A stretch of 64,000 nucleotides of DNA, taken from assembly GCF_902459745.1 (NCBI RefSeq), contig NZ_CABPSJ010000004.1:186001-250000 (forward strand), written 5' to 3'. Below are positions 1 through 64,000 of this stretch, piece by piece (positions within the stretch are counted from its first letter, which is position 1; each line of letters opens with the position of its first letter). A program made the translations under genes and the position numbers. The DNA comes from Pandoraea communis (GTDB lineage: Bacteria; Pseudomonadota; Gammaproteobacteria; Burkholderiales; Burkholderiaceae). The notes under the pieces are model-generated. The model had not been told where the DNA came from and did no database searches. It saw nothing but the letters and a program-made list of their open reading frames with translations.

Positions 1-1
1 T

Positions 2-859
2 ACTAAGGTCATCACCCAGGGTATCACTGGCAAAACCGGCCAGTTCCATACCCGCATGTGCCGCGAATACGCGAACGGCAAGAACGCGTTCGTCGCTGGC
101 GTGAACCCGAAGAAGGCTGGCGAAGACTTCGAGGGCATTCCCATTTTCGGTTCGGTCAAGGACGCCAAGGCGCAGACCGGCGCAACCGTGTCGGTGATCT
201 ACGTGCCGCCCGCAGGCGCTGCTGCCGCCATCTGGGAAGCCGTTGAAGCCGACCTGGATCTGGCGATCTGTATCACGGAAGGTATCCCCGTTCGTGACAT
301 GATCGAAGTGAAGGACCGTATGCGTCGCGAAGGTCGCAAGACCCTGCTGCTCGGCCCGAACTGCCCGGGCGTGATCACGCCGGACGAACTGAAGATCGGC
401 ATCATGCCGGGTCACATCCACAAGAAGGGTCGCATCGGCGTGGTGTCGCGCTCGGGTACCCTGACGTACGAAGCCGTGGGCCAGCTGACCGCCCTGGGTC
501 TGGGCCAGTCGACCGCTGTCGGTATCGGTGGCGACCCGATCAACGGTCTGAAGCACATCGACGTCATGCAGATGTTCAACGACGATCCGGATACGGACGC
601 CGTGATCATGATCGGTGAAATCGGTGGCCCGGACGAAGCGACGGCCGCCGAGTGGATCAAGGGCAACATGAAGAAGCCAGTCGTTGGCTTCATCGCAGGC
701 GTGACTGCGCCCCCGGGCAAGCGCATGGGCCACGCCGGCGCGCTGATCTCGGGCGGTGCCGATACGGCCGAAGCCAAGCTGGAAATCATGGACGCCTGCG
801 GTATCAAGGTGACCCGTAATCCGTCGGAAATGGGCCGCCTGCTCAAGGCTGCGCTGTAA
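2..859 (+). CDS. sucD: Succinyl-CoA ligase alpha subunit, 5'-truncated by window edge
   Basis: Alpha subunit of succinyl-CoA synthetase, the TCA-cycle enzyme that couples succinyl-CoA cleavage to nucleoside triphosphate synthesis with the SucC beta subunit. The frame is already open at base 2 and begins [14 protein letters not shown], the N-terminal CoA-binding Rossmann strand, so only about eight residues are missing of a usual 289-293. [12 protein letters not shown] lies mid-protein, and the phosphorylated active-site histidine sits in [10 protein letters not shown] near the C-terminus. sucC would be expected just upstream, outside the window. A strong hairpin terminator at 921-952 ends the transcript. 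An internal ATG at 56 is not the real start because homology extends upstream of it. Confidence 0.97.
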
Positions 860-920
860 TTCCCGCCGGATGACCGCGTGACGGCCGCCCGAACCGGCGG
901 CTGTGCAATCGGTCAGTAAA

Positions 921-952
921 GAGGGAGCCCAGAGCATCGGGCTCCCTCTTTT
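921..952 (+). terminator. Rho-independent terminator after sucD
   Basis: A perfect 10-bp stem (GAGGGAGCCC / GGGCTCCCTC) with an 8-nt loop is followed by TTTT. It lies 62 bp after the sucD stop and before the terC ribosome-binding site. Confidence 0.85.
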
Positions 953-1006
953 GTCATTGCTTCTCTCAAATCATTCGTTTCATTCGTTCCCGAGGAAATT
1001 CCCGCC

Positions 1007-1735
1007 ATGCTTGCGTTTTTTGCCGAGCTGAACTGGGCCGCGGTCCTGCAGATCATCATGATCGACATCCTGCTGGGTGGCGACAATGCCGTGGTGATTG
1101 CGCTCGCCTGCCGCAACCTGCCGGCCAAACAACGTTTGCAGGGGGTGATGTGGGGGACGGTGGGCGCAATCGTGCTGCGCGTGATTCTGATCGCGTTCGC
1201 CGTGACACTGCTCGCGGTGCCGTATCTCAAGGCGCTGGGCGGGCTGCTACTGCTCTGGATCGGTATCAAGCTGCTGGTGCCCGATCAGGACGCCCACGAC
1301 AGCGTGAAACCGGCCGACAAGCTCTGGACCGCCGTCAAGACCATCATCGTGGCCGATCTGGTGATGAGCGTCGATAACGTGATCGCGATTGCCGGAGCGG
1401 CAGAGGGCGCCGCCGATCACCATCAATTGCCGCTCGTGATCTTCGGCCTGCTCGTGAGCATCCCACTGATCGTCTGGGGTTCGCAACTGGTGCTCAAGGC
1501 ACTCGACCGCTTTCCGTTCATCGTCATCGCCGGTGCCGCACTGCTGGGTTGGATTGCCGGCGGTCTGATCGCCTCCGATCCGGGCGTCGGACACCTGCTG
1601 CATCTGCCGGGGGCCGCAGCCGAATACACGCATTACGTGGCGTCCGGCATTGGTGCTGCGCTGGTCGTGGTGGTCGGACTCGTACTCAAGCGACGTAGCG
1701 AGGCACGTCAATTGCGTGCAACCTCTTCGAAATAA
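1007..1735 (+). CDS. TerC family integral membrane protein (YjbE-like)
   Basis: A 242-residue polytopic inner-membrane protein of the TerC family. Two internally similar halves carry the family's acidic membrane signatures: DILLGGDNAVVIAL near residue 20 and DLVMSVDNVIAIAG near residue 125. About seven hydrophobic segments are visible, with a basic C-terminus. Characterised relatives export metal ions, notably manganese, or are linked to tellurite resistance; the substrate here is not shown. The start is set by GAGGAAA about 8 nt upstream. No yybP-ykoY-type riboswitch could be recognised in the 5' leader. It is transcribed separately from sucD because a terminator lies between them. Confidence 0.9.
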   Translation: MLAFFAELNWAAVLQIIMIDILLGGDNAVVIALACRNLPAKQRLQGVMWGTVGAIVLRVILIAFAVTLLAVPYLKALGGLLLLWIGIKLLVPDQDAHDSVKPADKLWTAVKTIIVADLVMSVDNVIAIAGAAEGAADHHQLPLVIFGLLVSIPLIVWGSQLVLKALDRFPFIVIAGAALLGWIAGGLIASDPGVGHLLHLPGAAAEYTHYVASGIGAALVVVVGLVLKRRSEARQLRATSSK

Positions 1736-1967
1736 TCGAGTCCATTGGGCACAGACCGTTGCTCTCGATTGACGGCGGATTGTCCGGGAGAGTCGCTCCC
1801 CGATCGGACGAATCGTCCTGGCTCAGGCTAGGATGATTCTCCCTACCCGTACGGCTCCGCCCGATTTTGATCTGCGGCAGGGCGCTTGCCGTTGGGGCTG
1901 TGGCATACTCCGCCCACTTCCCCCCGATGTCCCTTTTGTTTTCATTGCTTTCGCAGGGAGTTACACA

Positions 1968-2486
1968 ATGCGTCGTTTCGGCCACCGGACCACCGGTATC
2001 GCCAAGTCTCGGGGTTTCACCCTGATCGAGCTGATGATCGTGCTGGCGATCATCGGCGTGTTGGTCACGGCAGGGGTTCCGTATCTGCAGAACTATCTGG
2101 TGCGCGCACGCGTGGTCGAAGGGTTGGGGGTTGCGGCCTCGGCCAAGGCACTCGTGAGCGAGAACGCCATGCATGGTGCGCCGTTCAATAGCGGCTGGCA
2201 GGCACCGAGCGCGACCGATAACGTGAACTCGGTGAGCATCGACGCCGTGAGCGGTAACGTGACGATCGCTTACACGCAACGCGCGGGCGACGGTGCCATC
2301 GTGCTGGTGCCCACGAGCGCGGGTGCCGACGGTGCGCCCAAGGCACTGACGGCGGGCAAGGCGCCCGAAGGTCAGATCGTATGGACGTGTTACGCACAAG
2401 GCCGTGAGGGCGCGCCGAACGGTGCGACGTTGCCGGCCAAAATGGCACCGCCGGAGTGCCGCGGCACTGCGTCCAAGGGGGCCTGA
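1968..2486 (+). CDS. pilA: Type IV major pilin-like protein (PilA family)
   Basis: Prepilin subunit of a type IV pilus. The 172-residue product starts with a short basic leader ending SRG, followed by FTLIELMIVLAIIGVL, the prepilin peptidase site and hydrophobic polymerisation helix with Glu at +5. Two C-terminal cysteines (WTCYAQG and PPECRG) would form the receptor-binding disulfide loop. An in-frame extension to 1833 exists, but ATG 1968 follows AGGGAG and gives a proper leader peptide. It is directly followed by a PglL/Wzy-type glycosyltransferase, suggesting glycosylated pilin. No sigma-54 promoter of the usual pilA type could be recognised upstream. Confidence 0.9.
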   Translation: MRRFGHRTTGIAKSRGFTLIELMIVLAIIGVLVTAGVPYLQNYLVRARVVEGLGVAASAKALVSENAMHGAPFNSGWQAPSATDNVNSVSIDAVSGNVTIAYTQRAGDGAIVLVPTSAGADGAPKALTAGKAPEGQIVWTCYAQGREGAPNGATLPAKMAPPECRGTASKGA

Positions 2487-2587
2487 ATCCGATTCGCAGG
2501 CGGTCGTGGCGCGTCACCCATGGTTATGCGCCAGACCGTCTGAGGCGACGGATTCTTTGACGGCGTATTCGCGCGCGTCAGGCATGA

Positions 2588-2615
2588 AATGGCCGCCCCC
2601 GGGGCGGCCATTTTT
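2588..2615 (+). terminator. Terminator after pilA
   Basis: A near-perfect palindrome (AAATGGCCGCCCC / GGGGCGGCCATTT) runs into TTTTT. It ends only about 9 bp before the proposed TTG start of the next gene, so read-through or a start further inside is possible. Confidence 0.8.
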
Positions 2616-2623
2616 CGTTATGC

Positions 2624-4459
2624 TTGCGCATCTTCCAACCGGTGCATTGCACGGCGGCGATCTTGTTTCCTCCTTTGCTTCTCTCGATGATCGGGCTCAC
2701 GGTAGCCCTGATCTGGGCCTTGCCCTATAACCTCGTCAAGCACTCATACCCGATTTCCACGTTCTATTCGGAAGCGTTGACGTTTTCGCTCTTCGGCGTA
2801 CTCGGTTTGCTCGCAATGATTGCCGCGTGGCAACGCGACGCTCGGGTGCTACGCATGCCGCGCGTCACCTGGACGCCGCTTGCGTTCGTGGCGGTCATTC
2901 TTGTGCAACGTGCCACGATGCCGACCGAGCTGCCGCAACTCATGATGACGGCGTTGCTCTACGGCGTGGCCATGATCGTGGCGGTAAGTGCAGGCTTCTG
3001 GCTCGCGCAACTTGGCTGGCGCAACGTACTGATGCGATGGAGTGCCGTGGCGCTCACGCTCGGCGGGCTGTATGCGGTGGGTGCACAGGTTCTGCAGGCC
3101 TTCCATCTGGAAGGCAACGTGCCCTGGCTGGTGGCCAAGTACTCCGTGACGGTCGCCCGGCGACTGTTCGGCAATATGTACCAGCCGAATCACCTGGCGA
3201 CGTATTTGTCGCTCGCCAACGCGGGCGCCTTCTATCTCTGGTATCAACGCAAACTGCCCGCCTGGTTCTGGCTGGCTGCGTGCGCCGCGTTCGATATCGG
3301 CATCTGTCTGACCGGGTCGCGCACGCCGTGGCTGCAACTGGCGCTGCTGTCGGCATCGGGCTTGTGGCTCGTGTGGATGGAGCGTGCCGAGCCCACGCGC
3401 AACATGCGCCGCTCGATGCGATGGTTCGTGCCGGCCGCGATCCTGCCCTTGCTCGCGCTGATGACGATGTTCGTCGGCTGGGCAAATGTGGCCTGGGGAT
3501 TGCAACTTGACGGCAGTGCGGTGGCCCGCATGCAGCAGGCGGGGCAAGTGACGGGGCGCCTGAACCTGTGGGAGTACGGTCTGGCGATCTTCCGCGAGCA
3601 CTGGTGGTCGGGGGCGGGGTGGTCGAATTACATCGACGCGCAGTTCGCGCTGGTCGATAAGCTCGGTCCGGTCGAGATGGCCGACAACGCCCACAACGTG
3701 TTGCTCGACTTGCTCGCGAAGACCGGCATCATCGGCACGCTGGCGATCCTGGTACCGCTGGCGTTCTGGTTCGTGCGCGCCGTGCGCGGCATCAAAACGC
3801 CACCGATCGCGCTTGCGTTCGTTCTGCTCGGCATGCTTGCCGTGCACGCGATGCTGGAGTATCCGCAACACTATGCGTTCTTCCTGCTGCCCGCCATGTT
3901 CCTGCTCGGTTTTTGCGAGACGAAGCAGATCGACAGCGTGTCGCCGACCGCGACCGGTGCCGTCAACGGCGTGATTCTGCTATTTGCGTGCGTAGCGATT
4001 CCCTGGCTTTATCACGACTATCAGCGCGTCGAGGTGGCGTATCGCGCCGGCAAGATCGACACGTATCGCACCGATCCCGCGCTTTTCTTCGCGCCGTATG
4101 GTGACTACGCAGTCACAGGGGCCTTGTTCCTGAGCCGCGATCAGCTCGACGAAAAGCTGGCCGCGCATCGCGAAGCATTGGCGCTGGGTGCCGGACCGAC
4201 GATGATCAAGCGTTACATCGTGCTGCTCGCCCTCGCAGGACGCGACGACGAAGCGCTGGAAGATATTCGCCGTCTGAAGAACTACAATTCGGCGATTTTC
4301 GAAGGTCAATACGCCTCACTGGTCCGCATGTTGCGGGCTCAGGGCGATGATTTGGCGCCTTTCGTCAAACGGGTGATCGAGGCGTGGGGCCGTCCGAAGG
4401 GGGATGCGGACGACGACGCGATGGTGTCTCCGCAAGGGAAGTCGCGCCAGGTGTCGTAG
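2624..4459 (+). CDS. pglL: Protein O-oligosaccharyltransferase / O-antigen ligase (PglL-Wzy_C type)
   Basis: Polytopic inner-membrane glycosyltransferase of the PglL/WaaL/Wzy_C superfamily. It moves undecaprenyl-linked glycan from the periplasmic face onto protein (usually pilin) or lipid A core. The 611-residue protein has about a dozen hydrophobic segments, the PglL-type motif MYQPNHLATYLSLAN near residue 186, a large periplasmic loop with WWSGAGWSNY, and AHNVLLDLLAKTGI containing the conserved loop His. A soluble C-terminal tail of about 130 residues follows. Position next to pilA favours pilin glycosylation over O-antigen ligation. TTG at 2624 lacks a clear Shine-Dalgarno; GTG 2642 or ATG 2687 are alternative starts. 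Confidence 0.82.
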   Translation: MRIFQPVHCTAAILFPPLLLSMIGLTVALIWALPYNLVKHSYPISTFYSEALTFSLFGVLGLLAMIAAWQRDARVLRMPRVTWTPLAFVAVILVQRATMPTELPQLMMTALLYGVAMIVAVSAGFWLAQLGWRNVLMRWSAVALTLGGLYAVGAQVLQAFHLEGNVPWLVAKYSVTVARRLFGNMYQPNHLATYLSLANAGAFYLWYQRKLPAWFWLAACAAFDIGICLTGSRTPWLQLALLSASGLWLVWMERAEPTRNMRRSMRWFVPAAILPLLALMTMFVGWANVAWGLQLDGSAVARMQQAGQVTGRLNLWEYGLAIFREHWWSGAGWSNYIDAQFALVDKLGPVEMADNAHNVLLDLLAKTGIIGTLAILVPLAFWFVRAVRGIKTPPIALAFVLLGMLAVHAMLEYPQHYAFFLLPAMFLLGFCETKQIDSVSPTATGAVNGVILLFACVAIPWLYHDYQRVEVAYRAGKIDTYRTDPALFFAPYGDYAVTGALFLSRDQLDEKLAAHREALALGAGPTMIKRYIVLLALAGRDDEALEDIRRLKNYNSAIFEGQYASLVRMLRAQGDDLAPFVKRVIEAWGRPKGDADDDAMVSPQGKSRQVS

Positions 4460-4496
4460 TCACATCGATGACGCGCCGGCTTCGGCCGTAAAGAGA

Positions 4497-4524
4497 AACG
4501 CCCGCGACATTCGCGGGCGTTTTG
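4497..4524. terminator. Bidirectional terminator between pglL and the thiD-like gene
   Basis: A perfect inverted repeat (ACGCCCGCGA / TCGCGGGCGT) with a 3-nt loop is flanked by A residues on the left and T residues on the right. It can terminate both convergent genes. Confidence 0.8.
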
Positions 4525-4559
4525 CTTTCCGGTATTTCCCATCATTTTCCATCGAAGGC

Positions 4560-5396
4560 TCAGGCTTCGGGGGCGTCGCTCTCCTGATCGGTCTCTTCAC
4601 TGCGAGCCCAGAAGAAGCGATCGGGGAAATGGCGCCCCATGCCCGGACGGAACGCATTCTCCAGCACCTGCTGCAAATACTCCTGTGCTTCGCGTACCGC
4701 CTCGGGCACGGCAAGGCCGTTAGCGAGCATTGCGGTGACGGCGGCCGCCAGCGTGTCGATGGCGCCGGCCACGTTATGGGGCGGACGGTCCCAGGCGTCT
4801 TCGCGCACGACGCCGCCGTCGGCATAGAGCGTGTGCGTGAATTGCGGCGCGTTGCTGTCGCTCACCAGCACGAACTCGCAGCCGTTCTCCAGCAGGATGG
4901 AGACCGCTTCATCGAGCGAAAGATTCTCGTTTTCCGTGACGGTCTGCGCCAGGGCAATGGCGCTGGCCGGGCTCACGACAAGCACACTGGCCTGCGGCAC
5001 GAGGAGGTTGGCTGTGGCTTCACGCAATTCGTCGGCCGAGAGCAGATGCTCCCCTGCCAATCCGAAATCGGGCGCCACAACGAGGGGTGTCTCGTCGTAA
5101 TCGGCCACGATTTCGGCGATGGCCGCGACGTTTTCTGCGTTGACGGCGCTTCCGACCTTGAAGGCGGCGACGGGCATGTCTTCGAGCAGCATGCGCGCCT
5201 GGTCGGCGATCCAGTCCGGATCGATCGGTTGCACTTCATCGCAAGTGCGTGAGTCCTGGGAGGAGTAACCGGTGAGCACCGACACGCCATAACCGCCCAT
5301 GCTGGCGAAGGTGAGCAGGTCGGCCTGCACGCCGGTTGCCGAAGTGGGATCGGAGAGTCCGAAGGTCAGGAGAATAGGAGGGGATTCAGTGTGCAT
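4560..5396 (-). CDS. ThiD-like hydroxymethylpyrimidine kinase paralogue, altered active site
   Basis: A ribokinase-fold protein aligning with ThiD, which phosphorylates hydroxymethylpyrimidine and its monophosphate for thiamine synthesis. The fold markers GVQADLLTFASMGGYGVSVLTGYSSQ and AFKVGS are clear over 278 residues. The canonical substrate loop GSDPSGGAG reads GLSDPTSATG, and the C-terminal GTGC anion hole with catalytic Cys is replaced by PPHNVAGAID. It may therefore be a diverged or inactive kinase. ATG 5396 is chosen because homology starts just after it; an in-frame GTG at 5450 would add 18 residues and has an upstream AAGG. It is divergent from rubredoxin. Confidence 0.75.
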   Translation of the reverse strand: MHTESPPILLTFGLSDPTSATGVQADLLTFASMGGYGVSVLTGYSSQDSRTCDEVQPIDPDWIADQARMLLEDMPVAAFKVGSAVNAENVAAIAEIVADYDETPLVVAPDFGLAGEHLLSADELREATANLLVPQASVLVVSPASAIALAQTVTENENLSLDEAVSILLENGCEFVLVSDSNAPQFTHTLYADGGVVREDAWDRPPHNVAGAIDTLAAAVTAMLANGLAVPEAVREAQEYLQQVLENAFRPGMGRHFPDRFFWARSEETDQESDAPEA

Positions 5397-5611
5397 GGAG
5401 GCAGGATAGACGGCGATCTGGTCAGGCTTTGGGTTCGTTGGTACCATCACGCCTTAAATGCCCGTTTCGGAGCGCTGAAAAGCGCCGTGGGCACCACCTG
5501 TCCGGACAATGCACCGGCCAAGGTTCCCACAACACCGCACGGCATCTCTGCCGGCGGGGCCCGAAGCGGTTGACAAGCCATTGTAACGGAACGCTCGTCG
5601 CTGAAGAAAGA

Positions 5612-5782
5612 ATGGAATACAAGAGCTGGATGTGCCTCATTTGCGGTTGGATTTACGACGAAGAGGCAGGTTTGCCCGACGAGGGTATTGCGCCCGGTAC
5701 CCGCTGGGAAGACGTGCCCATCAACTGGACCTGCCCCGAGTGCGGAGCGCGCAAGGAAGACTTCGAGATGGTGCAGATCTGA
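5612..5782 (+). CDS. rubA: Rubredoxin
   Basis: A 56-residue one-iron electron carrier. Two CxxC-type iron ligand pairs are plain: MCLICGWIYDEEAG and WTCPECGARKEDFE. Length and order match the rubredoxin family exactly. ATG 5612 follows GAAGAAAG; the longer upstream open frame has no homology. In related Burkholderiales this gene sits between thiD and the pilGHIJ-chpA chemosensory cluster, and here the next gene is a single FimL/ChpA-like protein. Confidence 0.95.
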   Translation: MEYKSWMCLICGWIYDEEAGLPDEGIAPGTRWEDVPINWTCPECGARKEDFEMVQI

Positions 5783-5787
5783 GGCTG

Positions 5788-5810
5788 GGCGGCTCGGCCG
5801 CCTGTTTCTC
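5788..5810 (+). terminator. Probable terminator after rubredoxin
   Basis: GGCGGC and GCCGCC pair around a 3-nt loop and are followed by TGTTTCTC. The T run is weak, so this is tentative. Confidence 0.4.
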
Positions 5811-5975
5811 CTAGATCCCCGCGCGTTTGCCGCGTTCTCCGATGTCTCCGAGTCCCTTTAAGCCGTCTGTACGGCACTGTGCTCGACGATTCGCCCGGCC
5901 ATCGGCCGGGCCGGTGGCGCGGCGGACTTCCCGCCCGAATTCACGAAGACCGGCCGCATGGCCAGGAGATGGCCC

Positions 5976-7352
5976 ATGGTGACGCCGCAAACGCCTTCCG
6001 ACACCACCATCAACGCCCCCGGCGCGTCCGCGCGTGAGGCGCGTGACACGACCCCCTTGTGGCGTTTGCCCGAGGTGGCGCAAGCGCTGACCGAAGCGTC
6101 CGACGCCTGGTCGAACGGCCCGGCCGCTGCGCTCGGACCGTTGCGACGAGCCAACCGTCTGCTCCAGTCGAGCGGCCACGCCGATTGGTCGCTGCACGGC
6201 GAGCGCCTTGTTCAGGCGATTGCCGAGGCGGCGTATGGGCAACCGGGCAGTCAGGACGCGCAGCGCAACGCGCTGCGCCAGTTCGAGCGCGACATCTGGC
6301 AGGCGGGGGCCGCTCCGGCTGCCGCGCCCGCATCGACAGACACCGCTGCCGCTTCCGAAAGCTGGTCCGGTGCGCCATCGCTGGGCGAGCTTCGGATGGC
6401 CGGATGGGCGATTGCGCACCCGCGCCTGCACGGACTGCCCGCCGGTACGGCGCCGTTGCGCGCCGACGTCGAGCGAGTCCTGTTGCGTCTGTTGCGTCCC
6501 GATGCAGATGCGACCGACACCACGGCGGCGCTGGCGCAACTGGCCGATCTCGCTGCCGATCTCCACCGAGCCGGCGCGACGGCACCGCTCGATTACTGGC
6601 GTCTGGCCGCGGCGTGGCTGCGGTTCGCGCGTGCCCCGCTGAGTCTGGCCGACAAACGCCAGATCGGGCGGATGAATCTGGCGCTGCGCAAGCAACTGAC
6701 TCGCCCCAGTGGGCCGGGGGACGCGACGCCAGCGTCTGCAACGGCCGGCGGGGGCGGGAAGGGAGCCAACGAGGTGGTGCCCGGACACGATCTGCTCGAA
6801 GCGCTTGCGACGTGGCATGCGCAGGCGCCAGATAGCTGGCTGGGCACGCTGCTGGCCGACTTCGGCGTGCTGCGCCGCTCCGGCCGTCTGCCTGAACCCT
6901 TGGCCGACGCCGTACAAGCGGCGCAGAAGCAGGGCGCGGGCAGCAGTTCGCGCGACTGGTTGCGCATTGGTCCGTTGGCGGTACGGCAGGACGTTTGCCA
7001 GACGTTCCTCAGCCTCGCCGATGAGGCGCTTCCGAATTTGAACGATCCGGCAGTGGCCGCGAAGGTCGCGGAATACTCCGCAGCGATCGGACTGGCGCCT
7101 GTCGCGCGGCTCGCGGCGGCGGTGGCCGCGACGGGCGAGCGACTCGCGGTCTCGCCGCCTGCGGAGCCGGGCGGTCCGGCGGCGCTGGCGATGACCGTCA
7201 AGGCGTTGCGCGGCATGCTTCATCAGTTCGCGGCCGACACGTATCCGGAATCGCGCCCGGATCTGATTGCCGACATGGCAATGTGGCGGGAGCGTGCGCT
7301 GGATGCCAGTGTATTCGGGCAGCGGCTCGTCACCGCGCGCGACGTTCCGTGA
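5976..7352 (+). CDS. Unassigned protein resembling FimL / N-terminal part of ChpA
   Basis: A 458-residue, Ala-rich soluble helical protein with no signal peptide. By eye the segment PLDYWRLAAAWLRFA followed by DKRQIGRMNLALRKQL resembles the FimL/ChpA N-terminal repeat pattern (a W-rich helix followed by lysine and Rxxl-type helices). The first 100 residues resemble the helical Hpt-like start of that family. There is no phosphorylatable His motif and no kinase, CheW or receiver domain. It occupies the place where related genomes have pilG-pilH-pilI-pilJ-chpA, between rubA and yqgE. Start 5976 is chosen because AGGAG sits 7 nt upstream; ATG 5958 is in frame but lacks one. The assignment is inference. 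Confidence 0.5.
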   Translation: MVTPQTPSDTTINAPGASAREARDTTPLWRLPEVAQALTEASDAWSNGPAAALGPLRRANRLLQSSGHADWSLHGERLVQAIAEAAYGQPGSQDAQRNALRQFERDIWQAGAAPAAAPASTDTAAASESWSGAPSLGELRMAGWAIAHPRLHGLPAGTAPLRADVERVLLRLLRPDADATDTTAALAQLADLAADLHRAGATAPLDYWRLAAAWLRFARAPLSLADKRQIGRMNLALRKQLTRPSGPGDATPASATAGGGGKGANEVVPGHDLLEALATWHAQAPDSWLGTLLADFGVLRRSGRLPEPLADAVQAAQKQGAGSSSRDWLRIGPLAVRQDVCQTFLSLADEALPNLNDPAVAAKVAEYSAAIGLAPVARLAAAVAATGERLAVSPPAEPGGPAALAMTVKALRGMLHQFAADTYPESRPDLIADMAMWRERALDASVFGQRLVTARDVP

Positions 7353-7528
7353 TAAAGTCGGCGCAAAGGTCGCCTTTGGCGGCCGATCGCCGTACCACGA
7401 TGCGGAAAATGTTCGTCCGCTGACCGGCCGCAGGCAGGTGCTGCGAGCCCGCGCGGGAGCCATGTCCCCGCTGCGGAGTGCGACACCGAGCGGCAGACCG
7501 TCAAACAGGTTCCGATAAACTTGGCCCT

Positions 7529-8098
7529 ATGCCGAACGACCGTATCAATCTCACGAATCAATTCCTCATTGCCATGCCGGGCATGGCCGATCCGACGTTT
7601 TCCGGCGCCGTCGTGTACCTGTGCGAGCACAGCGAAAAAGGTGCAATCGGGCTGGTCATCAATCGTCCGACCGACATCGATCTGCAATCGCTCTTCGAGC
7701 GTCTCGATCTGAAGCTGGAAATCGATCCCCTTGCGCATCAGCCGGTGTTCTTCGGCGGACCGGTGCAGACCGAGCGCGGCTTCGTGCTGCACGAGTCGAC
7801 CGGCACAACGTACAGCTCATCGCTCTCGGTGCCGGGCGGCCTCGAGATGACGACGTCGAAAGACGTGCTCGAAGCCGTGGCCAACGGACAGGGGCCGAGC
7901 CGCTTTCTGCTGACGCTCGGGCACTCGGGGTGGGGGGCGGGGCAACTGGAAGACGAGATCGGCCGCAATGGCTGGCTGACCGTCGCCGCCGACCCGGGCA
8001 TCGTGTTCGACGTGCCGCCTGCCGAACGCTTCGACGCAGCGCTTGCGCTACTCGGCGTCACGTCGTCGATGCTCTCTGCCGACGCAGGTCACGCATGA
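7529..8098 (+). CDS. yqgE: UPF0301 / YqgE family protein
   Basis: A 189-residue protein of the widely conserved YqgE (AlgH) family, whose molecular role is unsettled. Family motifs are [12 protein letters not shown] at the N-terminus, [11 protein letters not shown] near residue 40, FFGGPV near 75 and [14 protein letters not shown] near 130. The stop overlaps the ruvX start (ATGA at 8095-8098), so the two are translationally coupled, the usual arrangement in proteobacteria. The in-frame extension to 7478 has no homology. Confidence 0.93.
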
Positions 8099-8523
8099 CG
8101 GCTGGCAGTGCCACGGTACTCGCCTTCGATTACGGCGAGCGCCGGATCGGTGTGGCGATCGGCAATCTCATGCTGCGCGAGGCCCGCGCGCTCACCGTTC
8201 TTGCCAATCTCAATCGCGAAGTCCGGTTCGCCGAGACCGGCAAGCTCATTGCCGAATGGCAGCCTGAACTTATCGTCGTCGGACTGCCGTGCCATCCCGA
8301 CGGCACGCCGCACGCGATGACCCAGCAAGCCAAACGTTTCGGAAATCAACTCAACGGGCGATTCGACGTGCCGGTCGTGTGGGTCGACGAACGCTACTCG
8401 TCGGTCGCCGCTGCGGCGGCGCTGGCCGAGGCAGGCGTCAAGGTCTCTCAAAAGACATCGCTCGACGCCGAAGCCGCTCGCATCATCCTCCAGCAGTACT
8501 TCGACGAGCATGTACCTGCCTGA
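8095..8523 (+). CDS. ruvX: Putative pre-16S rRNA nuclease / Holliday junction resolvase-like (RuvX, YqgF)
   Basis: A 142-residue RNase H-fold nuclease, proposed to process the 16S rRNA 5' end. [15 protein letters not shown] carries the first catalytic Asp, [11 protein letters not shown] the second strand, and [12 protein letters not shown] the DER motif; [14 protein letters not shown] closes the fold. The start overlaps the yqgE stop by 4 nt. In related genera pyrR follows; here only 80 bp separate this gene from pyrB. Confidence 0.93.
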
Positions 8524-8603
8524 GCGCCTGACCGGCATCACGCCTGACAGTCTTCTGCGTGCCGTCGCCGCACAACGCCGCATCGGCACGGAGTCGTCCC
8601 TGC

Positions 8604-9581
8604 ATGGCTAACGGAATTCTCGGGCGACGCGGCCACCCCCAACTCAACCGTCACGGCGAATTGAAGCATTTGCTGACGGTGGAGGGGCTGCCGCGCGCCG
8701 TGCTGACTCACATTCTCGACACCGCCACGCAGTTCGTCGGCGTGAACGACGCCGACGTGAAGAAGGTGCCATTGCTCAGCGGCAAGTCGGTCTTCAATCT
8801 CTTCTTCGAGAATTCGACACGTACGCGAACGACGTTTGAGATCGCGGCAGCGCGCCTGTCGGCCGATGTGCTGAATCTGAATATCAACGCGTCGTCGACG
8901 AGCAAGGGCGAAACCTTGCTCGATACCATCGGCAACCTGTCGGCGATGCATGCGGACCTGTTCGTCGTGCGTCACGCGCAGTCGGGCGCGCCCTACCTGA
9001 TTGCCGAGCATTGCGCGCCGCGTGTGCATGTCATCAACGCAGGCGACGGGCGTCACGCACACCCCACGCAAGGCTTGCTCGACATGTACACGATTCGCCA
9101 TCACAAGGGCGAATTTCAGAACCTGACGGTCGCGATCGTAGGCGACATTCTGCATTCGCGCGTGGCGCGTTCCGACATTCACGCGCTCACGACGTTAGGC
9201 GTGCCGGAAGTCCGCGCCATCGGCCCGCGCACCCTCTTGCCCGAGGGGCTCGAGCAACTCGGCGTGCGCGTGTTTCACGACATGGACGAAGGGCTTCGCG
9301 ATGTGGACGTCGTCATCATGTTGCGTTTGCAGAACGAGCGGATGAGCGGTGCCTTGCTGCCGTCTGCCGCCGAGTACTTCAAGTATTACGGCCTGACCCC
9401 GGAGCGTCTCGCATTGGCCAAGCCCGATGCCATCGTCATGCATCCCGGCCCGATGAACCGTGGTGTGGAGATCGACTCAGCGGTCGCAGACGGCCCGCAG
9501 TCGGTCATTCTTGAACAAGTGTCGTTCGGCATCGCCGTGCGCATGGCGGTGATGAGCATCGTCGCCGCGAACCACGGGTAA
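8604..9581 (+). CDS. pyrB: Aspartate carbamoyltransferase catalytic subunit
   Basis: Catalyses carbamoyl phosphate plus aspartate to carbamoyl-aspartate, the committed step of pyrimidine synthesis. The 325-residue protein has the carbamoyl-phosphate loop [13 protein letters not shown] (residues 68-80), [12 protein letters not shown], and the C-terminal [11 protein letters not shown] typical of the class that complexes with a dihydroorotase-like partner. That partner is encoded 7 bp downstream. The N-terminal extension before HLLTVEGL is short. The open frame runs upstream to 8559, but ATG 8604 is where homology begins. Confidence 0.95.
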
Positions 9582-9588
9582 GCGCGCC

Positions 9589-10857
9589 ATGAGATTGCAT
9601 CTGAAGGGCGGTCGCGTTATCGATCCCGCAACCCGAACCGACCATATTCAGGACGTTTTCGTCGCCGGCGGAAACATCGCCGCGCTGGGCGCGGCGCCTG
9701 CCGGCTTCACTGCCGAGCGCACGATCGACGTGACGGGGCTGGTGGTTATGCCCGGGCTTGTCGATCTGTGCGCACGCCGCGTGAGCGCGGCCAGTGAAGC
9801 GGCAGCGGCGCTCGCAGGCGGCGTGACACGCATGGTTTGCCCGCCGGATACCGACCCTGTGCTGGATGAGCCGGCGCTTGTCGAGATGCTGCAATTGCGC
9901 GAGCGCGCCACACCGCTTGCGCAGGTACACCCTCTGGGCGCGCTGACGGTTGGCCTCGCCGGGCGTGAACTCACGGAAATGGCGCAATTGACGCAGGCGG
10001 GCTGCATCGGGCTCTCGCAGGCGAATGCACCGATGGCCGATAACCGCACGTTGCTGCGTGCGCTGGAATACGCGGGGACATTCGGGCTGACGGCATGGTT
10101 ACGTGCCCAGGATGCCTCATTGGCCGCCAGTGGCGTGGCTGCCAGCGGGGCCGTCGCATCGCGTCTGGGGCTGGCGGGTATTCCGGTGGCTGCCGAGACG
10201 ATCGCGCTTCACACCCTTCTCGAACTCGTGCGCGTCACGGGCACGCGGGTGCATCTATGCCGATTGTCGTCTGCTGCAGGGTTGGCGCTCGTGCGCGCGG
10301 CAAAGGCCGAAGGCTTGCCGATCACGTGTGACGTTGCCGCCCACCATCTCCATCTGACGGACATGGATATCGGTTATTTTGATGCCCAGTACCGGCTCGA
10401 TCCGCCGCTGCGCGGGCAACGCGACCGCGAAGCCATTCGGGAAGCGGCGCGCGACGGTACGATTGATGCCATCTGCTCCGACCATACGCCGCTCGCTGCC
10501 GACGCCCGTCTGGTACCGTTTGCGGAAGCCGCGCCGGGCGCGAGCGGTCTGGAACTGCTCTTGTCGCTGGTGCTGAAGTGGGCCGACGAGACTCGCGTGC
10601 CGTTGATCGATGCGCTCGCACGCGTAACGTACGCACCGGGGCAGCGTCTTGCTGCTGTTGCACCGGGCGCGGGCCGTCTCGCGCCGGGGCAACCGGCCGA
10701 TGTTTGTGTGTTTGCGCCGTCGGCGCACTGGACGGTTGCCGCGCAGAATTTGCGCAGCGCTGGCCACAACACCCCGTTCCTGGGATACGAATTGCCGGGT
10801 CGCGTACGTTTCACGCTGGTCGGTGGCCACGTGGCATACGAAACCCTCGCCGTTTAG
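9589..10857 (+). CDS. pyrX: Dihydroorotase-like subunit lacking the metal site (PyrC' / PyrX)
   Basis: A 422-residue amidohydrolase-fold protein related to class I dihydroorotase. The zinc-binding HxH, which should follow PGLVDLH, is absent: the sequence reads PGLVDLCARRVS. An Asp-His pair is retained in ICSDHTPLAAD, but with the first motif lost it should not bind the binuclear centre. In Pseudomonas an equivalent inactive PyrC' is a structural partner needed to assemble active PyrB dodecamers. Adjacency to pyrB (7 bp) supports that role here. A separate active dihydroorotase must exist elsewhere in the genome. Confidence 0.88.
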   Translation: MRLHLKGGRVIDPATRTDHIQDVFVAGGNIAALGAAPAGFTAERTIDVTGLVVMPGLVDLCARRVSAASEAAAALAGGVTRMVCPPDTDPVLDEPALVEMLQLRERATPLAQVHPLGALTVGLAGRELTEMAQLTQAGCIGLSQANAPMADNRTLLRALEYAGTFGLTAWLRAQDASLAASGVAASGAVASRLGLAGIPVAAETIALHTLLELVRVTGTRVHLCRLSSAAGLALVRAAKAEGLPITCDVAAHHLHLTDMDIGYFDAQYRLDPPLRGQRDREAIREAARDGTIDAICSDHTPLAADARLVPFAEAAPGASGLELLLSLVLKWADETRVPLIDALARVTYAPGQRLAAVAPGAGRLAPGQPADVCVFAPSAHWTVAAQNLRSAGHNTPFLGYELPGRVRFTLVGGHVAYETLAV

Positions 10858-10869
10858 GATGCGATTGCC

Positions 10870-11700
10870 GTGCTCTTCATCAAAAAACTTCGTCTCGGCC
10901 TGCACCTGTCGCGCGGCCTGCTGACCGCGCTGATCTTCTTCCCGTTTCTGTCCGAGGCGGCCAAACACCGTCGCATTCGTGCGTGGTCGCAGAAGCTGTT
11001 GAAGCTGTGCGGCATGCGTCTCGAGGTCGAACAACATGCGCCGTTGCCCGACAGCGGTGTCATGCTGCTGTGCAATCACGTGTCGTGGATCGACATCTTC
11101 GCGATCAACGCATGGCAACCGGTGCGCTTCGTCGCGAAGGCCGAGATTCGCCATTGGCCGTTGGTCGGCTGGCTGTGTGTGCAGACGCGCACGATCTTCC
11201 TGCAACGCGAGCGCCGTGCCGACGCACGCCGCATCATGCATTACCTGTCGGATTGCCTGCGTGACGGCGACATCATCACGGTCTTCCCCGAGGGCACAAC
11301 CACGGATGGGCGTAGCCTGTTGCCGTTCCACGCCAACCTGCTGCAAGCGCCGGTGAGCACCGGGAAGCCTGTGCAGCCGCTGTGCCTGTTCTACACCGAT
11401 GCCGAGAGCGGACGCCATACGATGGCACCGGCGTACATTGGCGAGATGAGTCTGATCGAGTCCATCGACATGATTCTGCGCGCGCCTCCCATGACGGTAC
11501 GGCTGTCGATCGACGAGCCGCAGTATCCGCAGGAAGGGCAGCATCGGCGCGAGTTTGCGCTTGGTGCGCAGAAGGCGGTTGGCGATGCCCTACAGCGTTT
11601 CTTGCCGGAGGCCGTGCTGCCGCAAAGCGGTTCGGTGGGTTCGCGCGACTCGATGTTGAGCGACGAAGAGGGCGACGCCGCGCAGGCGGTTCAGGTCTGA
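10870..11700 (+). CDS. plsC: 1-acyl-sn-glycerol-3-phosphate acyltransferase family protein (PlsC-like)
   Basis: A membrane-associated acyltransferase that adds an acyl chain to lysophosphatidate or a related lysolipid. The family HX4D motif is NHVSWIDIF (near residue 73), followed by FVAKAEIRHWPLVGW and FPEGTTTDG. An N-terminal hydrophobic helix (LTALIFFPF) anchors it. The start is GTG 10870, only 12 bp after pyrC', so it is probably cotranscribed with the pyrimidine genes. The acidic C-terminal tail of about 25 residues is not part of the core. The exact acceptor lipid is not determinable. Confidence 0.88.
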   Translation: MLFIKKLRLGLHLSRGLLTALIFFPFLSEAAKHRRIRAWSQKLLKLCGMRLEVEQHAPLPDSGVMLLCNHVSWIDIFAINAWQPVRFVAKAEIRHWPLVGWLCVQTRTIFLQRERRADARRIMHYLSDCLRDGDIITVFPEGTTTDGRSLLPFHANLLQAPVSTGKPVQPLCLFYTDAESGRHTMAPAYIGEMSLIESIDMILRAPPMTVRLSIDEPQYPQEGQHRREFALGAQKAVGDALQRFLPEAVLPQSGSVGSRDSMLSDEEGDAAQAVQV

Positions 11701-11729
11701 CACGAGAGACGAAGACGAGGGACGAAGAA

Positions 11730-11756
11730 AAAACGGCGCCTGCATGGCGCCGTTTT
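11730..11756. terminator. Bidirectional terminator between plsC and apaH
   Basis: AAAACGGCGCC and GGCGCCGTTTT form a perfect 11-bp stem with a 5-nt loop, A-rich on the left and T-rich on the right. It serves the convergent genes. Confidence 0.82.
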
Positions 11757-11788
11757 CGTTGGATCTGGAGACGCGGACGCCTTCGCCG

Positions 11789-12775
11789 TCAATTGCCTTT
11801 GCGCTTTGCCCCTTTGTCCGCTTTGTCCACTTTATCGGCCTTGTCGAGCTTGCGGGCGCTCTTGCCGAGCTTCTCGGCTTTCGCGGCCTTGAAGGCATCT
11901 TCGGCCTTATCGGCCTTCTTCATCTTGGCGCGCTTCTTGCCGTCCACCAGGGTGAACGGGTCGCGGATCTGTGGGCAATTGATCTGAATCAGGTCGCGCT
12001 CGGCAGGGGAACTGGCGAGTTTCACCGCCGTCAATTTTCCTCCCCAGACACAGCCCGTATCGAGTCCCAGCACGTTCTCACGCATTACCAGACCGAGTGC
12101 CGACCAGTGACCGAACACCACCGTGACGTCGGCCGTGCGACGCCCCGGCGCGTCGAACCAGGGCTTCAGTTCGGTCGTGGCCGCATCGGCGCCTTCTTTG
12201 ATCTTGAAGTCGATGCGGCCGTCGGCGGTGCAGAAGCGCATGCGGGTCAGGGCGTTGATCGTGAGCCGCTGGCGGTCCTCGTCGCTCAGCCCTTCTTGCC
12301 ACTGGTCGGGCTGATTGCCGAACATGCGTGAGAGGAATGTCTTCCAGTTCGGGCCGCGCAGTTGCGTCTCCACGTCGCGGGCGAGCGTGATGACCTGTGT
12401 GGCGTCCCATTGCGGCAGCACGCCGGCATGCACCATCAGATGGCCATGCGCGAGGTGTGCAAGCGGCAAACGGCGAACCCAGTCGATGAGGGCATCGCGA
12501 TCGGGGGCGTTGAGGATGTCGTCGATGGTATCGCTGCCGTGAGCCTGACGCACTCCGGCCGCCACGGCCAGCAGATGGAGGTCGTGGTTGCCGAGGATCG
12601 CTGTCGCGCGCGTGCCCAGCGCGATGACCTGACGCAGCGTGTCGAGCGAGCGCGGGCCACGATTGATGAGATCGCCGGCAAGCCAGAGATCCGCGTCCTG
12701 AGGCAGGCGTGCGAGCAGTTGTTCAAACGACGTTTGGCAACCTTGCAGGTCGCCGATGGCATAGATGTTACGCAT
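11789..12775 (-). CDS. apaH: Symmetrical bis(5'-nucleosyl)-tetraphosphatase with Lys-rich tail
   Basis: Hydrolyses diadenosine tetraphosphate symmetrically to two ADP. It is a metallophosphatase: GDLQG (residues 8-12), GDLINRGP and GNHDLHLL are the metal-binding motifs, followed by HAGVLPQWD and LDTGCVWGGKLTAV. Family length is about 275-280; this one has 328 residues. The last roughly 50 are almost only Lys, Ala, Asp and Arg, with repeated KADK and KVDK units ending AKRKGN. ATG 12775 opens directly on the conserved MRNIYAIGDLQG; a GTG at 12841 is in frame but unsupported. It lies at the downstream end of the leftward glycan run, 97 bp after the sugar transferase. Confidence 0.93.
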   Translation of the reverse strand: MRNIYAIGDLQGCQTSFEQLLARLPQDADLWLAGDLINRGPRSLDTLRQVIALGTRATAILGNHDLHLLAVAAGVRQAHGSDTIDDILNAPDRDALIDWVRRLPLAHLAHGHLMVHAGVLPQWDATQVITLARDVETQLRGPNWKTFLSRMFGNQPDQWQEGLSDEDRQRLTINALTRMRFCTADGRIDFKIKEGADAATTELKPWFDAPGRRTADVTVVFGHWSALGLVMRENVLGLDTGCVWGGKLTAVKLASSPAERDLIQINCPQIRDPFTLVDGKKRAKMKKADKAEDAFKAAKAEKLGKSARKLDKADKVDKADKGAKRKGN

Positions 12776-12872
12776 CGCGTAGGTGGCGCTGTCTTGTCTT
12801 GTTGTCCCTGTCAGGGGGGAGTCCGCGTGCCGCAGCGACACACCTTCGTGTGCATTGCCCCCCCGTGGTCTT

Positions 12873-13964
12873 TCATTTCTTGTAGATCAGCCAGCGTGGC
12901 GCTTTGAAGCGAACGATGCGCAGGTACAGCCAGACATACGTCACCATGAAGGCGATGCAGCACAGCGCTAGCACCAGACTATGTCGCCAGAAAACCGTTG
13001 CCGGAATCACTGCCAGCAAGCATAGCAGCCAAAGGTACGGCGAGGTCAAGGAGTTGCGTTGCGTGAGTGCACTTGCCGTTCGTGCGCCCGCAGCCCAGCG
13101 CATCAACCGTTTGTAGACGAGCATGTGCAGATGCACGCCGTCGGGGATGCCGGGCGAGATGCCGCGCACGAAGCGCTTGCGGTAGATCGAGAAGCAGACT
13201 TCGAAGGCGGGGTAAATCACCATAAGGGCGGGATACCACGGCGAGACCTGCGGGTTGCGCATGACCAGCAATACGGCGATTTCGGCCAGCATGAAGCCGA
13301 GGAAATAGGCGCCGCCATCCCCCAGGAAAATCAGGCCACCGGGGAAGTTGAAGATGAAGAACCCGAGAATGGCGCCCACCATGATCATCGACGTGGTTAG
13401 CACGACGGGGTCCTGCACCTGAAATCCGACATAGCCGAGCGAGGCGAACATGATCATCGCCACCATGGCCGCGAGCCCGTTGAAGCCGTCGATGATGTTG
13501 ACCGCGTTGGCCATGCCGGCAACGCACAGCACGGTCAGCGGTACCGACACCGCAGCGAGCATCAGCGCACGGTCGGCTATGCCGATGTCGATGCGGGTGA
13601 TGTGGATATCGAGTACGAACCACGCCAGCAGGGCGGCAATCATCGTGCAGACAAGACGGACCGTTGGCGTCACCTTCTTGGTCAGGTCCTCGATGAAGCC
13701 GGAGAGGAACGCGGGCAGGCCGCAGGCGATGAGCAGCAGAATGTTGTGCGACACCCTGGGGTAGGAGACACCCAGCGCCGCGGCTGCCACGAGCAGGCCC
13801 GCGAGGATGCCGACGCCGCCGATACGCGGCACCGGACGCACATGAAACTTCTGCACCCCGGCGACATCGCTATCGCCGGAGAAGCGGGAGTGAACGTGCG
13901 CGTAGCGCACGATCAACAGCGTCGCGATAAACGACACGACGAGGGCGATAGCAAGACTCAGCAT
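12873..13964 (-). CDS. Polyprenyl-phosphate sugar-1-phosphate transferase (MraY/WecA/WbpL family)
   Basis: Integral membrane enzyme that starts glycan assembly by moving a HexNAc-1-phosphate from UDP-sugar to undecaprenyl phosphate. The 363 residues give about ten or eleven membrane helices. The cytoplasmic motifs of the family are FIEDLTKK (90-97), NAVNIIDGFNG (153-163), IFLGDGGAYFLG (212-223) and DGVHLHMLVYKR (275-286). It is closer to WecA/WbpL than to MraY because there is no peptide-binding signature and it sits at the end of a glycosyltransferase operon. It overlaps the preceding GT gene by 7 bp. Sugar specificity cannot be read. Confidence 0.9.
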   Translation of the reverse strand: MLSLAIALVVSFIATLLIVRYAHVHSRFSGDSDVAGVQKFHVRPVPRIGGVGILAGLLVAAAALGVSYPRVSHNILLLIACGLPAFLSGFIEDLTKKVTPTVRLVCTMIAALLAWFVLDIHITRIDIGIADRALMLAAVSVPLTVLCVAGMANAVNIIDGFNGLAAMVAMIMFASLGYVGFQVQDPVVLTTSMIMVGAILGFFIFNFPGGLIFLGDGGAYFLGFMLAEIAVLLVMRNPQVSPWYPALMVIYPAFEVCFSIYRKRFVRGISPGIPDGVHLHMLVYKRLMRWAAGARTASALTQRNSLTSPYLWLLCLLAVIPATVFWRHSLVLALCCIAFMVTYVWLYLRIVRFKAPRWLIYKK

Positions 13965-15100
13965 GATGCGGGAAGGGATCCGAGAATCCGAAAATACTCT
14001 GCAATGACGACGTGCTCGTCGAATTCGCGCGCTACTTTAGCACGTCCGGCATCGCCCATTAGAACGAGTGCGTTCGCGGGCATTCGTGCCATGTCGCGCA
14101 CGCAGGCGGTCAGTGCAGCGGCGTCGCGCGCGGGCACCAGGCGGCCCGTCACTCCATCGTCAATCACGTCGCGACATCCCGGCACGTTGCTGGCGATGAG
14201 CGGGCGGCCCATTGCGCTGGCTTCGAGTAGTGTGCGTGAGAGCCCTTCCCGGTACGAGGGCAGCACCACGCAATGGGCATTGGCGATGACCGGCCGGACA
14301 TCGTTCGTCGTGCCGAGATACTCGATGATGCCCTCGCGCTGCCACGCATCGACCTCGCTGCGCGTGATGGCGGTGGGATTCTCGACGTCGGTCGCGCCCA
14401 GCATCTGAAAAGTCACATGGGGCATCTCTGCATGAAGGGCGCGAGCGGTCTGCACATACTCCAGCACACCTTTGTCGCGCAGCAGACGGGCAATGAGCAG
14501 GAAACGCATCGGCTTTGGGGCAACGTCCCCGGGCAAATCCGAAGGCGGCCACGGTGCTTTTGCGAAATGGGCAAGGTCGACGCCTTCACCGGGCAGTAGA
14601 CGGGTCTTCCCAATGGCGACAAGGCCGCCTTCGACAAACGCCTTATGGTCTTCGATATTGAGAAACCAGTTCTCGAGCGTATGACGAAATGCCACCCGGT
14701 AGAGGTGTCGTGCCAACCGGGTCGTCAGCGATTCACGAATGAAGACGTATCCGAGCCCAGTGGTCATCGACACCGAGGGAATACGCGCGAGGCGTGCGGC
14801 GATAGACCCGTAGATGTTGGGTTTGATCGTGTAGTGAAAGATCACGGCCGGGCGCACTTGCCGGTACAGGCGATACAGCCGCCACATCAGACCGAGGTCC
14901 TGGAGCGGGTTCTGTCCCTTGGCCGCCATCGGCACACGATGCACCGTGCAACCCATTTCTGCCAGCGGCGCAGCGAAGGCGTCATCCGGGGCTGCGACGT
15001 GTACCGGATGGCCAGCCGCAAGCAAGGCCGCAATGGGGCCGCGCCGGAAGTTATAGATCGACCAGAACGTGTTGGAGCAGAGCAGTACGGGAGAGGTCAT
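13958..15100 (-). CDS. GT4 family glycosyltransferase
   Basis: A 380-residue GT-B fold cytoplasmic glycosyltransferase. The N-terminal domain opens VLLCSNTFWSIYNFRRGPI, as in the PglA/WbpH type that uses a nucleotide sugar to extend an undecaprenyl-diphospho-sugar. The C-terminal domain carries RFLLIARLLRDKGVLEYV and the donor-site E-x7-E region in PSYREGLSRTLLEASAMG. Its 3' end overlaps the sugar-1-phosphate transferase gene, and it lies 20 bp after the previous GT. ATG 15100 starts the homology; the longer upstream open frame is the antisense of the neighbour. Donor and acceptor are unknown. Confidence 0.88.
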   Translation of the reverse strand: MTSPVLLCSNTFWSIYNFRRGPIAALLAAGHPVHVAAPDDAFAAPLAEMGCTVHRVPMAAKGQNPLQDLGLMWRLYRLYRQVRPAVIFHYTIKPNIYGSIAARLARIPSVSMTTGLGYVFIRESLTTRLARHLYRVAFRHTLENWFLNIEDHKAFVEGGLVAIGKTRLLPGEGVDLAHFAKAPWPPSDLPGDVAPKPMRFLLIARLLRDKGVLEYVQTARALHAEMPHVTFQMLGATDVENPTAITRSEVDAWQREGIIEYLGTTNDVRPVIANAHCVVLPSYREGLSRTLLEASAMGRPLIASNVPGCRDVIDDGVTGRLVPARDAAALTACVRDMARMPANALVLMGDAGRAKVAREFDEHVVIAEYFRILGSLPASC

Positions 15101-15120
15101 TAACAGTGCCGGGGGCGGAA

Positions 15121-16251
15121 TCAGGAACCCACGCGCCGTGCGTCGCGCAGTCGGGCATAGGTCTCGAGCCATCGCGTCACCACGGCGTCGAGAGAGTAAT
15201 GGGCGAGGATGCGCTCGCGATTGGCCGCGCCGGCCGCCTGGCGCACGCTCGCGTCGGCGTGCAGGTGGTGAATCAGGGCGTCGCCCAGCGCCTGCGCATC
15301 GCCCACGTGCACCAGCGTATTGGCCGGGCTGCTGCCAACCAGTTCGCGCACGCCCCCGCAATCGGTCGATACCACGGGCAAGCCGCTGGCCATCGCCTCG
15401 CCGATCACCAGCGGTAATCCTTCCCAGGCAGACGACATCGCGTACACATCTGCGGCACACATCCATTGCGCAATGTCGTCGCGACGCCCGAGCAAGGTGA
15501 CGGCACCGGCAAGCCCGCGAGTATCGATGAGTGCCTGCACCGAGGTGCGCAACGGTCCGTCACCCGCGATGAACAGGCGTGCTTCGGGCAATTCGCGCAG
15601 CACATGCGAGAACGCGTCGATCAGCGTCGGATAGTCCTTCGCTTCGACCATCCGGCCGGCGGCGAAGACGATCGGCGCGGCGTCGGATGACGTTGCCCGA
15701 ACGGCGGCGCGCCACTGCGAACGCGCTTGCGCGTCGGGACGGTAGCGTGCCGTATCGATGCCGTTGGGCATGCTCGCGATACGTGCGGCAGGGGCGGCGC
15801 GCTGTGCGACGAATGCCGCCACGGCGTCCTCGCTGACGTTGGTCGTCAGGTCGGTCCACCGGTCGGTCAGCCGGTAGGCCAGCATTCGCAGACGCCCCCC
15901 TTCATTACGGCTGTGGGCGCTCGTCACAAGCACCGGCATTCGCACAAACCAGCGCGCCACGCGTGCGAGCAGATTGGCATGCACCATGTGGGCGTGCACC
16001 ACATCCGGTTGCCACGCTCGCAGGTGCGAGACGAGCCGCCGCAGCGCACATGCGAGCGACCACGGCGTCTTGTTCGCTTTCAGTTCGATGCGCGTGAGTC
16101 GTGGCGATTCCGGCAAGTCGATCGCGCACGTCCCGGTCAGCGAGATCAGATCGACGTCGTGACCGCGCGCGAGAAACCCCCGGGCGAGATCCGCGACCTG
16201 GGTCTCGGCGCCGCCCAGTTGCAGACCGGTGACGAACAAGGCAATTCTCAT
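15121..16251 (-). CDS. GT4 family glycosyltransferase
   Basis: A 376-residue GT-B glycosyltransferase. The N-terminal acceptor domain begins MRIALFVTGLQLGGAETQV, the Gly-rich loop typical of GT4, followed by VVHAHMVHANLLARV. The donor domain has FAAGRMVEAKDYPTLIDAF, LGRRDDIAQWMCAADVY and the catalytic E-x7-E in SSAWEGLPLVIGEAMASG. The start codon overlaps the preceding gene's stop (ATGA, 16248-16251), indicating one operon and coupled translation. It probably adds a sugar to the lipid-linked repeat unit; specificity is not readable. Confidence 0.88.
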   Translation of the reverse strand: MRIALFVTGLQLGGAETQVADLARGFLARGHDVDLISLTGTCAIDLPESPRLTRIELKANKTPWSLACALRRLVSHLRAWQPDVVHAHMVHANLLARVARWFVRMPVLVTSAHSRNEGGRLRMLAYRLTDRWTDLTTNVSEDAVAAFVAQRAAPAARIASMPNGIDTARYRPDAQARSQWRAAVRATSSDAAPIVFAAGRMVEAKDYPTLIDAFSHVLRELPEARLFIAGDGPLRTSVQALIDTRGLAGAVTLLGRRDDIAQWMCAADVYAMSSAWEGLPLVIGEAMASGLPVVSTDCGGVRELVGSSPANTLVHVGDAQALGDALIHHLHADASVRQAAGAANRERILAHYSLDAVVTRWLETYARLRDARRVGS

Positions 16252-17384
16252 CGTGCGCTCTCTGGCGTTGACTTCCTCTCGGTCCAAAGGGCTTCCCAAC
16301 GTGCTGCGATGGCATCGGGCCGGAAGGCCTGCGCATGCGCGTAGCCGGCCAGCCCGAGTCTGCTTCGCAGCGAAGCATCGCCGATCAGGCGGGACAGCGC
16401 GCCCGCCAGTGCATCGAGGTCGCCGTCGTCCACGACGAGGCTGTCGACCTCGTCGTTCAGCAACGCGCGCGGGCCGGCGTCGGCAGCGTAAGCCACGATA
16501 GGTACCGCATACGCCTTCGCTTCGATGAGCACCAGTCCGAAGCTTTCGCGTCGTGACGGAAGGCAGTAGATCGCCGCTCGCGCGTAGTACTGCGCGATGT
16601 CGGTCACGGCGGGAAGCACCTCGACACTGTTGGCGACGCCCGCGTCGCGTGCTTGCGCGCGCAGGGCATCGCGCAACGCCCCGTCGCCCACGATGCGCAC
16701 GCGCCAACCGGGGGCGTCGTGCGCAATGCGTGCCCAGGCGTCGATCAGCCGGTCGAAGCCTTTCTCCGGAATAAGACGTCCGACGGCCAGAATGCAGCAA
16801 TCGTCGAGGTGCTCCGGCGCCGTGCCGGGGATCGCAATGCCGAGCGGATTGGGCAGCGCGACGAACTGCGCACGGGCGGTCGGATGCTGCCTCTGCCAGG
16901 CGCTGCGATCGGCCTCGGTGAGGACAACGACGGCGTCGTATCTGCGTGCTGCCAGCGCGCGTGCCCACCGGCGTGCGCGCCGGCCGAGGTCGCTGGCATA
17001 CGTGCTGTGCTCCCAGGCCACGCGATGCAACGGCAGGCCGAGCGTGGCGGGCACCGTGTAGAGCGCAAGCATCGGGTCGACATCGATCATCACATCGATG
17101 GCATGCTCTCGCACGTAACGCCGCACCTGCTGCACGATGGACAAATAGTGACGTTTGAAGGCCACGCGCTCGGCGAACATCGCGTGATGCGCCACGCCCG
17201 GCGCCAATGGGAAGACGGGGGTGTAGCCCCAAAGCGAGAGCACATGCACGCGATGCCCGCGTGCCGCGAGCGCATTCGCCAGTGTGGCCGCCGCGCGCTC
17301 GGCGCCGGCAAAGGCCGCGAGCGTGCCGGTGAACAGACAGACCGTGCGCGGGCCGGTGGAATGCGGAGTATGAGCCGGTGTCAT
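16248..17384 (-). CDS. GT4 family glycosyltransferase
   Basis: A 378-residue GT-B glycosyltransferase, third of the operon. It shows TGTLAAFAGAERAAATLANAL at the N-terminus (Gly/Ala loop), IDVMIDVDPMLALYTVPA, and a C-terminal donor domain with ILAVGRLIPEKGFDRLIDAW and the E-x7-E region CLPSRRESFGLVLIEAKAYA. The start is ATG 17384, just 4 bp after the flippase stop. An upstream in-frame extension to 17555 is antisense to the flippase coding region and has no family residues. Confidence 0.88.
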   Translation of the reverse strand: MTPAHTPHSTGPRTVCLFTGTLAAFAGAERAAATLANALAARGHRVHVLSLWGYTPVFPLAPGVAHHAMFAERVAFKRHYLSIVQQVRRYVREHAIDVMIDVDPMLALYTVPATLGLPLHRVAWEHSTYASDLGRRARRWARALAARRYDAVVVLTEADRSAWQRQHPTARAQFVALPNPLGIAIPGTAPEHLDDCCILAVGRLIPEKGFDRLIDAWARIAHDAPGWRVRIVGDGALRDALRAQARDAGVANSVEVLPAVTDIAQYYARAAIYCLPSRRESFGLVLIEAKAYAVPIVAYAADAGPRALLNDEVDSLVVDDGDLDALAGALSRLIGDASLRSRLGLAGYAHAQAFRPDAIAARWEALWTERKSTPESAR

Positions 17385-17388
17385 CGTG

Positions 17389-18606
17389 TCAGTCCCGTCG
17401 CAGCAGCCAGACGCCAACCACCAGCGCGGCCGCATAGCCCGCGCCGAAGCCGAGTGCCCCGGCGAGGGCGCCGAATTGCGGTGCGAGCCCGCGTACGACA
17501 ACGAAAGCCACCGCGGCGGCACACAGCCATTTCGCGATGACCCAACGTCCGGCACCGCGACGAATCAGCGTCAGATTGAGGGCAGCGTCGGCGAACACGA
17601 GAATCCCCATGAGTGCCGATACGCGCAGAATCTGCGCCGACTCGGCAAACCCTGCACCGTAAATCAGATGCACGATCCAGGGGGCCAGCAGTGCAATCGG
17701 AATCGCCAGGCTCGCCCCCGCGGCCACCATCAGCCATACGGCGCGCACGGTGTTGCGCCTCGCGGTGGCATTGTCGGCCGTCTGGAAAATCAGTTGCGGC
17801 GCCAGCGAATTCGCGATGATCGGCGCGACAAGCACGAAGTTCTCCGTGATCTGCATGGCGGCGGCGTAGGCGCCCAGCGCCGAGAGCGGAATGAGCGGTT
17901 TGAGCACGAGTTGGTCGATGCGCTTGAAGAGAATCATGAGCATCAGCCCGCCCCAGAACGTCATGCCGCTGGCGAGCAGATCGAGCAACAGTTGGCGTTG
18001 CCAGATCACCGGCGTCTTAGGCGAATGCTTCAGGTAATAGCGCACGAGCAACGCGGCGGCCACGATAGCCTCGATGGCGTAGACGACGGCGAACGCGGCA
18101 ACCGGCGCATGCATCAGAAATAGCACGGCCACGAGCGCGAGCTTGACGCCCAGCCCGCAGAGGTTGGCGCTCACGCTCGGACGGTTGAAGGTGCGCGCCT
18201 GAAGCCATGCGATCACGATGCCGAAGGGTTCGCGGAACCAAAGCGCCACGCCGAGCCAGAGGGCGACGGCCACCAGGTCGGACTCCGCGAAGCCGATGAG
18301 GTAAACGGCGAGAATCGTGTAGGCGACGGCGGCGGCGGCCAGACGCAGTACGAAGGCGTGTGCGATGACCGTGCGTTGGTCGGCCTCGGGCTTGCCGACC
18401 AGACGCGGCACCACGACCTCGCTGCCGCACAGCAGCGTGAGGGACGCAGCGAGGAACACGAGCGATTGCGCGTATTGAAACAGGCCGAACTGTGCGGCGC
18501 CGAGACTGCGGGCCAGAAGGCCGGAGACTGCGATGCCGCCGGCGATCTGCGCGCCGCGCTCGGTCAGCATCCAGAGGATGTTGCGAATGATGGTGCGATA
18601 GGGCAT
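17389..18606 (-). CDS. Wzx-type polysaccharide flippase (MOP superfamily)
   Basis: A 405-residue polytopic membrane protein with about 12 hydrophobic helices, beginning MPYRTIIRNILWMLTERGAQI and containing SLGAAQFGLFQYAQSLVFL, the N-terminal signature of O-antigen/teichoic-acid translocases. It would flip undecaprenyl-diphospho-oligosaccharide to the periplasm. It is first in the leftward operon with three GTs and an initiating transferase. No Wzy polymerase is in the cluster, so the product may be a short glycan, or the Wzy/PglL-type enzyme near pilA may act on it. Upstream open frame to 19290 is antisense to the mutase gene and was discarded. Confidence 0.87.
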   Translation of the reverse strand: MPYRTIIRNILWMLTERGAQIAGGIAVSGLLARSLGAAQFGLFQYAQSLVFLAASLTLLCGSEVVVPRLVGKPEADQRTVIAHAFVLRLAAAAVAYTILAVYLIGFAESDLVAVALWLGVALWFREPFGIVIAWLQARTFNRPSVSANLCGLGVKLALVAVLFLMHAPVAAFAVVYAIEAIVAAALLVRYYLKHSPKTPVIWQRQLLLDLLASGMTFWGGLMLMILFKRIDQLVLKPLIPLSALGAYAAAMQITENFVLVAPIIANSLAPQLIFQTADNATARRNTVRAVWLMVAAGASLAIPIALLAPWIVHLIYGAGFAESAQILRVSALMGILVFADAALNLTLIRRGAGRWVIAKWLCAAAVAFVVVRGLAPQFGALAGALGFGAGYAAALVVGVWLLRRD

Positions 18607-18643
18607 GTGGCGCTCGCGCGGCTCACTCGTTCTCAAGATAAGC

Positions 18644-18666
18644 AAAACCGGCCTTGCGAGGCCGGT
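18644..18666 (-). terminator. Hairpin with T run in the leader of the flippase operon (possible attenuator)
   Basis: On the minus strand an 8-bp perfect stem (ACCGGCCT / AGGCCGGT, 4-nt loop) is followed by TTTTGCTT and lies 38 bp upstream of the flippase ATG. A terminator in this place would stop transcripts before the glycan operon unless antiterminated. Confidence 0.5.
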
Positions 18667-18762
18667 GCGGGTGGACTTCACGCGCTTGTCATGTCGTGCA
18701 GCTACCGAGGCAGGCCATGACTGACAGGGTTTCGGGACGCGCCGCAGTGCAGCGAAGTCCCG

Positions 18763-18768
18763 TATAAT
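18763..18768 (+). promoter_or_regulatory. Possible -10 element upstream of the phosphomannomutase gene
   Basis: A consensus TATAAT stands in otherwise GC-rich DNA within the 349-bp divergent region (18607-18955). No convincing -35 sits 17 bp upstream, so the call rests on the -10 alone. The rest of this region shows only the attenuator-like hairpin at 18644-18666. Confidence 0.35.
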
Positions 18769-18955
18769 TTTAACGTAATGCAGCCGTTCCCGGCCGGGCT
18801 TCCTGCCGGGATTTGGCGTTTGTGGCGCGGCCGGCGTGTTCCTCGCGGCCAAGGCGTTCGCAACATCCGGCTCGTAGTGGGGGCGGGCAGGCAACAAGCC
18901 GGGCCCCCCGCAATGGATGCTCATTTCTCCCCTCGTTTCCGAGAGACGCTTTCCC

Positions 18956-20353
18956 ATGACGCAAACCACGCAAGTTTCGCCTGCGATTTTCAAGGCATAT
19001 GACATTCGCGGCATCGTTGGCAAGACCCTGGATGCCAACGTTGCGAACCTGATCGGCCGCGCGTTCGGCACCGCCCTGCGTCGCGAAGGCGGCAATGCCG
19101 TCGTCGTCGGCCGCGATGGCCGGTTGTCCGGCCCCGAGCTTGTCGGCGCACTCTCCGACGGCCTGCGTGCCGCAGGCGTGGATGTGGTCGATATCGGCGT
19201 CGTCGTCACGCCGATGGTGTACTTCGCGACGAACATCACGCTGCACGGCCGGGTTGTCGATTCCGGCATCATGGTCACGGGCAGCCACAATCCGCCCGAT
19301 TACAACGGTTTCAAGATGGTGCTGCGCGGCCGCGCGATTTATGGCGATGCCATCCAGGGCCTGGCGAAGCTGATCGAACAGCAGGACTTCGAAACGGGTC
19401 AGGGCACGTACACGGCCGACGAGATCGGCGAGTCGTACCGCGCGCGCATCGCCAACGACGTGCATCTGGCGCGTCCGATGAAAATCGCGGTGGACTGCGG
19501 CAATGGCGTGGCGGGGGCTTATGCACCGGCGCTGTTCCAGTCGCTGGGTTGCGATGTCGTCGAACTGTTCTGCGAGGTGGACGGCACGTTCCCGAACCAC
19601 CACCCGGACCCTGCGCACCCCGAAAATCTTCAGGACCTGATCAAGACGCTGCAGACGACCGACGCGGAAATCGGTCTGGCGTTCGACGGCGACGGCGATC
19701 GTCTCGGCGTGGTCACCAAGGACGGTCAGATCATCTATCCGGATCGTCAGTTGATGCTCTTCGCCGCCGAAGTGCTGAGCCGCAACCCGGGCGAGAAAAT
19801 CATTTACGACGTGAAATGCACGCGTAACCTCGCGGACTGGGTACGCGAACACGGCGGCGAGCCGCTCATGTGGAAGACGGGCCACTCGCTGGTCAAGGCC
19901 AAACTCAAGGAAACGGGCGCACCGCTCGCGGGCGAGATGAGCGGCCATGTGTTCTTCAAGGATCGGTGGTACGGTTTCGACGACGGCCTGTACACGGGCG
20001 CGCGTCTGCTCGAAATCCTGTCGAAGGCCGCTGACCCGAGCGCAGTGCTCAACGCGTTGCCCAATTCGATTTCGACGCCCGAGCTGCAGATTCCGCTGGC
20101 CGAGGGCGAGAACTTCGCGCTGATCGACAAGCTGCGCGAGACCGCCAGGTTTGACGGGGCGAAGGACATCATCAAGATCGACGGCCTGCGTGTCGAATAT
20201 CCGGATGGTTTCGGACTGGCCCGTTCGTCGAACACTACGCCGGTGGTCGTGCTGCGTTTCGAGGCCGATAGCGAAGCGGCCATCAAGCGCATTCAGGACG
20301 ACTTCCGCCGCGCCATTCTGGCTGCCAAGCCCGACGCGAAGCTGCCGTTCTGA
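18956..20353 (+). CDS. manB: Phosphomannomutase / phosphoglucomutase
   Basis: Interconverts hexose 6- and 1-phosphates to feed nucleotide-sugar synthesis for LPS and exopolysaccharide. The 465-residue protein is of the alpha-D-phosphohexomutase family (AlgC type). KAYDIRGIVGKTL is at the start, the phosphoserine is in VTGSHNPPDYNGFK (Ser110), the magnesium loop is FDGDGDRLG near 245, and the sugar loop GEMSGHVFF near 325. ATG 18956 follows GAGAG; the in-frame start at 18917 adds residues outside the family. It is divergent from the flippase operon and upstream of waaC, with a 196-bp gap. Confidence 0.93.
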   Translation: MTQTTQVSPAIFKAYDIRGIVGKTLDANVANLIGRAFGTALRREGGNAVVVGRDGRLSGPELVGALSDGLRAAGVDVVDIGVVVTPMVYFATNITLHGRVVDSGIMVTGSHNPPDYNGFKMVLRGRAIYGDAIQGLAKLIEQQDFETGQGTYTADEIGESYRARIANDVHLARPMKIAVDCGNGVAGAYAPALFQSLGCDVVELFCEVDGTFPNHHPDPAHPENLQDLIKTLQTTDAEIGLAFDGDGDRLGVVTKDGQIIYPDRQLMLFAAEVLSRNPGEKIIYDVKCTRNLADWVREHGGEPLMWKTGHSLVKAKLKETGAPLAGEMSGHVFFKDRWYGFDDGLYTGARLLEILSKAADPSAVLNALPNSISTPELQIPLAEGENFALIDKLRETARFDGAKDIIKIDGLRVEYPDGFGLARSSNTTPVVVLRFEADSEAAIKRIQDDFRRAILAAKPDAKLPF

Positions 20354-20549
20354 CGCGAGTTCCGGGGGTGCCGCCGGCGGATGCGGCCCCTCCGGCACAA
20401 GCCGCACGAAGGCGAGCGCGGGACGCTGCAAGGACGCTGTGACCGGAACACGGGGGCTAAAGATGCCCATCGAGGATGTCCGGCGCGCCGGGTCGGGGTA
20501 AAATCGCGGTTTTGCTCACGAGGCCCGGCCGAACCGCCGGAGCGTTCGG

Positions 20550-21569
20550 TTGCAGGTTCTGATCGTCAAAGTCTCGTCGCTCGGCGACGTTGTCCACAAC
20601 ATGCCCGTGGTGCAGGACATCCTGCGCCAGTATCCCGACGCCCAGATCGACTGGGTGGTGGAAGAGGGCTTCGTCGACCTCGTCAAACTCGTGCGCGGTG
20701 TGCGCCGCGTCATTCCCTTCGCCCTGCGCCGCTGGCGCAGGAAGCCGCTCGCGGCGCGCACCTGGCAGGAAATCGGCACGTTCCGCCGCACCCTGCGCGA
20801 AACCCCCTACGACTATGTGATCGACACGCAAGGCCTGGTCAAGACCGGCTGGATTGCGCGCACGGCGCGAGGCGAGGTATGGGGACTGGGCAACCGGACC
20901 GAGGGGGCCAGCTACGAGTGGCCCGTGCGTTATCTGTATCGTCACATGGTGCGCATCGAGCCGCACACGCACGTGGTGACGCGTTCACGGCTGCTGGTGG
21001 CCGGGGCGATGGGCTTCCAGGTACCGGATGAGATCGACTTCGGCATTGCCACCGAGCGGGCAGACCACAGCCAGTGCCCGGATCGCCCGTATGCGGTGTT
21101 CGTGCATGCGACCTCGCGCGACGACAAAACCTGGCCTGAAGACGATTGGGTGGCGCTGGGCCGGGATCTGGCCTCGCAGGGTTTCGCGATCGTGTTGCCG
21201 TGGGGCAGCGCTGCCGAGCATGAAGTCTCGCTCAGACTGGCCGCAGCGTTGGGGAAAGACGCCTGGGTGCCGCCGAAGATGAACCTGTCGCAGGTTGTCG
21301 GCCTGATCGACCGCGGCGCGATCACGGTGGGCGTGGACACGGGGTTGGTACATATTGCCGCAGCGCTGAACCGTCCCACCATCGAGCTATACAATTTCAG
21401 CACCGCGTGGCGCACCGGCGGATTCTGGTCGCCGCGCATCATCAATCTTGGCGACGCGCAACACAAGCCAACGCTCGCGCAAGTGCGCGATGCCGTGCGT
21501 CAACTCGCGCCGTCGCCGGCACCTGTGGTGAGTGGCGACGCCGCGTCCGGAGAGGATAGAAGCGTATGA
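20550..21569 (+). CDS. waaC: Lipopolysaccharide heptosyltransferase I
   Basis: GT9 enzyme adding the first L-glycero-D-manno-heptose to Kdo-lipid A on the cytoplasmic face of the inner membrane. The 339 residues start VLIVKVSSLGDVVHNMPVV, the canonical WaaC opening. IDTQGLVKTGWIAR lies near residue 92, HATSRDDKTWPEDDW near 187, and the ADP-heptose site GVDTGLVHIAAALNRP near 267. The start is TTG 20550, matching where homology begins. The stop overlaps the Kdo hydroxylase start (ATGA), so the LPS core genes form a coupled operon. Confidence 0.93.
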   Translation: MQVLIVKVSSLGDVVHNMPVVQDILRQYPDAQIDWVVEEGFVDLVKLVRGVRRVIPFALRRWRRKPLAARTWQEIGTFRRTLRETPYDYVIDTQGLVKTGWIARTARGEVWGLGNRTEGASYEWPVRYLYRHMVRIEPHTHVVTRSRLLVAGAMGFQVPDEIDFGIATERADHSQCPDRPYAVFVHATSRDDKTWPEDDWVALGRDLASQGFAIVLPWGSAAEHEVSLRLAAALGKDAWVPPKMNLSQVVGLIDRGAITVGVDTGLVHIAAALNRPTIELYNFSTAWRTGGFWSPRIINLGDAQHKPTLAQVRDAVRQLAPSPAPVVSGDAASGEDRSV

Positions 21570-22462
21570 GCCAAACAAACGCAAGCAACCAGATCGTCAC
21601 CGTCGAATCCGGCAACTGGCAGGGCGGACAACTGTCGATACCGCGCGAGACGCTCGTGGCCGATGTCGAGGCGGGCAAGGTGCTCTACTTCCCGCACCTG
21701 GCTTTTGCTATCGAGGCCGGGGAGCAACGCTTGCTCGATCCCGCGATTGCCGACCCCAAACGCAAGAACATCAGCCTCGATCCCAAGACCGACGTGCTTG
21801 TCGGTGTCGCGGCCGACGACGCCACGCAGCGCGCCGTTCACGCCTTGGTCAAGCGCTATTACGCGCAGGCATGCAGCCTGATCGACGGCTTGCTGCCCGA
21901 GTATCGCGGCAAGCTGCGCGCGGCGCCTACGAGCTTGCGTCTGCATCAGGTCGAAACGCGCCAGACGTCGTGGCGCAAGGACGATGCCCGCCTGCACGTC
22001 GATGCTTTCCCGTCGCGTCCGAACTACGGCGAGCGCATCCTGCGCGTGTTCACCAACATCAACCCGGCAGGCCAGCCGCGTGTCTGGCGCGTGGGCGAAC
22101 CGTTCGAAGACGTGGCCAAACGCTTCCTGCCGAAAGTGCCGGCGCAATGGCCGGGGTCCGCATGGTTGCAGAACGCCGTGGGTATCACCAAGCGTCCGCG
22201 CAGCGGCTACGACCACATCATGCTGCACCTGCATGACGGAATGAAAGCCGACATGGGCTACCAGCGCGATGCCGATCAGCAGACCATACCGTTCCCGCCG
22301 GGCAGCGTTTGGGTCTGCTTCTCCGACCAAACGTCGCACGCGGTGATGTCGGGGCAGTTCATGATGGAGCAGACGTTCTTCCTGCCCGCCGAAGCGATGG
22401 TGCACCCCGAGTGCTCGCCGCTGGCGGTATTGCAACGCCTCACGCATCGCGCGCTCATCTGA
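21566..22462 (+). CDS. kdoO: Kdo 3-hydroxylase (Fe(II)/2-oxoglutarate dioxygenase)
   Basis: Hydroxylates the outer Kdo of the LPS inner core at C-3 to give Ko, a modification known from Burkholderia and Yersinia. The 298 residues match the KdoO family in length and ends. The iron-binding HxD is in RLHVDAFPS (His144, Asp146), with a likely distal ligand His258 in SDQTSHAVMSGQ. YDHIMLHLHDGMK is another family stretch. It lies between waaC (4-bp overlap) and waaA (stop and start adjacent), so it is made together with the enzymes supplying its substrate. Confidence 0.88.
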   Translation: MSQTNASNQIVTVESGNWQGGQLSIPRETLVADVEAGKVLYFPHLAFAIEAGEQRLLDPAIADPKRKNISLDPKTDVLVGVAADDATQRAVHALVKRYYAQACSLIDGLLPEYRGKLRAAPTSLRLHQVETRQTSWRKDDARLHVDAFPSRPNYGERILRVFTNINPAGQPRVWRVGEPFEDVAKRFLPKVPAQWPGSAWLQNAVGITKRPRSGYDHIMLHLHDGMKADMGYQRDADQQTIPFPPGSVWVCFSDQTSHAVMSGQFMMEQTFFLPAEAMVHPECSPLAVLQRLTHRALI

Positions 22463-23773
22463 ATGTTGCTGCGTCTCGTCTATCGCGCACTCTGGTGGAT
22501 CGTTGCCCCGTTGGCGGTGATTCGCCTGTGGTGGCGCGGCCGGTTTGAACCCGGCTATCGCCGTCACATCGGGGAACGCTTCGGGTTTTACGATTCACCG
22601 CCATACACCGGCCGCCCGCTGATCTGGGTGCACGCCGTCTCGGTTGGGGAGACACGTGCCGCGCAGCCGCTGATCGACGCGCTGCTCGAACGCTATCCGT
22701 CTCACGGCATTCTGCTCACGCACATGACGCCTACCGGGCGCGCCACGGGCGACAACCTGTTCGGCGATCGTGTGCTGCGTTGTTATCTGCCTTACGACAT
22801 GGTCGGGCCGATCCGGCGGTTTCTGATGCAATGGCGACCGAGCGTCGGCGTGGTGATGGAGACGGAAGTCTGGCCGAACCTGATCTTCACCTGCCGTGAA
22901 AGCGGCGTGCCGCTGGTGCTGACCAATGCGCGAATGTCGGCGCGTTCGTTCCGGCGTGCCGCTCGCTTTGGCGATGCCGCCAAGCCCGTCTTCGGCGGTT
23001 TCAGCCGTGTGTTCGCGCAGAGCGATGCCGATGCCGAACGGCTTCGCATGCTGGGGGCGAACGATGTCGATGTGATGGGCAATCTCAAGTTCGACATGAC
23101 GCCGCCGCCCGCATTGCTCGCGCTGGGCGCACGGTGGCGCGAGCGCTTCGGCGACCGAAAGGTCTGGCTGGCGGCGAGCACGCGCGACGGCGAGGAAGCG
23201 CTGGTGCTTCAGGCTCGCGCGATGCTCGCAGCCGCCTCGGACGTCGGACGTCGCTCGCTGCTGGTGCTCGTGCCGCGTCATCCGCAGCGCTTCGACGAAG
23301 TCGCGGCGATGCTGTCGAGGGTGCGCCTGAATTACGTTCGACGTAGTGCCTGGCCCGACGACGACGCGCCGCTGCCTGCCGACGTCGACGTCGTGCTCGG
23401 CGATTCGATGGGCGAGATGGCGGCGTATTTCTCTGCGGCCGATGTCGCGTTCATCGGCGGGAGCCTGTTGCCGCTGGGCGGTCAGAATCTGATCGAGGCC
23501 TGCGCGGCAGGCACGCCAGTCGTCTTCGGTCCGTACATGTTCAACTTCACGCAGGCCAGCGAAAACGCGTTGACGGCGGGGGCGGCGCTGCGCGTCAGCG
23601 ATGCCGGTGAACTCGCCACGGCCTTGACCGATCTGCTGCTCAACGACGACCGTCGCCTTGCGATGCGCACCGCCGCGACGCTGTTCGCCAAGCAGCACCA
23701 GGGCGCGACGGCGCGCACCGTGACTGCGCTGGGCCAGTGGTTGGACGTGAGCTTCACCGCCCCGCAGGACTGA
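22463..23773 (+). CDS. waaA: 3-deoxy-D-manno-octulosonic acid transferase
   Basis: Membrane-anchored GT30 enzyme moving Kdo from CMP-Kdo to lipid IVA. The 436-residue protein has an N-terminal anchor (LWWIVAPLAVIRLW), the catalytic-Glu region VHAVSVGETRAAQPL, YLPYDMVGPIRRFLMQWRP, ETEVWPNLIFTCRE, and the C-terminal CMP-Kdo site FIGGSLLPLGGQNLIEACA. The ATG directly follows the kdoO stop. A bidirectional hairpin terminates it before the convergent tolC. Confidence 0.95.
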   Translation: MLLRLVYRALWWIVAPLAVIRLWWRGRFEPGYRRHIGERFGFYDSPPYTGRPLIWVHAVSVGETRAAQPLIDALLERYPSHGILLTHMTPTGRATGDNLFGDRVLRCYLPYDMVGPIRRFLMQWRPSVGVVMETEVWPNLIFTCRESGVPLVLTNARMSARSFRRAARFGDAAKPVFGGFSRVFAQSDADAERLRMLGANDVDVMGNLKFDMTPPPALLALGARWRERFGDRKVWLAASTRDGEEALVLQARAMLAAASDVGRRSLLVLVPRHPQRFDEVAAMLSRVRLNYVRRSAWPDDDAPLPADVDVVLGDSMGEMAAYFSAADVAFIGGSLLPLGGQNLIEACAAGTPVVFGPYMFNFTQASENALTAGAALRVSDAGELATALTDLLLNDDRRLAMRTAATLFAKQHQGATARTVTALGQWLDVSFTAPQD

Positions 23774-23812
23774 TTCGGCGACCGCGCTGGACGTTGTCGC
23801 GCACGTCGAAAA

Positions 23813-23852
23813 AAAATGCCTCGCATGCCGGACTGGCGATGCGAGGCATTTT
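23813..23852. terminator. Bidirectional terminator between waaA and tolC
   Basis: AAAATGCCTCGCAT and ATGCGAGGCATTTT form a perfect 14-bp stem with a 12-nt loop, preceded by an A run and ending in T residues. Confidence 0.9.
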
Positions 23853-23906
23853 GCTATGCGCTTTCGCGCCGCTGCCATACGCGGCACGACGCGACGCGCT
23901 GGGCGA

Positions 23907-25433
23907 TCAGCGTCGCATGGGCGGTGCCGTGATTCCCGGTCGCACGCCACGCGCGGGCAATCCGGCCCCGGCGCCGACGGGCGTGGCTTCGCGAGCACCT
24001 GCCATGGCCGCGGAAGCTTCCGGATTCTCCGTGAGCAACGCGTTAAGCAACTGCAAGTCCGTGTCGACGAGTGTGGCGGCGCTGGCTTTGAGCTGAAGGC
24101 TCGAGAGCAGCGTGCTATAGCGCGCCTTGGCGAGGTCGCGCCGGGTGGTGAATAGCTTGTCTTCGGCGTTGAGCACATCGGCGTTGATGCGAATGCCAAC
24201 CTGATAGCCGAGCTTGTTCGACGCCACCGAGGATTGCGCCGATTGTTCGGCTGTTTCAAGTGCCTTCACCTGTGCCAGTCCGCTCGATACGCCAAGATAG
24301 GATTGGCGCGCGTTGAAGACAGCCAGGCGTCGCGCGTCATCCAGATCTGTCATGGCCTTGTCTTCCAGCGCAAGCGTCTGGCGCATCTTGCTCTGCACCG
24401 CGCCGCCAGAGAAGATCGGAATACTGATCTGAATGCCGATCTGTCCGGCGGAACTCGGTCCCGCGCCTTGGCTCGACGGGCTCGACATGGACGACGTCAG
24501 CAGACTGTTGGCGTTGCCGACATTCGAGTGCGCTCCGGCGGCGACCAGATCGACCGACGGCATATAACCCGACTTGGCCTTGGACGTTTCGCGGCGAGCG
24601 GTCTCGAGTGTGAGCGTTTGCAATTGCACGGCGTAGTTGGCCTGCTCTGCCTGCGCGACCCAGTCCGCCACGTTGTTGGGCTGGGGCGAGGGCAGCGTCG
24701 CGCCTGCGCGCAGCGTGGCGAGCGAGCCGACCGGATGCCCGACGATCCGTGCGAAGGCGGCACGGCGTACATCCAGCGTGTTCTGTGCTGCGATTTCCTG
24801 CGCGGTGGCCTGATCGAAGCTGGCTTGCGCTTCGTTGGTGTCGACGATCGTGGCGTTGCCGACCTCGAAATTCCGCTTGGCGGACGCGAGCTGTTCGGCG
24901 ATGGCCTGCTTGTGCGTGCCGGCTAGCGCCAGGTCGTCTTGCGCGGCGAGCACGTCGAAATATGCGGTCGCCACGCGCAGGATCAGATCCTGCTCCGCTT
25001 GCGCAAACGAAGCCTCCGCACTCGCGACCGTCAGCTTGCCCTGCTGATACGACTGCCAGCTATCCCAGTGGAAGAGAGGCTGCGTGAGCGCGAGGCCGTA
25101 GCCGCTGCTGACGAACGTGTTCGAGACATTCCCCGAGCCGTAGTGCGTATTGACGGAGCCCCAGCGCGCGGTGACTTGCGGCAGGAGGGCGGCGCGGGCC
25201 TGCGGCAATGCCTCGATGTTGGCGAGGTAGGCCGAGCGGGCGCTGGCGATCAGCGCGTCGCGGTTTTGGGCTTCGCTGTAGAGCTGGAGAAGGTCGGTCG
25301 CGCAGGCGGGTGCGGTGTGAACCATGAGGGCCGCGAGCGTCGTCGCCATGACGAGGGCGCTTGCGGAGACAGTGCGCCGCGCAGGCGCACGCTTGGCCGC
25401 GCGCTCACGCGCGGCAAGCCTTGAGGGGCGCAC
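23907..25433 (-). CDS. tolC: TolC family outer membrane channel protein
   Basis: Outer-membrane efflux and secretion duct that joins RND or ABC inner-membrane pumps. The 508-residue protein has a signal sequence ending near APACA-TDLLQLYSEAQ, the classical TolC mature start. Two structural repeats follow, with LTQPLFHWDSW, FDVLAAQDDLALA, IQISIPIFSGGA and YQVGIRINADVLNAED, the last typical of type I secretion TolC. The C-terminal 40 residues are Ala/Gly/Pro-rich and probably disordered. GTG 25433 gives a long basic pre-signal region; ATG at codon 29 is also possible. It lies 9 bp after the rhodanese gene, in an operon with pcm. Confidence 0.92.
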   Translation of the reverse strand: MRPSRLAARERAAKRAPARRTVSASALVMATTLAALMVHTAPACATDLLQLYSEAQNRDALIASARSAYLANIEALPQARAALLPQVTARWGSVNTHYGSGNVSNTFVSSGYGLALTQPLFHWDSWQSYQQGKLTVASAEASFAQAEQDLILRVATAYFDVLAAQDDLALAGTHKQAIAEQLASAKRNFEVGNATIVDTNEAQASFDQATAQEIAAQNTLDVRRAAFARIVGHPVGSLATLRAGATLPSPQPNNVADWVAQAEQANYAVQLQTLTLETARRETSKAKSGYMPSVDLVAAGAHSNVGNANSLLTSSMSSPSSQGAGPSSAGQIGIQISIPIFSGGAVQSKMRQTLALEDKAMTDLDDARRLAVFNARQSYLGVSSGLAQVKALETAEQSAQSSVASNKLGYQVGIRINADVLNAEDKLFTTRRDLAKARYSTLLSSLQLKASAATLVDTDLQLLNALLTENPEASAAMAGAREATPVGAGAGLPARGVRPGITAPPMRR

Positions 25434-25442
25434 GGCCCTGGC

Positions 25443-25766
25443 TCAGTAAGTCGGCATCGACGGATCGACCTGGCGAGCCCAGGCATCGATTCCGCCGTCC
25501 AGATTGAACATCTGGGAGAAACCTTGTTGTTCCAGAAACATTGCGGCACGCGCGCTGCGCATGCCGTGATGGCAGATGCACACGATGGGCGTATCGGCGT
25601 CGAGTTCCGTCAGACGGGCGGGCACATCGCCGAGCGGCACATTCTTGCTTTGGGCGATGTGGCAGGTCTGCACTTCCCAATCCTCACGCACGTCGAGGAG
25701 CGTGGGTTGACTGCGGTCCCCGTCCGCGAGCCACTGGGCCAATTGCGCCGGTGTAATGTTTTGCAT
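25443..25766 (-). CDS. Single-domain rhodanese-like sulfurtransferase
   Basis: A 107-residue GlpE-sized rhodanese. TLLDVREDWEVQTCHI gives the CH2A motif, and the active loop CHHGMRSA contains the catalytic Cys65 that would carry persulfide; GGIDAWARQVDPSMPTY is the usual end. It lies between pcm and tolC, an arrangement common in betaproteobacteria. The sulfur acceptor is unknown. ATG 25766 is chosen; upstream in-frame codons to 25895 have no homology. Confidence 0.9.
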   Translation of the reverse strand: MQNITPAQLAQWLADGDRSQPTLLDVREDWEVQTCHIAQSKNVPLGDVPARLTELDADTPIVCICHHGMRSARAAMFLEQQGFSQMFNLDGGIDAWARQVDPSMPTY

Positions 25767-25913
25767 GATGTTCGTGTGGTCGTATGGGTGGCGTCCGGCC
25801 CTCGTTGATTCCCGCAGGCATTCGCCCCACAAAAGGGGTGCGGGACCGGTCCGCTCGCGGCATTCCGGGGCGTGCCATCCGCGACCGGACGGCACGTCAC
25901 CCGGCAGCCGGGC

Positions 25914-26582
25914 TCAGAACTTGAAGCTCGACGGATGCGGCGCGACCAGATAGGCCACTTGCGTCTCGAACATGTTTTCGGTGCGGTACTCGGTCTCGGA
26001 GATGCGTGTGATCAGCTTCGCTTCCATGACCGGGCTGCCACCGATGAAGGCTGCCAGACGGCCACCGACCTTCAGTTGGTCGAGGAACGCTTGCGGCAGT
26101 TCGGCCAGGGCACCCGAGATGGCGATCACGTCGTACGGTGCGGCGGCGCTCCAGCCTTGCGCGCCGTCGGCGTTGATTACTTCCACGTTGGTCACGCCGT
26201 TGGCGCGCAGCGTCTGCTGGGCAGTTTGCGCGAGATTGGCGTCGAACTCGATGGTCGTTACGTGATGGGCGTTGTAGGCGAGCAGGGCCGCCATGTAGCC
26301 CGAGCCCGTGCCGATTTCGAGCACGTTTTCGTTCTTCTTCGGCGCGAGCGCTTGCAGGATGCGCGCTTCGACGCGCGGGAACATCATGTGCTGGCTCTTG
26401 TCGGGAATGGCCGCGCCCGGCAGCGGCAGTTCAACGTCGGTGAAGGCGAGGGCGCGCTGGGCCGTCGGCACGAATTCCTCGCGCTTGACGAGCTTGAGCA
26501 GATTGAGCACCTCTTGATCGAGCACGTCCCAGGGACGGATTTGCTGCTCGATCATGTTAAAGCGGGCCTGTTCGTAATTCAT
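25914..26582 (-). CDS. pcm: Protein-L-isoaspartate O-methyltransferase family protein
   Basis: SAM-dependent methyltransferase that repairs isoaspartyl residues or a close relative. The 222 residues start MNYEQARFNMIEQQIRPWDV, typical of the Burkholderiales branch encoded next to tolC. VLEIGTGSGYMAALLA is the SAM-binding motif I, VTTIEFDANL motif post-I, and PYDVIAISGALAELP the catalytic region. It is first in a leftward set with rhodanese and tolC. ATG 26582 opens the homology; the 13-residue upstream extension is unsupported. Confidence 0.9.
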   Translation of the reverse strand: MNYEQARFNMIEQQIRPWDVLDQEVLNLLKLVKREEFVPTAQRALAFTDVELPLPGAAIPDKSQHMMFPRVEARILQALAPKKNENVLEIGTGSGYMAALLAYNAHHVTTIEFDANLAQTAQQTLRANGVTNVEVINADGAQGWSAAAPYDVIAISGALAELPQAFLDQLKVGGRLAAFIGGSPVMEAKLITRISETEYRTENMFETQVAYLVAPHPSSFKF

Positions 26583-26711
26583 TTCGGTTACCGTGGGTAG
26601 TAGGCAAACACAACCCGGCATTTTACCAGTTCCGGGCGGCAGTCATTATGACGCGTGAACTTTTGCCGCATCGGCGGCGCAAGGGCGGTAGGTACAGCGG
26701 CTGAGCAGCGG

Positions 26712-27380
26712 TTATGCCGCGGCCTTGGGCGCGACCGGCTGGGCGACCCGTGCCAGGTAGGCGCCGCACATTGTCGCTATCTGATCGGCGATCTGTCCCG
26801 CCAGCGTTTCGCAGCAGGCGCCTGGGGGCGCGCGGTTCTCCAGAATCGCCTTGATGGGGCCGCTCATCGAGTTCAGGAACACGAAGGCGACCGTCTCGGG
26901 ATCGTCGAAATGCGCTTCGCGTGCGGTTTTCAGCATGGCAACGGTGGCGGCGTGCATGCGCGTGGCCGCGCCGGCAAACACTTCCCGCCCGTCCAGATCT
27001 TCCGAGAGCCGGTACAACGCCTGTGCTTCCTCGATGTCCGTCATCTTGGCGCCGACGTACGCCTTGGCGAGCGAGCGCGCCATCACGTCGAGCGGCTGCC
27101 CGTGAGAGGCGACGCACGTGGCCTCCACCGACTCGACGATCCGGTCGATGTGCCGCCCAAGCACCGCGTAGAGCAAGACCTGTTTGTTCTGGAAGTACTG
27201 ATACAGGGTGCCGACGGACACCCCCGCACGCTCGGCAACGCGAGTCGTGGTCAGTTGGCGCCCGCCGTCGAGCAGCAAAACCTGAAGCGCGGCTTCGAAA
27301 ATCGCATCGATCGTAACCCGAGAACGCGCCTGCTGCGGCGATTTACGGGGCGTTGCGCGGCCTTGGCTGTCCGGTTTCAT
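26712..27380 (-). CDS. TetR/AcrR family transcriptional regulator
   Basis: A 222-residue repressor-type regulator. The N-terminal HTH reads AIFEAALQVLLLDGG then TTTRVAERAGVSVGTLYQYFQNKQVLLYAV (residues 26-70), the TetR hallmark. The C-terminal ligand domain is unassigned and ends in an Ala/Pro-rich tail. It is divergent from an SDR gene across a 98-bp gap containing a short inverted repeat, so local autoregulation and control of that SDR are likely. It lies 129 bp upstream of pcm on the same strand. Confidence 0.9.
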   Translation of the reverse strand: MKPDSQGRATPRKSPQQARSRVTIDAIFEAALQVLLLDGGRQLTTTRVAERAGVSVGTLYQYFQNKQVLLYAVLGRHIDRIVESVEATCVASHGQPLDVMARSLAKAYVGAKMTDIEEAQALYRLSEDLDGREVFAGAATRMHAATVAMLKTAREAHFDDPETVAFVFLNSMSGPIKAILENRAPPGACCETLAGQIADQIATMCGAYLARVAQPVAPKAAA

Positions 27381-27396
27381 ATGCGAATGGAAAAGC

Positions 27397-27410
27397 TGAA
27401 GGATTCTTCA
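27397..27410. promoter_or_regulatory. Possible TetR operator in the tetR/SDR divergent gap
   Basis: TGAAG and CTTCA form an inverted repeat around GATT, 17 bp from the tetR start codon. It is short, so it is only a candidate. Confidence 0.3.
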
Positions 27411-27478
27411 TAAACTCGATGCTAACAAATTTGCGTGCGGTCTGGCGCAGCACAACAGAGATTTCGACGGGAGCAGTG

Positions 27479-28261
27479 ATGAAACGGGACGCAATCGAGA
27501 GCGCGGTACGCGAGGACGCCGAACGTCATCTGGGAAGCGTGGCATTGGTGACGGGCGCGACGCGGGGCATTGGGCACGAAGTGGCGCGCGCGCTGGCCGA
27601 GGCCGGCATGACGGTACTCGTAGGGGCACGAGAGGAAGCCAAGGGAGAGGAAGTCGTTGCACCGCTGCGCAAGGCGGGGTTTCAGGCGGAGACGTTGGTG
27701 ATCGATCTGCTCAGGCCGGAGACGCTGCACGCGGCGGCTTATCGCATCGGCCGCTATCACGGGCGGCTCGACGTGCTGGTGAACAATGCGGGCGTGACCG
27801 ATCCGCGCGACGATACCCCGGAGAAAGCCTCCATCGAAGCGGTCGAGCGTGTCTTCGCCACCAACTTTTTCGGGACATTGCGCGTGACCCAGGCCATGTT
27901 GCCGTGGCTGGCGCGCTCGGCGCGGGCGCGTATCGTCAATGTGTCGAGCGGCCTCGGTTCGCTAGCGCACAACAACGATCCGGCGTGGGAGCACTCGGCG
28001 TTCCGGCAGATCGGATTCAATGCGTCGAAGGCGGCATTGAACATGTTGACGGTGCAGCTCTCGCAAACGTTGCGCGAGACGTCGATTACGGTGAACTCGG
28101 TCGATCCGGGCGCCCCCGGCGACCTCGCACTCGATGTGAGCGGCAAACGGGCACGGCAGGGGCTGGCTGAGGGGGCGCGCAGCGTGCTGATGCTGGCGCT
28201 CGGCGAGCGCGGGCCGGTCACCGGCGGGTTCTTCGACGTCGAAGGCAGTTTGCCCTGGTAG
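27479..28261 (+). CDS. Short-chain dehydrogenase/reductase with Phe at the catalytic Tyr position
   Basis: A 260-residue classical SDR-fold protein. It has the NAD(P) loop [13 protein letters not shown] (residues 24-36), LVNNAGVTD and IVNVSSGLG. The active-site YxxxK reads FNASK (Phe180, Lys184; codon TTC at 28016-28018). Without the Tyr hydroxyl, ordinary oxidoreductase chemistry should be impaired. The Ser-to-Phe spacing is also longer than usual, with a short insertion ([11 protein letters not shown]), as in carbonyl-reductase-like SDRs. ATG 27479 follows GGGAG; ATG 27419 is an alternative start. It is divergent from a TetR gene that probably controls it. Confidence 0.85.
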
Positions 28262-28376
28262 GCCGGGGGCCGGCGGCCGAGACGTTCGCTTCGTCACTCG
28301 CGGTAGAATGCGCGGCCCGAACCGGTGTCGCCCTGTGAGGCTGACGCCGTGCTCCCTGCATTCCCCCGATCCATTC

Positions 28377-28640
28377 ATGAACTGCCGATCCCACTGCGCG
28401 GCGTGTTGCATCGCGCCTTCCATCTCGACGCCCATTCCCGGCATGCCGAACGGCAAGCCGGCGAACACCCGTTGCGTGCAGTTGGACGACGACGACCGCT
28501 GCCGGATCTTCGGCAGCGCGCAGCGTCCGGCGGTCTGCGGCTCGTTGCAGCCGTCGGCCGAGATGTGCGGCGAGGATCGCGCGCAGGCGATCGCGTGGTT
28601 GTCGCAACTCGAAGCGATGACGGCGCCGATAGTGGCGTGA
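28377..28640 (+). CDS. YkgJ-type cysteine cluster protein
   Basis: An 87-residue small protein with eight cysteines (3, 7, 10, 11, 33, 42, 54, 64). The opening [11 protein letters not shown] is the CxxxCxxCC signature of the YkgJ/UPF0153 putative metal- or Fe-S-binding family. [16 protein letters not shown] and [13 protein letters not shown] are typical internal stretches. Function is unknown in general. The ATG at 28377 starts the cluster; the upstream open frame to 28308 is not conserved. Confidence 0.85.
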
Positions 28641-28748
28641 GCGGGCACGCCGAGGTGCAATGAGGCGTCTTGAAGCGTAGAAGCGAGTCACAAGCGAATG
28701 CTATAGTCGCGCGTATCGGGCGCCCCGCGCCCTGTAGCGGAATGTGAC

Positions 28749-29378
28749 ATGCCGGGTAGCACTCAGTCAGATCAATCAATTCGTGAGCAGTGCGAGACAC
28801 CTGTCGCACGGCAAACGCCAGAGGTTTCACGCCGTCGTTGGCTGGCGTTGACGGGGGCGGCTGCCCTCGCTGCGGGGCTGGCGGCTTGCGCGGGATTGCC
28901 GTTCGGCAACGACTACACCTTCTCGGAAAGTCAATTGCAGCGCGCGCTTGAGCGTAAGTTTCCGTTCGACCGCCGTGTGTTGGCCGTGCTCGACGTAAAC
29001 CTTACGCATCCCCGGCTGACCTTGTTGCCGGAGAGCAATCGTCTGGCGGTATCTGTCGACGCCGCGGTAACGCATCCGCTGGGCGGCGCGCCGCTTACCG
29101 GTACGCTCGCCATCGACAGCGCGCTTGCGTACGATCCCGCCACGATGTCGGTCGTATTGCGTGATCCGGAAGTCGAGACCTTCACGATCGATGGGTTGCC
29201 CGAGCGCTGGTCACGGCAACTGAACGCCGCAGGTGCCTTGATTGCGACGCAGTTGCTGCAAGGCACGCCTATCTACACGTTCAAACCCGAGCAGCTCAAC
29301 ATCGGCGGCGTGGCGCGTCAGCCGGGCACGATCACCGTGCTTTCGCACGGGGTGAACGTCAAATTCGATGCTCGCTGA
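28749..29378 (+). CDS. DUF1439 family lipoprotein (YceB-like)
   Basis: A 209-residue predicted lipoprotein. After a charged N-terminus and RRRWLALTGAAALAAG comes the lipobox LAAC, so the mature protein would start at the Cys and be lipidated. The mature part (FSESQLQRALERKFPFDRR, DVNLTHPRLTLLPESNRL, GTLAIDSALAYDPAT, PIYTFKPEQLNIGG) is the DUF1439 domain found in YceB-like outer-membrane lipoproteins of unknown role. It lies 53 bp before uppP. The twin-Arg-like RRRW before the hydrophobic core is noted, but the lipobox is the better explanation. Confidence 0.85.
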   Translation: MPGSTQSDQSIREQCETPVARQTPEVSRRRWLALTGAAALAAGLAACAGLPFGNDYTFSESQLQRALERKFPFDRRVLAVLDVNLTHPRLTLLPESNRLAVSVDAAVTHPLGGAPLTGTLAIDSALAYDPATMSVVLRDPEVETFTIDGLPERWSRQLNAAGALIATQLLQGTPIYTFKPEQLNIGGVARQPGTITVLSHGVNVKFDAR

Positions 29379-29431
29379 CGGCGCGCCTGTCTTCCTAACC
29401 CTCTATTCAAGACTTCTCAGGAACTCATTGC

Positions 29432-30274
29432 ATGGACTTGTTGCTGGCGTTCAAAGCCGTCATTCTCGGTGTAGTCGAAGGTCTGACCGAATTTCTGCCG
29501 ATCTCGTCGACCGGTCACCTGATTCTGGCCGGCAGTCTGCTCGACTTCAACGACGACAAGGGTAAGGTCTTCGAGATTGTGATTCAGTTCGGCGCAATTC
29601 TCGCCGTATGCTGGGAGTTTCGCGTCAAGATCGCGCAGGTGGTGGCAGGCCTCGGCAGCGATGTGAAGGCACGTCGCTTTGCGGTGAACGTGATCGTTGC
29701 GTGTCTGCCGGCCATCGTGCTCGGTCTGTTGCTCGGCAAGCACATCAAGGCGGCATTGTTCAATCCGACTGTTGTGGCCACGGCGTTCATCGTGGGCGGC
29801 GTGATCATTCTGCTGGTGGAACGGCACAACCGTCGCAATGCCGACGCGGGCAAGCTGCCGCGCGTGAATTCGATCGACGACCTCTCGTTTGCCGACGCCC
29901 TGAAAGTCGGCTGCGCGCAGTGCCTGGCGCTCGTGCCGGGCACGTCGCGTTCGGGGGCGACGATTATCGGCGGGATGGTGTTCGGGCTCGAGCGCAAGGT
30001 GGCCACCGAGTTTTCGTTCTTCCTCGCGATCCCGATTTTGTTCGGCGCCACCCTTTACGAACTCTACAAGGCGCGCTCGACGCTGTCGGTCGACGATGTC
30101 AGCCTGTTCGGCATCGGCTTCATCGCGGCGTTCATCAGCGCCTTCATTTGTGTGCGTTGGCTGCTGCGCTACATCGCGTCGCACGATTTCACGGCGTTCG
30201 CGTGGTATCGCATCGTGTTCGGGCTGGTGGTGCTGGCCACCGGTTACAGCGGGCTGGTTGTCTGGGCTGACTGA
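29432..30274 (+). CDS. uppP: Undecaprenyl-diphosphatase
   Basis: Integral membrane phosphatase (BacA/UppP) recycling undecaprenyl diphosphate to the monophosphate carrier for peptidoglycan and glycan synthesis; overexpression gives bacitracin resistance. The 280 residues contain both signature motifs: [15 protein letters not shown] near residue 16 and [14 protein letters not shown] near 170. About seven or eight membrane helices are evident. The carrier lipid it regenerates is the one used by the glycan cluster at 12.9-18.6 kb. A hairpin terminator follows. Confidence 0.95.
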
Positions 30275-30310
30275 GCCGACGCACGCGACACGGGAAGCAG
30301 AACGAAGAAC

Positions 30311-30341
30311 GAAGAAGGGGCACCGCGTGGTGCCCTTCTTC
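30311..30341. terminator. Terminator between uppP and trmB
   Basis: GAAGAAGGGGCACC pairs with GGTGCCCTTCTTC with one bulged G and a 4-nt loop. It lies in the convergent gap and could serve both genes; the T tail on the plus strand is weak. Confidence 0.6.
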
Positions 30342-30366
30342 ATTTCCGCAATGTCCGCGATGGGCT

Positions 30367-31167
30367 TCAGCCACGCTTGCGGAACACGAGATCCCACACG
30401 CCGTGGCCAAGGCGCAGGCCGCGATTCTCGAACTTCGTCACGGGACGATAGTCCGGACGGGGTGCGTAATCGGCCGCCGTATTTTCAAGCGTGGCTTCGC
30501 CGCCGAGCACTTCGAGCATCTGCTCGGCATACTCCTGCCAGTCCGTCGCACAGTGCAGATAGCCGCCCGGCTTCAGACGCGAGGCAAGCAGTGCCACGAA
30601 CGGCGGTTGCAGCAGGCGGCGCTTGTGGTGGCGCTTCTTGTGCCAGGGATCGGGGAAGAAGACATGCACGCCGTCGAGCGAGCCTTCCGGCAGCATGTGT
30701 TGAACAACTTCCACGGCATCGTGCTGAATGATGCGCACGTTCGACAGAGGTGTCTCGCCGATGAGCTTGAGCAACGCGCCCACGCCCGGCTCGTGTACTT
30801 CGACACCGAGAAAATCGTCCGCCGGGCGCACCTTCGCGATGTGCGCGGTGCCATCGCCCATGCCGAAGCCGATTTCGAGGATGCGCGGTGCATCGGCGCG
30901 CCCGAAGGCGGCGGGCCAGTCGAGCGGCTCGGGCACATACGGCAGCACGAACTTCGGGCCGAGCGTATCGAAAGCACGCTTCTGCGCTTCCGAGCTGCGT
31001 CCGGCGCGGCGCACGAAGCTGCGAATGCGGCGCGGGTGCGCTACGCCGTCCGGTCCGACGAACGTCTCGTCTTCGCCCGTGGCATGGGATTGCGGCGCGC
31101 CGATGTCGGCGTCGTCGTCGTGGGCCGGTTGCGCGTCGTCAGCCGGCGGTTGTCCGTGGTTCGTCAT
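30367..31167 (-). CDS. trmB: tRNA (guanine(46)-N(7)-)-methyltransferase
   Basis: Forms m7G46 in the tRNA variable loop using SAM. The 266-residue protein has a disordered acidic N-terminus of about 45 residues, then [20 protein letters not shown], the SAM motif [32 protein letters not shown], the catalytic [15 protein letters not shown] and [13 protein letters not shown]. Core length fits the family once the extension is allowed for. ATG 31167 is the first start; an internal one nearer the core cannot be excluded. Confidence 0.94.
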
Positions 31168-31353
31168 GGAAACAGAAAGCCGTCTGGGACGACGGCTTGT
31201 CGAGGTGTGCTGCGGCGGGCGGCATATCCGGCATTACGGCCTGATGTCAGCGCCCAACACGATGATTTTTCAAAGGATTTTCCCGCGCCGTGGCGTCGGG
31301 AACGGGCTCGATTATCCACCGGAACCCCCTCCACTGGCAAGTTGGCGTCCCGC

Positions 31354-31812
31354 TTACGCCGGCCGGACGACCTGAGTGTCCTCCGGCGCCACGGGCCGGC
31401 CGTCGCGAGTGGTCGGCTGCAAATCGGCCAGCGGCTTGCCGGTTCGCGTGTCGATCAGCGTCGAGTGACGCTCGCGCCGCTCGAAGCGGTATTTCTCTCC
31501 CCACTGCCGTAGCGCCACGATCAGCGTGAAGAGTTCGCGGCCCTGAGGCGTCAGCACATATTCCTGGTACGACGTGCCGTCCGAGGCGGGCTGCACCGAG
31601 AGGATGCCCGCCTCGACCAGCGCGCGCAGACGCGTCGTCAGCATGCTGCGCGCCACGCCGAGGCTGCGCAGGAAGTCGCCGAAACGGCGCACGCCATCGA
31701 AGGCGTCGCGCACGATGAGCAGGCTCCACCGGTCGCCGATGACGTCGACCGTGCGCGCGACGGGACAGGTATCCAGCGACGGGGCGGGCGCTTCGGATCG
31801 GGTTTGCGTCAT
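31354..31812 (-). CDS. HxlR family winged-helix regulator
   Basis: A 152-residue MarR-like winged-helix regulator. The HxlR domain opens CPVARTVDVIGDRWSLLIVRDAF with the conserved N-terminal Cys often used for redox or electrophile sensing. The recognition region FLRSLGVARSMLTTRLRALVEAGIL and wing YVLTPQGRELFTLI follow. It is divergent from an MFS transporter; the 99-bp gap carries an extended inverted repeat that is a good operator candidate. The C-terminal 45 residues extend beyond the HTH. Confidence 0.9.
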   Translation of the reverse strand: MTQTRSEAPAPSLDTCPVARTVDVIGDRWSLLIVRDAFDGVRRFGDFLRSLGVARSMLTTRLRALVEAGILSVQPASDGTSYQEYVLTPQGRELFTLIVALRQWGEKYRFERRERHSTLIDTRTGKPLADLQPTTRDGRPVAPEDTQVVRPA

Positions 31813-31851
31813 GTTGAAGGCGTTTTGCAGGAGCGAAAATTGAGTTTTATT

Positions 31852-31887
31852 TTAAGACTGGTTTGGTTATGATCCAACAAGTCTTAA
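31852..31887. promoter_or_regulatory. Inverted-repeat operator candidate for the HxlR regulator
   Basis: TTAAGACT (31852-31859) and AGTCTTAA (31880-31887) are perfect 8-bp inverted arms, with TGG and CCA further inside extending the symmetry. It lies in an AT-rich patch between the divergent hxlR-type and MFS genes, 24 bp before the MFS start. Confidence 0.65.
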
Positions 31888-31911
31888 TTTGAAACTAGTT
31901 TTGGGGGCTTC

Positions 31912-33159
31912 ATGTCATCGTGTCCATCGACGCATGTCGCGTCTGCGCCATCGAACGTGTCCCGAGCCGCGCACCGAATGCCGCGAGCGCTTGTGGCGAT
32001 CTTCGCGTGTGCGGCGGGGCTGAGCGTCGCCAACGTCTACTACGCACAGCCCTTGCTCGATGCGCTGGCGGACGACTTCGGGATCTCGCGCGGCGCGGCG
32101 GGTGGTGTGGTGAGCGCGACGCAGGCGGGGTGCGCGCTGGCATTGCTGTTCCTCGTGCCGTTGGGTGACCAGTGGGAGCGCAGACGCCTCATGCTTGCGC
32201 AACTCGCGCTGCTGACGTTGAGTCTGCTGGCCGTGTCGGCGGCAGCGTCTGCCGTGGCGCTGCTGCTTGGCATGACGCTCGTCGGCATGCTGGGCACCGC
32301 GATGACACAGGGCCTCATCGCCTACGCGTCGAGTGCGGCGGGTGAGCATGAGCGCGGACGTGTCGTCGGCGCCACGCAGGGAGGTGTGGTCGTCGGTCTG
32401 CTTCTGGCGCGAGTCATGGCGGGCGGCATTGCCGACGTCACCGGATGGCGCGGCGTGTATCTGGCGTCGGCGGCGGGAATGGTGGTGCTTGGCGCAGTGC
32501 TATGGCGCGCGTTGCCGCGTCAGCCGACATCGGGTACGCGGCAGCGCTACGTCGTGCTGCTGGCGTCGATGTTCCGTCTGTTGCGCGAAGAGCGCACGTT
32601 GCAGATTCGCGGCATGATCGCGTTGCTGATGTTCATGGCGTTCAGCATTTTCTGGAGCGCTCTGGTGTTGCCGCTGTCCGCTGCGCCATTCCACTTCTCG
32701 CATACGAGCATCGGCGCTTTCGGGCTCGTTGGCGCGGCGGGGGCGCTGGCCGCAGCGCGCGCGGGGTATTGGGCAGACCGTGGGTGGGCGCAGCGCACGA
32801 CTGGCGTCGCTCTCGCGCTGTTGGTGTTTTCGTGGCTGCCGCTGGCGGGCTTGCAGGCGTCGCTGGGCTGGCTCATCGTGGGCGTGTTGCTGCTCGATCT
32901 CGCCGGACAGGCGATTCACGTCACGAATCAGAGCCTGATCTTTGCGGCGCGCACCGATGCCCCGAGCCGTCTCGTGGGGGCGTACATGCTGTTCTACGCG
33001 ACGGGCAGTGGCCTGGGGGCGGTCGCTGCGACGGCAACTTACGCGGCTTTTGGCTGGGTGGGCGTGTGTGTACTCGGCGCGAGTGTGAGCCTGACGGCGC
33101 TCGCGTTCTGGGCGGCGACGTTGCGCGCGATGCCGGTTACCGCCGCCGGCCGGCGTTAG
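31912..33159 (+). CDS. MFS transporter, drug/sugar efflux type
   Basis: A 415-residue 12-helix major facilitator protein. Early residues GLSVANVYYAQPLLDALADDFG are typical of the YnfM/AraJ-like efflux branch. The loop 2-3 motif A is partly conserved (VPLGDQWERRRLML), and GRVVGATQGGVVVGLLLARVMAG resembles the antiporter motif C region. Substrate unknown. It is divergent from the HxlR regulator and probably repressed by it. Its stop codon overlaps that of the convergent DUF2894 gene (33156-33159), leaving no terminator between them. Confidence 0.88.
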   Translation: MSSCPSTHVASAPSNVSRAAHRMPRALVAIFACAAGLSVANVYYAQPLLDALADDFGISRGAAGGVVSATQAGCALALLFLVPLGDQWERRRLMLAQLALLTLSLLAVSAAASAVALLLGMTLVGMLGTAMTQGLIAYASSAAGEHERGRVVGATQGGVVVGLLLARVMAGGIADVTGWRGVYLASAAGMVVLGAVLWRALPRQPTSGTRQRYVVLLASMFRLLREERTLQIRGMIALLMFMAFSIFWSALVLPLSAAPFHFSHTSIGAFGLVGAAGALAAARAGYWADRGWAQRTTGVALALLVFSWLPLAGLQASLGWLIVGVLLLDLAGQAIHVTNQSLIFAARTDAPSRLVGAYMLFYATGSGLGAVAATATYAAFGWVGVCVLGASVSLTALAFWAATLRAMPVTAAGRR

Positions 33160-34001
33160 CGAGCCTTCGCGCGTGACGGCTTGGTGACGGTGGCGGCGCG
33201 GGCAGCGGGCTTGTTGCCGAGCACGCCGGTCGTCTCCATGTCTTCGAGCCACGAGAGGGCATCTGCATGGCGCAGGAAATGCCGTAGATAGTCGGGCGAG
33301 ACGTCGTGCATGAGTGAGAGCGCGCGGTGCACCAGATGGCTGGAGTTGAGCGGCCCTGCGTTTTCCGGCACCTGCGCGAGCGACTGACGGAGATTGCCGT
33401 TGGTGCTGAGCTTCGACCACGTCTCGCGAAAGTACTCGAGAACATCGAGGTCTTCGAAGGCGTCGTCGGTGGAAATGACCGTCGGTGTGACGGGCACGGT
33501 CATCGGCGAGGGTGACACGACGGGGCGCTGTTGCGGCGCCGACGACACGCTGCCCGGTTGAGCGGCCTCGCGCGCCGGTGGCGTCTGACTTGCCGGCGTT
33601 GCCGCTCGGCCTCTGGCAGGTGCCTTTGCCGGTGCGGGACGCTCTCCCGTGCCCACTCGTTGCGCGATGTCGGCCGTGAGTACGGCGAGCGGCGACGATG
33701 CAGGCTGCGAGGTCTGACGGCTTTCATCGGAGGGCGCCACCGGCGCGTCGCCAAGCGATTGTACGAGTTCGTCGACGAGCGTCTTCAACCGCTCATCGAG
33801 CACACGTCGCACATCCCCCGTGTAGGCACGGCTGCGCAGCGCCAGCGCTTCGATGCGATGAAACCGTGCAGGATCGCGTTTATCGACGCCTTGCATCCGC
33901 CACGCGGCGAGTTGCGCCGGCAATGCGTCCGATGCCTCAGGCGCGGGCGTTGCCGGCGTCGCAATCGTTTCGTCGCACTCGACGCGCATCGCCTCACGCA
34001 T
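33156..34001 (-). CDS. DUF2894 domain protein, last gene of the DUF802 operon
   Basis: A 281-residue soluble protein of unknown function. The N-terminal part DPARFHRIEALALRSRAYTGDVRRVLDERLKTLVDEL (written here only to mark residues about 41-77) is the DUF2894 pattern of a helical pair. A long Ala/Pro/Ser-rich linker follows, then a conserved C-terminal block with LEYFRETWSKLSTNG, GPLNSSHLVHRALSLM and SPDYLRHFLRHADALSWLE. The tail is basic. It overlaps the OmpA-like gene by 8 bp. ATG 34001 is used; ATG 33989 is an alternative. Association with the three upstream genes suggests a cytoplasmic partner of the membrane complex. Confidence 0.8.
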   Translation of the reverse strand: MREAMRVECDETIATPATPAPEASDALPAQLAAWRMQGVDKRDPARFHRIEALALRSRAYTGDVRRVLDERLKTLVDELVQSLGDAPVAPSDESRQTSQPASSPLAVLTADIAQRVGTGERPAPAKAPARGRAATPASQTPPAREAAQPGSVSSAPQQRPVVSPSPMTVPVTPTVISTDDAFEDLDVLEYFRETWSKLSTNGNLRQSLAQVPENAGPLNSSHLVHRALSLMHDVSPDYLRHFLRHADALSWLEDMETTGVLGNKPAARAATVTKPSRAKAR

Positions 34002-34662
34002 GGGGCTTGCCCACACTGCTGGCGCTGCTGCGCGGCATCGGCGCGATTTCCACGCGCCGGTTCTTCGCGCGGCCGGCTTCGTCGGCGTTCGACGTGACGG
34101 GTTGCTCGGCACCGAACGCTGCCGAGAAGATCGATGACGGCGGCACGCCTGCGGCAATCAATTCGCGGGTGACGGTGAGTGCCCGCTGGGCCGACAACTC
34201 CCAGTTATCGGCGAATCGCCGGTTCGTCTCACGCACCTGCTGATCGTCGGTGAAGCCGCTGACCATGAGGATTTCGTCGCTTGCGCGCAGATAGGCGCTC
34301 AGCGGGGCGGCCAGACTGTGCAGCACTTCACGCCCCTGTGGCTGCAACTGGTCCGAGTTCAGCGCGAAGAGCACGTTGCCGCTGATGCCGATGCGGCCGT
34401 TCACGAGCGTGACGCGGCCGCCGGCGAGCGGCCCGGCAAGCGCGTGCTCGAGTGTCTGGCGGCGTTGCGTTTCGGCACGCCGCTCTTTCACTTCGCGTTC
34501 GAGCTTGGCGGACAGTTCGATCTGCACGCCGATCACGCCCAGCATGATGAGGACGAACGCGCCGAGCATCACTGACATCAGATCGCCGAAGACGGCCCAC
34601 GTCGGCGCTGCGGCACCGACATCGCCGCTGTCTGCGATATCCGCGTCGAAATCTTCCCTCAT
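33994..34662 (-). CDS. MotB/OmpA-like peptidoglycan-binding protein with N-terminal membrane helix
   Basis: A 222-residue protein built like MotB and ZorB: a short cytoplasmic acidic tail, one membrane helix with an Asp at its start (WAVFGDLMSVMLGAFVLIML, Asp27 at the place of the MotB proton-binding Asp32), a helical linker (LSAKLEREVKERRAETQRRQ), and a periplasmic OmpA domain. The OmpA signatures are LFALNSDQLQPQGREVL, VSGFTDDQQV and NWELSAQRALTVTRELI ending GRAKNRRVEI. It should anchor the complex to peptidoglycan and form the ion path with the DUF802 protein. Its start overlaps the DUF802 stop (ATGA). Confidence 0.85.
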   Translation of the reverse strand: MREDFDADIADSGDVGAAAPTWAVFGDLMSVMLGAFVLIMLGVIGVQIELSAKLEREVKERRAETQRRQTLEHALAGPLAGGRVTLVNGRIGISGNVLFALNSDQLQPQGREVLHSLAAPLSAYLRASDEILMVSGFTDDQQVRETNRRFADNWELSAQRALTVTRELIAAGVPPSSIFSAAFGAEQPVTSNADEAGRAKNRRVEIAPMPRSSASSVGKPHA

Positions 34663-37514
34663 GCTGCCACGCTACCCGGTTGTGCCCGCGTCTGCGCCAT
34701 ATCCTGAAGGTTCTCGAGAATCTGCTTCTGCGACATCACACTCAGTTCCACCACCTCACGCGCCTGTGCGACGTAGTAGCCAAGCTGTTCGTCGCTGCGC
34801 GCCATCGACTTGTCGAGCGCGGCTTCGATGCGTTGCAGATGCTCGAGCAATTGCGTGTTCGATTCACCGAACGATTGCACGGCTGCCCCGAAGGCGTCGC
34901 CAAGGCTGGCGATTTCCACGGCGCTGCCGGTGACCTGTGCCGATGCGGCGGCGAGCTTCTCGGTCTGAGCGGCGATGGCGTCGCCCAGGTTCGTGCCGGC
35001 GCGCTCGAGCAATTGCGCGGACGTCGTGACCAGTTCATCGACGGCGGCGCGTTGCTCGTTACCGGCGTGCCTGACGGTGTCGAGCAGCGTGCCCAGTGTG
35101 TCGAGCAGGCGCGAGCGTTCGTCGAGCATGGCGTTGTCGCGCACCATGCTGTCCGAGAGCTTCTGACGCAGTTCGCCGATGATCTCGGCGGCGGCTTTCG
35201 GCGCTTCTGACGCGGTTTGCACCAGACGCGAGATCTCGGCAATGGTGTCGCTCGCATTGGCGCGCGTCTGTTCGGACATTTCGAGCGCGGTGCGGGCGAG
35301 CGTGTCGCAGATGGCCTGTTGCTGGCTGGCGGTTTGCGCGCCGACCTTTTGCCATTCCGAGCGCAGCGTGGCGAGCGTGCCTTCGAGCGTTTCGGTCCAC
35401 GCGGACAGGCGCTGCGTTTCGCGCTCGGCGGTGGCGTCGTGATGCGCGGTGTTGGCCGCGTTCAATGCTTGCAGCAGCGACGCGCTGTGCTGCGTCAATG
35501 CCCCGGTCGTTGCGGCGACGAGTTGCTGGTTGCCGTCGGCCAACCGCTCGCTCGTGCGTGCGTGTTCTGCGATGGCGTCGCGCCATGTTTGTGCGACGTT
35601 TTCCGACGTCGAGTCCATTTGTGCCGAGACACTTTGCAGCAGTTGCGAAGCGCGCGCCTCGAAGGTTTCGGCAAAGCGCACGAGTGCGCCGCCCAGATCG
35701 CGTGCGAGCGCATCGTTTGCGGACTGCTGCGCCGTGAGCGCTTGTTTCCATTCCCCGGACACGACTGCGGCCGTCTCCGATACGCTGTGCATCGCGCCTT
35801 CGGTGCGCTGGCTTACGCCGTCGATCAAGTGTGCCGAGCGTTGCTCGAAGGTCTCGGTGAAGCGGGTGAGCGCGGCGGCGAGTTCGGTGTTCAGCGCGGC
35901 GTTGGCCTGCTGTTGCAGCGCGATCGATTGATCCCACGCCTGCGCAACCCGCTCATGTGCCCCGGTGACATTTCCGCTGGCGGCGTCGAGCTTGGTGGCG
36001 ACATCGGCAAGCAACGTTTGGGAGCGGGCTTCGAACGTTTGTGCGAAGCGTTCCAGCGCGATGCCGAGATCTTGTGTGAGGGCGTCGTGCGAGCGCTGTT
36101 GTTGAGACAGGGCTTGCGCCCACGCCTGAGCCACGGTCGTCTGCGCAGTCGCAATGCTGCCCGTGGCGTTATCGAGGCGCGTAGTGACGTCGGCGAGCAG
36201 CCCGGCCGAACGTGTCTCGAAGGTCTGGGCAAATTGCGCGAGCGTCGCGCCAAGATCCTTGGCGAGCGAGTCGTTGGTGCGCTGTTGCGCGGCGAGCGAC
36301 GTCTCCCAGGTGTGGGCGACCCCGGCATGGGCGCTGCTGACTTGTCCGGTGACGGCTTCGAGGCGTGTGGCGACATCGTCGACCAGGCGCGCGGCGCGCG
36401 TGTCGAACGTCTGTGTGAACTCCCCCAGGGCGGTGCGCAGACCGGTCGCGAGCGATTCGTTGGTGCGCAATTGAGCGTCGAGCGAGTCTTTCCAGACATT
36501 TGCTACGCGTTCGGTGGTGGCTTCGAAGCGATCGGACAGGCCGTCCATTCGATCCTGCATCGCGCCGGCGACGGTCTGATGCCACGATGCTGTTTCACGC
36601 GCGAGACTCGCCATCGTCGCTTCGACTTCCGGCCGGATGGCGGCGCCGGCGGCACTCGCCGTAGTGGCCACACTGTCCTTCAGATATTGCTGCATGGCGC
36701 TGGTGAGTTGCGCGTAGGACGCATCGGTCTTCGCGTGAAGCGCGTCCTGATTGGCGGCGAGCCGTTCGCCAAGCGCCTGACTCTGGCGCTCCATCGCGGC
36801 CATCATGTCTTGCAGCCGGTCGACGAGGGCGGGCATGACCGTCGCCTGTTGCGCAAGGAGTTGCAACGTGGTTTCGCGTTGATGCTGTTGCGAGAAGCCG
36901 CGCAACGTCGTGACGATATGGGCGTCGAGCGATTGCACGACTTGCGCGCGTTGCTTACGGGCGAGCGCGGCCAGCAGGCCTAGCATGGCCGAGGTAGCGA
37001 CACCGGCCACCGACGTGCCGAATGCGAAGCCGAGGCCCTTTACCGGAGACGCCAGCGAGGCACGAATTGCTTCGAGATCGGTGGCGCCTTCGAGCGCGAG
37101 GCCGGTGCCGCGCAGCGTGGCTGCCATGCCGAGGAAGGTGCCGAGCATGCCCAGCAGCACGAGCAGCCCGACGAGGTACGGCGTGAGGGCCGGGCCGGGC
37201 AGGCCGACGCGCTCGCCTTCGACGCGCAGGCGCACGGCGGTGCGCAGCCCGGCAGGGAGCGTATCGAGCCACGAGGGCAGCGACGCGGGCGCTGCGTTCA
37301 GGCCGGAGACGGCATTGGCGAGGGCGTCGGTCGCTTGATGGAAGCGTTTGAGTTCGAGGGCGCCGATGAGATAGACGGCGGCGATCAGCAGGGCGACGGC
37401 CAGCGCGAGGGTATTGGTGCCTGCATAGCCGATGGCGATCCAGCCGACGACGGCAAGACCTGCGGCAAAGGCAACGAGATCAACGAGGTAACGGGTCATG
37501 TTGTCCGGGTTCAC
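34659..37514 (-). CDS. DUF802 protein: MotA/TolQ-like membrane core with long repetitive coiled-coil tail
   Basis: A 951-residue protein. Two N-terminal helices (about 9-30, 34-55) and a second pair (112-133, 161-186) form the membrane part. YLVGLLVLLGMLGTFLGM with GLGFAFGTSVAGVATSAM match the TM3/TM4 motifs of MotA, ExbB and TolQ. The remaining 760 residues are an Ala/Gln/Thr-rich helical tail. From residue 341 it contains five tandem units starting with Trp, four of 62 residues and one of 55, followed by a partial unit. The tail probably extends into the cytoplasm as in ZorA. GTG 37514 or ATG 37499 are both possible starts. Both overlap the DUF3348 gene. Confidence 0.82.
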   Translation of the reverse strand: MNPDNMTRYLVDLVAFAAGLAVVGWIAIGYAGTNTLALAVALLIAAVYLIGALELKRFHQATDALANAVSGLNAAPASLPSWLDTLPAGLRTAVRLRVEGERVGLPGPALTPYLVGLLVLLGMLGTFLGMAATLRGTGLALEGATDLEAIRASLASPVKGLGFAFGTSVAGVATSAMLGLLAALARKQRAQVVQSLDAHIVTTLRGFSQQHQRETTLQLLAQQATVMPALVDRLQDMMAAMERQSQALGERLAANQDALHAKTDASYAQLTSAMQQYLKDSVATTASAAGAAIRPEVEATMASLARETASWHQTVAGAMQDRMDGLSDRFEATTERVANVWKDSLDAQLRTNESLATGLRTALGEFTQTFDTRAARLVDDVATRLEAVTGQVSSAHAGVAHTWETSLAAQQRTNDSLAKDLGATLAQFAQTFETRSAGLLADVTTRLDNATGSIATAQTTVAQAWAQALSQQQRSHDALTQDLGIALERFAQTFEARSQTLLADVATKLDAASGNVTGAHERVAQAWDQSIALQQQANAALNTELAAALTRFTETFEQRSAHLIDGVSQRTEGAMHSVSETAAVVSGEWKQALTAQQSANDALARDLGGALVRFAETFEARASQLLQSVSAQMDSTSENVAQTWRDAIAEHARTSERLADGNQQLVAATTGALTQHSASLLQALNAANTAHHDATAERETQRLSAWTETLEGTLATLRSEWQKVGAQTASQQQAICDTLARTALEMSEQTRANASDTIAEISRLVQTASEAPKAAAEIIGELRQKLSDSMVRDNAMLDERSRLLDTLGTLLDTVRHAGNEQRAAVDELVTTSAQLLERAGTNLGDAIAAQTEKLAAASAQVTGSAVEIASLGDAFGAAVQSFGESNTQLLEHLQRIEAALDKSMARSDEQLGYYVAQAREVVELSVMSQKQILENLQDMAQTRAQPGSVAA

Positions 37515-38277
37515 TAACGTTTTCGCCGGGGTGAATCGAAGTGAGGGCGGCGATCAGCCCTTCGATCGGTTCAAGGCGTATATCCAGTTCCGCAAGCAGA
37601 ATGCTTTGCATGTCCCGGTGGAAGGTGTCGAGCCACGTGCCGGCGGGCGCGAGCGGCGGTGCGCCGGGCACGCGCGGGGCGGCCATCGCCGCCTGCTCCG
37701 TGTCGCGCAGCCGTACGAAGTGCGCTTCGAGCAGATTCGGCACGCTGGCGAGCAGTGTGCGCTCGCGTGCGCCCATGACGCGCTCCATGACGGTGTCGAC
37801 GCTGGCGAGCCGCGCGGTGTCCGGTGATTGCGCGGCCAACTGTCCGCGCAGACGGGTGCGCAGGGCGCTGATTGCCGTGTCCATCGTCTGTTGCGACGTC
37901 GCATAGCGTTGCCGATAGGCCGGAAACTCCGCAAAGGACGCTGCCCGTTGACGCTCGGCGGCGCTCAATGCCCGGATCTGCCCGCCGGGCGCGGCGGCGA
38001 GACCGCAATCGCGGGCAATCGCTGCGGCGAGGTCTGCGCGTACGCGTGCCAGTTCGCTTGCCGCGCCGTGCGCAGCCGCGCGCACGCCGGGCATTGCGGC
38101 GGGCGGAGGGGCTTTGAGGGCCGACGACAGGGCGATGGCGTCGGTCCAGCCAACCCACTGACTCATGCGGTCCGACAGCGACGGCGCAGCTTCGGGCGGC
38201 GTGAACGTGCTGATACGGGCCAGAGAGCGGATGAGGGTGGGGGCGCTGATAACGGGACGCCGGGGCACTTGCACCAT
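37480..38277 (-). CDS. DUF3348 domain protein, first gene of the DUF802 operon
   Basis: A 265-residue soluble protein of unknown function. It starts with the DUF3348 pattern PTLIRSLARISTFTPP then SDRMSQWVGWTDAIALSSAL. A helical middle part with many Arg and Ala follows, then YATSQQTMDTAISALRTRLRGQL, VMERVMGARERTLLASVPNLLEAHF and TWLDTFHRDMQSILLAELDIRL. No membrane helix or signal peptide. Always-adjacent position before a DUF802 gene is known from other beta- and gammaproteobacteria. The 3' end overlaps the DUF802 start, so translation is coupled. The 294-bp gap to the small-protein genes on its right holds no other gene. Confidence 0.82.
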   Translation of the reverse strand: MVQVPRRPVISAPTLIRSLARISTFTPPEAAPSLSDRMSQWVGWTDAIALSSALKAPPPAAMPGVRAAAHGAASELARVRADLAAAIARDCGLAAAPGGQIRALSAAERQRAASFAEFPAYRQRYATSQQTMDTAISALRTRLRGQLAAQSPDTARLASVDTVMERVMGARERTLLASVPNLLEAHFVRLRDTEQAAMAAPRVPGAPPLAPAGTWLDTFHRDMQSILLAELDIRLEPIEGLIAALTSIHPGENVSEPGQHDPLPR

Positions 38278-38571
38278 TCCACTGAGGGGTCAAAAACCCA
38301 GCAGTTTACACTGCGCGCGCCTCCCCTTTACCGCTTGACACTCGGGCGGGGGACTTGACGGGCGTGACGAGGCCAGTTCAGCGACTCGTCATGGCCGGAT
38401 GGCGGCTGTCTGGTGCCGTCTGGCCGCCGTGCGACGGCATTGCCACTGCCGTTACCCCTGGCGCATACGCCGACTGTGATTTATCTCAGTTTTCGCGATC
38501 CCCTGCGGGGTATATCGTTGACCCAACTCGCGACAAACGCGAAACAACGAAGCAAACACTGGAGGTGTGAA

Positions 38572-38679
38572 ATGGGCTGGGGACTTCTTTGTGACGGATT
38601 GGTGACGGTGGGTACGTGGGCAAGCCGGGCTGCACCGGTGGCCAAGTTTTTCTCCGACATGGCCGATCTCCTGATGTAA
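38572..38679 (+). CDS. Small 35-residue protein, tandem copy 1
   Basis: Begins MGWGLLCDGLVTVG and ends SDMADLLM. A perfect GGAGGTG Shine-Dalgarno lies 4 nt before the ATG. The peptide is mostly hydrophobic and Gly/Ala-rich with few charges (Asp8, Arg19, Lys25, Asp29, Asp32) and one Cys, so it could form an amphipathic helix. A second copy 153 bp downstream differs at eight codons. Five of these are synonymous and three conservative (Met to Ile, Leu to Ile, Leu to Phe), which argues for selection on the protein. No family is recognised. Type I toxin-like peptides, secreted peptides or small membrane regulators are possibilities. Confidence 0.75.
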   Translation: MGWGLLCDGLVTVGTWASRAAPVAKFFSDMADLLM

Positions 38680-38724
38680 AGCGAGATAGGCGAAATCGAA
38701 CTTAACAACGAGTGGAGGTGTGAA

Positions 38725-38832
38725 ATGGGCTGGGGACTTCTTTGCGACGGATTGGTGACGGTAGGTACGTGGGCAAGCCGGGCTGCACCGGTGGCCAAAT
38801 TCTTCTCCGACATAGCCGACATTTTCATGTGA
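38725..38832 (+). CDS. Small 35-residue protein, tandem copy 2
   Basis: Begins MGWGLLCDGLVTVG like copy 1 and ends SDIADIFM. The ribosome-binding site and next bases (GGAGGTGTGAAATG) are identical to copy 1, while the 34 bp preceding it is not a repeat of the leader of copy 1. The changed stop codon (TGA for TAA) and third-position differences show the copies have diverged for some time while the peptide stayed constant. The 45-bp spacer between the two genes has no terminator, so one transcript probably encodes both. Confidence 0.75.
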   Translation: MGWGLLCDGLVTVGTWASRAAPVAKFFSDIADIFM

Positions 38833-39033
38833 GCTGGCTCAGCAAGCGGAGCACACAGCCTCGGGGGCTTGGGCGAGACCCGAGCGAAGGCAAGGCAACA
38901 GTCTGGCGAGAGCGAGGGCTGCCATCGCGGTCCCGGCCCACGGCGGCGAACGTTGCGCCGATGATCAATTCGCTCGTGGTAAACGCCGCCCACGGCGGAC
39001 GACTCAGCGGTGAGCGGAATTCGATTGCAGAAA

Positions 39034-39060
39034 ACAAAAAAGCCGTCACGAGGACGGCTT
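39034..39060 (-). terminator. Terminator downstream of tRNA-Gly copy 1
   Basis: Read on the minus strand, AAGCCGTC and GACGGCTT form an 8-bp stem with a 5-nt loop followed by a run of T. It lies 13 bp past the tRNA 3' end. Confidence 0.8.
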
Positions 39061-39073
39061 CTTAGAAGAATTC

Positions 39074-39147
39074 TGGAGCGGGCGATGGGAATCGAACCCA
39101 CGGCTCTAGCTTGGGAAGCTAGGGTATTACCATTATACGACGCCCGC
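39074..39147 (-). tRNA. tRNA-Gly (anticodon CCC), copy 1
   Basis: A 74-nt cloverleaf on the minus strand starting GCGGGCGTCGTATAATGG. The anticodon stem CTAGC/GCTAG encloses loop TTCCCAA, giving anticodon CCC. The T arm is GTGGGTTCGATTCCCAT, and the acceptor closes with CGCCCGC followed by encoded TCCA. It has the same structure as glyU-type tRNAs. An identical gene lies at 46097-46170. Confidence 0.96.
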
Positions 39148-39157
39148 GCAGAGCGGC

Positions 39158-39187
39158 ATTTTACGCGGGGTTGGGGGTTTTTGGCAA
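39158..39187 (-). promoter_or_regulatory. Promoter of tRNA-Gly copy 1
   Basis: On the minus strand, TTGCCA (-35) and TAAAAT (-10) are separated by 18 bp, and the -10 ends 10 bp before the tRNA. The same layout occurs upstream of copy 2 with -10 TAGAAT. Confidence 0.65.
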
Positions 39188-39329
39188 TCGATGCGTTTTG
39201 CAGGTGGGTACGATTCTAGGGTGAGGGCCTTGGGATCGATTCCCATCGAGCCCGCGAGAGCGACGCCTAAGGACGGAGCAATGTCGCCCCGTCCCATCGG
39301 TGATGATCTCTGTCGGCGCTTCACCTCCC

Positions 39330-40850
39330 TCAAGCGCCACCGACACGCAATGCCGTCTTCAATATCTTCCCGTAGTGGTTCTTCGGCAGGGCATCGACGG
39401 GCACATACCGCTTCGGGCGTTTGAATCGCGCGATGTGCGCCAGACAGTGCTTATCCAGTTCCGCGCTCTCTAGCGCGGCACCCGGTGTGCAGACGACATA
39501 AGCCACGACCACTTCGCCCCATTCCGGATCCGGCTCCCCAATGACCGCGACCTCGGCTACCCCGTCGGCGCGCAGCAGCACTTCTTCCACTTCACGCGGA
39601 TAGATGTTCGTACCGCCGGAGATGATGACATCCTTCGAGCGGTCTTTTAGCGTGAGGAAACCATCGTCGTCCAACACGCCGATATCGCCCGTCCATAGCC
39701 AGCCGTTGCGAAGTGTCTTTGCCGTCGCTTCCGGATTACGCCAGTAGCCCTGCATGACGACGTCGCCGCGCACCACGACTTCGCCCGCCGTTCCCGAGGG
39801 CACGGGCACGCCGTCGCTATCGACCACCTCGACTTCCACCATCGCGTGCGCGTGACCCACCGACGCCAGACGTTGCGGCCAGCGCGGATGTTCGCGTGTC
39901 GCGATGCAATCACGCGGCAACACGGAGATTGTCATCGGCGACTCGCCCTGACCGTAGATCTGCACGAAGCGCGAGCCCATCACCGACAACGCGCATTCGA
40001 TATCCGCCGTATACATCGGGCCGCCGCCATACACGATCGTCTTGAACCCTTCGGACGATGCACCGGCTGCCTGCGCGTGGCGCACCAGACGATTGACCAT
40101 CGTGGGCGCGGCGAAGCACGAGATGCCGCCGAGGGAATCGGCAAGCGCAAACATCTCTTGCGCGTCGAATCCGCCCGACGCAGGAAACACGTGCCCCGCG
40201 GCTTGCATCATGAAGACCACGCTGTACAGCCCAGCGCCGTGCGACATCGGCGCGGCATAAAGCGTGCGGTCTTCGCGGCCGACCGCATCCACGTCTGCGA
40301 TGTAGCACGCCGCCATCGACCAGAGGTTGCGATGCGAGAGCATGACGCCCTTGGGTCGTCCTGTCGTCCCGGACGTGTAAAAGATCCATGCGAGGTCCGT
40401 GTTCTCGCGCGATGCCACAGGCACAGATTGCGACGCATCCGCCTTCACCCATTCACGCACACGATCATCTTCCGGCGAGAGGCAAATCGTCGGCGTCGCA
40501 AGACATTCGGCCAGCGCCTGTGCGTCCTCTGCTTCTGCCAGCACCACTTCCGCTTGCGAGTCGCCGACGATGAACGCGGCTTCGCGCGGATGCAGTTTCG
40601 CGTTGATCGGTACCGCGACGAGGCCCGCCCACCAGATGGCATAGAGCCATTCGAGATACTCGGGCCGATTGCGCATCCATAGCGCTACGCGAGCGCCATC
40701 GGCCAGCTCTAGAGAGCGAAGGCCGCCGGCGATGCCGGCGCAGCGGCGCGCCAGCGTGGCGTAGTCGAACTGCGGCGATTCGCCGAGATAAGTCGCAATG
40801 TGGGCGGGATGCCGTACGGCGGCCCGCGCAAGGGTATTGGCAATATTCAT
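39330..40850 (-). CDS. AMP-dependent acyl/aryl-CoA ligase
   Basis: A 506-residue adenylate-forming enzyme that would activate a carboxylic acid to its CoA thioester through an acyl-AMP. It has the P-loop IFYTSGTTGRPKGVMLSH, the A5-like region YGQGESPMT, the A8 hinge LKDRSKDVIISGGTNIYP and the catalytic Lys in NHYGKILKTALR at the end. Substrate cannot be read. It is last in a leftward operon with a class II aldolase and an MFS transporter. ATG 40850 begins the conserved N-terminus; upstream codons to 40982 lack homology. Confidence 0.88.
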   Translation of the reverse strand: MNIANTLARAAVRHPAHIATYLGESPQFDYATLARRCAGIAGGLRSLELADGARVALWMRNRPEYLEWLYAIWWAGLVAVPINAKLHPREAAFIVGDSQAEVVLAEAEDAQALAECLATPTICLSPEDDRVREWVKADASQSVPVASRENTDLAWIFYTSGTTGRPKGVMLSHRNLWSMAACYIADVDAVGREDRTLYAAPMSHGAGLYSVVFMMQAAGHVFPASGGFDAQEMFALADSLGGISCFAAPTMVNRLVRHAQAAGASSEGFKTIVYGGGPMYTADIECALSVMGSRFVQIYGQGESPMTISVLPRDCIATREHPRWPQRLASVGHAHAMVEVEVVDSDGVPVPSGTAGEVVVRGDVVMQGYWRNPEATAKTLRNGWLWTGDIGVLDDDGFLTLKDRSKDVIISGGTNIYPREVEEVLLRADGVAEVAVIGEPDPEWGEVVVAYVVCTPGAALESAELDKHCLAHIARFKRPKRYVPVDALPKNHYGKILKTALRVGGA

Positions 40851-40923
40851 GGCAAGAACCGAGCGCGCGCCGCGCGCCCGGGCAAAGTAAAGAATCGGAA
40901 CCGAGGCGGAGAGGGGAGCAGGT

Positions 40924-42321
40924 TTAGCGCGCTGCCGTACCTCGGACGGGAGTGGCGGCGTGTGCGCTGACGATGCCTGCACGTCGCGTCGTCACGGTGA
41001 GGAATGCAAAGAGCAGCAGACCGTAGATGAGCACCATGACGCTGAGCGTGTTCATGCTGGCGCTATATCCGCCGAAGGTGTCCTTCGCCCAGCCTGTCAG
41101 GTACGGGCCGACGAAGCCCCCCAAATTGCCGACGGAGTTCACTAGACCAATACCGGCCGCGGCGGCGGCGCCCGTCAGGAACATCGGGGCAAGCGGCCAG
41201 AACAGAATGTTCGACGCCAGAATCCCCGCTGCGGCGATGCACAGCCCGATGATGCCGACGTACGGCGACGTCGCGCTTCCCGCCATCACCAAGCCCACCG
41301 CACCGATCGCTGCCGGCACGAGAATGTGCCAGCGGCGCTCGCCGGTCTTGTCGGAATGCCGCGCGTTGATCACCATGGCGATGCCAGCGCACACATACGG
41401 CACGGCACTGAGCAGCCCCGCGCGTGTGTTGTCGAGCCCGCCGATGCCCTTGATGATCTGCGGCATCCACAAGGTGATGCCGAACAGCGCGGTGATGTTG
41501 CAGAAGATCGCCAACGCGAGCAGCAGCACCTTGCCCGAGAGCAGCGTCTGCATGACGCTATATTGCCGCGCGCTTTCCTTCGCGGCGCGCTCCTGCGCGA
41601 GCGTTCGCACCAGCCAGTCGCGTTGGGTTTCGGTCAACCACGTGATCTTGTCGGGCGAGCTGCCAAGTACGAAGTAGGCGATGACGCCGACCACCACAGC
41701 CAATGCCCCCTCGAGCAGGAACATCCATTGCCAGCCGCGCAGTCCGGCGAAGTCATGGAACGACGTGAGAATGGCTGTCGAGAGTGGTGCACCGATTAGC
41801 ACCGCCAGCGGCAGACCCAGAATGAAGATCGCTGTCGCACGCGCCATGGCGCGTCCCGGGAACCAGAGGCTCAGGTACAACACGATGCCGGGGAAGAACC
41901 CCGCTTCGGCGACGCCGAGCAGGAAGCGCATCACATAGAACGACGTTTCGCCTGAAACGAACGCGAACCCCGCTGAGACAAAGCCCCACGTCACCATGAT
42001 GCGGGCGATCCAGATGCGCGCGCCTACCCGATGGAGGATCAGGTTGCTCGGTACCTCGAAGACGAAATAGCCGATCGAGAAGATACCCGCGCCGAAACCG
42101 TAGACGGTCGCGGTGAATCCGAGATCGCCATTCATGTGCAGGGCAGCGAAGCCGACGTTCACACGATCGAGAAAAGCGACGATGTAGCAGAGGATCAGGA
42201 AGGGCAGAATGCGCCGGAATAGCTGGCCAATCGTCTCCTGCGCGATGCGGGAGTCCAGCGCGGCGGCGTTATCGCCACCGGCGGCCGATTGGCTCGCCTG
42301 TGATGCAAGGGTCGGGTTCAA
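40924..42321 (-). CDS. MFS transporter, anion:cation symporter (ACS) family
   Basis: A 465-residue 12-helix transporter. RRILPFLILCYIVAFLDRVNVGFAAL is the clear ACS-family opening, followed by FEVPSNLILHRVGARIWIARIMV and FLLGVAEAGFFPGIVLYLSLWFP. Members import organic anions such as tartrate, phthalate or aromatic acids. Its place between a ligase and an aldolase suggests uptake of the substrate of this pathway. The start is TTG 42321, with poor Shine-Dalgarno. A later start would remove only the soluble N-terminus. Confidence 0.88.
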   Translation of the reverse strand: MNPTLASQASQSAAGGDNAAALDSRIAQETIGQLFRRILPFLILCYIVAFLDRVNVGFAALHMNGDLGFTATVYGFGAGIFSIGYFVFEVPSNLILHRVGARIWIARIMVTWGFVSAGFAFVSGETSFYVMRFLLGVAEAGFFPGIVLYLSLWFPGRAMARATAIFILGLPLAVLIGAPLSTAILTSFHDFAGLRGWQWMFLLEGALAVVVGVIAYFVLGSSPDKITWLTETQRDWLVRTLAQERAAKESARQYSVMQTLLSGKVLLLALAIFCNITALFGITLWMPQIIKGIGGLDNTRAGLLSAVPYVCAGIAMVINARHSDKTGERRWHILVPAAIGAVGLVMAGSATSPYVGIIGLCIAAAGILASNILFWPLAPMFLTGAAAAAGIGLVNSVGNLGGFVGPYLTGWAKDTFGGYSASMNTLSVMVLIYGLLLFAFLTVTTRRAGIVSAHAATPVRGTAAR

Positions 42322-42417
42322 GGGGTGTCTCCGTCATGGTTCTGTTATGTTTGCTGGTCACTGCCAACTGCCCATTTCGTATTTCTTATTCGTACCGCAC
42401 AGCTTCACTTCAATGCA

Positions 42418-43215
42418 TTAACGCTTGTAGTCGTCGCCGTAGCGCTCCAGTTGACGCAACAGGGGAGGCCACTCGCGATCACCCGAGCCGCGTAGATCCG
42501 TCACCCACTGATGGGCCGTCAAGGCGGCGATGTCCGGTGCCGGAATCCGCAGCGGTGCACCCGTCGCCTGCGCGAGCAATTGCGCGCGGGCCGCTTTCTC
42601 CAGATAGAACATTTCCACGAAGGCATGACCTACCGAGCGTCCTACGGTAAGCGTGCCGTGATTGCGCAGAATCAGGGCTGCGTTGCTGCCCAGGTCGGCA
42701 AGCAACCGCTCGCGCTCGCCGATGGTGAGAGCGATGCCTTCGTAATCGTGATAACCGAGGCGTCCTACAAAGCGCATGGCGTGCTGCGTGATGGGCAGCA
42801 GACCGTCTTCCAGCGCAGACAACGCCATGCCCGCCTCGGTGTGCAGATGCATCACACAGGCGGCATCTTCACGCGCTGCGTGGATGCACCCGTGAATCAC
42901 GAAGCCGGCCGCATTGGGACGGTAAGATGAGTTGCCGATGACTCGACCGTCGAGGTCGATCTTCACGAGATTCGATGCCGTGATTTCGTCGAACGCCAGA
43001 CCGAGCGGATTCACGAGGAAATGATGCGAAGGGCCAGGCACGCGCGCAGACAAGTGCGTGTAGATCAAGTCGTCCCAGCCGTTGAGCGCGCATAGGCGAT
43101 ACGCGGCAGCGAGATCTTCGCGCACGCGTTGCTCGGCCGGCGTGATGCCGGTGTCGGCCAATGCTTCGCCCGCGGGCAGGGCAAATGAAGAAAAAACTGT
43201 GTCAGACTTCTGCAT
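42418..43215 (-). CDS. Class II aldolase/adducin family protein
   Basis: A 265-residue zinc-dependent aldolase-fold protein of the AraD/FucA type. It has LIYTHLSARVPG, FLVNPLGLAFDEIT, the metal ligands in VMHLHTEAGMALSAL, and a third His in LILRNHGTLTVG. Members cleave sugar phosphates or decarboxylate and dehydrate small acids, so the reaction is open. ATG 43215 has GGAG about 6 bp upstream. It is first in a leftward operon and faces a TetR gene across a gap with a perfect 18-bp palindrome. Confidence 0.88.
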   Translation of the reverse strand: MQKSDTVFSSFALPAGEALADTGITPAEQRVREDLAAAYRLCALNGWDDLIYTHLSARVPGPSHHFLVNPLGLAFDEITASNLVKIDLDGRVIGNSSYRPNAAGFVIHGCIHAAREDAACVMHLHTEAGMALSALEDGLLPITQHAMRFVGRLGYHDYEGIALTIGERERLLADLGSNAALILRNHGTLTVGRSVGHAFVEMFYLEKAARAQLLAQATGAPLRIPAPDIAALTAHQWVTDLRGSGDREWPPLLRQLERYGDDYKR

Positions 43216-43273
43216 TCCATTCTCCAAACCGACGTACCGCTCGACGAGCTTCCAAAGCGGTGACGAAATTTAT

Positions 43274-43291
43274 AAACTAAACGTTTAGTTT
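43274..43291. promoter_or_regulatory. Perfect 18-bp palindrome, probable TetR operator (site 1)
   Basis: AAACTAAACGTTTAGTTT is fully self-complementary and lies between the divergent aldolase and tetR genes, 23 bp before the tetR start. A 12-bp part (ATAAACTAAACG) recurs at 44033-44044 before the downstream SDR. Confidence 0.75.
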
Positions 43292-43313
43292 AGTATTTGT
43301 CTGGGCAAAGCGA

Positions 43314-44012
43314 ATGTCAAGTCAGTTGAATCCCGAATCTCCCGCGGCAGGCCGGCGCGGACGCAAACGCAGTGTGGAGGCGGAGCGCGCCGTGCTCGAC
43401 GCGGCATATCGTTTGTTGCTTGAGCAGGGGTTATCCGCGACGACGATGGAATCCATTGCGACTGCGGCGGGTGTGAGCAAGGCGACGATCTACAAGTGGT
43501 GGCCGAACCGCGCGTCGGTGATCATGACGGCCTTCCTGCGTGAGGCGGGGCAGGCGTTGCCGTATCCGGAAGAGTTGCAGCTCGACAGCATTTTTTCGCG
43601 TCTGCTCAAGATGGCCGAGGAATTCTGCGGGCCGATGGGCACGATGATCAGCGCGCTGATTGCGGAAGGACAGTCCGATCCGGAAATCGCGCAGGCGTTT
43701 CGCGACGGTTACGTGTCGGCGCGCCGTCAGCAGGGCGTGGAGATCGTGCGCGACGCTGTGGCACGCGGGCTGATCAAACCGGGCGACCCCGATGTCGTGC
43801 TCGACATCCTCTACGCGCCGCTTTATTACCGCTTGCTCGTCGGCCACAAGCCGCTGACGCGGGCGTTTGTACGCGAGCACGTCGACCTTGTCATGCAAGG
43901 CCTGATCGGCCCGAACGGCAAGGTGCCTGCGATGGCGGCGAAGACTGCGCGAGGTACAAAAGCCGCGCCCGCGAAGACCGCGCGTGCGAAGGGGGCGGCA
44001 AAAAAGGCTTGA
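43314..44012 (+). CDS. TetR/AcrR family regulator with Ala/Lys-rich tail
   Basis: A 232-residue regulator. The HTH is AVLDAAYRLLLEQGLSATTMESIATAAGVSKATIYKWW (residues about 27-64, given only as landmarks) with TIYKWWPNRASVI. The C-terminal domain is of the TetR_C type with ALIAEGQSDPEIAQAFRDG and DVVLDILYAPLYYRLL. The last 25 residues are histone-H1-like repeats of AKTA and KGAAKKA, which may aid nonspecific DNA binding. Operator candidates lie on both sides of the gene, so it probably represses the aldolase operon, itself and the downstream SDR. Confidence 0.9.
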   Translation: MSSQLNPESPAAGRRGRKRSVEAERAVLDAAYRLLLEQGLSATTMESIATAAGVSKATIYKWWPNRASVIMTAFLREAGQALPYPEELQLDSIFSRLLKMAEEFCGPMGTMISALIAEGQSDPEIAQAFRDGYVSARRQQGVEIVRDAVARGLIKPGDPDVVLDILYAPLYYRLLVGHKPLTRAFVREHVDLVMQGLIGPNGKVPAMAAKTARGTKAAPAKTARAKGAAKKA

Positions 44013-44032
44013 CGCGTCGGATGGGGGTGTTG

Positions 44033-44054
44033 ATAAACTAAACGAATTGTTTAG
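44033..44054. promoter_or_regulatory. Second probable TetR operator (site 2)
   Basis: ATAAACTAAACG is shared exactly with site 1, and CTAAAC/GTTTAG form inverted arms with a 5-bp spacer. It lies 40 bp before the SDR start. Confidence 0.6.
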
Positions 44055-44093
44055 AAATTAAGGCGACAACCCCCCCTGACGGAGACGCATGGT

Positions 44094-44930
44094 ATGACCT
44101 CATCCCCTGAGCGCGCGAAGCGCAAATCATTGGACATTTTGCGCGATAGCGGCCACGCCGTGGTTGTGACCGGAGCGAGCGGCGGCATTGGCTTGGCGGT
44201 GGCGAACCGCCTCTTCGATGACGGCTGGCATGTGGTGGCCACGGATCTCGATCTTGCCCGTTTGCGCGATGTCTTTGGCGCGCGTGCTGCCGAGCCGAGG
44301 ATGACGCTGGCGGCGCTCGACGTGACCGACCATGCAGCGGTCGATGTCCTGGCGGCATCTCTGCGCGAGCGCTGTGGCGTTGCGGGGCTGGTGAATGTCG
44401 CGGGCCTGCTACAAGACGTCGTGCCGATGCTGGAGATGGACGACGACATGCAGCGGCGTGTGTGGGAAGTGAATTACTTCGGCGCCCAGCATTGTCTGCG
44501 GGTGTTTGCGCCGCTGATGAAGCAGGCGGGCGCGGGTGCGGTCGTCAACATCACGTCGATCAACGAACTACGTCCGTTGCCGCTGCATGCCTATTCCCCG
44601 ACGAAGGTGGCACTCGGTGCGATGACGCAGTTGGCGGCGGGCGAATTGGGCGCGTCTTGCATTCGCGTCAATGCGGTCGCCCCCGGCTTCACGCTGACGC
44701 CAATCTTCGAGGACAAGCTTGCGACGGGCAAGCGCAGCGCCACTGCGATTGAAGCGCATTCGGCGCTGGGGCGTCTGGTCGGTACCGACGAGATTGCGGC
44801 GGCCGTTAGCTTCCTGATGTGCGATCAGTCGAGCGCAATCACAGGGGTGAGTTTGCCGGTGGATGCTGGCTGGCTGGTGAGTTCGCACTGGATGAATTTC
44901 CGCGAACTGTCGCGCGCCAACGCTGCGTGA
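44094..44930 (+). CDS. Short-chain dehydrogenase/reductase
   Basis: A 278-residue classical SDR. VVVTGASGGIGLAVANRLF binds NAD(P), LVNVAGLLQD replaces the usual NNAG, and the active site has VVNITSINE (Ser) and AYSPTKVAL (Tyr, Lys). The end GVSLPVDAGWLVSSHWMN is FabG-like. Its promoter region carries the second TetR site, so it is probably coregulated with the aldolase, MFS and ligase genes in one catabolic route. Substrate unknown. Confidence 0.9.
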   Translation: MTSSPERAKRKSLDILRDSGHAVVVTGASGGIGLAVANRLFDDGWHVVATDLDLARLRDVFGARAAEPRMTLAALDVTDHAAVDVLAASLRERCGVAGLVNVAGLLQDVVPMLEMDDDMQRRVWEVNYFGAQHCLRVFAPLMKQAGAGAVVNITSINELRPLPLHAYSPTKVALGAMTQLAAGELGASCIRVNAVAPGFTLTPIFEDKLATGKRSATAIEAHSALGRLVGTDEIAAAVSFLMCDQSSAITGVSLPVDAGWLVSSHWMNFRELSRANAA

Positions 44931-44948
44931 ACTTACTGCGCCGCGCGC

Positions 44949-45983
44949 TTACCGCGTGCTGTGCAGTTCAACCACTTTCGTTTCGCCGATGGCGCGAGCG
45001 CGCAATTGTCCGCAACCGCCATCGACGTCTTGCCCGGCGCTGTCTCGCACCTTAGTCAGTACGCCGCGGCTGTGCAGATAGCGGACGATCTCGCGAATGC
45101 GTTGGCGATCTGGGCGCTGGTAGTCGTCGCCTTCGAGACTATTGAAGGGGATGACGTTGAGCACGCCGTATTTCCCTTTGAGCAAGCGCACGACGGCGTC
45201 GAGCTCATCGTCGCCGTCGTTGATGCCGTTGAGCAGCGTCCATTGATATTGGATCGGGTAGCCGGTGTCGCGAGCGTATTTTTCGCCGAGGTCGATCAGC
45301 GCATCCGGTGCAATTTTCGGTGCGCGTGGTAGCAGGTGGGCGCGCAGGTCGGCCTTGGTGGTGTGCAACGACAGCGCCAGTGCGGGCTTGATGCGTCGCC
45401 GGGGCAGGGCGTCGAACACGCGCAGGTCGCCCACGGTGGAGAACACTAGGTTCTTGTGGCCGATATTGCCTTCGGTGCCCAGCAGGTCGATGGCTTCGAG
45501 CACGTTGTCGAGGTTGTGCGCTGGCTCACCCATTCCCATGAAGACGACTTTCTTCACTGCGCGCCGACGTCTCGCCAGTACGACTTGGGCGAGGATTTCC
45601 ATGCTTGAGATCTGGCGGATCAGGCCACTCTTGCCGGTCATGCAGAAGCGGCAGCCGACGGCGCAGCCGACTTGCGTGGAGACGCAGAGGCCGTCGCGCG
45701 GCAGCAATACGCTTTCCACCATCTGACCGTCCGCGAGTTCGACGAGCAGGCGCGAGCCGTCGTTGCCCGTGTGTTCCGAGCGGACGCGGGCGAGGCCGTC
45801 GAGTTCTGCGGTGAGTGCGGGAAGGGCATTTCGCAGCGCGAGCGGCAGGAAGTGTTCTGAACTGCGACGGCGCGTGCCGGTGTCGAGTGCTTGTCCGTTC
45901 AGCCAGACGCGAGCCACCCGGCCACGATGGACAGGTTGAGCGCCGAGTGCGGCGAGGCGTTGATCGAAGTCGGAGAAGCGCAT
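44949..45983 (-). CDS. RlmN/Cfr-type radical SAM RNA methyltransferase paralogue
   Basis: A 344-residue radical SAM protein of the RlmN family, which methylates C-2 of adenosine in 23S rRNA and tRNA. The cluster motif CAVGCRFC is at Cys107, 111 and 114. Both mechanism cysteines are present: Cys100 in GLCVSTQVGC and the methyl-carrying Cys in DVDGGCGQL near the C-terminus. VVFMGMGEPAHNLDNV and NVIPFNSLEGDDYQRP are family blocks. The N-terminal helical domain is short compared with RlmN (about 370-380 residues), so it is probably a paralogue rather than the housekeeping RlmN. Target base is unknown. Confidence 0.85.
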   Translation of the reverse strand: MRFSDFDQRLAALGAQPVHRGRVARVWLNGQALDTGTRRRSSEHFLPLALRNALPALTAELDGLARVRSEHTGNDGSRLLVELADGQMVESVLLPRDGLCVSTQVGCAVGCRFCMTGKSGLIRQISSMEILAQVVLARRRRAVKKVVFMGMGEPAHNLDNVLEAIDLLGTEGNIGHKNLVFSTVGDLRVFDALPRRRIKPALALSLHTTKADLRAHLLPRAPKIAPDALIDLGEKYARDTGYPIQYQWTLLNGINDGDDELDAVVRLLKGKYGVLNVIPFNSLEGDDYQRPDRQRIREIVRYLHSRGVLTKVRDSAGQDVDGGCGQLRARAIGETKVVELHSTR

Positions 45984-46096
45984 GGGAAGCGGATTTTACT
46001 CCACCTGATCGTGGCAAGCCGCGCGGCCATAAGCACAAGGCGTCGGCGTGACGTCAGTGGCAGAACAATCTAGCGGAGAAATAACAGAGAGGGTGT

Positions 46097-46170
46097 TGGA
46101 GCGGGCGATGGGAATCGAACCCACGGCTCTAGCTTGGGAAGCTAGGGTATTACCATTATACGACGCCCGC
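46097..46170 (-). tRNA. tRNA-Gly (anticodon CCC), copy 2
   Basis: Identical in all 74 positions to copy 1, including encoded TCCA and anticodon loop TTCCCAA. Same strand. The catabolic cluster and RlmN paralogue lie between the two copies. Confidence 0.96.
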
Positions 46171-46180
46171 GAAGACCGGC

Positions 46181-46210
46181 ATTCTAAGCGGGGTTGGGAG
46201 ATTTTGGCAA
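46181..46210 (-). promoter_or_regulatory. Promoter of tRNA-Gly copy 2
   Basis: Minus-strand TTGCCA and TAGAAT with an 18-bp spacer, in the same place relative to the tRNA as in copy 1. Confidence 0.65.
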
Positions 46211-46345
46211 TTTGCGCGTTTTGTCGGTGGGTGCGATTCCGGGATAAGCGCCTTGGGATCGATTCCCATCGCAGGCGCTTTTTGAGATTCCATTTGGTCC
46301 GATTTCAGGCGGTGTTGGGGCTTTCTTGGTCGCCCGAAACCTAGA

Positions 46346-47416
46346 TTAGCTCTTGCTGCCCGGAGGCACGAGAATGTCTGCGGGCTTATAGCGATCGCAA
46401 TAAACCTCCAAGCCCAGTTTGATCAACGGTGCGGTTACCGAAACGGCGATTGCCTTGATGCCGAAACCGATGTCGGCGAGCACCGAGGTTAACGCAAGCG
46501 CGTAGTACTTCTTGGAAGGAAAGGCGCTCATCCCTTGAGAGTACCAAGCCTTGTATATTTCACTGGCTGGATCGCACAGTGATCGCCATACGACGAGCTT
46601 GAGAGACGAGAAGAACGACTTCCCAAGTTCAGACTTCTTTTCGAGATTCGCGCTGGGCGGCAAATACTTGATCTCGGTCACGGTCAACTGACGCCTCGTT
46701 GTCAGGTCAACCTTGCGCACAAATGCTACAACCTCCGATGGAAGTGCTCTCCCAATATCGGCATAGATTTCGTCGTCCGTCTTGGTTCTGACGAGATGGG
46801 ATGCCTCGTCATGAATTGCCTCGAAGTCGAGTTTGCATGGGTCCAGATTTCGGATTGCCTCGACAAAGCCCTCTTGCTCGAATCGTTGAGTGACATGCGC
46901 GAGAAAACGTCGTCGACGATTTAGATCTCGGATGCTGGTACTTGCCAAAACCTCAGCAATTAAAGGCTCCGCGTCCGGAAGTCGGCGCTGCCTCAGCAGA
47001 CACACAGCAAGTAGCGCGGTCGCTTCTGCATATACCTTGGTCTGCGGCGAGGTCTTTTGCCGTATCCCAGTAAAACCGAGTTCCGCGACCTTGAGCTCAC
47101 CGGCTTGCATCGCAGATTCGAAGAGCCAGTTTTTAGCCTGCATGAGGCGGGTCTCATGTCCGGTGGCGCGCAGGAGTGATTGAATATCTGCTGCGTGCTC
47201 CTTGGCTCTCGCGTAATTAGCATTGATTACGGCGTTTCGAAGAGCAGGCATCAAGGATGCGGAGTCGTTGCTTTTGGTGCTCTGTAAGCGGTGGCGGTTT
47301 CGGCACACGTCGACGAGACATTTGGGGGACGGTTTGAAAGCGCACGGACCGCGATGCGAATGATCGACGATCCCCATTCCGTCGTCATACGCGTTGGGGA
47401 CTTGCATGAGTTCCAA
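46346..47416 (-). CDS. Unknown protein with helical-repeat N-terminus and hydrophobic C-terminus
   Basis: Up to 356 residues, not recognised as a named family. From MPALRN (residue 56) on, the N-terminal half is TPR-like (NANYARAKEHAADIQSLL, AGELKVAELGFTGIRQ, AVCLLRQRRLPDAEPLI). A middle part is charged. The C-terminus has an apolar stretch LTSVLADIGFGIKAIAVSVT followed by EVYCDRYKPADI, a pattern I have seen on unassigned proteins of accessory regions. Codon use is less GC-biased than its neighbours, suggesting transfer. TTG 47416, ATG 47407 or ATG 47251 are possible starts; none has a good ribosome-binding site. It is next to tRNA-Gly copy 2. Confidence 0.6.
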   Translation of the reverse strand: MELMQVPNAYDDGMGIVDHSHRGPCAFKPSPKCLVDVCRNRHRLQSTKSNDSASLMPALRNAVINANYARAKEHAADIQSLLRATGHETRLMQAKNWLFESAMQAGELKVAELGFTGIRQKTSPQTKVYAEATALLAVCLLRQRRLPDAEPLIAEVLASTSIRDLNRRRRFLAHVTQRFEQEGFVEAIRNLDPCKLDFEAIHDEASHLVRTKTDDEIYADIGRALPSEVVAFVRKVDLTTRRQLTVTEIKYLPPSANLEKKSELGKSFFSSLKLVVWRSLCDPASEIYKAWYSQGMSAFPSKKYYALALTSVLADIGFGIKAIAVSVTAPLIKLGLEVYCDRYKPADILVPPGSKS

Positions 47417-47656
47417 CGATGTCCCCTTTATGGTTGCCTATTGTTGTGTATCGTGGATCAGCTCGTCAATCACTCTGACGTACGGTGATTTTGGCCTCGA
47501 CCAGTACCAGAAGTACCCCCACCGTTCGCACCGACCGGATGTAACACCACGAAATACGCGGAAATCTCGGTCTAGGTTTGCAGCCAATCTATCTAAGGAC
47601 GTATCTCAACCGGTGGTTGCGACGATCCCGACTGTGGTCGTCGTGCTGGTCCGGCG

Positions 47657-47780
47657 CTGCGGGATAACGAGAAGCGAAAAATATAATAATTATGTGTTCT
47701 GTTATCCCATCCCAGTCTCTAGACGGGGCAGGTCAAATTCTTCGCTCGTAAAGGTCGACGAGCTCAACCATGTCGATCTT
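47657..47780. repeat. 124-bp direct repeat A
   Basis: Aligns gap-free to 49607-49730 (offset 1950). It contains the inverted pair GGGATAAC (47661-47668) and GTTATCCC (47701-47708) around a 32-nt AT-rich loop, then the last codons of an XRE-type regulator on the minus strand. Confidence 0.85.
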
Positions 47781-47807
47781 GAGCGCGTCGTGCAGTCTGA
47801 AGAGCGC
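47733..47807 (-). pseudogene. C-terminal fragment of an XRE-type regulator (copy A)
   Basis: The last 24 codons read RLHDALKIDMVELVDLYERRI before TGA, matching copy B (IADALGIDMVELVNLYHQRI) at about two thirds of positions. This is the helix pair that follows the HTH in many XRE regulators. No HTH can be read upstream; the open frame to 48038 shows unrelated sequence and runs into the next gene. It is probably a remnant. Confidence 0.5.
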
Positions 47808-48004
47808 AGACCGAATTGACGTGGCGCTGTTCGGACGTTTCGCGCAACGGCGCTCGGGCGCGCCGGTGAGTGTGCCCGAAGTCTTTGCGTGATGATCTGC
47901 CAGCAGGTGGAACGACCTACCTGCTTCGGGGCCGACAAACCCACCACTACGGGCTTTGCCAAGAACCCATTTATCTGCCAAGCATGAAAGTGCCAGACGG
48001 CAAG

Positions 48005-48235
48005 TTAGCCGCGATTGTCGATCCAGTCGCGTGCCCAAGTCGATGCATGCCCCAACGCTTGCATTTCGTCTTCGAAATATTCGAGCGCATGGAATGCGTA
48101 AGAGGTGGACTCGGTGTTAGCGGCATCGCTACGCACAAGCAGCAAATTGGCGGCAAACCAGCCGTCGGGCAATCGATATGCCGAAGGGGAGACGGAATAC
48201 CCGTTGTACTGATGATGATAGTTATTATTTTTCAT
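48005..48235 (-). CDS. Small hypothetical protein downstream of cspA
   Basis: A 76-residue protein, MKNNNYHHQYNGYSVSPSA at the start, then RLPDGWFAANLLLVR, YAFHALEYFEDEMQALGHA and ARDWIDNRG at the end. The pattern (YNGY...RLPDG-aromatic...ARxWID) resembles small DUF6566-like proteins common in Burkholderia; this is recalled, not searched. It lies on the same strand 212 bp after the cspA gene and its terminator, so it needs its own promoter. Function unknown. Confidence 0.6.
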   Translation of the reverse strand: MKNNNYHHQYNGYSVSPSAYRLPDGWFAANLLLVRSDAANTESTSYAFHALEYFEDEMQALGHASTWARDWIDNRG

Positions 48236-48417
48236 GGGCGAAGCGCGAGCAATGCGCTAGCGAAAAGCGAGCGAAGCACGTATGGCACATGCCATACAGG
48301 CGACCGAACACGGATATGGGAGCGGGAGTGAGCTTGTCGAGAGGGCAAACGGAGCGCACGAAAACGGTGCGATCAGATCGGGAGCGTTAAGCGCCGAGAG
48401 AGGATGCCAGACAAGTA

Positions 48418-48439
48418 AAGGGCCGGCGAACCGGCCCTT
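48418..48439 (-). terminator. Terminator of cspA
   Basis: On the minus strand AAGGGCCGG-TTCG-CCGGCCCTT forms a perfect 9-bp stem closed by a stable UUCG tetraloop. The following T run is short. Confidence 0.7.
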
Positions 48440-48447
48440 GAACTGCG

Positions 48448-48651
48448 TTACTGCGGGGTAATGTTTGCTGCTTGCATACCCTTCGGGCCACGCTTCGTTT
48501 CGTACGCCACCTTCTGGTTTTCAGCGAGCGTCTTGAAACCATCGCCTCGAACTTCGGAGAAGTGAGCGAACAGGTCGTCGCCGCCAGCGTCAGGCGTGAT
48601 GAAACCGAAGCCCTTGCTATCGTTGAACCACTTAACGGTACCGGTATCCAT
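48448..48651 (-). CDS. cspA: Cold-shock protein (CspA family)
   Basis: A 67-residue single cold-shock domain that binds single-stranded RNA/DNA and acts as an RNA chaperone. [20 protein letters not shown] contains RNP1 (KGFGFI), and DLFAHFSEV contains the RNP2 region (DLFAHF, equivalent to DVFVHF). It ends [18 protein letters not shown] lies 8 nt before the ATG. A consensus-like promoter about 140 bp upstream implies a long 5' leader, as in cold-inducible csp mRNAs. It sits between the two 124-bp repeats. Confidence 0.95.
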
Positions 48652-48791
48652 AATAATTCCTTGAAAATAAATCGATAGCCCCATTGCGGAGCGAGGAAAA
48701 CTTCAAGGAGTAGGAGAGGACAGCGAATACTGCGCAGAACACGCAGAAAAGTGATGATCAGCAATCAAGCTTCTTGAATATTTCTGAATGC

Positions 48792-48820
48792 ACAGTACGG
48801 TTATATACCGAGGCTGTCAA
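48792..48820 (-). promoter_or_regulatory. Promoter of cspA with long leader
   Basis: Minus-strand TTGACA (48815-48820) and TACTGT (48792-48797) have a 17-bp spacer. Transcription from here gives a leader of roughly 135 nt. The 499-bp gap 48652-49150 otherwise contains no gene I can support. Confidence 0.55.
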
Positions 48821-49150
48821 GGTATTTCTCGAAACGACGCCGCTGCCGAGGGAGAAAGCATTCAGCGGTCGCGTGATGATCGTCGCGTTGACACATCGAT
48901 GCGCCGCCGCGACGCGTGCTACATCCTTTGATTTCCAGTGCGCGCCCACCGCTCATTATGCTCAGACCCGTCGACGAAGCTCCAGATTCGCTGGTTTGCC
49001 CGTTGCTTTGTTTGTTCGTCCTCCAATGAGCCGACTCGATATTTGCAGTATTGGCAGAGGTTGACTTAAGAATGGCAGGCAGGGCGCTTGTCGGGGAATT
49101 TTCATGACCTTACGATGGCGCTGAGTCCACATTCACGAGGAGAGCACCTC

Positions 49151-49459
49151 ATGTTGCAACTAAGGCCGAGCTGCGAACATTGCGAAGAGGCATTACCTCC
49201 CGAGTCGACGCAGGCGCGCATCTGCAGCTTCGAATGTACGTTCTGTACAACGTGTGTTGACGCTATCCTGGAGAACGTCTGTCCGAATTGCGGCGGCGGC
49301 TTTGCCCCTCGTCCCATACGGCCTGCGCACGACTGGAGGAATGGGAACAACGTGTCGGGTCATCCGCCAACGTCGGTTGTCACGCATAAACCTGTGGATA
49401 CCGAGAGGCACCGCGTGTTCGCATCGGAGATACGGGGCATGGCACCGCAGGATCGCTAG
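49151..49459 (+). CDS. DUF1272 domain zinc-ribbon-like protein
   Basis: A 102-residue protein. The first 50 residues are the DUF1272 domain: MLQLRPSCEHCEEALPP, ICSFECTFCTTCVD and CPNCGGGF, with eight cysteines (8, 11, 25, 29, 32, 35, 44, 47) arranged for two metal sites. The remaining half is polar and probably disordered. GAGGAG upstream supports ATG 49151 over the longer open frame from 49088. Function unknown. It lies between the two XRE-tail repeats. Confidence 0.85.
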   Translation: MLQLRPSCEHCEEALPPESTQARICSFECTFCTTCVDAILENVCPNCGGGFAPRPIRPAHDWRNGNNVSGHPPTSVVTHKPVDTERHRVFASEIRGMAPQDR

Positions 49460-49606
49460 GCCACCCTGAGCATTATTCGTTCTGATCGCACGCGCCGGAT
49501 CTGCCGCTTTCGACTCAACGCTGCGCGTCTGTGGGAATTGGGTTGCAGCCACTTGCATTTGTTGCGGCGAGAAATTCGAGAGCTCCGTAATCTCCTGCTT
49601 CGCACC

Positions 49607-49730
49607 CTGCGGGATAACGAGAAGAGAAAAATATAATAGTTATGTGATCAGTTATCCCATCCACGTCCCTTCACGGGGCAGGTCAAATTCGCTGGTGGTA
49701 TAGGTTGACGAGTTCAACCATGTCGATCCC
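49607..49730. repeat. 124-bp direct repeat B
   Basis: Second copy of 47657-47780. The hairpin arms GGGATAAC (49611-49618) and GTTATCCC (49651-49658) and the AT-rich loop (AAAAATATAATA) are conserved, as are the last codons of the XRE-type frame. The remainder of 49460-49884 holds no supported gene. Confidence 0.85.
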
Positions 49731-49803
49731 TAGGGCATCAGCGATATCCACGAGTTCAGGCAGGTCGAGATGGTACTTGCGGGGGGGGACTACCCCCGTG
49801 TTT
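49683..49803 (-). pseudogene. C-terminal fragment of an XRE-type regulator (copy B)
   Basis: The minus-strand frame ends HLDLPELVDIADALGIDM, then VELVNLYHQRI and TGA. LDLPELVDIADALGI is typical of the segment just after the HTH in XRE regulators. Upstream the same frame (SEYCTFPENTGVVPPRKY) does not read as an HTH, and there is a run of eight G on the plus strand where slippage could have shifted the frame. No start codon is supported. Confidence 0.55.
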
Positions 49804-49884
49804 TCAGGAAAGGTGCAGTACTCGCTATTGGCTGAACGGCTGCAACTGGACGAATTCAGAAGATCGAAGCTGGGATGCGCCTTA

Positions 49885-50628
49885 CTACGTGAGATTCAAC
49901 CCACCATCCGACAGCAAAATTTCTCCAGTTAGATAGTCTGAGGCGACCAGCATCATGACAGCCTGAGCAATGTCTTCCGGACTAGCTGACCGCCGCATTG
50001 GCGCTCTCGTCTTCCAAAGCTCCTGTGCCTGCGTCCAGTCTGCGGTCAGTGGTGTATCTACCAGTCCGGGAGCAACAGCATTTACCCGGATATCGGGCGC
50101 AAGCGATACTGCCAGCAGGCGAGTCATGTGGTTTAGTGCGGCCTTTGTAGCCGCGTAAGGGATTGATGCGCCCTTTGGCCGAACACCCGCATGCGAGCTA
50201 ACGTTGATCACGCAACCTGGGCGTCCATGTTGAACTGCGTCACGTAATGCAGATTCCGCCTCGGCTATCAAACGAAACGGAGCGACCACATTAACCTCAT
50301 GCAGTTCCGCCCACACCGCTGGTGTAGCTGCAGCCAGATCTGCATGAGGGATGACCCGGCTGATCCCCGCATTGTTGACCAGAACGTCGAGTCGTCCCCA
50401 TGTGGCGACGGCTTCACGGATAAGCCGTACCCTGTCCGCATCGTCAGCCAGGTCAGCCTGTACGTAGATAGCTGAACCGAGTTCGCGAGCCAATGCTTGA
50501 CCTGTTCCCGCTGAACTGCGCGAATGCAAGACAACTGAGAATCCTTCGCTTGAGAGCCGCCGGGCGATGGCAGCGCCGATGCCAGAAGTCGAACCGGTAA
50601 CAAGCGCGACAGGGGACGTAATTTTCAT
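49885..50628 (-). CDS. Short-chain dehydrogenase/reductase (FabG-like)
   Basis: A 247-residue classical SDR with all key residues: VALVTGSTSGIGAAIARRL, LVNNAGISRV, VINVSSHAG and PYAATKAALNHM (Tyr-Lys pair), ending GEILLSDGGLNLT as in 3-oxoacyl-ACP reductase-like enzymes. Substrate unknown. It stands alone, divergent from the autotransporter across 285 bp in which I see no gene. Confidence 0.9.
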   Translation of the reverse strand: MKITSPVALVTGSTSGIGAAIARRLSSEGFSVVLHSRSSAGTGQALARELGSAIYVQADLADDADRVRLIREAVATWGRLDVLVNNAGISRVIPHADLAAATPAVWAELHEVNVVAPFRLIAEAESALRDAVQHGRPGCVINVSSHAGVRPKGASIPYAATKAALNHMTRLLAVSLAPDIRVNAVAPGLVDTPLTADWTQAQELWKTRAPMRRSASPEDIAQAVMMLVASDYLTGEILLSDGGLNLT

Positions 50629-50913
50629 GGTTGTTGGCGTGGATGACAGTCGTTATCTGATGTTCGTTCGCCGATTGTCGACGATCCAGGTGACTGTGTC
50701 GAACGTCTCGTTGTCGTCTATGCGCACATAGCCGCGCCGGTGGCGGTCACCGCTACCGGCGCAATTGCCTGTGCGCTGGAGGTATCTAAGATACACATGA
50801 TTTGTTATCCAAAGCATAAAAAAAGAAAGGATTGCTTAGAATTCATATTCATGTCATCGGCACGGTGAATACTCTGCGGCTTCGAACAAGTTCCAAAGAG
50901 GACATCGGGGTAT

Positions 50914-53900
50914 ATGAAACCACTTGCCATTTTGGCTGGCGTCATCGCGCTTTTTGCCGAACAACACGCCTTCGCCGCCAGCTTCATCATCACCAACGGC
51001 CTGACAAGCAATGCAGGGCAGATCCTGTCCAGCGGGCAGTCCGGCACGATCCAGAGCGGCGGCCTGCTTTCGGTCGCCGGCAGCACCATCGGTGTCTCCA
51101 TCACGGGCAACGCCACACTCGTCAATAACGGCACGATCAATATGACGGGCACCGGCCGCGCCATCCGCGACAACACGGGTGGTCTGAGCCTCACGGTGAC
51201 CAATGGTGTCGGAGCGAGCATGACCACGTTCGACGCCGACGTCATCCAGATGAATAAGGCGAACAGCAACGTCGTGTTCAACAACTATGGCACGCTGACC
51301 TCGACGAACAACTCCGCTCAAGGCAACCAGGCGATCGACTTCAACGCGATCACGACTGGCACCAACGTCCTGAACAACTTCGCGGGCGGTGTCATCCAGG
51401 CAAACGAAGCCGATGCCGTTCGCCCCGGCGTCAACGGCGTCATCAACAACGCCGGTATCATCCGCTCGACCAACAATCCAGGCAGCACCAGCAGCAGCGA
51501 CGGTGTCGATGCGCAAACGAACACCGGCGTCGTCGTCGTCAACTCGGGTACGGGTCTGATTCAGGGCGCACGCCACGGCATCACGGGGGGAGCCAACACC
51601 GCGACCGACGGTACATTCACACTCTCCGTCACGAACAACGCCGGTGGCACGATCCAGGGCATGAACGGCTCAGGGATCAACATCGACGGCTTCAACGCCA
51701 ACGAAGTCGTCACGATCAACAATGCGGGCTCGATCGTCGGCAATGGGGTGACTGGCGATGGCGATGGCGTGGACGTCGACGGCCTCGTCAACATCACCAA
51801 CTCGGGCACGATTCGTGGCGCAAAGGCGTTTAACGACGTGAGCGAAGGTGTGACCGCCGGCGGCGGCACGATCGTCAACAGTGGCACTATCATCGGCGAG
51901 AACACTGCGGGCGGTGTGGGCCGAGGCATTACGCTCGCCGGTGTCGACAAGGACCCGATCACCAAGCTGCCCATCACCCCGCAAGGCATCTACGCCAATT
52001 CGACTATCGTCAATAGCGGCCTCATTCGCGGCCAGAGCGACTCGGCCATCGCTGTGACCGGCAGCCGCAATGCGTTCACCGTGACTGTCGTCAACCAGGC
52101 GAGCGGCGTGCTCGAAGGCGGCGGTGCGACGGCGGCCGTCGTCAACACCGGCGCGAACGACGCGACCGTCATCAACTACGGGACGATCACCGCCGATCAG
52201 AACGGCAAGGCGGTCGATCTGGGCAGCGGCAACAGCACGCTGCAAATTCTCGGCGGCTCTGCCGTCGTGAACGGCGATGTGTCGGGCGGCACCGGCACCA
52301 GCACGTTGACTATCACGCCAGGCACCGGCAACGCATTCAACTACAACGGCGCGATCTCGAATTTCTCGGCCGTGAGTCTTGGTGCTGGCACCATCGCTCT
52401 GAATGGCGCCAGTTCCTACGCGGGCACGACCGCGATAGCGAGCGGGGCGACGGTGATCGTGGGCGACGCTTCACACCGAAACGCAACACTCGGATCCGGT
52501 CTGGCGACAGTGGCCGCAGGCGCCACGCTGGCGGGCTATGGCGGCACGCTCGGCAGCGTGACGAACGCGGGCATGATCGCCGTCGGAAGCGCATCGCCGG
52601 GCGCGGCGTCCGGTAGCACGGGTACGTTCACGATTGCTGGCGACTACGTCGGCAACAACGGAACGGCGTTGCTGAATGCATCCATCGCGAACGACAGCTC
52701 ATCGGTGGCCTCGGACAAGCTCTTGATCAACGGGAACGCCAGCGGTACCACTGCGCTCAAGGTCAACATCACTGGCGCAGGCGTAGCCACGACGGGCGCC
52801 GGCATCCAGCTCGTGCAGGTCAATGGAACGTCGGCGGCGGGCGCATTCAGGCTTGCTGCACCGGTGCAAGCGGGGGCCTATCAATACCTCCTGCGCGAGA
52901 GTGCTGCGGCGGGCACCGCAAGTTGGTATCTGTCAACGTCGTACGGCTCGGGCGCAACGGCGTACCGCGCGGCGGCCGTAGCCTATGCCATGACGCCGCA
53001 ACTCGTCACGGACTTTGGTTACACGACGCTCGGCCGTTTCCAGGAGCGCATGGGTAGCCTGCGCGGCGACGCAGGGGAAGGTGGCAGCCGCAGCGCCAAC
53101 GGCGTATGGGGGCGCGTATTCGGCAAGACGATGGACGCCGATATGTCGAGCCGCTTCAACGCCGACGAACGCATGTTTGCAGCGCAATTCGGGCGGGATT
53201 GGCGTTTGGCCACGGACGCCTCGGGCATGGGCGGCAGCGCCCACGCGGGGTTGACGGCGACCTTCGGTACGGCGTCGGCGTCATTCTCGGACAGTGCCCG
53301 CACGCTCGACCCGACGCTCTCCGCCGCGACCGGGTCGGTCACCATGCAGGCGCAGTCGGTGGGCGCGTACTGGACGCGCATTCTGCCGCAAGGGGCGTAC
53401 GTCGATGTGACCACGCAGGTCTCGCACTACCGCAACAAATATAGTGACGCGGGCGGTATCGGGGCGACCCAAAACGGCTTCGGTGCAGCGCTCTCGGGCG
53501 AGATCGGGCATCCATTCGCGATTCTGGGCTCGGGCGTCACCATCGAGCCGCAGGCGCAATTGGCTTATCAGTATTTGCACCTGAACGGCTTCAGTGACAG
53601 CGTGTCCGGCGTGTCGGGCAATACGACGAATGCGTTGCGCGGTCGCGTCGGCTTCAAGCTGGGTGCGCCAGATCTGGCGAACGTCGCGGGCATCGGTTCG
53701 GCGTCTCCCTATCTGACTTTCGACGTCGTGCACGACTTCCTGTCACCGGGGCAGACCAGCGTCGCTGGCGCGACCTTCGACAGTCGTCTCGCGAAGACGT
53801 GGTACGAACTGGGCGCCGGCATGGCAGCGACCTTGGGCCGCACATCGTCGCTGTACGCGAGCGTGAAGTACGCGCGCAACCTGGGTGGCGACTATCGTCG

Positions 53901-53940
53901 CAACGTGTACGGCCAGGTGGGATATCGCTACCACTGGTAA
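50914..53940 (+). CDS. Classical (type Va) autotransporter with beta-helix passenger
   Basis: A 1008-residue protein. Residues 1-21 are a signal peptide (LAILAGVIALFAEQHAFA). The passenger, about 22-730, is Asn/Thr/Gly-rich with many short beta-helix rungs (VNNGTIN, INNAGI, ITNSGTIRG, IVNSGTIIG) and a GAGTIALNGASSYAGTT repeat of the autotransporter-associated type. The C-terminal 270 residues form the 12-strand translocator (NGVWGRVFGK onwards) and end in aromatic YRYHW, needed for Bam insertion. No catalytic triad for a serine protease and no RGD were noticed, so adhesin or biofilm function is more likely. It borders the low-GC accessory region. Confidence 0.92.
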   Translation: MKPLAILAGVIALFAEQHAFAASFIITNGLTSNAGQILSSGQSGTIQSGGLLSVAGSTIGVSITGNATLVNNGTINMTGTGRAIRDNTGGLSLTVTNGVGASMTTFDADVIQMNKANSNVVFNNYGTLTSTNNSAQGNQAIDFNAITTGTNVLNNFAGGVIQANEADAVRPGVNGVINNAGIIRSTNNPGSTSSSDGVDAQTNTGVVVVNSGTGLIQGARHGITGGANTATDGTFTLSVTNNAGGTIQGMNGSGINIDGFNANEVVTINNAGSIVGNGVTGDGDGVDVDGLVNITNSGTIRGAKAFNDVSEGVTAGGGTIVNSGTIIGENTAGGVGRGITLAGVDKDPITKLPITPQGIYANSTIVNSGLIRGQSDSAIAVTGSRNAFTVTVVNQASGVLEGGGATAAVVNTGANDATVINYGTITADQNGKAVDLGSGNSTLQILGGSAVVNGDVSGGTGTSTLTITPGTGNAFNYNGAISNFSAVSLGAGTIALNGASSYAGTTAIASGATVIVGDASHRNATLGSGLATVAAGATLAGYGGTLGSVTNAGMIAVGSASPGAASGSTGTFTIAGDYVGNNGTALLNASIANDSSSVASDKLLINGNASGTTALKVNITGAGVATTGAGIQLVQVNGTSAAGAFRLAAPVQAGAYQYLLRESAAAGTASWYLSTSYGSGATAYRAAAVAYAMTPQLVTDFGYTTLGRFQERMGSLRGDAGEGGSRSANGVWGRVFGKTMDADMSSRFNADERMFAAQFGRDWRLATDASGMGGSAHAGLTATFGTASASFSDSARTLDPTLSAATGSVTMQAQSVGAYWTRILPQGAYVDVTTQVSHYRNKYSDAGGIGATQNGFGAALSGEIGHPFAILGSGVTIEPQAQLAYQYLHLNGFSDSVSGVSGNTTNALRGRVGFKLGAPDLANVAGIGSASPYLTFDVVHDFLSPGQTSVAGATFDSRLAKTWYELGAGMAATLGRTSSLYASVKYARNLGGDYRRNVYGQVGYRYHW

Positions 53941-54387
53941 AAAGCGAGGGCGGACGGGCGCCATTCGCAGGTTGATCCGGCGGCCAGGGGGGGGGCACCG
54001 AACCCAATGGCCGCCGGCCGCACTACCCTGCATCCGGCGCAGGATACCCGCACCATAGCGTTCATCCTCCGGCTGAGCCAGCTCGTATCGTGATCCGACC
54101 GTTGTCGTATTTCCCGCATCTTATTGCTTTGGCGGTACTGATTGGGTGACTCGGCGTGACTCACATTGTCATCACCGAACTTGCCAAGCGAACGCAAGCC
54201 ACCGCAGACTTGCGCTTCAACGAATTTGCCACTGACACCGCGAACAAGGTACAAGGTCAGTTGCTGCGCTATGTCGATATCCTGCCGGGGTGGCGAGGGC
54301 TCTGGTCGGTCGTCGGCACGCCCACATCCGAAGCGTTTCGCGACTACACAGACGCGTTGCACATTCGGGACCGGTTCCCTTCGACGA
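53941..54387. other. Intergenic stretch of 447 bp, no supported gene
   Basis: Lies between the autotransporter and the LysE gene. Open frames here on both strands lack ribosome-binding sites and homology. No clear terminator was found after the autotransporter. Confidence 0.6.
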
Positions 54388-55014
54388 TCAATTGCCGCCC
54401 TTCCGATAGAGGGCGAGCCCGCCAGCGAGCGTGAACATGACAACGGCACACACGCGGTTCAGGCGTCGCAGGCCGCGTGCCGTCATCAGGCGCGCGGCCT
54501 GCACGCCACCGGTGGCATAGAGCGTCATCACCATGATGTCGACGGCGGCCGAAACGATGGCCAGCACGGCATACTGCGGCGCGAGCGGCATCGACGTATC
54601 GACGAACTGCGGCAGAAATGCCGTGAAAAACAGCAGGATCTTCGGATTGGTCAACGCGACACCGAAGCTGCGCAGGAAGACGCGTCGTGCGCTCAGATCC
54701 GACTTGATGCGCACTTGGCTGAGATCCTGTGGATGATGGCGCCACAATTGAACAGCAAGCCAGACAAGATAGGCGACACCAACCCATTTGACCGTCGCAA
54801 ATAACGACGCCGACGCCATGAGCAGTGCGCCGAGTCCCGCGCCCACCGCAGCGACGACCAGCATGTCGGAGAGTGCTGCGCCGCACATCCCCACGATCAC
54901 CACGCGCCAGTTACCCGAAATGCCGTTCGCGAGCGCGAGCAGCGTGGTGGGGCCGGGGATCAGGCCACCGATCAGGGCGGCAGTAGCGAAAATTGCGAGC
55001 GTGGAGAGTGGCAT
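54388..55014 (-). CDS. LysE/RhtB family amino-acid exporter
   Basis: A 208-residue inner-membrane protein with about six helices. FATAALIGGLIPGPTTLLALANGISG is the family opening with the conserved PGP, and FLRSFGVALTNPKILLFFTAFLPQFVD is the central signature. Members export amino acids such as lysine, threonine or homoserine lactone; the substrate is not shown. ATG 55014 starts the homology; upstream codons to 55074 do not fit. Confidence 0.9.
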   Translation of the reverse strand: MPLSTLAIFATAALIGGLIPGPTTLLALANGISGNWRVVIVGMCGAALSDMLVVAAVGAGLGALLMASASLFATVKWVGVAYLVWLAVQLWRHHPQDLSQVRIKSDLSARRVFLRSFGVALTNPKILLFFTAFLPQFVDTSMPLAPQYAVLAIVSAAVDIMVMTLYATGGVQAARLMTARGLRRLNRVCAVVMFTLAGGLALYRKGGN

Positions 55015-55115
55015 GGCGAAATATCGGTGACTGGGCGAAACTGCCAGTCTTGCAGATACCATCGAAGGCAGCAAGCAGCGGATTCGGCTTGTGCATCGAG
55101 GCGATTGTCAGCGTG

Positions 55116-56156
55116 TCAGCGTGGACGAACGAGCGTGCGACGCTCGTAATCGAGCGATCCCATCTCTGCCAGACGGCTGATCGTGCGTGACAGATCGCGC
55201 CAGTCGCTCAGGGCGTCGAGCGCAGGAATGAGTGGTGCGTCCGAGGCGATCAGCAGCGTGCGTCGACGGTCGTAGCAGATGTCGATCAGCCACAGGAATC
55301 GTTGCAGCGTATCGGGGCGTTGCAGACGTTCGACGTGCAGGTCGTCGACGATCAGCGATTGCCAGTGCTCCGCGAGCGCGAGGTAATCCAGATGCGAACG
55401 ATGAGCGACGCACAGGTCGTCGAAACTTGCCCAAAGCACACGGTTTCCTGCGCTTCGTGCAGCCAGGGTGCGGCCCGCCAGCGCCACCTCCGACGGCGCC
55501 GATGCGGGCATCCCCTCCAACTCGATGTAACGCGCAGGCAAGACGTCGCGGGCATATTCCAGCGGTGCGATCCAGCGCGGCAACCGTGCCGCTTCACCGC
55601 CCAGGCGGTAATCGGTGGCGCCGTCGAAATGGATGATCGCGAAGCGTTGCAGAATCACCGCGATGGTCGGTTCGAAACGTTCGTGAAACTCGGGATCGGG
55701 CAGTAACTGTTGTGGCGCGTAGTTCGACGTCAGCACCAACCGTACGCCGCGTGCGAGTGCCATGTCGAGAAAGCGACCGATCAGGAAGGCATCGGCGATG
55801 TCGTGGACGTGAAACTCGTCGAAGCAAAGCAGTTCAACGCCTTCCAGCCATCGGTTGGCGACGGCGGCGAGCCGGTCGTCGCATTTTGGTTCGCGCACGA
55901 GTTGGCGGTGTATGTCGCGCAGGAATTCGTGAAAGTGCACACGCCGCTTTTCGCACACGGCGATGGCGAAGGCCGCGTCGACGACGAGGCTTTTGCCGCG
56001 CCCGGGCGGACCGTAGCAATACACGCCGTCGACGGCGGCTCGGCTCGTGCTTGTGTCCGTCAGCCGGGCAAGTGCGGCGATGGTCTCGCGTTGACGAAGA
56101 TCGGGGCGGAGGTGGCGCTCGGCCAGCGCTTGCGTTACGCGCGCGGCGTCGATCAT
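55116..56156 (-). CDS. zapE: AFG1/ZapE-type AAA ATPase
   Basis: A 346-residue P-loop ATPase related to ZapE, a cell-division ATPase that acts on the Z-ring in E. coli, and to mitochondrial AFG1. Walker A is GPPGRGKS (49-56), Walker B LCFDEFHVHD (110-119), sensor region LVLTSNYAPQQL. DDLCVAHRSHLDYLALA and LIDICYDRRRTLLIAS are C-terminal family blocks. Burkholderiales usually encode another ZapE next to the 2-oxoglutarate dehydrogenase genes, so this solitary copy may be a paralogue. ATG 56156 is used. Confidence 0.87.
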   Translation of the reverse strand: MIDAARVTQALAERHLRPDLRQRETIAALARLTDTSTSRAAVDGVYCYGPPGRGKSLVVDAAFAIAVCEKRRVHFHEFLRDIHRQLVREPKCDDRLAAVANRWLEGVELLCFDEFHVHDIADAFLIGRFLDMALARGVRLVLTSNYAPQQLLPDPEFHERFEPTIAVILQRFAIIHFDGATDYRLGGEAARLPRWIAPLEYARDVLPARYIELEGMPASAPSEVALAGRTLAARSAGNRVLWASFDDLCVAHRSHLDYLALAEHWQSLIVDDLHVERLQRPDTLQRFLWLIDICYDRRRTLLIASDAPLIPALDALSDWRDLSRTISRLAEMGSLDYERRTLVRPR

Positions 56157-56474
56157 GAAAGGGAGACTCCGGATAACAGAGGCCGGCGCATGACCAGCCA
56201 ACGAGCGCCACTATACCGGCGCGGTGCGACGGCGGCCAATACGAAATTCGGCGCGGTGCTATCGCATTTCGGCATTGCCGGTCTGCTTTCTGGCGTACGC
56301 AGAATGCTGCTAGAATCGCCGCAGGCCGATGTTGCCTGCCGCTCGCACCCGTGTCCGGGATCGGTGAAAGCATCGCAGGAGTCGCATGTCCGTCCCGTTC
56401 ATCAGGCGACGCGCATCAGCAACGCGAGCACTGATCGAATTCGTCGCCACCGAACACTAGCAAGGATGGTAAAC
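56157..56474. other. Divergent intergenic region of 318 bp
   Basis: Holds the upstream regions of zapE (leftward) and the glyoxalase-fold gene (rightward). A TAGAAT at 56311-56316 could be a -10 element for the latter, but no matching -35 is evident. No gene is supported. Confidence 0.4.
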
Positions 56475-57008
56475 ATGCGAACCTATCTCGACGCCAAGAT
56501 CATGGCCAAGTCGTTGCGCGAGCGTCTCGCGCGCGAGGGCATCGACATTTCCCACGCGCAAGCTCTGGAATCCGTCGCCGCGCAGTTCGGCTTCGCGGAC
56601 TGGAACGTGCTCGCCGCCAAACTCGCGTCTGCCCCGGCGGACGGGATCGTCTTCGACACCGTCGCGCCGATTCACCGCATCTTCGACGAAGCGAAGGCAC
56701 GCGAATTCTATGTGGACTTTCTGGGTTTTCAGATCGATTGGGAGCACCGCTTCGCCGAAGGTATGCCCCTGTACTGTCAGGTTTCGCGCGCGGGGATGAC
56801 ATTGCACCTGTCAGGCCATTTCGGCGACGCGAGTCCCGGTGCGACGACGTTCGTCTTCATGCGCGGCGTCGAGGCGTATCAGCGCGATCTGTCCGGCAAG
56901 CGCTATCCCAATATGAATCCCGGCATCGAGGCGCTCGACTGGGGCAAACAAATGACGGTGACCGATCCGTTCAATAATCGTATCCGCTTCTGCGAACCGA
57001 GCGACTGA
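56475..57008 (+). CDS. Glyoxalase/bleomycin-resistance superfamily protein
   Basis: A 177-residue protein with a helical N-terminal domain (AKSLRERLAREGIDISHAQA, LESVAAQFGFADWNVLAAKL) followed by a vicinal-oxygen-chelate fold half: HRIFDEAKAREFYVDFLGF, MTLHLSGHFGD and MTVTDPFNNRIRFCE. This two-part layout is typical of proteins annotated as glyoxalase superfamily of unknown substrate. AAGGA lies 8 nt upstream of ATG 56475; ATG 56466 is also in frame. Confidence 0.85.
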   Translation: MRTYLDAKIMAKSLRERLAREGIDISHAQALESVAAQFGFADWNVLAAKLASAPADGIVFDTVAPIHRIFDEAKAREFYVDFLGFQIDWEHRFAEGMPLYCQVSRAGMTLHLSGHFGDASPGATTFVFMRGVEAYQRDLSGKRYPNMNPGIEALDWGKQMTVTDPFNNRIRFCEPSD

Positions 57009-57071
57009 GGGCACGTCCCCCTGCGAACGGTCATCGCAGTATGTGGCGATGACCGTCGATGCCATCCTCTC

Positions 57072-57518
57072 TCATTGCCCGTAGAGCGGCCCGTCCCAAC
57101 CGTCGAGGTATTTGGGTAAATCGTCCTGCACGTCCAATACGCGATGACGATAGAACAGGTGCATCGTCGGTTGCAGGTCGGCGGGCAGCCTGGTGTCGTG
57201 TGCCCGCGCGAGTCGTGCATTCGGCACGACGTACATCTCCAAACGATTGGTGCCATGAAGGGTCTCGCCGCACGCGGCGCAGAAGCGTCGCGACATCTTG
57301 CGCGACGGATGCGAAAACGTGTGCGTGGCGCCCGCGATCGCCACTTGCGACGGCGCCCAGGCGGTCGCCGCCAGCACCGGCGTACCGTAAAAGTCGCGGC
57401 AGGCGTTGCAGTGGCACAAGGCGCGTGCGGCGGGCTTGCCGGTGAGTGTCATCGAGACGCTGCCGCACTGGCAGGCTACCGTGATCGCTGCGGTTCCCGG
57501 GGTTGTCGTGTCGGTCAT
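57072..57518 (-). CDS. GFA family (glutathione-dependent formaldehyde-activating enzyme-like) protein
   Basis: A 148-residue zinc-binding protein of the GFA (CENP-V/Mss4-like) fold. Metal ligands are CQCGSV, CHCNACRDFYG and CAACGETLHG. Despite the family name, most members have no proven formaldehyde activity, so no reaction is assigned. It is convergent with the glyoxalase-fold gene and divergent from the acetyltransferase gene. Confidence 0.88.
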   Translation of the reverse strand: MTDTTTPGTAAITVACQCGSVSMTLTGKPAARALCHCNACRDFYGTPVLAATAWAPSQVAIAGATHTFSHPSRKMSRRFCAACGETLHGTNRLEMYVVPNARLARAHDTRLPADLQPTMHLFYRHRVLDVQDDLPKYLDGWDGPLYGQ

Positions 57519-57736
57519 GAGAGCCTATCGAGGGCAAAGGGGCGCACGCGGCGCGACGGCGTAAGCATACGAGGATGCTTCGGGCGCGTGTCCCTGCTGA
57601 AATTGGCGGGTTGCGTATTCCCTCGTGCGCATTCTTCGGGATACCCCGCTGTTACCGGGGAACGCGCAAGGAGGCAGCGAATGCGCTAACGTATGTGCTT
57701 TGCGTATGTCCGTATCCCCAAACGAGGAAGTCTGGC

Positions 57737-58603
57737 ATGTCTCATCCCTTCGATCCAGAGCGCTATTTCCGGCGCATTGGCTATACCGGCCCGCGTGAAG
57801 CCACGCTCGATGTTCTGCGCGCGGTGCACTCGCTGCATCCTTTGGCGATCCCCTTCGAAAACCTCGATCCGATTTGCGGCCGGCCGGTCGAGGTCGATCT
57901 GCCGTCGGTCGTCGCCAAGTTGCTCGACGGGGGGCGCGGCGGCTACTGCTTCGAGCAGAACGCCTTGTTCGCCAACGCGCTGACGCATCTGGGTTTCGCC
58001 GTGACGCCGTTGATCGGGCGCGTTGCGTGGGGACGTTCGTTCGATGCGGAAGCGCCGCTGACGCACATGTTGTTGCGTGTCGATCTGGACGGCGAGGCTT
58101 TGCTGGCCGATGTAGGCTTCGGCTCCGTGACCCTCACGGCGCCGCTGCGCCTGCAATCGACACAACCGCAATCGACCTTGCTGGAAACGTTTCAGTTGGA
58201 GGCGGTCGGTGCGGACGATGGCGCGCCGCCCAGCGAGTATCGTTTGAGCGTGCGCTCGGCACAGCGGTGGCTGCCTGTGTATCGTTTTACGCCGAAGCCC
58301 GCCGAATGGATCGATTACAAGCTGGGCAATTGGTACACGTCGAGTGCGCCGGACTCGATCTTCCTGAATCAACTCATCGCATGCCGTGTGCTGCCGCAGG
58401 GACGGATCGCCTTGCTCAACACAACGCTCACGGAGCGCTCCGCACAAGGCGAACTCGTGACGGAAACCGATATCGCATCGGGCGCGCAACTCGCGCAGAT
58501 TCTGCGGGAGCGATTCGGTCTGACGCTCGACGGCATCGATACCGATGTGCTGTATAAGCGTGCGAAAGCGTGCGCCGCCAAGGCGGCTGAGTCACGGCAA
58601 TAG
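57737..58603 (+). CDS. nat: Arylamine N-acetyltransferase
   Basis: Transfers acetyl from acetyl-CoA to arylamines and hydrazines, a detoxification step. The 288 residues show the Cys-His-Asp triad: Cys71 in GGYCFEQN, His110 in LTHMLLRV and Asp125 in ADVGFGS. The N-terminus FDPERYFRRIGYTGP and IPFENLDPICGRPV are NAT signatures. Start 57737 fits the family; the open frame upstream to 57575 has no homology. It is followed by a strong terminator. Confidence 0.93.
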   Translation: MSHPFDPERYFRRIGYTGPREATLDVLRAVHSLHPLAIPFENLDPICGRPVEVDLPSVVAKLLDGGRGGYCFEQNALFANALTHLGFAVTPLIGRVAWGRSFDAEAPLTHMLLRVDLDGEALLADVGFGSVTLTAPLRLQSTQPQSTLLETFQLEAVGADDGAPPSEYRLSVRSAQRWLPVYRFTPKPAEWIDYKLGNWYTSSAPDSIFLNQLIACRVLPQGRIALLNTTLTERSAQGELVTETDIASGAQLAQILRERFGLTLDGIDTDVLYKRAKACAAKAAESRQ

Positions 58604-58643
58604 CATTGGCGATGGCTTCCCGTCGCGCGTTTGCGTGAAACGA

Positions 58644-58674
58644 AAAGGCCGCCTCCGGAGGGGAGGCGGCCTTT
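58644..58674. terminator. Bidirectional terminator between nat and the MFS gene
   Basis: AAAGGCCGCCTCC and GGAGGCGGCCTTT form a perfect 13-bp stem with a short loop, A-rich on the left and T-rich on the right. Confidence 0.85.
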
Positions 58675-58705
58675 GTCGTTGCGCCGTGTTATCTGTCGAT
58701 GTGTG

Positions 58706-59953
58706 TCAGTGGGCCGAAACTGTGCCCGGCCACATCCGCACCACGAGTGCTCCGATGGCGGCAAGCGTGGCGAGCGATGCAACGCCCGTCCAACCCCAGT
58801 GTGCCAGTGCCTGAGCGCCGAGCGCTGCGCCTATCGACATGCCGATGAACACGCCGACGAAGAGCACCGCGTTCAGACGGCTGCGGGCGGCGGGCTCGAT
58901 GCCGTACACGATGGTCTGATGCGATACGAGCGCCACCTGCACCCCCAGATCGAAACCGATGGCGGCCAGGCCGATCAACCACAACTGAGCGTGCGCGCCG
59001 AGCATGGGGGCGAGCAGCATCGCTGCAAACGAGACGGCTACCAGACCCGCACCGAGACGCGTCACGATCTGCGGCCCGCGACGATCGGCAATACGCCCGG
59101 CCAACGGCGCACCAAGTGCACCGGCGGCACCTGCCAGACCGAAGGCGCCTGCCGCAGCAGCCCCCAGATGGAACGGCGCTTCGTGAAGCATCACCGCCAG
59201 CGTCGACCAGAAGGCACTGAACCCGACCGACAGCAAGCCCTGCGCCACAGCGGCACGGCGCAACGCCGGATGACGCCGCCACAGGCTGGCCACCGAGCCG
59301 ATTAACTGGCGATAAGTCATCTGCGTCGTCGGATGGAACGACGGCAGACCGCGCCATGCCACGACACCAAAGCCGGCCACGCTGATGGCGGCGACGACGT
59401 ACATCGCGCGCCAGCCGAAGTTCTGCGCGACGAAACCCGACACGACCCGCGAGAGCAGAATGCCCAGCAACAACCCGGTCATCACCGTGCCGACCACCCG
59501 GCCCCGGATCGATTCGGGAGCGAGCGCGGCCGCCGCAGGCACGATGTCTTGCGCCATCGTCGCCGTCAGGCCGATGGCCAGACTCGCGGCGAGCAGCGTG
59601 CCGATGCCCGGCGCGAAGGCAGCCAGCAGCAGCGCGAGCGTGAGAATCGCGCCCTTGACCAGCACGATACGACGCCGATCGATGATGTCGCCAAGCGGCA
59701 CCAGCAGCAGAATGCCAAGCGCGTAGCCAAGCTGGGTGAGCGTGGGCACCCAGCCGACGGTCGTGTTGGCCGCGTGGATGTCGTCGGTCATGATGCCGAG
59801 CATCGGCTGAGCGTAGTACAGCGAGGCAACCGTCAGGCCGGTGCCGGTGGCCAGTAACAGGATCAGCCGGGCGGACAATTCGGGCTGAGGCCGGACAGCG
59901 GCCTGAGCCGTGCCGTTCTTGCCGGCCGCATCACTTGTTTGAGCGGAACTCAT
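58706..59953 (-). CDS. MFS transporter, drug efflux type
   Basis: A 415-residue 12-helix transporter. ATGTGLTVASLYYAQPMLGIM and VPLGDIIDRRRIVLVKG (motif A) place it in the same branch as the MFS at 31.9 kb, with which it shares GRVVGTVMTGLLLGILLSRVVSG (motif C-like). It is divergent from a LysR gene that probably controls it. ATG 59953 is used. Substrate unknown. Confidence 0.88.
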   Translation of the reverse strand: MSSAQTSDAAGKNGTAQAAVRPQPELSARLILLLATGTGLTVASLYYAQPMLGIMTDDIHAANTTVGWVPTLTQLGYALGILLLVPLGDIIDRRRIVLVKGAILTLALLLAAFAPGIGTLLAASLAIGLTATMAQDIVPAAAALAPESIRGRVVGTVMTGLLLGILLSRVVSGFVAQNFGWRAMYVVAAISVAGFGVVAWRGLPSFHPTTQMTYRQLIGSVASLWRRHPALRRAAVAQGLLSVGFSAFWSTLAVMLHEAPFHLGAAAAGAFGLAGAAGALGAPLAGRIADRRGPQIVTRLGAGLVAVSFAAMLLAPMLGAHAQLWLIGLAAIGFDLGVQVALVSHQTIVYGIEPAARSRLNAVLFVGVFIGMSIGAALGAQALAHWGWTGVASLATLAAIGALVVRMWPGTVSAH

Positions 59954-59995
59954 CAGGGGGACTCCGGTAGCAAAAGTATGGGCGTAGTGTCTCGC

Positions 59996-60024
59996 TTGGT
60001 GCGGTGCAGCGGTAGGCCTATAAT
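59996..60024 (+). promoter_or_regulatory. Probable promoter of the LysR gene
   Basis: TTGGTG and a perfect TATAAT are separated by 17 bp, 20 bp before the LysR start region and within the divergent gap with the MFS gene. Confidence 0.5.
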
Positions 60025-60044
60025 CCGTACAACATTTATACGTG

Positions 60045-61031
60045 ATGCGTATGACAGAGCCCCTCGAACCCCCGTCCGCTACGACCGACGCTGCCGCCAG
60101 CCGGGGCGGAGGCGCCGACCGCGTCGAGTTGATGCAGACGTTTGTGCGCATCGTCGAGGCCGGCAGTCTGTCGGCGGCGGCAGTGCGGCTCGGCACCACG
60201 CAGCCCACCGTCAGCCGGCGTTTGCAGATGCTTGAGCGTTCGCTGGGGCTCCGACTGCTCCAGCGGTCGACGCACCGCATGAAGCTCACCGAAGACGGCG
60301 AGCGCTGCTTCGCGCGAGCGAAGGAGTTGGTCACGAGCTGGGAGGCGTTCGAAGCCGATCTGCGCGGCACGGGCGACGACCCGGAGGGCACCTTGCGCGT
60401 GCTCGTCCCGCACGCGTTTGGTCAGGAAATGATGGTTGGGCCGCTTGCTGACTTTCTCGAGCGCTATGTCGGGGTCAAGGTGCACTGGTTCCTGCGCGAC
60501 GATGAGCCCGATTTCATTGCGGAAGGGCTCGACTGCGCGATCCACGTGGGGGAACTGCGAGACCCGTCGAATGTGGCGATCACGTTGACCGACGTGCCGC
60601 GAATCGTCGTGGCGTCCCCCGAATTGCTGGCGGGGCGCCCACTCCCCGCGCACCCGTCGGATCTGGCGTCGTTGCCATGGCTTTCGCTCTCGACGTTCTA
60701 TCGCAACGAGATCACGCTCACGCATGAGACAACCCGCGAGGCAGCCCGCGTCGCATTCGACCCGCGCATGAGTACGGACAATCTCTATGCGTTGCGCAGT
60801 GCCGCAATACGCGGGCTCGGGGTGGGGATCTGCTCCGCATGGGTGATGGCCGAGGACGTGGCGCAGGGGCGTCTGATCCAGCTTGTGCCGCAATGGCGCT
60901 CGACGCCGTTGCCGATGTACATCATCTATCCGTATGCGAAGTACTACCCGGCACGTCTGCGCCGCTTCATCGAAGTGATGCGCTGCGCCATTCCCCCCGT
61001 GATCGACGCCGAACAGCGCAAGGTTCGTTGA
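60045..61031 (+). CDS. LysR family transcriptional regulator
   Basis: A 328-residue LTTR. The winged HTH FVRIVEAGSLSAAAVRLGTTQPTVSRRLQMLERSLGLRLLQRS is at about residues 33-75, preceded by a disordered stretch. The effector domain runs to the end (GTLRVLVPHAFGQEMM onwards). Divergent position to an MFS gene suggests that transporter is its target. GTG 60042, ATG 60045 and ATG 60051 are all close; the choice is arbitrary. The stop abuts the stop of the next, convergent LysR gene with no gap. Confidence 0.9.
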   Translation: MRMTEPLEPPSATTDAAASRGGGADRVELMQTFVRIVEAGSLSAAAVRLGTTQPTVSRRLQMLERSLGLRLLQRSTHRMKLTEDGERCFARAKELVTSWEAFEADLRGTGDDPEGTLRVLVPHAFGQEMMVGPLADFLERYVGVKVHWFLRDDEPDFIAEGLDCAIHVGELRDPSNVAITLTDVPRIVVASPELLAGRPLPAHPSDLASLPWLSLSTFYRNEITLTHETTREAARVAFDPRMSTDNLYALRSAAIRGLGVGICSAWVMAEDVAQGRLIQLVPQWRSTPLPMYIIYPYAKYYPARLRRFIEVMRCAIPPVIDAEQRKVR

Positions 61032-62009
61032 TCAGATCAAGTGCAACTGCCCGGTCGTGCCTTGCAACAGGGCGTCGTTGCGGTGTGCGGCGTCGCGCAG
61101 ATAGTCCCATAGCACCGTAATGCGCTTGAGCGTGCGCAATTCCTCGTGGCAGTAGATCCAGAAGCTGCGTGTGACCGCCACGTCGTCGACGAGCAACGGC
61201 ACCAGCCGGGCGTCCTGCGCCGCCATGAAGCAAGGCAGGATCGCCAGTGCCTCGCCCTGCAACGCGGCCTGATATTGCGCAATGACACTCGTGCTGCGCA
61301 GCACGACGTGGCACCCCGGCACGACGTCTTCCAGATAGCGCAACTCGTTGCTGAAGCTGAGTTCGTCGACATAGCTGATGAACCGGCGTCCGCTCAGATC
61401 CGCGAACGTCGTGACCTCGCCGTATCGCTTGAGATAGCCGGGCGTCGCGTACAACTGCAAGCGGTAGTCGCACAGCTTGCTGCACACATACGGGCCGCGT
61501 TGCGGACGTTCGATGGTGATCGCCAGATCGGCTTCGCGCTTCGAGAGACTCACGAAGCGCGGCACCGGCAACACGTCGAAGTCGATGGCGGGATATTCGC
61601 GCTGGAAGCGTGAGAGCACGGGCGTGACGAAATACGTGCCGAACGCTTCCGTCGACCCGATGCGGACATGGCCCGAGAGTGTTTGTCCCAAACCCGCCAC
61701 CTGCTCGCAGGCCGATTGCACCGCCGTCTCCATCTGCTCGGCGTGAACGAGGAGTTGCTGACCTTCCGGCGTCAGAGCGAAGCCCGCGTTGCGAGATTTG
61801 TCGAACAACAACGTGCCGAGCGACTGCTCCAGCGCCCGGACACGCCGCGACACCGTGGTGTGATCGACCCCCAGACGCTGCGCCGCAGCACTCACCCGCT
61901 GCGTGCGCGCCACCTCCAGAAAGTACCGAAGATCGTCCCAGTCGGGACGTGGCTCCGCGCTCGAAACGCCGACGATACCCGACTGCCGTGCCGTTGAGGT
62001 GCGTGCCAT
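61032..62009 (-). CDS. LysR family transcriptional regulator
   Basis: A 325-residue LTTR. HTH FLEVARTQRVSAAAQRLGVDHTTVSRRVRALEQSLG lies at about 30-65; the effector domain starts near GHVRIGSTEAFGTYFV. It faces the binding-protein and mmsA genes across 151 bp of AT-rich DNA, so it may control them. Its stop directly follows the stop of the convergent LysR gene. Confidence 0.9.
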   Translation of the reverse strand: MARTSTARQSGIVGVSSAEPRPDWDDLRYFLEVARTQRVSAAAQRLGVDHTTVSRRVRALEQSLGTLLFDKSRNAGFALTPEGQQLLVHAEQMETAVQSACEQVAGLGQTLSGHVRIGSTEAFGTYFVTPVLSRFQREYPAIDFDVLPVPRFVSLSKREADLAITIERPQRGPYVCSKLCDYRLQLYATPGYLKRYGEVTTFADLSGRRFISYVDELSFSNELRYLEDVVPGCHVVLRSTSVIAQYQAALQGEALAILPCFMAAQDARLVPLLVDDVAVTRSFWIYCHEELRTLKRITVLWDYLRDAAHRNDALLQGTTGQLHLI

Positions 62010-62160
62010 CGCTCGATCTCCTATGTGTATTTATGCACAAAATAGATGCAGATTTTCGCTATGTAAAGCAAATTCGCACAAATACAATTCATGAGCGCCG
62101 CGCATAGACGACGGCGACGAAAGCATAAGAGACCTGAAAGGACCTGAAGGAGACAAAGCG

Positions 62161-63399
62161 ATGAAGATGAAGCCGTGGCTGCTCGCGCTGGGACTTGGCG
62201 CGGGCTTGGGGTTGACGTCGGTATCGGGGATGGCGGAGTTGCCGAACCGTCCGGTGAGGGTGGGGGTGCTGACCGACATGTCGGGCACGTATTCCGCGAT
62301 GGGGGGCGGCGGGTCGGTCGTGGCGGCGCAGATGGCCATTGACGATTGTCTGGCGGCCGAATGCAAGGGCATGAAGATCGATCTGGTCTCGGCCGACAAC
62401 CAGAACAAGGCCGATGTTGCCGCCAACAAGGCGCGCGAGTGGTTCGACCGTGACAACGTCGACGCGATTGCCGATCTGACGAACTCGGCCGCCGCGCTCG
62501 CCGTACAGAAACTCGCGATGGACAAGCAGCGCGTCGCGCTGTTCTCAGGCCCGGCGACCACGCGTCTGACGAACGAAGACTGCTCGCCCACGGGCTTTCA
62601 CTGGATGTTCGACACCTACTCCCAGTCGGCGGCAACCGCGCGCGCCGTGGTCGGCGACGGCGGCAAGTCGTGGTATTTCATCACCGTCGACTATGCGTTC
62701 GGGCACTCGCTGGAGAAGGACGCCGCCGATATCGTGAAGACGCTCGGCGGCACCGTGGTGGGCCAGTCGCGGCATCCGCTCAATGCCTCCGACTATGCGT
62801 CGTTCCTGTTGCAGGCGCAAAGCTCGAAGGCACAGGTCGTGGCGCTCGCCAACGGTGGCCAGGACACGGTCAATGTGCTCAAGCAGGCGCGTGAATTCGG
62901 CATCGTGCAACGCGGGCAGAAGCTCGCGGCGCTGCTGGTGTTCCTCTCGGACGTTCATGCGCTGGGTCTGAACACGGCACAGGGCCTGTTGTTTACCGAC
63001 GGCTTCTACTGGGACTTCGACGACGCGTCGCGCGTTTGGTCGGCCCGCTTCCAGAAAAAATACAAGGATCTGAAGCCGACGATGGTGCAGGCGGGCGTGT
63101 ATTCGAGCGTGCTGCACTACCTGCGTGCGGTGGCGGCGACGAAGAGCGTGGAGGCGAAGGTGGTCGCGCAGAAAATGCGCGAGATGCCGATCCGGGACCC
63201 GATCATGCACAACGCGTCCATTCGTCCGGACGGCCGCGTGATTCACGACATGTACCTGTTCCGTGTGAAGTCGCCCGCCGAGTCGAAAGGCCCGTGGGAC
63301 TACTACACCAAGGTTGCCACCGTGCCCGCGACCGAAGCCTTCCAACCGTTGTCGAAATCGACCTGTTCACTCGTAAAGGCGAACACCGCAGCGAAGTGA
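62161..63399 (+). CDS. ABC transporter substrate-binding protein, branched-chain amino-acid type
   Basis: A 412-residue periplasmic binding protein (Peripla_BP_6/LivJ fold). The signal peptide MKMKPWLLALGLGAGLGLTS ends near GMAELP. The mature protein starts RPVRVGVLTDMSGTYSAMGG, then MAIDDCLA, VDAIADLTNSAAALAV and WYFITVDYAFGHSLEKDAA, as in family members binding aromatic or small organic acids as well as amino acids. No permease or ATPase genes are adjacent in the window. GGAGA precedes the ATG. Next downstream is mmsA. Confidence 0.9.
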   Translation: MKMKPWLLALGLGAGLGLTSVSGMAELPNRPVRVGVLTDMSGTYSAMGGGGSVVAAQMAIDDCLAAECKGMKIDLVSADNQNKADVAANKAREWFDRDNVDAIADLTNSAAALAVQKLAMDKQRVALFSGPATTRLTNEDCSPTGFHWMFDTYSQSAATARAVVGDGGKSWYFITVDYAFGHSLEKDAADIVKTLGGTVVGQSRHPLNASDYASFLLQAQSSKAQVVALANGGQDTVNVLKQAREFGIVQRGQKLAALLVFLSDVHALGLNTAQGLLFTDGFYWDFDDASRVWSARFQKKYKDLKPTMVQAGVYSSVLHYLRAVAATKSVEAKVVAQKMREMPIRDPIMHNASIRPDGRVIHDMYLFRVKSPAESKGPWDYYTKVATVPATEAFQPLSKSTCSLVKANTAAK

Positions 63400-63557
63400 G
63401 CGCCGGCTGATCGCCATGGCGCAGTCCTGGCCCCGATTGCCTATCTTGTAATTGCCGGCGGCGCTGCGTGCCCACTTGCCGCAGCCCGCCATCGCCCGAA
63501 CCCCGAAGTGGCGCAAGCCCCGAATTCTTGCATTCGTTTCGATCTGGAGAGCCTGTC

Positions 63558-64000
63558 ATGTCCTTACCTACCCTTCCGCTGCTCATCGACGGCAAACGCG
63601 TCGAGTCGAAGACCTCGCAATGGCGCGACGTTGTGAACCCGGCCACACAGGAAGTTGTCGCCCGCGTGCCGTTTGCGACAACCGAAGAACTCAACGCGGC
63701 CGTGGCGTCGTCCAAGGCGGCTTACAAAAGCTGGCGCAATACGTCGCAAGCGAACCGCATGCGCGTGATGCTGCGCTTTCAGCAACTGCTGCGCGATCAC
63801 ACGGGCGAACTCGCCGGACTGATCACACGCGAGCACGGCAAGACGCTGCCCGACGCCGAGGGCGAAGTGGGGCGCGGCCTCGAAGTCGTCGAACACGCAT
63901 GCGCCATTGCGTCGCTGCAATTGGGCGAGTACGCACAGAATGCCGCCGGTGGCGTCGACGTCTACACGCTGATCGAACCGCTGGGCGTATGCGCGGGTAT
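63558..64000 (+). CDS. mmsA: Methylmalonate-semialdehyde dehydrogenase (acylating), 3'-truncated by window edge
   Basis: CoA-acylating aldehyde dehydrogenase of valine and inositol catabolism, converting methylmalonate semialdehyde to propionyl-CoA. Only the first 147 codons are in the window: LPLLIDGKRVESKTSQWRDV, VNPATQEVVARVPF, ITREHGKTLPDAEGEVGRGL and TLIEPLGVCAG, the typical MmsA start. The catalytic Cys region lies beyond the edge. GGAGA sits 8 nt before the ATG. It lies 158 bp after the binding-protein gene. Confidence 0.9.
   Translation, partial: MSLPTLPLLIDGKRVESKTSQWRDVVNPATQEVVARVPFATTEELNAAVASSKAAYKSWRNTSQANRMRVMLRFQQLLRDHTGELAGLITREHGKTLPDAEGEVGRGLEVVEHACAIASLQLGEYAQNAAGGVDVYTLIEPLGVCAG

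Follow-up and report, generated by a model that had tools for sequence, protein, structure and literature searches.

The window, a 64,000-nucleotide stretch of the Pandoraea communis genome, contains at positions 33156–38277 four genes that all lie on the minus strand, with consecutive genes overlapping by 35, 4 and 8 nt. The initial annotation had described this arrangement of leftward, overlapping DUF3348, DUF802, OmpA and DUF2894 genes, and it is confirmed here. The genes and their main features are collected in Table 1 under their PADLOC names; the names of the two outer genes are swapped in the 2021 paper on the system, where DUF3348 is ZorF and DUF2894 is ZorG (PMC8565338). We count zorF from the ATG at 34001, which gives 281 aa; a longer ORF starting at a TTG has 333 aa. 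Its match to PF11445 (DUF2894) has an E value of about 2e-48 to 3e-48 (2e-48 for the 281-aa form).

Table 1. Genes and features of the operon (positions in the window).
Feature	Position	Strand	Evidence and remarks
zorG (PADLOC name), DUF3348, 265 aa	37480..38277	-	PF11828 E 3e-79; PADLOC ZorG3 E 6e-89
zorA, MotA/TolQ-like pore and long helical tail, 951 aa, GTG start	34659..37514	-	PADLOC ZorA3 1380 bits; 8vvn_C match (pore); DUF802 (Pfam) in six stretches, E 4e-65
ZorA pore stretch, residues 112-182	36969..37181	-	T126 (37137-37139), T167/S168 (37011-37016)
Array of six DUF802 repeats in the ZorA tail, period 62 residues	35472..36539	-	six PF05650 matches, most 186 nt apart
zorB, OmpA/MotB-like, 222 aa	33994..34662	-	PADLOC ZorB3 E 1.5e-111; PF00691 (OmpA) E 4e-18
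ZorB D27 in hydrophobic stretch	34582-34584	-	Asp kept in 29/29 aligned sequences
ZorB OmpA/peptidoglycan-binding domain	about 34057-34371	-	PF00691
zorF (PADLOC name), DUF2894, 281 aa	33156..34001	-	PADLOC ZorF3 E 2e-122 (333-aa ORF)

The PADLOC models for Zorya type III match all four genes, each with an E value of 6e-89 or better. The genes for ZorA (MotA-like) and ZorB (MotB-like) are adjacent and are flanked by the DUF3348 and DUF2894 genes, the combination by which Payne et al. defined type III in 2021; a type III system from Stenotrophomonas gave phage protection in E. coli BL21-AI (PMC8565338). Judged by its sequence, the operon is this already described system. Since PADLOC names all four genes as type III and the publication included a phage-protection assay, the earlier proposal of an undescribed machine is wrong and is corrected here to a known system, and the statement that this is not a standard Zorya system falls with it, as type III consists of these two DUF families beside ZorAB. 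The accompanying observation that no ZorC, ZorD or ZorE is adjacent was accurate: PADLOC matched none of them in the operon or among 19 chosen neighbouring ORFs. Assignment to type I (ZorC and ZorD) or type II (ZorE) was rejected accordingly. With both types the operon has in common the ZorA/ZorB motor, the Asp and Ser/Thr positions, the OmpA domain and a long cytoplasmic tail, but it has neither ZorC and ZorD nor ZorE alongside.

The four families are those of the published type III system, and their order does not vary among the complete loci that were examined. In a first set of 80 loci, 77 have all four genes on a single strand and in this order; in the three exceptions (L069, L226 and L227) genes are missing and the operon heads toward a contig end. 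A second set gives 73 of 80, with six incomplete loci, all at contig ends, and one (L299) in which an over-long ZorA ORF begins before zorG. Because genes, order and strand are kept in 77/80 and 73/80 loci, the four-gene set is far beyond chance, both sets having been picked for the presence of DUF2894, DUF3348 or ZorB and having some genomes in common. No fifth conserved neighbour was recognised across genera among the 40 largest clusters in the 5-kb flanks of 151 loci, several of these clusters being antisense ORFs.

The residues expected of an ion motor are present in both membrane proteins. The pore motifs of ZorA lie at residues 122-129 and 165-179, within a stretch that, by comparison with MotA, would correspond to TM3-TM4. 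T126, T167 and S168 are invariant in 151/151 aligned ZorA (of 153; two without the anchor pattern were excluded), and in ZorB D27, D139, R160 and N201-E205 are invariant across 29 sequences. The ZorA pore region matches 8vvn_C, a solved chain of the MotA/TolQ/ExbB type, at E 0.001, and the family profile of ZorB aligns to 8vvn_B over profile positions 8-208 of 216 (E 1e-8) and to 8qyd_F over positions 9-200 (E 1e-7); we take 8vvn and 8qyd to be Zorya structure entries. These matches support the MotAB/ZorAB-type motor proposed in the initial annotation, which is the part of that reading that stands. The ZorA:ZorB assembly has been solved for types I and II and has a 5:2 stoichiometry. According to one study of these types, defence depends on the Asp of ZorB, on its periplasmic domain and on the tail of ZorA (PMC11890865).

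The ZorA tail is longer here than in many type III relatives, with six DUF802 repeats and 951 aa in total versus a base form of about 698 aa; membership in type III is unaffected. Self-identity of ZorA peaks at an offset of 62. Across 143 of 153 ZorA (10 without one of the two anchor motifs were excluded), tail lengths differ by near-whole helical turns. The 23 distinct differences of up to 180 aa phase-lock with R 0.85 at a best period of 3.64, found by scanning and with the base length picked post hoc, and 0 of 20000 random sets reach as high. Distinct differences were used since the locus sets share genomes, and the values are partly related by descent. A separate estimate of the period from hydrophobicity gives 3.655 over all tails and 3.67 for base-length tails, slightly off the best lock; locking the same differences at 3.655 gives R 0.75, above all 20000 random sets. 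The quantised tail offers a direct handle on the working of the rod.

On the basis of the type III models, the invariant motor and wall-binding residues, the constant gene order, the overlaps and the phase-locked tail, we consider it probable that the operon encodes an ion-driven, peptidoglycan-anchored envelope sensor with an anti-phage output that has become fixed in the core genome here. ZorA and ZorB would form an ion-driven motor in the inner membrane, presumably at 5:2 by analogy with types I and II, and the OmpA domain of ZorB would anchor it to peptidoglycan. When the envelope is disturbed, for example by phage injection, ZorB may grip the wall and the channel may open, upon which ion flow would rotate ZorA around ZorB. 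The ZorA rod, which at 1.5 A for each of its ~750 residues would extend roughly 110 nm, may relay the signal to the cytoplasm, where ZorG (DUF3348) and ZorF (DUF2894) would stand in for ZorC/D/E. In phage-infected B. cenocepacia the leading gene or leading two genes of the type III operon change, which counts in favour; against it, the defence systems that this study names as transcriptionally active are others and not type III (PMC12584637).

The two putative cytoplasmic partners resemble little else. The best match of ZorF to other families is that of its members to PF20142 (E 0.001, weak), that of ZorG members is to PF13942 (E 0.0049, weak), and profiles of both give weak matches alone to PDB sequences (E 0.03 or worse). 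Homology between ZorF and ZorG was considered and is not supported, the hhalign probability being 0.9 percent. No nuclease or helicase is encoded in the operon; this and the weak family matches were counted against the explanation above.

In Pandoraea the operon is present in 31 of 32 genomes, the sole miss being a genome of 1.2 Mb. Across the Burkholderiaceae it is found in 207 of 231 genomes of at least 3 Mb and in 0 of 68 smaller ones, a pattern that does not separate an envelope function from defence, because small genomes may meet fewer phages. Non-pathogenic laboratory strains among its carriers include Cupriavidus metallidurans CH34 and Paraburkholderia xenovorans LB400. Rare co-occurrence of the four genes, which would have spoken against the initial annotation, is not seen: of 299 family genomes, 206 have DUF3348 and 207 have DUF2894, with a single discordant genome (G271). 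Distances of zorG and zorB combined track those of gyrB, picked by homology, with a Mantel r of 0.96 over 25 of the 28 genus loci (two genomes without a gyrB locus, G019 and G020, and L069/G022 without zorG being set aside). Median dN/dS is 0.054 for zorB, 0.064 for zorA-N, 0.072 for zorA-C and 0.119 for zorG, next to 0.073 for gyrB, 0.108 for trmB and 0.116 for uppP (pairs with dS 0.05 to 1.5; G022, G023, G028 and G030 excluded); selection on these three genes resembles that on housekeeping genes. Within the genus, then, the operon is inherited vertically as part of the core genome. A core-like distribution is unusual for an anti-phage system, and having it rather than a patchy one was likewise counted against the sensor with an anti-phage output. 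As a control for patchiness, hsdR, the one usable defence gene, occurs in 8 of 32 Pandoraea genomes; ZorA_1 (NF033914) is a weak control, with 0/299 genomes above cut-off and weaker matches in 72, many of them ZorA3 or unrelated coils.

The question raised is why a defence system should show the stability of a housekeeping operon throughout the genus and in much of the family. Core-like inheritance, together with a ZorA rod whose length varies by whole helical steps, is what this analysis adds, and it leads to the question of roles besides fighting phages. One possible answer, to which we give less than even weight, is that the main role is a conserved envelope function, such as sensing or repairing disturbance of peptidoglycan or turgor, with phage protection a by-product of this sensing and of plasmid expression in E. 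coli, and that PADLOC and like tools over-call defence in Burkholderiaceae. Prevalence, gyrB congruence and dN/dS speak for it, as do the neighbours: in 25 of the 28 genus loci uppP and trmB are found close to zorF, no defence gene is convincing among 19 scanned neighbours (PADLOC on all 19, Pfam on 8, namely hxlR, mfs1 and six others), and no match was obtained for ZorG or ZorA in phage records or for ZorB in viral contigs. Against it, however, phage protection is the sole phenotype found in the literature for type III; zorF evolves faster (dN/dS 0.33), as might a protein that is in an arms race or rich in linkers; and patchiness was judged with a single usable control. The operon is also dispensable, because few genomes elsewhere in the phylum carry it (22/398, of which six belong to the family of the window itself) and 24 of the 231 large family genomes lack it. 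In its fullest form, which we put forward tentatively, type III in the Burkholderiaceae would be a core, vertically inherited envelope machine and not accessory immunity: an ion motor anchored to peptidoglycan, with a helical rod quantised in length. Its action against phages would be one of the outputs of a sensor for envelope disturbance in general, with ZorF and ZorG as conserved readout proteins and rod length as a tuned mechanical parameter. If so, the number of defence systems counted in Burkholderiaceae is too high, and the question of how Zorya immunity arose comes within reach.

That the operon is instead an ordinary mobile defence-island system, common here by chance, is unlikely. 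It is classed as a defence system and is dispensable, a tRNA-Gly adjoins it, and three Pandoraea loci carry it at a different place. Outside the family it is patchier, with 44 of 149 genomes in another family (f17), and transfer between orders is likely, because ZorB of Dyella and Rudaea falls among Burkholderiales in the ZorB tree (judged by leaf order alone). Nevertheless, the operon keeps its place across most of the genus, the window shows no defence neighbours, and the same tree, built from the best 80 of at least 591 candidates, requires 12 genus changes versus a minimum of 10 and a shuffled mean of 42 (9/80 rows omitted from the count: eight Burkholderia sp. and one MAG at family level). 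The patchy, horizontally spread pattern of an accessory island is not seen within Pandoraea, where the gyrB congruence largely refutes it. DUF3348 occurs in 27 of 72556 plasmid records, on replicons between 0.37 and 3.5 Mb in size, of which 20 are non-mobilizable, 7 mobilizable and none conjugative; this rarity does not discriminate, because a type I control ZorA matched just its own record at E 1e-30. Another query considered as a type I control, L106, was of doubtful identity.

An energiser of the flagellar, Tol/Ton or gliding kind is very improbable. The pore motif, the transmembrane Asp and the peptidoglycan-binding OmpA domain are common to flagellar MotAB/PomAB stators, but the operon has a long repeat-built tail and two extra partner genes, and scores for the MotB, MotD and MotS models fall far under their curated cut-offs (among the best 25 of 41 families), while that of NF006547 (PRK09040, "hypothetical protein") is exceeded, with 371 versus 194 bits. 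We see next to no chance that the genes encode a rotary envelope machine which is both undescribed and outside Zorya: the MotA/MotB features are genuine, but the type III models claim all four genes and the system has been published.

The operon, four leftward genes each overlapping the next, matches the Pfam families DUF3348, DUF802 (six stretches), OmpA and DUF2894, in that order. PADLOC-DB labels the same genes ZorG3, ZorA3, ZorB3 and ZorF3, with best E-values of 6e-89 to 0. The initial annotation had located these genes and their motifs correctly, as the open reading frames and the sequence bear out, but presented them as an undescribed MotAB/ZorAB-type machine; the operon is a known system, Zorya type III, which is in PADLOC-DB and was named in 2021 (PMC8565338). 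The names ZorF and ZorG are swapped between sources, the DUF3348 protein being ZorF in a passage of PMC8565338 and ZorG3 in PADLOC-DB 2.0 (models PDLC00652-00658), and we use the PADLOC names. What specialists may expect less is the core-genome status of the operon and the quantised length of the ZorA tail.

Features of the operon and its surroundings (window positions)
Feature	Position	Remarks
HxlR regulator and MFS transporter genes	31354-33159	between trmB and zorF
zor operon	33156-38277	four leftward genes; successive overlaps 35, 4 and 8 nt
Direct repeat, first copy	38546-38677	132 nt; 88% identical to second copy; between tRNA-Gly(CCC) and zorG
Direct repeat, second copy	38699-38830	132 nt; between tRNA-Gly(CCC) and zorG
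tRNA-Gly(CCC) gene	39074-39147
tRNA-Gly(CCC) gene	46097-46170

The 2021 paper describes type III as 6,401 gene pairs (printed "zorBC") between DUF3348 and DUF2894 genes. It also reports that the cloned system of Stenotrophomonas nitritireducens reduced plaque formation on E. coli BL21-AI for at least one of five phages, as one of three cloned systems with such a drop, and protected liquid cultures of this strain from PVP-SE1 (PMC8565338). Types I and II are the subject of a 2025 paper that, in the parts consulted, mentions type III for its gene content and genera (PMC11890865). Our literature search, with most subscription journals outside its reach, found no other work on how type III operates, no report on Zorya in Pandoraea and none of a Zorya knockout in Xanthomonas.

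DUF2894 is present in 31 of the 32 Pandoraea genomes, in 30 of them as a single match; the 500-contig assembly G025 has two partial ones, on separate contigs. The same 31 genomes carry DUF3348, with two matches each in G025 and a second genome, G026. The genome that lacks both families is 1.2 Mb and is probably, we presume, Candidatus Pandoraea novymonadis. As a control for patchiness, the defence gene hsdR is found in 8 of the 32 (4 over the cut-off). Across the family, 207 of 299 genomes have DUF2894, a few of them with two matches, and every one is at least 3.3 Mb; the 92 genomes lacking it comprise 68 below 3 Mb and 24 of 3 Mb or more (sizes are rounded, and a few assemblies are <90% complete). 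Phylum-wide, 22 of 398 genomes have a match, 20 over the cut-off. Another family of the same class, which we guess to be Xanthomonadaceae-like, has DUF2894 in 44 of 149 genomes, clustered by genus. In four of the five genomes listed for one of its genera (e.g. locus L202, genome G594), a shortened frame of 148-172 aa covers only the model's C-terminal part, which suggests that this part is the essential one.

Within Pandoraea the operon is inherited vertically, as part of the core genome. Codon distances of zorG+zorB correlate with those of gyrB (Mantel r 0.958, 25 genomes), and of the 17 gyrB splits with good support 15 are recovered. Restricted to the 22 genomes with synteny, r is 0.895 for zorG+zorB and 0.865 for uppP+trmB, which we take two neighbors to be from their Pfam matches to BacA and Methyltransf_4; both lie near zorF in 25 of 28 Pandoraea loci, the exceptions being L066, L067 and L068. 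Median dN/dS (22 to 24 genomes, four excluded beforehand) is 0.054 for zorB, 0.064 and 0.072 for the N- and C-parts of zorA and 0.119 for zorG, compared with 0.073, 0.108 and 0.116 for gyrB, trmB and uppP. The value of 0.33 for zorF is perhaps high partly because its middle aligns poorly and the longest ORF was used. On a tree of ZorB from 71 named loci the genus changes 12 times, versus a minimum of 10 and a shuffled mean of 42. Its leaf order places Dyella and Rudaea among Burkholderiales, so an older transfer between orders is likely.

The six DUF802 repeats of the ZorA tail have a period of 62 residues. In 25 of 27 measured Pandoraea loci the distance from pore motif to C-terminal motif is 606, 730, 792, 854 or 916, that is, 544 plus 1, 3, 4, 5 or 6 times 62; in the remaining two it is 548. 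Repeat copy number follows the gyrB tree, with 9 changes over 25 genomes (2000 shuffles: mean 14.5, minimum 11). The exact base tail length occurs in 26 ZorA (143 of 153 measured), other orders of the class included. Tail-length differences of up to 180 residues (23 distinct) lock in phase at 3.64 residues per turn (R 0.85; 0 of 20000 random sets as high), and the hydrophobic period of the tail itself is 3.655. Multiples of 29 residues make up 10 of 41 positive distinct differences (1.4 expected), and differences of 58, 62, 51 and 40 are enriched too, partly for the same reason. These data fit a tail that would form one continuous helical bundle selected for register. Since any long coiled coil is expected to keep register, the phase lock supports a rod and is no proof of a new mechanism.

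The pore residues T126 and T167/S168 are unchanged in all 151 aligned ZorA; the two of 153 without the anchor pattern were left out, and the pattern itself did not fix these residues. The transmembrane Asp of ZorB, D27, and its OmpA positions D139, R160 and N201-E205 are unchanged in all 29 sequences compared. The ZorA pore region matches the solved chain 8vvn_C (E 0.001), and the ZorB profile matches 8vvn_B and 8qyd_F over both the transmembrane and OmpA parts. We propose that ZorA and ZorB would form an ion-driven motor anchored to the wall, with the rod passing a signal to ZorF and ZorG. Judging from conserved residues and homology, we commit to motor, wall anchor and rod as the probable parts of the system; its assembly, rotation, trigger and effector we infer. 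At the profile level neither ZorF nor ZorG matches a nuclease, which leaves direct DNA cutting by these proteins unsupported; output through recruited host enzymes, or a channel-based one, is possible.

Among 19 chosen flanking proteins, PADLOC gave no convincing defence gene. Its three matches, all unconvincing, were mad2 for the trmB-like methyltransferase (E 6e-15), Csa3 for the HxlR regulator (E 3e-4) and mad1 over 22 residues only. A plasmid type I ZorA offers one contrasting example, with a specificity subunit and a type I methyltransferase next to it as well as ZorC. The phage records searched gave no match to ZorG or ZorA, and the viral contigs none to ZorB. A type I Zorya lies on the P. 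aeruginosa plasmid NZ_CP045003.1 (5734-12513), for which the PLSDB entries (an incomplete table) include zorA, zorC and a gene for a DEAD/DEAH helicase, with no zorB between zorA and zorC. Of the 25 syntenic Pandoraea loci, 11, the window included, have the HxlR/MFS pair, so the slot between trmB and zorF is variable and the operon is not. A 121-base probe of the direct repeat matches its own genome at the two tabulated places only. The 7 kb between the tRNA genes holds genes for AMP-binding, MFS and class II aldolase proteins; among the fetched stretches, L083 is the only other Pandoraea locus to have all three, at 98-100% identity, and a single match lies at the edge of locus L070. The 7 kb stretch is perhaps a tRNA-flanked insertion.
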